From a virus: a DNA stretch of 20,636 bases. Shown piece by piece: positions 1 to 20,636 of this stretch. Within the stretch, counting starts at the first letter, position 1. Each line of letters begins with the position of its first letter. The notes under the pieces were generated by a model. The model saw only the letters and a program-made list of their open reading frames with translations. It had not been told where the DNA came from and did not search any database. Made by a program: the position numbers and the translations under genes. The DNA lies in IMG/VR virus record IMGVR_UViG_3300033144_005863, positions 1-20,636 of that record; one strand, given 5' to 3'.

Positions 1-201
1 TCGTTGTGCAGGGACTGCGAGATCGAGCCGAAGATGATGGTGGCGTTGAACAAGAAGGAAGTGCGAGCGATGGTGAAGGAGCGGAGCATCGCGAAGGACA
101 CCCCGGATCAGGCGACGATGCGGGAAAAGATGCTGAAGATTTTTGAGTTCGATATTCCCTTGGGTGTACTGGGCGAAGTGCCCTGGTCGGAGGTCCAATG
201 A
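1..201 (+). CDS. C-terminal end of an unrecognised protein (left-truncated)
   Basis: Frame 1 is open from the first base to a TGA at 199-201, so this is probably the tail of a longer gene entering from the left. A TTG at base 4 could also be read as a start, but no upstream sequence is available to judge it. The visible 66 residues are charged and helical, begin with a CRDC pair that could be half of a zinc site, and end PWSEVQ. In many phages the gene before the portal is the large terminase, so that is a positional guess; I see no terminase motif in this fragment. The last seven codons lie in the left arm and loop of an inverted repeat. Confidence 0.5.
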   Translation, partial: SLCRDCEIEPKMMVALNKKEVRAMVKERSIAKDTPDQATMREKMLKIFEFDIPLGVLGEVPWSEVQ

Positions 202-217
202 ACCACCCGACCAGGGC
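180..217. terminator. Inverted repeat between convergent genes, possible terminator
   Basis: GCCCTGGTCGG at 180-190 is perfectly complementary to CCGACCAGGGC at 207-217, giving an 11-bp GC-rich stem with a 16-base loop. It sits where the plus-strand gene ending at 201 meets the minus-strand gene ending at 225, the usual place for a bidirectional terminator. Neither side has a U tract, so intrinsic termination is not proven. The hairpin could instead mask an ATG at 198 that lies in its loop. Confidence 0.4.
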
Positions 218-224
218 GATGGGG

Positions 225-467
225 CTAGAGGTTGATGTCGATAGGAGCCATCTTTCGGATGTGTTCCAGCTCTTCTTCTCTAAGCGGTTCCTGCTCTCCT
301 CGCAGGAGGACCAGCTCCTCTCCCCATCGTTTGATGGCGTGGTGGACATGCACAAGATTCGCATCATTGATATCGATGTCGATCTCCTTCATTCGCGTAC
401 ACATACTTTTCCATGCATCCCACTCGAGTTGCATTTGCCCGCTCATGATCGATTCGAGTACATCCAT
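225..467 (-). CDS. Small antisense hypothetical protein (80 aa)
   Basis: I do not recognise this 80-residue protein. It begins MDVLESIMSGQM, is rich in Glu, Asp, Lys and Ile, looks like a soluble mostly helical protein, and ends PIDINL. A good ribosome site (AAAAGGAG) lies 7 bases before its ATG on the minus strand. Upstream is a promoter-like TTGACA/TGC-TACGCT pair, and 7 bases past its stop is an 11-bp inverted repeat. It is the only plausible minus-strand gene here, so it may be an independently expressed insert (a moron) or a regulator. The same DNA also has a plus-strand ORF (198-587) with its own Shine-Dalgarno and ATGA overlaps at both ends. I prefer the minus strand because that protein has a natural composition and the plus product (rich in Leu, Ser, His, Pro and Phe) reads like an antisense translation, but this is not settled. 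Confidence 0.6.
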   Translation of the reverse strand: MDVLESIMSGQMQLEWDAWKSMCTRMKEIDIDINDANLVHVHHAIKRWGEELVLLRGEQEPLREEELEHIRKMAPIDINL

Positions 468-495
468 CGGTGTTCTCCTTTTCTCAGAGCCTTGA

Positions 496-523
496 TTGAC
501 TCTGTAACGCAGCGTAGCACAAT
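496..523 (+). promoter_or_regulatory. Possible sigma70-type promoter for the portal operon
   Basis: TTGACT at 496-501 is followed after 16 bases by CACAAT at 518-523. It points towards the portal start at 584. The -10 matches consensus at four of six positions. It overlaps the opposing promoter candidate at 511-538. Confidence 0.33.
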
Positions 524-538
524 CCTCACGTTTGTCAA
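511..538 (-). promoter_or_regulatory. Possible extended -10 promoter for the antisense gene
   Basis: On the minus strand a perfect TTGACA (533-538) is followed after 16 bases by TACGCT (511-516), preceded by TGC, an extended -10 element. Transcription would start about 40 bases before the ATG at 467. It interleaves with the plus-strand candidate at 496-523, so the two could not easily be occupied together. Confidence 0.42.
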
Positions 539-583
539 ATCGGTGTTTTTACTGGGTACACCGCAACGAGTAGGAGTTGTCGC

Positions 584-2956
584 ATGAGCGCACCTATTTT
601 TGCAGAGGGCATCATCAAGCGGGAGCGCTTCCGTCGAACTCGGATGGACAAGGACGAGCGCCAAGAGATCATCGAGCGGGTACTCAAGTTTGCCACGGAC
701 GACATTGACGCCCGCGTCGAAGACAAAGACCGACGCCTGCAGCGCTACGCGAAGTACCGGCAGTGGACTGAAAATAGAGATGGCCCCTGGGAGGGCTCGT
801 CTGACATCGCGCTTTCCGACATCACTGAGGCGGTGCTCAACCTGGAGGACACGCTCACCAACGCGATTCTCTCGAATCGACCGGTGGTTACTTCGAATGC
901 GCTGAAGAAAGAGCACAACGACCGGCAGTCGAAGATCGATCAGGTACTCGACAGCCAGTTCTTTGTTGAGCAGGAAGGCGAGAAGACCATCGAGGAGCTG
1001 GCTGAACTGTTCCTGGTAGATGGCGTCTTCACCGCCTACATCCCGTGGATACGAGAGAACCGCCCCGTCACCGACCTCCGCATCTTCGATGCCGTCCCGA
1101 ACGAGGCTTCCCCGATGCAGCATTTTCAGCAACTCGTCGAGCAGGAGTTCCCTGGCGAGATGGTCTTCCCGGCGGGCGAGAAGGATGGCTGGGACTTCCG
1201 CGTAGAACTCAAAGACACCATGCTGCCGGATCCGCAGATCAGTTTCTATACCCGGAAGGAAGACAAGAAAACCGAGATGCTGATTAAAAAGCATACGGAG
1301 GTCTTCAACGGGCCTCGGGTGCTGGTGAAAGACTACGACGATGTGCTCACGCCGCCGCGGGTGGCAAACCTCCAGCCCCCCAGCCCGAAGAATCCAGGTG
1401 GGTCGCCTCACGTCATCATCGTCGACCAACCCACGGTGGGAGAGATCGAAGCGCTGAAGCGGGAGGGTTTTTACGACCTCGCGAACTCCGATCCCGAGGA
1501 AGACGAACTCGGGTTGCGCTCGCGTGACGACAGCCGGGAAGAGTCGAAGAAGCAAAAAGACGAAATGGCGGGTACGAGTGAGAGTGGTTACACGACCGAG
1601 GATACGCAGCACAAGACGCTGACCCGGTACATCTGCTACGACGTTTACGATCTCGATGGGGATGGGATCGCGGAAGACGTGATCTTCTGGGTGCTGCTGG
1701 AGGACAAGATTCTCCTGAAGGCGATGCCACTCACGGAACTCTTCCCCTCCGACCCGCCCCGACGCCCGTTTGCGGAGGCGTCGTTCCTCCCTGTGAAGGG
1801 CCGTCGAGAAGGGATCAGCCTGCCGGAGTTGATGGAGGGCTGGCACGATTTTCTGAAGGAGACGATCGATACAGGGATGGACGGGGGCACGCTGGCGAAC
1901 ACGCCCTACTTCTTCTACCGCGCTTCGAGCACCTTGAAGCCCGAAATCATCCGGCCCTGGCCTGGAGATGGCATCCCGCTCTCCGACCCCCAGCGCGACG
2001 TTCACTTCCCATCGATCCCGTTTGACGGCTCGTTTGCCCTGAATGCGGTGGCGATGGGGCGGCAATTTGAAGAGCGGCTCACGCTCGAGGGCGACCTCCA
2101 GTCGGGCCGGGTGCCGCAGGGGAAGTCCTCGGCGTTGCGGACGGTGGGGGGCATCAACACGATTCTCGCGCAGGGTGAGGCGCGACCGGAGCGCATCCTG
2201 CGCCGCTTCTTTATGGGCTTCGGCGAGATCTACAAACAGATGCACGAACTCAATCAGCACCTGTTCCCGGAGGAGAAGCAGATCAGGGTGCTGGGTATTG
2301 TGGAGCCCGGTGAGAATCCTTACCCGATAATTGTTCGCAAGAGTGACCTCGCAGGTGGCCGGTTCGTGTTCGACTTCCGTGCGAGCGTCCTGAACTCGAG
2401 TAAGCAGGCGCAGCAGCAGGGGCTCAACCAGATGCTCACGATGCTCATCAACCCGCTGATGATTCAGCTGGGAATCGTCGGGCCGGAAGAAATTTTCCGT
2501 ATGGTGCGCGACGCGGCGAAGACGGCGGGTGTCAATCCCGATCGCTACCTGAAGGAACCGACACCGGGTGCGGGTCGACCGAGGATTACCGCGAATCAGG
2601 CTATCTCGGTGATTCTCGATCACGCGCTACCCGATGGCGTTCCCGCAGAACCCAGTGCGCAGGACCATCTTGACCAGCTGCAGGCCTTCATGCAAGACAA
2701 GGAAAGCCAGTTTGGTCTGCTCGATCAGTCGCAACTCGGCATCTTCCGAACGTGGCTGATGCAGATCATGCAGCTTGCGGTGCAGGAGCAGGGCCAGGAG
2801 CAGATTGCGCAGCTCACCGAAGGATTCCAGCAGCAGTTCGGCGCGCAGGGAGGTGGTGGCAACGGTGCCGCGACGCCTGTAGATCAGGGGCAGCCGCCAG
2901 TGAATCAAAATGAACTGCTCGATGAGTCCCTGCCCGGCAATGGGAGGCCTGCCTGA
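584..2956 (+). CDS. Portal protein
   Basis: This 790-residue protein is the likely dodecameric portal through which DNA is packaged and ejected. Near residues 69-100 it carries the pattern WEGSSDIALSD followed by a helix ending in SNRPVV, which resembles the opening of P22-type portals. A long mixed alpha/beta body follows. A charged low-complexity loop lies near residues 300-345, and the Gln- and Gly-rich tail after about residue 690 resembles a barrel or coiled-coil extension. The length is near that of the large podovirus portals (P22 gp1 is about 725 residues). The ATG at 584 has TAGGAG upstream at good spacing. It is first in the head operon, and its stop overlaps the next start by one base. 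Size, position before the scaffold and capsid genes, and motif support the call; I could not run a profile search. Confidence 0.78.
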   Translation: MSAPIFAEGIIKRERFRRTRMDKDERQEIIERVLKFATDDIDARVEDKDRRLQRYAKYRQWTENRDGPWEGSSDIALSDITEAVLNLEDTLTNAILSNRPVVTSNALKKEHNDRQSKIDQVLDSQFFVEQEGEKTIEELAELFLVDGVFTAYIPWIRENRPVTDLRIFDAVPNEASPMQHFQQLVEQEFPGEMVFPAGEKDGWDFRVELKDTMLPDPQISFYTRKEDKKTEMLIKKHTEVFNGPRVLVKDYDDVLTPPRVANLQPPSPKNPGGSPHVIIVDQPTVGEIEALKREGFYDLANSDPEEDELGLRSRDDSREESKKQKDEMAGTSESGYTTEDTQHKTLTRYICYDVYDLDGDGIAEDVIFWVLLEDKILLKAMPLTELFPSDPPRRPFAEASFLPVKGRREGISLPELMEGWHDFLKETIDTGMDGGTLANTPYFFYRASSTLKPEIIRPWPGDGIPLSDPQRDVHFPSIPFDGSFALNAVAMGRQFEERLTLEGDLQSGRVPQGKSSALRTVGGINTILAQGEARPERILRRFFMGFGEIYKQMHELNQHLFPEEKQIRVLGIVEPGENPYPIIVRKSDLAGGRFVFDFRASVLNSSKQAQQQGLNQMLTMLINPLMIQLGIVGPEEIFRMVRDAAKTAGVNPDRYLKEPTPGAGRPRITANQAISVILDHALPDGVPAEPSAQDHLDQLQAFMQDKESQFGLLDQSQLGIFRTWLMQIMQLAVQEQGQEQIAQLTEGFQQQFGAQGGGGNGAATPVDQGQPPVNQNELLDESLPGNGRPA

Positions 2957-3348
2957 TGGCACAACCTGATCGGGACGAAGACTGGAAACCACGGGTCGAA
3001 GCGCTTTCACAGAAAAATGTCAGAAAACAGGCATCGGATCTGCGTGCGCTACAGCGTGCGGCACTCTCTTCGACCCAGATTACAGGTGACGAGCACTGGG
3101 ATCTGATGCTCTCTGTGGTGCAACATCGGATTGAAGATCTGGAAGGAAAGCTCGAAGTTGCACTCAACCGGCAAAGAAATTCAGATGATTTTACGGAAAG
3201 CGTATTGATCAACGACAAGCTCGCGGTGCGCTTGATCGGTCATGAAATCGAAGCGCTCCAGTGGGTGAGTGGGCTACCTCAAATTCTTTTGGAGAATGGT
3301 GATCGCGCAAAGGAACTACTCGGAACCATTGACGAATCCTCTGATTGA
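2956..3348 (+). CDS. Hypothetical head-operon protein (130 aa)
   Basis: I do not recognise the family. The 130 residues are highly charged and predicted to be helical. A coiled-coil-like stretch runs from about residue 48 (DLMLSVVQHRIEDLEGKLEV). The second half (residues 80-110) is more hydrophobic and ends in an acidic tail. There is no signal peptide or membrane segment. Its ATG shares one base with the portal stop, so translation is probably coupled, and its end overlaps the Com-like gene. A small protein in this position could be a head-completion factor or an accessory to the portal or packaging machinery, but that is position-based inference only. Confidence 0.7.
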   Translation: MAQPDRDEDWKPRVEALSQKNVRKQASDLRALQRAALSSTQITGDEHWDLMLSVVQHRIEDLEGKLEVALNRQRNSDDFTESVLINDKLAVRLIGHEIEALQWVSGLPQILLENGDRAKELLGTIDESSD

Positions 3349-3511
3349 AGTTCGCTGCCCTGCTTGTGGTAGGTACCTGATGAAGTGGGTCCCGAACGTG
3401 CAGACATGGATTGAGATCAAGTGTCGCCGCTGCAAAGCGTTTGTGGAACTGCGTCACGGATCGATTGCGTTTGTAGAAAGAAAGGTTGACAGGCTTGTAG
3501 CGGCTGTGTAA
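3296..3511 (+). CDS. Com-like zinc-ribbon protein
   Basis: The protein contains CPAC, an 18-residue spacer ending WIEIK, then CRRC. This matches the Mu Com family, whose short proteins read roughly IRCxxC...IEIRCPRC. In phage Mu, Com binds the mom mRNA and switches on its translation, so an RNA-binding regulatory role is a reasonable guess. With the start used here the cysteines are residues 21, 24, 43 and 46 of 71. The start is uncertain. GTG at 3269 lacks a clear ribosome site, ATG at 3296 has GGAG almost touching it, and TTG at 3329 would give the short N-terminus typical of Com. It overlaps the end of the previous gene and is followed by a terminator. No mom-like gene is visible in this window. 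Confidence 0.68.
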   Translation: MVIAQRNYSEPLTNPLIEVRCPACGRYLMKWVPNVQTWIEIKCRRCKAFVELRHGSIAFVERKVDRLVAAV

Positions 3512-3563
3512 CGGTTTATAGGGAAACGTGTAAAGGCTTTTCGTTTGCGCCATTGAGCGCTCG

Positions 3564-3595
3564 AAGCCCGCCACTTGGCGGGCTTTTTGTTTTTT
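3564..3595 (+). terminator. Rho-independent terminator before the scaffold gene
   Basis: AAGCCCGCC (3564-3572), loop ACTT, GGCGGGCTT (3577-3585), then a run of T interrupted by one G to 3595. This is a textbook intrinsic terminator. It lies 10 bases before the scaffold ATG, inside a 94-base gap (3512-3605), and overlaps the approach to the ribosome site GAGGT. It should reduce read-through from the portal side or act as an attenuator or processing site. The rest of the gap holds an 8-bp palindrome GAGCGCTC (3555-3562). Confidence 0.82.
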
Positions 3596-3605
3596 GAGGT
3601 AGTGC

Positions 3606-4385
3606 ATGCTCGTAATACCTACCCCCGAAGAAGCCGCTGCGGCAGAAGCTGCTGATGCAGCAGCCGCGGCAGAGGCAGAAGCAGGTACCGAGGTTGGTAG
3701 CGAAGAGGTCGCAGAGGCAGAAGCCGCTGCGGCTGTAGACGACACCCAGGCACAACTCACCGTAGAGCGCGAGCAGCGCATCCGGTTGGAAGAGCGGCTC
3801 GCGGCCTCGCAGGCAGCGCCTCCCGAGGCTGCGCCAGCACCTCCCGTTGTACTTACTCGTGCTCAACTGCGTGCCGCGGTGGATGCAGGCACGATCGATG
3901 AAGACGGTATGGAGCAAGTCTGGGCGGATCAGAATCGCGCGCAGACGCGTCGGGAAATAGGTGAGGACCAGGATAGGCGTGACGCTGAGCGAACCTCGTC
4001 AAATTTCATCGAGAGCGAAACCGCGCAGTACCTCTCAGGTCGCCCTGACATTCGAACTCAGGGCAGCTCTGACTGGACCAAGCTCAAAACCGAGTACGAC
4101 TACCTGATTCGGACGGGTTCCAAGGACAGCAAGGAGACGGAACTCAACGCCATGCGCGCCGCGTTTGGTCCTGCCGAGCGGATCGCAGAACACACCTCAA
4201 CGCTCCGGCAGACGACGGGTGAGACGTCTACTTCCTCGAGTGGCAGTGGTGGTGGCGACAAATCCAGCGACATTCTGATGAAGGTTCCGAAAAGCATCCG
4301 AGCGCACTATCGGCAGATGGTGGATGACGGCCTGAAGACGCTCGATGAAGTGAAGCGGGAACTCCCCTACATGAGGCAGCAGTAG
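3606..4385 (+). CDS. Scaffolding protein (probable)
   Basis: This 259-residue protein has the classic scaffold build. The first 50 residues are almost pure Ala, Glu and acidic residues, then comes a coiled-coil-like QLTVEREQRIRLEERLA segment. A Pro/Ala linker, a charged helical middle, a Ser/Gly/Thr linker near residue 205, and a helical, more basic C-terminus (residues 222-259) follow. In known scaffolds such a C-terminal helical segment binds the capsid protein. The protein would guide procapsid assembly and then leave or be degraded. It lies just upstream of the capsid genes, has a GAGGT ribosome site, and its stop overlaps the next start by one base. No catalytic protease motif is visible. 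Composition and position carry the call. Confidence 0.7.
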   Translation: MLVIPTPEEAAAAEAADAAAAAEAEAGTEVGSEEVAEAEAAAAVDDTQAQLTVEREQRIRLEERLAASQAAPPEAAPAPPVVLTRAQLRAAVDAGTIDEDGMEQVWADQNRAQTRREIGEDQDRRDAERTSSNFIESETAQYLSGRPDIRTQGSSDWTKLKTEYDYLIRTGSKDSKETELNAMRAAFGPAERIAEHTSTLRQTTGETSTSSSGSGGGDKSSDILMKVPKSIRAHYRQMVDDGLKTLDEVKRELPYMRQQ

Positions 4386-4711
4386 TGGCGGCTCCCCAGA
4401 TTTATATCCCCGGCCAAGCTGAAGTGCCGCGTTTTCCGCGCGAGCATCCTGGCCGGAAGTCCCGGACGACGGCAGCGGGCTGGGTGCTCGACTACCTCGT
4501 GCCGAGGAATCAAACTGTTTTGCTCTGCCAGGGCTGCAACCACGGCTTCGATGGCCGGAAGGTGAACTACGTCTCGCTCGTTCAGCGGTTCGGGTACACG
4601 CGAGGGACGTGCGACGGGTGCAAGAAGATTTGGCAGAACTGCTTCATGTGGGTATCAGAATCTCTACTCGGGACGAAATCTGGTCAGTGCTGGGATCCTG
4701 GGTTGCTTTAA
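4385..4711 (+). CDS. Zinc-ribbon hypothetical protein between scaffold and capsid genes
   Basis: This small 108-residue protein starts with GTG at 4385, one base into the scaffold stop. It contains two CxxC knuckles, CQGC at residues 48-51 and CDGC at 76-79, the pattern of a four-cysteine zinc ribbon. Extra cysteines occur at 86 and 101. The N-terminal 30 residues are Pro-, Arg- and Gly-rich and probably flexible; there are no membrane segments. I cannot assign a family. Its place in the operon suggests an assembly or nucleic-acid-binding accessory, but it could equally be a regulator like the Com-like protein upstream. Confidence 0.68.
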   Translation: MAAPQIYIPGQAEVPRFPREHPGRKSRTTAAGWVLDYLVPRNQTVLLCQGCNHGFDGRKVNYVSLVQRFGYTRGTCDGCKKIWQNCFMWVSESLLGTKSGQCWDPGLL

Positions 4712-4723
4712 GGGGGGTACGAA

Positions 4724-5452
4724 ATGGAAGCGATGGGAACAATCGGTGGCGGCGCAATCGTTGTGAAGAAGTATCAGGCGGGAACGACCATCTCGACTGC
4801 GGGGATCCCGCTTATTGGTTCGCTTACGTCGGCTACAGATTACGCTTCTGTGGAACCGATGACGACCTCTACGGCGCTCGTGAATGGCAACGTGGGCATC
4901 GGTCTCGACACGACCGGGACCATTACGCAAACGACGACGGCTGACAGCAACGACCTCCTGATCAGTGTCGCTGTGAATCCTGATCTGATCATTCGTTGCA
5001 AGATGAACAACGGGGCGACCGAAGACACGGCGCTGACGCTCTACCCGACCTCTGCGGCGGATGCCACAGGCGTGACGACAACGGGTACAACCTCGCTCGA
5101 TCAGGGTGTTCAGTGGGGATACGATGGTGCGAACAAGGGCCATTATCGTCGGATGAATGATGCTGCGGGCAGTACGGCGATCAACTTCGCGAATGCTGTT
5201 GCGCAAGGGGATAATTTCCTCTTCGCGAATGGGTACCCGGCTTGCTTGGTGGCGGCATCGTTGTCCAACGGCCCGAATTTGACTACCGCGTTGACGCAGG
5301 GTGACGCCTCGACGGCGTGCCCTGGTGACAACGACACGTTCATCGTGTTCGACATGCAGCTCGGAACCGAGGATGATGACGGAGCGAACAACAGTTTCTG
5401 GCACTTCGTCGCGAATCAGCACGTCTTTGGCTCCACGATGAATACTGCGTAG
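4724..5452 (+). CDS. Probable minor head or decoration protein (242 aa)
   Basis: The 242 residues are rich in Thr, Ser, Ala, Gly and Asn, with alternating short hydrophobic stretches typical of all-beta virion proteins. The second half contains WGYDGANKGHYRRM and ends with an aromatic segment (DTFIVFDMQLG, NNSFWHFVAN). No enzyme motif or signal peptide is visible. A strong AGGGGGG ribosome site lies 6 bases before the ATG, which suggests high expression. It sits immediately before the major capsid gene, where decoration or minor capsid proteins are often encoded. The family is not recognised. The 66-base gap after it (5453-5518) contains only the capsid gene's ribosome site and no obvious terminator. 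Confidence 0.65.
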   Translation: MEAMGTIGGGAIVVKKYQAGTTISTAGIPLIGSLTSATDYASVEPMTTSTALVNGNVGIGLDTTGTITQTTTADSNDLLISVAVNPDLIIRCKMNNGATEDTALTLYPTSAADATGVTTTGTTSLDQGVQWGYDGANKGHYRRMNDAAGSTAINFANAVAQGDNFLFANGYPACLVAASLSNGPNLTTALTQGDASTACPGDNDTFIVFDMQLGTEDDDGANNSFWHFVANQHVFGSTMNTA

Positions 5453-5518
5453 GAGAAGTGAAGTCGTCAGCGGAGATGAGGCGCTGGCGTTGAAATGGAT
5501 TGACAAGGGGGGTTTCAC

Positions 5519-6439
5519 ATGGCCGTTCCGCACACAAGTACCAATTTTGGGGATGTTCTGGATCCGACCTTTTCTCGGATTTTCGATGAGGAGTACGACC
5601 AGCTCCCTGACATGGTTCCGGGGTTGTATACGATCGTGCCCACCGGGCCGAGAAGCGACTCCACGAAGTGGAGTTCCGTGGGAACGCTCCCGGATCTGAC
5701 CCAGTTCACGGGAACCATCGGCTACCAGAGCCAGAGCCAGGGGTACGACACTACGGCGACGCATCTGGAGTGGGCCAGTGGTACCCAGGTAGAGCGGAAG
5801 CTCTTCGACGACGGTCAGCACCAGATCATGAACCAGAAGCCTGCGGCGTTGGCGATGGCGTCCAACAGGACGCGCCAGAAGCATGCGGTGCAGCCCTTCT
5901 CTGGGGCGTTCTCGTCTGGCAACTCGTTCTACGTGAACTCGGAGGGCGTGGCGATGTGCAGTGACTCGCACACGACCACTTCGGGGGCCTCGACGTCGAC
6001 TGGCTTCGATAACCTCAGCACTGCATCGCTCACCGCAGCGGCAGTCTCTGCCTTGCGGACGCAGATGCGGGGGTTCCGAGACGATCAGGCGGGGCGCATT
6101 TCGGTGATGCCGGATGAGTTGCTCGTACCGCCCGATCTCGAGGACAAGGCGCTCGAGATCATCGGGTCGGACAAGGACCCGGAGTCCGCGAACAACGCCA
6201 TCAACCCGCAGCGGTCGCGTTTCAGTCTCACTGACTGGAACTACCTCCCGGACACCAACAATTGGTGGATCATGGACAGCGGCCTGCGACGCAAGAGCCT
6301 CTTCTGGATCGATCGGGTCACGAAGGAGTTCGGGCGTGCCGAGGACTTCGACACGTTCATCGCGAAGTTCCGTGTTTACCAGCGGTACAGCTTCGCCTGG
6401 GTCGACTGGCGCTTCGTTGCAGGGGCGCAGGTTTCGTAG
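5519..6439 (+). CDS. Major capsid protein (HK97 fold)
   Basis: This 306-residue protein would form the capsid shell. The N-terminus (FGDVLDPTFSRIFDEEYDQL) resembles the N-arm and E-loop start of scaffold-dependent capsid proteins. The stretch near residues 195-235 (VMPDELLVPPDLEDKALEII, then NNAINP) is a hallmark of the A-domain in Mu gpT-like and related HK97-fold proteins. The C-terminus (YSFAWVDWRFVAGA) is the usual final beta strand. There is no fused protease domain, consistent with a separate scaffold upstream. AAGGGGGG six bases before the ATG is one of the strongest ribosome sites in the window, fitting an abundant protein. Of all the calls here this is among the safest. Confidence 0.88.
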   Translation: MAVPHTSTNFGDVLDPTFSRIFDEEYDQLPDMVPGLYTIVPTGPRSDSTKWSSVGTLPDLTQFTGTIGYQSQSQGYDTTATHLEWASGTQVERKLFDDGQHQIMNQKPAALAMASNRTRQKHAVQPFSGAFSSGNSFYVNSEGVAMCSDSHTTTSGASTSTGFDNLSTASLTAAAVSALRTQMRGFRDDQAGRISVMPDELLVPPDLEDKALEIIGSDKDPESANNAINPQRSRFSLTDWNYLPDTNNWWIMDSGLRRKSLFWIDRVTKEFGRAEDFDTFIAKFRVYQRYSFAWVDWRFVAGAQVS

Positions 6440-6441
6440 CC

Positions 6442-6621
6442 GTGGCGGCGAAGAAGAAAGCCCCGGCCAAGAAGAAGGTTGCGGCCAAGAAGAAGGTCGT
6501 GCCTATCAAGAAGGCTCCGGCCAAGAAGGCTCCTGAGAAGGAGCCCGAGGTGGTGTCCGCGCCAGTCAGTCCGACACCATACGGCGCGCGGCAGCTTCGA
6601 CACATGGCACGTATGAGGTAG
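6442..6621 (+). CDS. Very small Lys/Ala/Pro-rich histone-tail-like protein
   Basis: A GTG start two bases after the capsid stop gives a 59-residue protein. Its first half is built of repeated KKKAPAKKK-type units, as in histone H1 tails. A short acidic linker (EKEPEV) and a basic end (ARQLRHMARMR) follow. The open frame extends further upstream through the capsid gene, but that part is an out-of-frame shadow. No strong ribosome site precedes the GTG, so translation probably depends on coupling to the capsid gene. Such a cation-rich peptide could bind packaged DNA or line the capsid interior. That is inference; it may be simply a flexible tail. Confidence 0.62.
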   Translation: MAAKKKAPAKKKVAAKKKVVPIKKAPAKKAPEKEPEVVSAPVSPTPYGARQLRHMARMR

Positions 6622-6624
6622 GTG

Positions 6625-6813
6625 ATGGCCGACAATTCTGCATCTCATGGGACGATGGCTGCGCCGAAGGGTGGGTCGACCAAGGTCGACCGGAAGTCCA
6701 TCCCGACGAAGCCTGAGAAGACGGCCAACTGGCCCGCGAACCCCGGACCCAAGGGGAAGGATCGCGGGCTGGGATTGCCGAAGGTTCAGCAGGGGATGCT
6801 GGAAGATTACTGA
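6625..6813 (+). CDS. Small Lys/Pro-rich hypothetical protein (62 aa)
   Basis: The ATG at 6625 follows GAGG by 6 bases and is preferred over the GTG immediately before it. The 62 residues are basic and low in hydrophobics, with several Pro-Lys and Gly-Lys steps (KPEKTANWPANPGPKGK) and a C-terminal patch ending MLEDY. It is probably disordered. It follows the histone-tail-like gene by three bases, so the pair may act together. No family is recognised. Confidence 0.6.
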   Translation: MADNSASHGTMAAPKGGSTKVDRKSIPTKPEKTANWPANPGPKGKDRGLGLPKVQQGMLEDY

Positions 6814-6821
6814 TGGGTAAG

Positions 6822-6840
6822 TTGAGGTTCGAATCCTCAA
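6822..6840 (+). other. tRNA T-arm-like hairpin in an intergenic gap
   Basis: TTGAGG, loop TTCGAAT, CCTCAA makes a 6-bp stem with a 7-base loop that fits the tRNA T-loop consensus TTCRANY and has the invariant G-C closing pair. I could not find the matching acceptor, D-arm or anticodon arm upstream, and no CCA follows, so it is not a complete tRNA. It could be a remnant of a tRNA 3' end, for example an attachment-site core, or a chance hairpin. Confidence 0.5.
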
Positions 6841-6874
6841 GGCGGCTACGGGCGTCCCTGGATAGAGGTGAGCG

Positions 6875-7807
6875 ATGGGTTTGACCGCATTTCCGAATGG
6901 CGTCTCGAGTTTTGGCATGCCGCAGTTGGGTGTGGGTGAAGAGACTGCTACGACGGGCAACGTCTTCTTCGTGGACTCGGGCAGCGGTACTGGGGCTGAC
7001 AACGCGAGCGCCGGGAAGAATCCTGCCGTTCCGTTCCTGACCATCGACTATGCGATTGGTCAATGCACCGCGAACAACGGTGACATCATTTTCGTGATGC
7101 CCGGCCACGCCGAGACAGTCGCGGCTACGGACATCGCCATGGATGTGGCTGGTGTCTGGGTGCGCGGGTTGGGTTGGGGTGCTGATCGGCCAACGATCAC
7201 CTACTCGGCCACGGGTTCCACCATTGCCATGTCCGCAGCCAGTTGCCGGATCAGTAATCTTCGGTTGGTTCCTGGGATCGCTGACGTGGTGGCAGCTGTC
7301 ACGATGACCGGCGACGACCTGATTGTTGAGGGCTGTGAGACGGTAGAGGCCGCGGTATTCGAGTTCACGTACTTCTGTTCTCTCGGCGTGACTACTGCTG
7401 GTAGTGATCGGAGCATCATTCGAAACAACGTCTTCAAGTCTCTGGCGGCTGCTGGAACGACTTCTGGGATCCTGCTGACGGGATCCAACGACGTCCAGAT
7501 CGTTGGAAACTACATCAATGGTCACTTCGGTGGTCATGCGATTGACAACGTGACAGCTGGGACGGTGGATGAGTGCATTAACATCCTGATCGCTGGAAAC
7601 TTCATTCGCAACGCGTCGGCCACTGGTGGTGACAGTGTGATCACGATGGATGCGAACGCGACAGGGTTGCTGATCAGCAACATGATGACTGGTGGGCTGG
7701 CGCTGGATGCCAATATCGTTGGCGGAAACGTCAGGTCGGTCAACAACTGGATGTCGGATGCCGACGACTCTCGAGCCGTGGCAATTCCGGTTACAAGCTC
7801 TGCGTAA
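6875..7807 (+). CDS. Right-handed beta-helix virion protein
   Basis: This 310-residue protein has a short N-terminal segment (1-28), then the pattern VFFVDSGSGTGADNASAG and PFLTIDYAIGQCTANNGDII. That is the common first turn of pectate-lyase-like parallel beta-helix proteins in phage spikes and head fibres. Repeated short turns follow (RISNLRLV, IIRNNVFKSL, VQIVGNYING, ILIAGNFIRN), spaced like helix rungs. There is no obvious catalytic signature. GAGGTG precedes the ATG. It lies downstream of the capsid gene rather than among the tail genes, so a capsid-attached fibre or decoration is as likely as a tailspike. A glycan-binding role is inferred from the fold. Confidence 0.68.
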   Translation: MGLTAFPNGVSSFGMPQLGVGEETATTGNVFFVDSGSGTGADNASAGKNPAVPFLTIDYAIGQCTANNGDIIFVMPGHAETVAATDIAMDVAGVWVRGLGWGADRPTITYSATGSTIAMSAASCRISNLRLVPGIADVVAAVTMTGDDLIVEGCETVEAAVFEFTYFCSLGVTTAGSDRSIIRNNVFKSLAAAGTTSGILLTGSNDVQIVGNYINGHFGGHAIDNVTAGTVDECINILIAGNFIRNASATGGDSVITMDANATGLLISNMMTGGLALDANIVGGNVRSVNNWMSDADDSRAVAIPVTSSA

Positions 7808-7819
7808 TGGGGGTGATTG

Positions 7820-8473
7820 GTGCAAAGGAAGCTCGCAGTTGGGTTCCCTTGGGATTCACCCTTCATGTTCACGACGTTTGTGGATGGGGCTCTGAATGTT
7901 GAGGCACCCGTAGATACACAGGTACGGTGGTTCCGCGGGAAGGGCTGGTGTAGCTCGCGCCGACACATCCATATCTGTGAGCAGGCGATCGAATGGGGTG
8001 CGGACCTGATCTGTATCCTGGGGCCTGACCAGTCTTTCCCGGATGACCTTCTCGCCCGCCTTGTCGCTCGCATTGACGAGGGATGTGACGCGATTTCTGC
8101 CCTAGTGCCCTTCCGCGGGAAAGTGCCAGGAGGAGCCCCGTTCCAGCGTTCTGCGTGGCGAAAGCGGGGTGATGAGTTTGAGATGATCGACCCGCATGTT
8201 GCGCCGCTTCAGCGGATCGACGTGATCGGTTCCGGGTGCCTCTTGTTCAAGGCTGACGTTCTGGAGAAGTTGCCCGAGCCCTGGTTCACTGAAGAAATCG
8301 ACCCTATCACTTTCCAGCGGGTGGCGAACCAGGACTCGCGGTTTGTCTGGAGGTTGGGCGAGGAGGCGGGCGTCAAGCTTTCCGTGGATACCACGATTGA
8401 CATAAAGCATTCGCACGTCTTCGAAATCGATGAAACTTTCAGCGAGCGGTTCGCTGATTGGAATGTCGCGTAG
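7820..8473 (+). CDS. Family-2-like glycosyltransferase (GT-A fold)
   Basis: The 217-residue protein reads like a compact GT-A glycosyltransferase. A helix and strand (HICEQAIEWGADLICILGPD) lead to GPDQSFPDD, where D70 stands where the metal- and nucleotide-sugar-binding DxD usually is. VIGSGCLLFKADVL is a typical acceptor-site segment, and DIKHSH (residues 194-199) supplies the late His often found in this family. The DxD is not canonical, so activity is uncertain. GTG at 7820 is chosen over TTG at 7817 because GGGGGTG then has workable spacing. Set among virion genes, it could glycosylate a capsid or fibre protein or modify host surface sugars; no sugar-nucleotide synthesis gene is visible nearby. 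Confidence 0.7.
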   Translation: MQRKLAVGFPWDSPFMFTTFVDGALNVEAPVDTQVRWFRGKGWCSSRRHIHICEQAIEWGADLICILGPDQSFPDDLLARLVARIDEGCDAISALVPFRGKVPGGAPFQRSAWRKRGDEFEMIDPHVAPLQRIDVIGSGCLLFKADVLEKLPEPWFTEEIDPITFQRVANQDSRFVWRLGEEAGVKLSVDTTIDIKHSHVFEIDETFSERFADWNVA

Positions 8474-8481
8474 GAGTAAAA

Positions 8482-9255
8482 ATGGGCTACCTGAGACCGA
8501 ACCAAGTAGACGAAATCGAGAATGAGAAGAGCGTCATCGAGCGGACGCTTCAGCATCCGCGGGTGGAAGACCGGGCGAACATGCAAGCTCACGTTCGCAG
8601 GATCGATGAGCAACTCGAAAAGCAGGCTCCGCCTGACTTGACTGGTGAGCAGCGCGATGAGCGGACTCGTGAGTGCCGCGAGATCGAAGGGCGGCTCGCT
8701 CCTCTCATGCCCTCTCATGAGCAGATGCGCCGCAACCCCCCTGGCGTCGTGGGCCAGCACAAACGCTACGACAAGGCGTCGAAGAGCCGGAAGTATTTCA
8801 AGGAAGGCGACATCTTCCGCTGGAAGGACAATCAGCTGGCCCTGCACAAGGGTGACGACGACCCCGATATCGCGAACTTCGAGCGGATGCGCCCGGTTCA
8901 CAACCACGGGTCGATGCTTGGTGCGCAGATAGAGGGGAAGACGTTTCATGGCCTGAATCCGTCCCCGCAGTTTCTCGCGGAGTACGACCGCATCTTCGGC
9001 ACCAACGTCAATGGGGAAACCAGCGCAGGTGCCCCAGCCGCAGAGGTCGAGGATGAGACGATCGTCGATCCCCCCGTGAAGCGGGCGCGCAAGAAGGCTA
9101 CCAGCAAGAAGAACGGTGCCGCGAAGCGCACTCGAGCGCCGAACAAGAAGGCTCCGGTGCAGACTGCGCTGGCGTGTGGAAAGATGATGGGTCCGAGCGG
9201 GCGTCATTTTCATGTTGCGAAATGCGAAACCTGCCAGGAAGCAGCAAAGGAGTAG
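8482..9255 (+). CDS. Basic protein with C-terminal zinc-finger-like motif
   Basis: The ATG at 8482 has TAGGAG six bases upstream. The 257 residues begin with a charged helical coiled-coil-like region (1-80), pass through a central domain around residues 90-175 (KYFKEGDIFRWKDNQLALHK), and then an acidic linker. A Lys/Arg-rich stretch (residues 194-222, KRARKKATSKKNGAAKRTR) follows. The C-terminus has Cys232, His242, His244, Cys248 and Cys251, enough ligands for a zinc site. The basic tail resembles the two small proteins after the capsid gene. The family is unknown. DNA or RNA binding, or a structural role in the head, is suggested by composition only. Confidence 0.65.
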   Translation: MGYLRPNQVDEIENEKSVIERTLQHPRVEDRANMQAHVRRIDEQLEKQAPPDLTGEQRDERTRECREIEGRLAPLMPSHEQMRRNPPGVVGQHKRYDKASKSRKYFKEGDIFRWKDNQLALHKGDDDPDIANFERMRPVHNHGSMLGAQIEGKTFHGLNPSPQFLAEYDRIFGTNVNGETSAGAPAAEVEDETIVDPPVKRARKKATSKKNGAAKRTRAPNKKAPVQTALACGKMMGPSGRHFHVAKCETCQEAAKE

Positions 9256-9258
9256 TCG

Positions 9259-9570
9259 ATGGCGAATCCGGCAGACCTCACTTTTCAGGACAATTTCGAG
9301 ACGGGTGATGCTACGGGCTGGTCTGGTGGCGAGACGGACGCTCAGAGTCAACTCGATATTGTTCATTATTCGACCCTGGCAGGCATTCCTGGTATGCCGA
9401 TGCCGTACAGCGGCGGGGCGTATTGTGCGCGGTGGGTGCTTTCGGGTGGCACGAACGATGCGATTCTCACCGAAGCGGATATCGACATCAACACCGCGGT
9501 GACCACCTGGGCGAAGTTCAACGTCTGGATCTCTCCGCGGAGTCGTTTGCTTTCGGAATTGATTATGTGA
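9259..9570 (+). CDS. Lectin-like beta-sandwich protein, N-terminal part (frame-split)
   Basis: AAGGAG precedes the ATG, so this is a genuine start. The 103-residue product begins MANPADLTFQDNFETGDATG, typical of concanavalin/LamG-like phage beta-sandwich domains, and proceeds to AKFNVWI. After that the frame gives an unrelated tail and stops at 9570. The rest of the domain continues in the frame of the next ORF. Removing two bases from the TCTCTC tract at 9530-9535 rejoins them as NVWISAESFAFGIDY within a 347-residue protein. See the paired entry at 9567-10304. The intact protein would probably be a virion surface or fibre protein binding carbohydrate. Confidence 0.62.
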   Translation: MANPADLTFQDNFETGDATGWSGGETDAQSQLDIVHYSTLAGIPGMPMPYSGGAYCARWVLSGGTNDAILTEADIDINTAVTTWAKFNVWISPRSRLLSELIM

Positions 9571-10304
9571 ACTCAACCGACTCGCTCGTCTGGGCTATCG
9601 GGACGCATGCGACTGTGGCGACGCCCAGTACGGACTCGACGCGCCAAGTGAAGCTCGGTGTGTGGCACACGATTGAACTCAAGATGCACGTCGTGACGGG
9701 CGGCGCGACTGGGGACATCACTTTGTACGTGACCGAGGCAGGACAGGAGCCGTCCGAGACGGCGACCGCGACGCTGGGAAGTATCCAGAACGCGGCAGTT
9801 ACGGAAGGTCTCCTTGGCGTCCAGGACCACAAGGCGACGACGAAATGCACCATCTTGATGGATGACTTCCAGTACAGCGGTACTGCAGCGGCGAGTGGCA
9901 CGCGAATCTACCCGACCAAAAATCGGTTCTCCACGACGCGGCAGTTCGTTCGCACCAGCCTCACCAAGACCGGAGGTGCCTTCCACGCCTTTGTGGGTCA
10001 AGGCACGGTGAAGAACATCACCTGGAATACAGGCGGCACGGTGGATGGTTTGCTCAATGTCTACGACACCGATACCGCGCAGAACCATGCGGGCAACCGG
10101 AAGACTGGAGCGCAGCAGGCGGTGGCGTCTGAAACCATTGACTTGGCGAGCGTTCCGTTTGAGGTCATTCGGGGTTGCTACATTGAAACGGACTCTGCTG
10201 CTGCAGAAAACCAAGAAGTGATCGTTGAGATTGCCCGTGCATCGAACTGGTTCTCGGATGGAAACATGAGGCGCTTTGCACACAAGAGGAACTTGGCCCG
10301 ATGA
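9567..10304 (+). CDS. Lectin-like beta-sandwich protein, C-terminal part (frame-split)
   Basis: This frame carries the second half of the beta-sandwich (VKLGVWHTIELKMHV, then GDITLYV, ending ILMDDFQYSG). A further beta domain (residues roughly 115-235) follows, containing HAFVGQGTVKNITWN. The domain really begins upstream of 9567, at about 9534, in the same frame. A GTG at 9567 overlaps the stop of the first ORF (GTGA), so translational re-initiation is possible, giving about 245 residues. Alternatively the two halves are one gene broken by a 2-base insertion, or a sequencing error. No canonical slippery heptamer is seen. Its end overlaps the next ATG by four bases. Confidence 0.6.
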   Translation: MNSTDSLVWAIGTHATVATPSTDSTRQVKLGVWHTIELKMHVVTGGATGDITLYVTEAGQEPSETATATLGSIQNAAVTEGLLGVQDHKATTKCTILMDDFQYSGTAAASGTRIYPTKNRFSTTRQFVRTSLTKTGGAFHAFVGQGTVKNITWNTGGTVDGLLNVYDTDTAQNHAGNRKTGAQQAVASETIDLASVPFEVIRGCYIETDSAAAENQEVIVEIARASNWFSDGNMRRFAHKRNLAR

Positions 10305-10828
10305 GACGGCTACCTGTTCTTGACTCGCGTGAGCTTGGTGAGGTCAATGCTTTCCTGGATGGGCTGAAGGACCCGTCCTACAAGACGCGTTTGGCCGAAC
10401 TTGAGAAGATGAAGAAGGAGATCAATGCCCTTATCTTGGTACATGGGAAGGTCAACCAGATCGAAAATCTCCTGCTGAAGCAGACGCAGTTGACGGAGGG
10501 TGCAGACAAGCTCGCAGTCGAGGTGGCTGCTGATCGCACCTCCGCCTCCGCAGAGATCAAGGCGGCGAAGGCGGCATCGGTGAAGGGGATTGATTCGCGC
10601 GAGGCGGCTTCGGTGGCTCGAATTTCCGATCGCGAGCATGCGTTGGTGGATGGCGAGAAAGCGCTCGACGATCGCAGCAAGGTGCTTGAAGAGGCGAACA
10701 CTGATCTCCTGTCACGCGAGAGCGATCTCGCGCTCGACATGATGAAGGCTAAGGAAATCCGCACGACGTACACGGAGGCGGTAGCGTCACTCAACGCGGC
10801 GATTGAGAACGTGCAGAAGGCACTATGA
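10301..10828 (+). CDS. Coiled-coil hypothetical virion protein (175 aa)
   Basis: The protein is almost entirely helical. From about residue 30 to 170 it shows heptad-like spacing of Leu, Ile, Val and Ala (RLAELEKMKKEINALI, KVNQIENLLLKQ, then Ala- and Glu-rich segments). It is acidic, with no signal peptide or membrane segment. The ATG overlaps the previous stop (ATGA), and the next gene starts directly after its own stop. It may be a trimeric or dimeric structural spacer or a chaperone for the neighbouring fibre; the sequence only supports a coiled coil. Confidence 0.65.
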   Translation: MRRLPVLDSRELGEVNAFLDGLKDPSYKTRLAELEKMKKEINALILVHGKVNQIENLLLKQTQLTEGADKLAVEVAADRTSASAEIKAAKAASVKGIDSREAASVARISDREHALVDGEKALDDRSKVLEEANTDLLSRESDLALDMMKAKEIRTTYTEAVASLNAAIENVQKAL

Positions 10829-11848
10829 ATGAGTACAGCAACACAACTCACCGACTTCTCCGATCTCTACACGGATCTGCAAAACAGATCTCGCGAAGAG
10901 ACGGGTGTCTCCGCCACTGAGAATCAAGCCAAGCGCTACATCAATATCGCGCTGCACGACATGCACATCGGTCGGGCGGAGATCTTCCCCTGGTCTGAGC
11001 GCAGCGCCGTCCTGCTCACCCAGCCGCAGTACACCACCGGGACCATCACCACCACCAAGGGCTCCACCTCGGTTACGGGCGGGTCCACTCTGTGGAATAC
11101 CGCGAACGATTTTGGAAACAACAACATGCAGGTGGGTGGGAAGATTACGGTTGCGGGGTCGTTGGACGTTTACGAGATCAGCGCGGTGGGCAGCGATACA
11201 GGAGCGACCCTGACCGGGAAGTTCGTTGACTCAGACGTGACGGCGGGTACCTATGCCTACTTCGAAGACGAGTACGCGTTGGCGAGTGACTTCCTACGCC
11301 CGATTGATCAGCAGAATTTCTCTGACTCGATTCCGATCGAGTTGATCAGCCGCTCGGATTTCCGGCGCAGGTTCCCCACCAATGGTGTGCCGGGAATCCC
11401 GAAGTTGGGCACGATCATCGACAAGAGCTTCTCGGGGAGCACTACCCCGGTGCGCAAGATCCGCTTCCACTCGCCGCCCATCGAAGCGATCAACATCCCC
11501 TACTCCTACGCGACCAGCAACCTCGCGGTGAGTTCGGCGGGTACCGAGAAGACGCAGCTGGTTGCGGATGCGGATGAGCCGATCGTTCCCTTGCGCTACC
11601 GCCACGCGATTGTCTTCCACGCCCTCTATCACTGGTACCGGGACAAGAAGAACGACCAGCGGTCGAAGGAGGCGAAGGGGGAGTACGAGCAGGTGATGTC
11701 GCGTATCGCCAACGACACGGAGATTGGAGGCAAGCATGCCTCGATCCGTCCCCGCCGTGGTGCCTACGTGCATCGTGCGAAGCGTCCCTGGCGTGGTGGC
11801 AGCAGGCGCTTCGACACGGGCGGCGAGTTCGACCGGATGGAAATATGA
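10829..11848 (+). CDS. Head-to-tail adaptor protein (SU10-type, probable)
   Basis: This 339-residue protein starts with a helical segment (FSDLYTDLQNRSREETGV, then YINIALHDMHI and FPWSERSAVL). A beta-rich insert (TITTTKGSTSVTGGSTLW, residues about 70-95) follows. The body contains DFLRPIDQQNF and VPLRYRHAIVFHALYHWYRD, and a basic tail ends it. This helix/beta-insert/helix pattern resembles adaptor proteins of SU10-like podoviruses, which bind under the portal. It immediately precedes the nozzle-like gene, the expected order. The last 35 residues are strongly Arg/Gly-rich. The stop overlaps the next ATG. The family call rests on remembered patterns, not a search. Confidence 0.62.
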   Translation: MSTATQLTDFSDLYTDLQNRSREETGVSATENQAKRYINIALHDMHIGRAEIFPWSERSAVLLTQPQYTTGTITTTKGSTSVTGGSTLWNTANDFGNNNMQVGGKITVAGSLDVYEISAVGSDTGATLTGKFVDSDVTAGTYAYFEDEYALASDFLRPIDQQNFSDSIPIELISRSDFRRRFPTNGVPGIPKLGTIIDKSFSGSTTPVRKIRFHSPPIEAINIPYSYATSNLAVSSAGTEKTQLVADADEPIVPLRYRHAIVFHALYHWYRDKKNDQRSKEAKGEYEQVMSRIANDTEIGGKHASIRPRRGAYVHRAKRPWRGGSRRFDTGGEFDRMEI

Positions 11849-13728
11849 CCACTCGGAACCTGCAGGCGCGGCTGCTGTTCGAAGGGGGTTGGGCAACTGA
11901 CTTCGGTCCCACGGCCCACGTTTCGGTGGGCCAGGACGGCACCGTGCGGGTGCCCTTCCTGGTGGATGTGGAGAACGCGGTCTACGACCTCGATGGTGGC
12001 CCTCGCAAGATTGGCGGCACGGAGCGCATCCATGCCACGGCTCTGAACAGCGGTGCGAAGATCCGCGGTTTGGTGGATTTCTGGGCGCTAGGTACCGGAG
12101 CGTCTCCCGAGCAGCACCGCGTGGTGCATGTGGGTGATGAGCTGATGAAGGACGATGGGGACGGGGTGTTCACGAGCATCCGCCCGTCTGCGCGGAATAC
12201 CACCGCGGTTGTTTCCTACGCCATTTACGACGATGACCTGATCATCATGAGCGATGCGTCCGGCGAAGTTCCGCTGCGTTGGGATGGCGCTGCGGGAACT
12301 GCCTCAACGCTAGGGACCAACACCCCGGACTGTGCGTTCGGGGTGACGCACAAAAACCGCTTCTGGATGGCGGGTGACCTCACGAAGAAGTCCAGACTCT
12401 ATTACTCAGAGCCGCTGCCCAACGGAGCCAACGGCGACTGGGATCAGGTAGAGGCGGGCTTCATCGATGTCGACCCGGATGACGGTGACGAGATTCGCGG
12501 CATCATTTCCCACAAGAAGACCATGTGGGTTTTCAAGGGGCCGCACTTCGGTTCGATCCATACGATTTCAGGGGACACGCCGCTGGGTGGGGTGACGACA
12601 TTTGGGTCTGCGACGCAGCCGGTGCCGTTTAAGTTGGATATCTTCGTGCGTGGTCTCGGGGCTGCGGGGCACAATTCAATCTTCCGCTTCCAGGATGACA
12701 TCGGCTTCATTGATGCGAAGACCGGCAGCATCCGGTCATTGAACGCGACCGCGAAGTTTGGTGATTTTCGCGAGGCGTCGTTGTCGTTTCCGATCAACAA
12801 CTTCCTTCGTGATCGAGTCAACAAGTCGAGGCTCAAGGGTGCCTGGGCAGTGCAGGACGTTTCGCGGGGAACCGTCGAGATTACGCTTCCTATTGATGCG
12901 AGCACGACGAACAACACGGTGCTCTCGCTCGACCATCGTTTCGACCCGCCGCGCATGTCGACCAAGCCTTCGATTGTAGCGGAGTGCTTGGCCCCCGTGA
13001 TTGACTCAGTCAACAACAACCTTGCGTCGGTTTTTATTGGGGATACATCAGGGTTTGTGCGTAGGATGAATGTTCCGAACAAGAGCATCGATGGGACGAC
13101 TAGCATCGGTTACAAGGTGACATTGCCTTACCTGGACTTTGGCAATCCTGTGGCGCTGAAGACGTTCGCGCGTGGCAGTGTTGGGATTTCGCCAAAAGGA
13201 AATTACAACGCAACCTTTGGCTGGTCGCGAGACAACCGCGCACGTCAGTCGAGGACGTTCAGTCAGGGTGGCGGTGACGTACTGGCTGGGACTGCTCCTG
13301 GCAAATTTATTGAGATTATTAGTGACAATTCTCCTCTTGTTACCTTCAAGTTGGGGATTGGTTCGCATAGTTTTTCGGTTGGAGATAAAGTTGCAGTATC
13401 TAATACTACGCCAGATTACAATGGAGTCTACATTGTGCAGGCGGTAGATACTTCGACAACAATTGATGTCACAGCAACCTTCATAGGGGGTCTAACTGGT
13501 GCAACTACTGGCGCGGTTACCTCGTCCACCACGGCGAACTTCTTCGCGCTGGGAACCTCCACGCTGGGAGGTGGTCGGTTCGTAGACCGCTTCTTCTCGT
13601 TGGAAGAGGGTGGTGAGTTCCGCTCGATTCAGTTCGATGTGAGACAAGAGGGGATCAACGAGGACATCGAGATGCACAGTATCTTCGGTGAGTTTGAAAT
13701 AGGCGCGGATTCTACGGAGAATGGCTAA
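11845..13728 (+). CDS. Tail nozzle/tubular-type beta-propeller protein
   Basis: The 627 residues are beta-rich with features of tail nozzle or stabilisation proteins. There is an N-terminal arm (MTTRNLQARLLFEGGW), a region VVHVGDELM and LIIMSDASGEVPLRWDG, then RLYYSEPLP with DWDQVEAGFIDVDP and EIRGIISHKKTMWVFKGPH, a pattern common to propeller-type tail proteins. It would extend the tail tube below the adaptor. Residues about 487-558 form an extra domain (VGDKVAVSNTTPDYNGVYIV) found as a mobile insert in phage tail proteins; its DNA is clearly AT-richer than the flanks. ATGA overlaps with the adaptor gene indicate coupled translation. The N-terminal and central parts support the call best. 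Confidence 0.66.
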   Translation: MTTRNLQARLLFEGGWATDFGPTAHVSVGQDGTVRVPFLVDVENAVYDLDGGPRKIGGTERIHATALNSGAKIRGLVDFWALGTGASPEQHRVVHVGDELMKDDGDGVFTSIRPSARNTTAVVSYAIYDDDLIIMSDASGEVPLRWDGAAGTASTLGTNTPDCAFGVTHKNRFWMAGDLTKKSRLYYSEPLPNGANGDWDQVEAGFIDVDPDDGDEIRGIISHKKTMWVFKGPHFGSIHTISGDTPLGGVTTFGSATQPVPFKLDIFVRGLGAAGHNSIFRFQDDIGFIDAKTGSIRSLNATAKFGDFREASLSFPINNFLRDRVNKSRLKGAWAVQDVSRGTVEITLPIDASTTNNTVLSLDHRFDPPRMSTKPSIVAECLAPVIDSVNNNLASVFIGDTSGFVRRMNVPNKSIDGTTSIGYKVTLPYLDFGNPVALKTFARGSVGISPKGNYNATFGWSRDNRARQSRTFSQGGGDVLAGTAPGKFIEIISDNSPLVTFKLGIGSHSFSVGDKVAVSNTTPDYNGVYIVQAVDTSTTIDVTATFIGGLTGATTGAVTSSTTANFFALGTSTLGGGRFVDRFFSLEEGGEFRSIQFDVRQEGINEDIEMHSIFGEFEIGADSTENG

Positions 13729-14171
13729 TGGCGGTTTCGGTATTCAAGACATTCGTTGCAGGTGAGATCCTCACTGCTAGCGATTTGAATTCGAGTTTCC
13801 TCAAGGTTTTTGATAACGGCGAGGCGCTAGGGTGGCCCGCTACGACGGGAAAGGACTTCGCTGGGAACACCCTGACGTTGGATGCAGGAGATGGCACCAC
13901 ACTCAAAGCGAGTACCGACAACCTCATTGATATTGGGCTCGCAGGTACTCTCTTGTGGCAGTTCGATGGGACAGTGGCTTCTCCAGTGAACGGAATAAAA
14001 TTCACTGCTGCTGCAGCTGCCTCTGAGCCAGCCCTTACGGCGTTCGGATCTGACACGGACATCAGTATCAATCTCGTTCCGAAGGGTGCTGGCTTGGTGA
14101 CTTCGGCGGGGACTGAAATCTTGCTGGCTGGATCGGCGCAGGCAATCTTGTCTGCTCAAGTTTTTTCTTGA
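13728..14171 (+). CDS. Small tail-fibre-like virion protein
   Basis: The protein begins VFKTFVAGEILTASDLNSSF, a start motif often seen at the N-terminus of phage fibre and appendage proteins. A Gly-rich stretch (FAGNTLTLDAGDGTTLKA) and a beta segment near the end (DISINLVPKGAGLV) resemble fibre-shaft repeats. At 147 residues it is too short for a complete fibre and may be an adaptor that links a fibre to the tail, or a truncated fibre. Its ATG shares one base with the preceding stop. No catalytic or signal sequence is seen. Confidence 0.6.
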   Translation: MAVSVFKTFVAGEILTASDLNSSFLKVFDNGEALGWPATTGKDFAGNTLTLDAGDGTTLKASTDNLIDIGLAGTLLWQFDGTVASPVNGIKFTAAAAASEPALTAFGSDTDISINLVPKGAGLVTSAGTEILLAGSAQAILSAQVFS

Positions 14172-14179
14172 GGTAGAAG

Positions 14180-14536
14180 ATGGCAACTTTTGTAAGAATT
14201 GCTCTTTCCGGCTCAACCAACGGTGAGCCGATTCCGATTACAGCTACCAGCACCGCGACCCAGACTATCCATACTGCGCACGCAACTGACCAGGACGAGA
14301 TCTACCTCTGGGCGAGTAACGTCCATGCGAGTGCTGCGGGGAACCTGACGATCGAGATTGATGCAGCCACGTCGGCTGGGCAGAAGTTTACTTTCTTCTC
14401 AGTACCCGCGAACACTGGATTGGTTTGCGTTCTGCCGGGAGCGACGACGCTGACGGGGTCGAAGCTCTGTACCATCTTCGCTGATGCGAGCGGGAAGTTC
14501 GTGATCACTGGGTGGGTCAATAGGATTACCGCGTAA
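14180..14536 (+). CDS. Small beta-sandwich virion protein (118 aa)
   Basis: A TGAGGTAG ribosome region leads to the ATG. The 118 residues are beta-rich (IALSGSTNGEPIPITATST, then DEIYLWASNVHASAAGNLTI, VCVLPGATTLTG, GWVNRIT). This resembles a widespread small phage protein in tail appendage clusters, with a YLWASN-type core and a final NRI. There is no enzyme motif. It sits between two fibre-like genes, so a structural role at the tail tip or fibre base is likely. The exact function is unknown. Confidence 0.62.
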   Translation: MATFVRIALSGSTNGEPIPITATSTATQTIHTAHATDQDEIYLWASNVHASAAGNLTIEIDAATSAGQKFTFFSVPANTGLVCVLPGATTLTGSKLCTIFADASGKFVITGWVNRITA

Positions 14537-15402
14537 TGGGTTCAGTGCGACCGAAGCTTCTCGACACGATGGGCGATCTGGCGTACCGGCTTCGGAACGC
14601 CACCGAGACACGTCTGCCTCGGAACTACTTCGCTGGTCTCCAGACGACGATTGAGGACACAGACGATGTGAATATCGCTGCTGGGGAATGCCGCGACTCG
14701 TCCAACTCGGTCAATATCGTCCTTACCGGAGATCTTGCCAAGAAGATCGACACCACCTGGGCTGTGGGTAACGATCAAGGTGGGCTCAACGCTACGAACT
14801 TCGCGGCTGACGGTGACGGCACCTTGCCCAACATAACCTACCACCTCTTCTTGATCAAGCACGGGGATGGCACTGTGGATGCTGGGTTCGACAAGTCGAC
14901 AACGGCAACGAACCTGCTTTCAGACACGGGGTATACGTGGTACAGGCGAGTGGGGAGCTACCCGACGGATGCAACGGCAGGACCCAACGCTAATATGTAC
15001 GACTTTTTCCAGGTGGGAAACCAGTTCATGTACCGGACGATCCCTGCTGACAGTGCCTTTACTTCCGAGGCGGAAGACACCGCGAGGACAGTCACCCTCC
15101 TTGGCGCACCAACTGGGTTCAAGTTTCTGCTCAACATCAATGCTGAGATCGATGACGACAACGAGGGGTTCCTTTACATCTCCTCGTTGGATCAAGTAAA
15201 CCAGAACGCAGGTGAAGCTGGCGAGCCTCTGGCACAAGTACACTGCGTTGCGAGTGAAACAGGGATGGCGCAAGTTCTTGTTCGCTCTAACGTCAGCGGT
15301 CAATTCCGGGTGACTGCGGTCGGACAGGGTGTTGGAGGAGATGTCAACGCTATCCGTTTCTGCTTGCAGGGCTGGTTTGACGACCTGGGACAATACGACT
15401 GA
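14536..15402 (+). CDS. Tail appendage or fibre-like protein (288 aa)
   Basis: The 288-residue protein starts with a short helix (LLDTMGDLAYRLRN). A motif common in phage fibre proteins follows: NYFAGLQ, then VNIAAGECRDSSNSVNIVL, WAVGNDQGG, YHLFLIKHGDGTVDAGFD and WYRRVGSYPTDA. This domain is recurrent in tail fibre and receptor-binding proteins. A second beta half follows (residues about 180-285, FLYISSLDQ, QVLVRSNVSGQFRVTA). The TAATG junction with the previous gene shares one base, and the GNAT-like gene begins one base into its stop. Host-receptor binding is a guess. Confidence 0.6.
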   Translation: MGSVRPKLLDTMGDLAYRLRNATETRLPRNYFAGLQTTIEDTDDVNIAAGECRDSSNSVNIVLTGDLAKKIDTTWAVGNDQGGLNATNFAADGDGTLPNITYHLFLIKHGDGTVDAGFDKSTTATNLLSDTGYTWYRRVGSYPTDATAGPNANMYDFFQVGNQFMYRTIPADSAFTSEAEDTARTVTLLGAPTGFKFLLNINAEIDDDNEGFLYISSLDQVNQNAGEAGEPLAQVHCVASETGMAQVLVRSNVSGQFRVTAVGQGVGGDVNAIRFCLQGWFDDLGQYD

Positions 15403-15818
15403 TGTCGCGACCTGACGTAAAGACACGACTGGCGCAGGACAGCGAGAAGGAGATCGTTGCTTCCCTAGTGTCTGAAATCTTCCAGATGGGGGACTGGGAA
15501 CTCCCGTTCGAAAGCGTCTTCCCGTACTGGCTGGTGGCGGAGATCGCAGGAGAGATTGTGGGCACCATCAACATGCGCCTGTCGATGCCTATCTCCAGTG
15601 TGGAGATGCTCGCGATTGATTCCAGGTTGGGGCCGCGCGAGCGTGGCTCGGTAGCGTCGATATTGACAGACTCCGCAATGGCAATCTGTGCAGCGCACGG
15701 TGCAGAAGCTGTCTCTTCGATGATCCCCGACAGCATGGAGTCCTATTTGAAGGTCGCCCAGCGCCGTGGATACGTGGTGGGGAACCACGGTAGTATCATC
15801 TTTGGGAGAACGCGATGA
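15402..15818 (+). CDS. GNAT-like acetyltransferase
   Basis: The 138 residues fit a shortened GNAT fold. A helical N-terminus is followed by the strand PYWLVAEIAGEIVGTINMR (about residues 40-58), a typical beta-2/beta-3 hairpin. The segment VEMLAIDSRLGPRERGSVAS (67-86) takes the place of the strand and pyrophosphate-binding turn that normally holds acetyl-CoA. The turn R-x-x-G-S is degenerate relative to the Q/RxxGxG/A motif. Small GNAT proteins occur in tail regions of many phages. Its substrate is unknown. It is embedded between fibre-like and S74-chaperone genes, so modification of a virion protein is possible. Overlaps at both ends show it belongs to the operon. Confidence 0.62.
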   Translation: MSRPDVKTRLAQDSEKEIVASLVSEIFQMGDWELPFESVFPYWLVAEIAGEIVGTINMRLSMPISSVEMLAIDSRLGPRERGSVASILTDSAMAICAAHGAEAVSSMIPDSMESYLKVAQRRGYVVGNHGSIIFGRTR

Positions 15819-16942
15819 CGGGTTCATCATCGGAAAGTGGCGTTAAGGTAGTCAAGTTTGACGACGAGTTTCGTCGAATCCAGGAGATTTCCACCGCGAT
15901 TCTGGGTGAGGCCTTCGGGGCTACACTCGACCAGCGGCAGTTTCAGTCGGCACTCTTCTCCCTGCTCGAGCCTGAATTCGATCGGATCGTTAAGGAAGGG
16001 AACTTCGCTGACCAGCTCGGGACGACCGAGGCGCGGCAGAGTTTTCTACGCAACACGATCGATCGGAACACCAAGCTCAGCGAGCAGGCCTCAGAACTGT
16101 CTGCCCGCCTGACCGAATCGGTAGGGAATCTCGGCACGCTCACAGACTCCGACCATGAGCTGATCTCCTCGGCCATCACCAACGCGCGCACGGTGGGCAT
16201 GAAACAGATCGATGATTTCGTGTCCGGGAACTTCCTCTCTACCAACGAGGTTGCGGCGGCGCGTGGTCTCTCTCCGACCGATGCCCCTGTGGGTAACATC
16301 CGAGGCCGCATCGCGGAAGAGGCCATCTCCCAGAAGGGCCTGCTCGAGAGCCAGCTCGCCACGCAGCAGGCGGAGCTGTCACTGAACCTGCCTATGCAAC
16401 GCACCGCGCTGGAGGCGCAGATTTTTGGTCAAGTTGGTGGGCTCTCGCAATCAGCGGACGCTTTCCAGGCAGCACTGGCGCAGAACGCCGAGGCCAACCG
16501 GCTGAACCTCGTAAGCACCACGGCGCAGTCAGGGCTGGGGCTCACCGGTCTGGCGAACACGGCACCGGGGACGCTGGCGGGATCGCGGCCTGCATTTGGG
16601 AGTACGTCTTCCGCGGCATCGGGTGGTATCTCGACCCGAATGCTCAAGACCAGCGAGCGCGAGGTCAATTCCGCCGAGGTTCTCGCACGGCTGCAGACGT
16701 TGCCGATCAAGGCCTGGGAATATCTGTGGGACAAGGGCGAGGATGCGTTCCAGGTGGGGCCGTATGCAGAAGACTTCCAGGAGGCGTTTGGTGGCGACTC
16801 CTACCGGATCAGCTTCATTCACGCACTAGGTGTCTCGATGGTGGCCCTCCAGGAGCTTGCAGGACGCATGGATCGGCTCGAGAAGGACCTCCAGGATAGG
16901 GGGCTCCTCGAAAGTTCAGTACAAGAGAGGCCTGCAGCATGA
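15815..16942 (+). CDS. Helical virion protein with C-terminal S74-type chaperone domain
   Basis: The first 240 of 375 residues are mostly helical, with coiled-coil-like segments (NTKLSEQASELSARLTE, GLLESQLATQQAELSL). The C-terminal 100 residues resemble the Peptidase S74 intramolecular chaperone found on tail fibres and endosialidases. They contain ISTRMLK, with Ser273 and Lys278 spaced S-x4-K like the autocleavage dyad, then LPIKAWEYLW, VGPYAEDFQEAFG, and a coiled-coil ending LAGRMDRLEKDL. In the family this domain trimerises the fibre and then cuts itself off. Here the consensus SD is ST, so cleavage needs testing. Attachment to a helical rather than fibre-like body is unusual. Start ATG at 15815 overlaps the previous stop (ATGA). 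Confidence 0.68.
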   Translation: MTGSSSESGVKVVKFDDEFRRIQEISTAILGEAFGATLDQRQFQSALFSLLEPEFDRIVKEGNFADQLGTTEARQSFLRNTIDRNTKLSEQASELSARLTESVGNLGTLTDSDHELISSAITNARTVGMKQIDDFVSGNFLSTNEVAAARGLSPTDAPVGNIRGRIAEEAISQKGLLESQLATQQAELSLNLPMQRTALEAQIFGQVGGLSQSADAFQAALAQNAEANRLNLVSTTAQSGLGLTGLANTAPGTLAGSRPAFGSTSSAASGGISTRMLKTSEREVNSAEVLARLQTLPIKAWEYLWDKGEDAFQVGPYAEDFQEAFGGDSYRISFIHALGVSMVALQELAGRMDRLEKDLQDRGLLESSVQERPAA

Positions 16943-17970
16943 TGATTGGAGTCGACGAGGCGCTGCAAGTAGTTGATGTTCTTCGGGATTTCCAGTATTG
17001 CTGGTTCTGGTTCGCTGGCGTCGGCAGTGGTGCTGCTGCTGGCGGTGCTGCTGCTGGCGGTGCTGCTGCTGGCGGTGCTGCTGCTGGCGGTGCTGCTGCT
17101 GCTGGCGGTGCTGCCGCGGGTGGCGCTGGTGCTGCCGCGGGTGGCGCTGGTGCTGCCGCGGGTGGCGCTGGTGCTGCCGCTGCTGCGACTCCTGCCGCCG
17201 CCGCTCCAGCTGCGGGTGGGGCTGGGGCTGGGGCAGGGGCGGCGGGTGGGGCTGGGGCTGGGGGTGGTGGCGCACCCGGAGCGGCTCCGACACCTCCGTC
17301 CATGACCCCGCCACCTCCTGCACCGACAGCAGCAGCGCCGCCGCCAGGAGTATCGAGCGAGGTGAGTTCTGGAGCCGCGGGTGGTGGCGCAGACCTCGGA
17401 ATGCAGAGTGGTGGCACCGTTTCTACCCAGACTCCGACTCCGCCAGCAGTGATAGAGTTGCTCAAGCCAGAGGCGGGAGGTCCCGCGCAGGTGTCGACCC
17501 AACCCACTGTGGATTTCGGAGCCAATGTTTCCACGCCTTCGGGGCCTGCCAACATCAGGCCACCTTCTTTCCCTGGGAAGAACACCGCGGCGGAATTTGC
17601 GGAGCGCTTCCCGGCAGATAAGCCGGGATTGCTAGATCGACTGAACGAGGGTCTCTCGAAGGTCGGTGACCTTTTGGGCACGGAAGAAAAGAAGGGTGAC
17701 TCCGAAGGTCTCAAGCTTTTGAAGAACATCCGGCGGCTGGGGGCGAAAAATCCGCCAAAAGAAGCTGATAGCCCTCCGGCAGGTCGGCGCTCGGGAGAGC
17801 AGGGTGTCGCTTCTCTAGGTGCAGCTACGCCCCGGTCTTTTACCCAGGCAGAGACGACAGGGTTTGGTGGTGGAGCAAGCCTGGGGCTCGCTGACTTTGA
17901 ACAGGATCGACAGCGAGGCCTTACGCAGCTGGCCGCAGACTTGCGGCTGAGTGGGAGACGTTTTGGCTAA
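16939..17970 (+). CDS. Gly/Ala/Pro-rich low-complexity virion protein
   Basis: A 343-residue protein of very biased composition. After a short start (MMIGVDEALQVVDVLRDF) residues 31-130 are nearly all Gly and Ala in repeated GAAAG units, followed by a Pro-rich linker. The second half has a charged region (about 230-300, DRLNEGLSKVGDLLG, LKLLKNIRRL) and a C-terminal helical tail. The repeats lie in tandem DNA units of 15 and 21 bases, so length can change without breaking the frame. The long Gly/Ala tract is probably flexible. It lies between the S74-domain protein and the ejection-type protein. The first 30 residues have no clear family. Start ATGA overlaps the previous stop. Confidence 0.6.
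   Translation: MMIGVDEALQVVDVLRDFQYCWFWFAGVGSGAAAGGAAAGGAAAGGAAAGGAAAAGGAAAGGAGAAAGGAGAAAGGAGAAAAATPAAAAPAAGGAGAGAGAAGGAGAGGGGAPGAAPTPPSMTPPPPAPTAAAPPPGVSSEVSSGAAGGGADLGMQSGGTVSTQTPTPPAVIELLKPEAGGPAQVSTQPTVDFGANVSTPSGPANIRPPSFPGKNTAAEFAERFPADKPGLLDRLNEGLSKVGDLLGTEEKKGDSEGLKLLKNIRRLGAKNPPKEADSPPAGRRSGEQGVASLGAATPRSFTQAETTGFGGGASLGLADFEQDRQRGLTQLAADLRLSGRRFG
17029..17169 (+). repeat. In-frame tandem repeat tract (15- and 21-bp units)
   Basis: Four copies of the 15-bp unit GGTGCTGCTGCTGGC occupy 17029-17088. An 18-bp variant with one extra GCT (17089-17106) and three copies of a 21-bp unit (17107-17169, GGTGCTGCCGCGGGTGGCGCT begins each) follow. All are multiples of three, so expansions keep the reading frame. 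The tract is open in several frames on both strands, which is a composition artefact. Confidence 0.9.
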
Positions 17971-19750
17971 CGAGCAGCAACGAAGCGTAGAAGGTCTTCG
18001 GAAAGAAGACCTCCTGCTCAACCCTCCTCTGGGGCCTGCGGCTGCCGTTCCAGGCTTGCCTAGCGACCCCGTGCCTCAGGCCAACTACACCGATCTTGTT
18101 TTGAAGGGACTCAATATTGGTGATGATCCAGATCAAGTTAGCTTCGAAGCTATCAAAGAAGCAGGTGGTCTTGGTGAGATTTTTGGCGAAGAGCGCTTCA
18201 AGACGCCTGGAGTCCGCGAGGTTAATGCCGTCCTAGAGTCTTTGCTCGGGAAGACCAACAACATTCAGCGTGCAAAACCCGATGTTGAGGAGTTGAGCAG
18301 CTGGCAAAAAGGCTTGCTCTTCGTTTCAGACATTTCCGCAGCAGTAGAAGGCCGGATGATGCCCTCTTTACAACTCCGGGATTCGCTGAAGCGTTCGATT
18401 ACTTTGCAGGATCAACATAATCAAGAAGAGTTTCTCAAGGGAACTGAAGCGCTTGTCAAGTATAGCGAGGCACTCAGTCAACTTCCTATCGAACAACGTA
18501 TGCGTTTTGCGATTCAACAATCGGCTAGATTGCGCCGCGACTTTGGTGAGGGTTTTGGTGCAAACTTGATCTCACTGGCAGCAGAACCAACGAAGGCGGA
18601 TGCCCTAGAGGCATTCTTGGGAAATGTAAGGGAAGGTGGTCTATTTGAAGATGGTTCAGCGGATATCCTAACCAAGTACGCGGCATATCTTACTGGTTCT
18701 GGAGATGTAGACGAAGCGCAATTGGTCATACGAGAATACCTGATTGGAGGTAAGGGCAACCAAGGTGCATTGGAAATGGATGCACTGTACCACGCGCCTG
18801 CTTTGCTCGAAGGCAAGCTCGACGGTTTCACGGCGGAACTTCGTGAACTCGGTGGCGACGAAGCGAGGCTTGCAGAAAAAATGATGACCGGAGAGCAGGT
18901 TTCCCCCAGTGAAATCATTAACGCCAACGAGAAGATAGCCCTGAACAGTGAATTCAAACTCGGCAATGCTGTAGTCCGAACATTGCGGGTAGACCCCGGA
19001 CGCTTCGCTGCTGTACTGCCTGGGATGGTAAATGCCGAGCAGCAAGTTGAAGAGCAGAAAGCGATTAACGATAGTGAGAGGTCACTGCCAGTAGACTTCA
19101 TTGGTGGTCCTAAGAGCGCCAAGCCGGGTGACATCATAACCGCTCCGGGATTGGGCCAAAAAGCCGCTTGGGCGCAGGCTAATGGTTACAACACACTAGC
19201 CGGATCGATGGACAAGCTCTCTGGCCTCGGCGGCGGGATGACTGACGCCAATATGATTCGCTTGGGCGCTGACTTCGAGAAGGAATCGAAGAGCTACGGA
19301 ACTCTCAAGGCAGCTTTCAAGGTTGTTCGAGAGGCTCTTGCACACGACAACCCTGTTGGTAATCTGGCAGCGATCTTCAAGTTCATGAAGACGCTCGATG
19401 AAATCTCCGTGGTCCGTGAAGGCGAACAGAAACAAGCAGCGGGCGCACGTTCCAGATTGGATGCCTTGAAAACATGGGTTAGCCGAAACATATCTGGTGA
19501 AACGCTAACGGATACGCAGAAGGAACAATTCCTAGAAGTTGCTATGGGCATCTATGGTGAAGCCGTATACGAGCAATCCCTAAGGGTGAATCGTTGGGTG
19601 GGAAGACTAGACGGTCTGGGGGTTGATCGCGACCGACACGGTGGGATCATCGTGGATTTCATCGGCGAAGATCGATCATTGTTTGAGGCTGCACCGCAAG
19701 GTGTTATCGAAGAGCCGCAAGGTGCCCTCGACAGGTTTCAAATAAACTGA
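17963..19750 (+). CDS. Ejection/internal virion protein candidate
   Basis: A TTG at 17963 is favoured as start because GGGAGA lies four bases before it; GTG at 17951 is the alternative. The 595 residues are mostly helical and charged. Near residues 474-488 is KFMKTLDEISVVREGEQ, a motif (FMK.LD..SVVREGE) that recurs in phage ejection or internal virion proteins. No lysozyme or transglycosylase motif was seen. The gene lies after the tail genes and before another helical Gly-rich protein, the usual place for ejection proteins of podoviruses that cross the cell envelope. The DNA is AT-richer than upstream (47-48% GC in two lines counted). It overlaps the previous gene by 8 bases. Confidence 0.6.
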   Translation: MANEQQRSVEGLRKEDLLLNPPLGPAAAVPGLPSDPVPQANYTDLVLKGLNIGDDPDQVSFEAIKEAGGLGEIFGEERFKTPGVREVNAVLESLLGKTNNIQRAKPDVEELSSWQKGLLFVSDISAAVEGRMMPSLQLRDSLKRSITLQDQHNQEEFLKGTEALVKYSEALSQLPIEQRMRFAIQQSARLRRDFGEGFGANLISLAAEPTKADALEAFLGNVREGGLFEDGSADILTKYAAYLTGSGDVDEAQLVIREYLIGGKGNQGALEMDALYHAPALLEGKLDGFTAELRELGGDEARLAEKMMTGEQVSPSEIINANEKIALNSEFKLGNAVVRTLRVDPGRFAAVLPGMVNAEQQVEEQKAINDSERSLPVDFIGGPKSAKPGDIITAPGLGQKAAWAQANGYNTLAGSMDKLSGLGGGMTDANMIRLGADFEKESKSYGTLKAAFKVVREALAHDNPVGNLAAIFKFMKTLDEISVVREGEQKQAAGARSRLDALKTWVSRNISGETLTDTQKEQFLEVAMGIYGEAVYEQSLRVNRWVGRLDGLGVDRDRHGGIIVDFIGEDRSLFEAAPQGVIEEPQGALDRFQIN

Positions 19751-19763
19751 TGGGGAGTCTAGG

Positions 19764-20636
19764 ATGGCAGTGAGTCGTGGGAAACTCGGACTTGCAAAGT
19801 CCGTCTTTCTTGATGAAATCAGGAAGCGCGAAAAGTCTCAACAAATTCCCTCACTGGCATCCACGCAGACGGTGACGTTGGGCAGTGAGGAGACGTTCAA
19901 TGCCCTCATCAAGGATCCGAACGCCTTGGAAGAGCTTCAGCGCTCCGTAGCGCTTGCGAAGGATGAAGATAGCAAGCAAGAAGCAATACGTGCGTTTGGG
20001 TCGGCCAACGAGGGACGCTCCACGAAGGATCTTTTCGATATCAAGAAGACTGCCAAGGGAGCAGCGGAAGCGTTGACTTCGCCAACTGGGAAGTTTGTCA
20101 CCCGCACCATTGGGGAGACGGCTGGTGGGTTGATCGCGACAGGTGGGAACCCTATCGGTGCCGTGCAACCTCTTACACGGGCTCTTGGGCGAAACTTCCT
20201 CCTACGTTCTGGCGAGCGCATCGGTCGTGGTATTGCAAGAGCCGCACCCAATATGTGGAGAGTCGGACTGGGAGAGGGCGTGACTTCTCTTCTGATGGAA
20301 GGCATTGACCCCACCCTTAATCCCGAGAGTGGTGAGTTCGATCTTGGCTTAGCATTGAAACGCGCTGCGATTACAGGCACAACTGGTGCTCTCGCGGAGA
20401 GCTTGGTTCCCGGCGTAAACGATGGGATTGAATTTCTACGCAAGGGTGGATTCAAACTGGTTGATGAGGCCGCGGAACCTGTGGTTGACAGGATTCTGGA
20501 GGAAGGAGCGGCAGCAGCTCCGGGATTTTTTGCAAAAAGCCGCATGCTCCAATTGATGGACAATATCGCGGCAGGTTCCTTCTTTGGTTTTGGGCAGGGG
20601 AAGAGGGTCAAGCGTAGAGGTATGGAGATCTACAAC
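19764..20636 (+). CDS. Helical Gly-rich internal virion protein candidate (right-truncated)
   Basis: An ATG at 19764 with GGGGAG seven bases before it starts a frame open to the window edge (291 codons with no stop), so the gene is incomplete. The visible part has a charged, probably coiled start, LFDIKKTAKGAAEALTSP, and then Gly/Ala-rich stretches with small hydrophobic patches (GETAGGLIATGGNPIGAV, VGLGEGVTSLLMEG, ITGTTGALAESLVPGV). This resembles internal proteins that form channels or pass through the tail. It follows the ejection-type protein closely, supporting that reading. Family not recognised. Confidence 0.6.
   Translation, partial: MAVSRGKLGLAKSVFLDEIRKREKSQQIPSLASTQTVTLGSEETFNALIKDPNALEELQRSVALAKDEDSKQEAIRAFGSANEGRSTKDLFDIKKTAKGAAEALTSPTGKFVTRTIGETAGGLIATGGNPIGAVQPLTRALGRNFLLRSGERIGRGIARAAPNMWRVGLGEGVTSLLMEGIDPTLNPESGEFDLGLALKRAAITGTTGALAESLVPGVNDGIEFLRKGGFKLVDEAAEPVVDRILEEGAAAAPGFFAKSRMLQLMDNIAAGSFFGFGQGKRVKRRGMEIYN

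Follow-up and report, generated by a model that had tools for sequence, protein, structure and literature searches.

Between the portal and capsid genes of a virus fragment lies a short gene for a zinc-ribbon protein resembling Com of phage Mu, and the locus raises the question of what such a protein would do upstream of head genes. To our knowledge, nearly all work on Com concerns its role in switching on mom. We analyzed the whole 20.6-kb stretch of DNA (the window), a linear virus record that represents a fragment and carries its structural module on the plus strand (Table 1). Computation shows the parts of the leader between the Com-like and scaffold-like genes, their conservation, the homology that links the protein with Com, and the repeated pairing of hairpin and terminator in other phages. 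The reading that we favor, with a probability of roughly 0.6, is that this leader attenuates transcription of the head genes under the control of a protein, and that the Com-type protein would act there as an antiterminator.

Table 1 Features of the structural module and of the leader in the window
Feature	Position	Strand	Evidence or remark
Portal protein gene, SU10-type portal	584-2956	+	Pfam PF23899, E = 2e-34; phrog_1216 (portal)
Conserved 130-aa protein, "ITGDEHWD," between portal and Com-like genes	2956-3348	+	Homologs in related contigs
Com-like zinc-ribbon protein, 70 aa	3299-3511	+	GTG 3299 start, ATG 3296 possible; family comparisons
TTGACA, -35-like, in last codons of Com-like gene; candidate leader promoter	3486-3491	+	TTGAC kept in relatives
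P1, Com-operator-like hairpin GCGC/CATTGA/GCGC, contains CC-ATT-GAG	3547-3560	+	Fits CC(N)2-3GAG
P2, intrinsic terminator hairpin, 10-bp stem	3563-3586	+	dG = -18.8 kcal/mol; kept in relatives
Terminator U-tract TTTTTGTTTTTT	3584-3595	+	Sequence
GAGG, ribosome-binding site of scaffold-like gene	3596-3599	+	Sequence
Scaffold-like gene, acidic, Ala/Glu-rich; presumed target	3606-4385	+	Position, relatives
Cys-rich protein gene	4385-4711	+	Between scaffold-like and decoration-like genes
Decoration-like gene	4724-5452	+	
Major capsid protein gene, Mu gpT-like	5519-6439	+	Pfam PF10124, E = 4e-11; phrog_371, E = 3e-14

Genes of the window

The gene directly downstream of the Com-like gene was scaffold-like, not mom. 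Its product matched no family in Pfam and PHROG searches and is presumably a scaffold, given its position (portal, this gene, decoration, capsid) and its acidic composition. The original prediction had noted no mom in the window, and this was confirmed: Mu Mom had no match in the 20.6-kb record (Mu control, 1e-168), and neither a mom nor a methylase partner was present in this fragment of the phage. A GNAT-like ORF (15402-15818) matched no Mom family; it is followed by a gene (15815-16942) whose product has an endosialidase-chaperone-like (S74) C-terminal part, with a match just below the cut-off (E = 4e-4). The product of 16939-17970 was of very low complexity and Ala/Gly-rich, with AAAGG repeats and no family match. 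The protein encoded at 4385-4711 is a second Cys-rich protein of the window (LCxxCxHxF...CDGCK...C); it matched no family and is kept in most relatives, also in those that lack a Com-like gene. An 80-aa ORF on the minus strand (225-467), just before the portal gene, may be real because a similarly placed minus-strand ORF was found in a related contig (L005). No relatives of the portal were found in bacterial genomes.

Homology of the Com-like protein

The Com-like gene more likely starts at GTG 3299 than at ATG 3296 because its relatives align from the GTG. Read from there to its stop codon (3509-3511), it shares 50 nt with the gene for the 130-aa protein upstream, which suggests translational coupling. 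Its product contains CPAC...CRRC, a short zinc-ribbon pattern of two CxxC pairs, and the four zinc-binding cysteines were invariant in six aligned relatives. The predicted Com-like zinc ribbon upstream of a hairpin and a scaffold gene was thus found in place (Table 1).

The proposed profile search for Com gave a divided answer. Against Pfam Com (PF10122), the protein scored 19.3 bits (E = 8e-4), below the curated cut-off of 22.9 bits, which none of its relatives passed; it matched phrog_6417 ("translational regulator," E = 7e-9) and phrog_13819 ("gpCom," E = 2e-4). When the window family was aligned by hhalign with seven genuine Com proteins (Mu, B3, Phipami28, Chuche, JD024, ST2-1pr, and Mcat3, the last two assigned to Com by target gene and sequence), the probability was 96.7% (E = 4.5e-10). 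The match was better with a set consisting mostly of Com-like proteins encoded before head genes of other phages (98.3%, E = 1.9e-14). Judged by these comparisons, homology of the window protein to genuine Com is clear. No close relatives of the protein were found in phage records, and its Pfam scan returned only zinc ribbons and other weak hits, with no ANTAR or LicT domain. The predicted structure was all-beta and was set aside because its confidence was low (pLDDT 65) and a PDB search with it gave no significant match.

Terminator, candidate promoter, and operator-like hairpin

The terminator hairpin P2, 51 nt past the Com-like stop codon, has the form GAAGCCCGCC-ACTT-GGCGGGCTTT, followed by TTGTTTTTT, and ranked best of 24 terminator-like sites in the first 20 kb of the window. 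The T-tract ends exactly 10 nt before the scaffold ATG, as had been predicted for a strong hairpin at this place, and the stem ends 19 nt before it. The GAGG of the scaffold-like gene directly follows the terminator, with no space for a promoter between the terminator and the gene. Among relatives, the P2 stem varied in length and sequence, with pairing kept by compensatory changes, and the U-tract was present in nearly all of them. Rfam gave no match in the window.

The pentamer TTGAC was present toward the 3′ end of the Com-like gene in all 11 family members (0.49 expected) and was kept in L004 despite a change of codon context from V to L. An E. coli-type promoter at TTGACA was considered and rejected: the -35 element is conserved, but no -10 element was recognizable for it in the window. 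One other leader (L124) has TTGACA-16-TATAAT after the com stop codon.

Com recognizes the SELEX-defined motif CC(N)2-3GAG in a hairpin loop, e.g., GAAUGCCUGCGAGCAUCCC in the mom leader (Nowacka et al., PMC6483171). P1 was nearly identical to the com-dam hairpin of phage B3 (GCGC/CATCGA/GCGC), which is itself one base pair apart from the corresponding hairpin of a close relative of the window (L003). In an operator model built on other operons, P1 scored 9.0 bits and ranked 10 of 22, with E = 4 over the window, so that P1, taken by itself, lacks genome-wide significance. Two nucleotides separate P1 from P2, and the two do not overlap.

Conservation among relatives of the window

The zinc-ribbon gene, the terminator, and the gene order were common to eight contigs with portal identities of 70-88%, and the same layout was found in three more distant contigs (L036, L040, and L029; portal identity 42-50%). 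The order portal, 130-aa protein, Com-like protein, hairpin(s), scaffold was kept in L002, L003, L004, L005, L007, L009, and L010. Joint retention of the Com-like gene, the terminator, and the gene order exceeds chance. A C-N3-GA loop at P1 was found in half of the close family (window, L002, L003, and L005); the loop is a different one in L004, L007, L009, and L010, and only the stem is left in L036 and L040. There was no covariation in P1 within the close family, where the stem is nearly invariant and uninformative. The operator model matched inside the leaders of L010 (12.7 bits), L002 (9.9 bits), and L005 (9.8 bits).

Distant relatives without a Com-like gene were heterogeneous: L015 has no terminator, L014 keeps it, and in L017 the terminator is followed by a TTGACA-17-TATCTT promoter. 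Upstream of the scaffold-like gene, L014, L022, and L024 of this group have GGCGTAACCG...GGCCGCC-type repeats, possibly another leader element.

Com operators in modification operons and head-type leaders

We collected 109 distinct Com-like loci. Of 53 com-modification loci (mom or methylase), 37 had a 4-bp hairpin closing C-N2-3-GA close to the start of the target (0.7 expected from shuffling), giving the operator consensus GAnnnC/C-N2-3-GA/GnnnY. The perfect pairing in this alignment was built in by selection and was left out as evidence. The operators of these 53 operons provide the first broad consensus of Com targets known to us. For Com-target pairs from phage records, the motif was near the target start in all eight, 24-30 nt upstream of it in seven and at the annotated mom start in Mu. 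Many com-methylase operons (e.g., L102, L145, L175, and L176) have two operator hairpins approximately 22 nt apart, the first usually with C-N2-GA, an arrangement that recalls ANTAR targets with their paired hairpins.

Loci were called head-type if the Com-like gene lies ahead of genes that encode, with PHROG support, portal, scaffold, protease, or capsid proteins. In the automatic scan, an intrinsic terminator between the Com-like gene and its target was found in 16 of 26 head-type loci vs. 1 of 58 modification loci (Fisher test, P = 1.2e-9), the former count being biased upward because the head class was partly recognized by its terminators. By a single criterion, a hairpin with a C-N2-5-GA loop was present in 16 of 25 head-type leaders (2.1 expected with shuffled upstream sequence); one match (L029) was discarded as chance, leaving 15 of 24. 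The same type of hairpin accompanied 8 of 199 control terminators (approximately 4%), and at least three of these eight were duplicate copies of the test leaders. A covariance model was trained on modification operons alone and then applied to both strands of 14 head-type loci (89 kb); of its six top matches, five fell exactly in head leaders (L237, L248, L045, L117, and L190).

In nine leaders (L237, L248, L045, L190, L041, L096, L043, L199, and L234), the hairpin overlaps the 5′ arm of the terminator by 5-8 nt, so that hairpin and terminator cannot form together. These hairpins include GTGC/CAAGA/GCGC (L237), ACTC/CAAGA/GAGT (L248), ATGC/CTACTGA/GCAT, close to Mu's own site (L045), GAC/CAAAGA/GTC (LoVEphage, L096), and GCTT/C-NN-GA/AAGC (L043, L199, and L234). 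In a later scan, only two new loci had a terminator, one next to a capsid gene (L322) and one next to a portal gene (L339), and in both a hairpin of the C-N2-5-GA type overlapped it; none of the modification loci of that scan had a terminator. The arrangement of Com-like gene, Com-type hairpin, predicted terminator, and head genes thus recurs in unrelated phages; cultured phages with such a layout are the Bacteroides LoVEphage and BI-TP1. The window is likely a member of this class, as indicated by homology, position, and conservation and not by the motif alone; evidence for a Com switch is weaker in the window itself than in the other phages.

Com-like genes were also seen directly upstream of tail tape-measure genes (L243, 2690-5104; L246, 2673-5123). 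In L243, a run of T comes after a CACCATAGAG site, which may be this switch applied to a tail gene. In WOR-1/Saganbacteria (L132, L136, L137, L140, and L144), a Com-like zinc-ribbon ORF extends approximately 30 nt into the start of an apparent aspartyl-tRNA synthetase gene, recognized by eye.

Proposed mechanism and alternatives

Antitermination is the natural reading because operator and terminator overlap in other phages. We infer binding of RNA, an effect in the direction of antitermination, and a promoter at TTGACA. The zinc ribbon would be made from the upstream packaging/portal transcript and would bind the C-NNN-GA loop of P1 in the nascent leader RNA, and the bound protein would prevent the adjoining terminator P2 from stopping RNA polymerase. 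The scaffold, decoration, and capsid genes would then be transcribed only after the protein has accumulated, a feed-forward logic in which a product of the upstream transcript opens the head operon. In the other phages, the bound protein would keep the 5′ arm out of the terminator; in the window, where P1 stands 2 nt before P2, it could exclude the terminator only sterically.

Alternatively, the Com-like protein could activate translation as in Mu, binding P1 and opening a structure that hides the scaffold Shine-Dalgarno sequence, with the terminator-like hairpin as a spacer or inhibitor. Such activation is the established action of Com on mom, P1 is close upstream of the start codon, and the L002 leader in its minimum-energy fold has P1 paired with the Shine-Dalgarno sequence. 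When P1 was forced, however, this sequence was clearly exposed in L010 only (from 0.29 to 0.68 unpaired) and was essentially unchanged in the window (from 0.38 to 0.40), as it was in most relatives; relief of sequestration by P1 was therefore unsupported in the window. The U-tract after the stem in nearly all relatives is what a terminator needs, and the com-modification operons, thought to be translationally controlled, are without terminators. Antitermination fits better because P2 is a true intrinsic terminator and forced P1 does not free the Shine-Dalgarno sequence in the window, and we regard translational activation as unlikely. It is quite unlikely that an ordinary terminator merely stands beside an unrelated small zinc protein, trimming or ending upstream transcripts while expression of the capsid genes relies on read-through and the Com-site match is due to chance. 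CC-N3-GAG by itself is indeed common (60 in the window vs. 63 expected), and both the rank of P1 and the half of the relatives that lack the loop agree with chance, but the Com homology and the recurring C-N2-5-GA hairpins at terminators after Com-like genes would be left unexplained.

A system similar to that of lambda Q, in which the zinc protein would load on RNA polymerase at the TTGACA promoter and make it terminator-resistant without binding an RNA hairpin, has the same layout (Q, pR′, terminator, late genes) and agrees with the invariance of TTGAC and with the promoter of L124; AlpA and Q act from promoter-embedded sites. We consider it very improbable, given that the protein belongs with an RNA-binding family, that a kept hairpin and its overlap with the terminator are not needed for such loading, and that no convincing -10 element is present in the window; as the leading reading, it was demoted after the Com-site hairpin was recognized. 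Least probable of all is a phage small RNA of approximately 70 nt, from TTGACA to the terminator and with two hairpins, acting in trans or as a sponge for the Com-like protein. Candidate -35 element, leader, and strong terminator are laid out like a small-RNA gene, but Rfam gave no match, the Shine-Dalgarno sequence and start codon follow at once, and the distance from promoter to terminator varies in other phages.

With antitermination as the preferred reading, the predicted action of a Com-type protein on the scaffold/capsid leader is supported in part. Com homology, a motif-fitting hairpin, and recurrence speak for it; the missed Pfam cut-off and the loop in four of eight members speak against it, and the mode of action would be antitermination rather than translation. 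More generally, we lean slightly toward the view that Com-family zinc ribbons are widespread phage RNA-binding antiterminators that gate the head operon by setting the Com hairpin against a terminator, control of mom and methylases being a branch without the terminator in which translation is regulated. If so, many unannotated zinc proteins of 60-80 aa by portal, scaffold, and capsid genes would gain a function. The leaders would form a new class of RNA attenuators with the rule of a C-N2-5-GA loop on the 5′ arm of the terminator, and a testable mechanism would be at hand for when many uncultured phages make their capsids.

Comparison with known systems

In the open-access literature, no precedent was found for Com linked to head genes or terminators. 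The predicted new use of the family therefore holds for control of head genes by antitermination, but a use beyond mom was already suspected: in Pseudomonas, Com-like genes precede llpA bacteriocin, tailocin-cargo, and lysis genes, and their general role was called unexplored (PMC6240691). These genes share with the window the presence of the Com family outside DNA modification and differ in that their targets are not head genes.

A close parallel is Mu Com/mom, in which a short CxxC...CxxC zinc protein is likewise encoded directly before its target and the operator hairpin likewise has CC(N)2-3GAG. The window differs in having the head operon as its presumed target, an intrinsic terminator after the hairpin, and a protein that scores below the Pfam cut-off; Mu com overlaps mom, whereas the Com-like ORF of the window ends before the hairpin. 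Com-like regulators of DNA methyltransferases (B3, Chuche, Phipami28, UMP151, and ST2-1pr) share the hairpin, which is almost identical in B3, but they lack the terminator, often have the paired hairpins described, and in most cases com overlaps the target start, unlike in the window.

In the ANTAR proteins (EutV, NasR) and in BglG, SacY, and LicT, a small protein-bound RNA hairpin competes with a terminator. The mode proposed here would be the same, with overlap in the nine leaders of other phages and the 2-nt gap in the window, whereas the proteins are unrelated, the loop signature is another one, and their targets are signal-responsive host genes. Antiterminator and terminator hairpins are mutually exclusive in antiterminators in general (PMC3369936). 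Lambda Q and AlpA share with the window the succession of regulator gene, promoter, short leader, terminator, and late genes; they differ in loading from DNA sites embedded in promoters, whereas the Com-like protein would act from a hairpin in the leader RNA.
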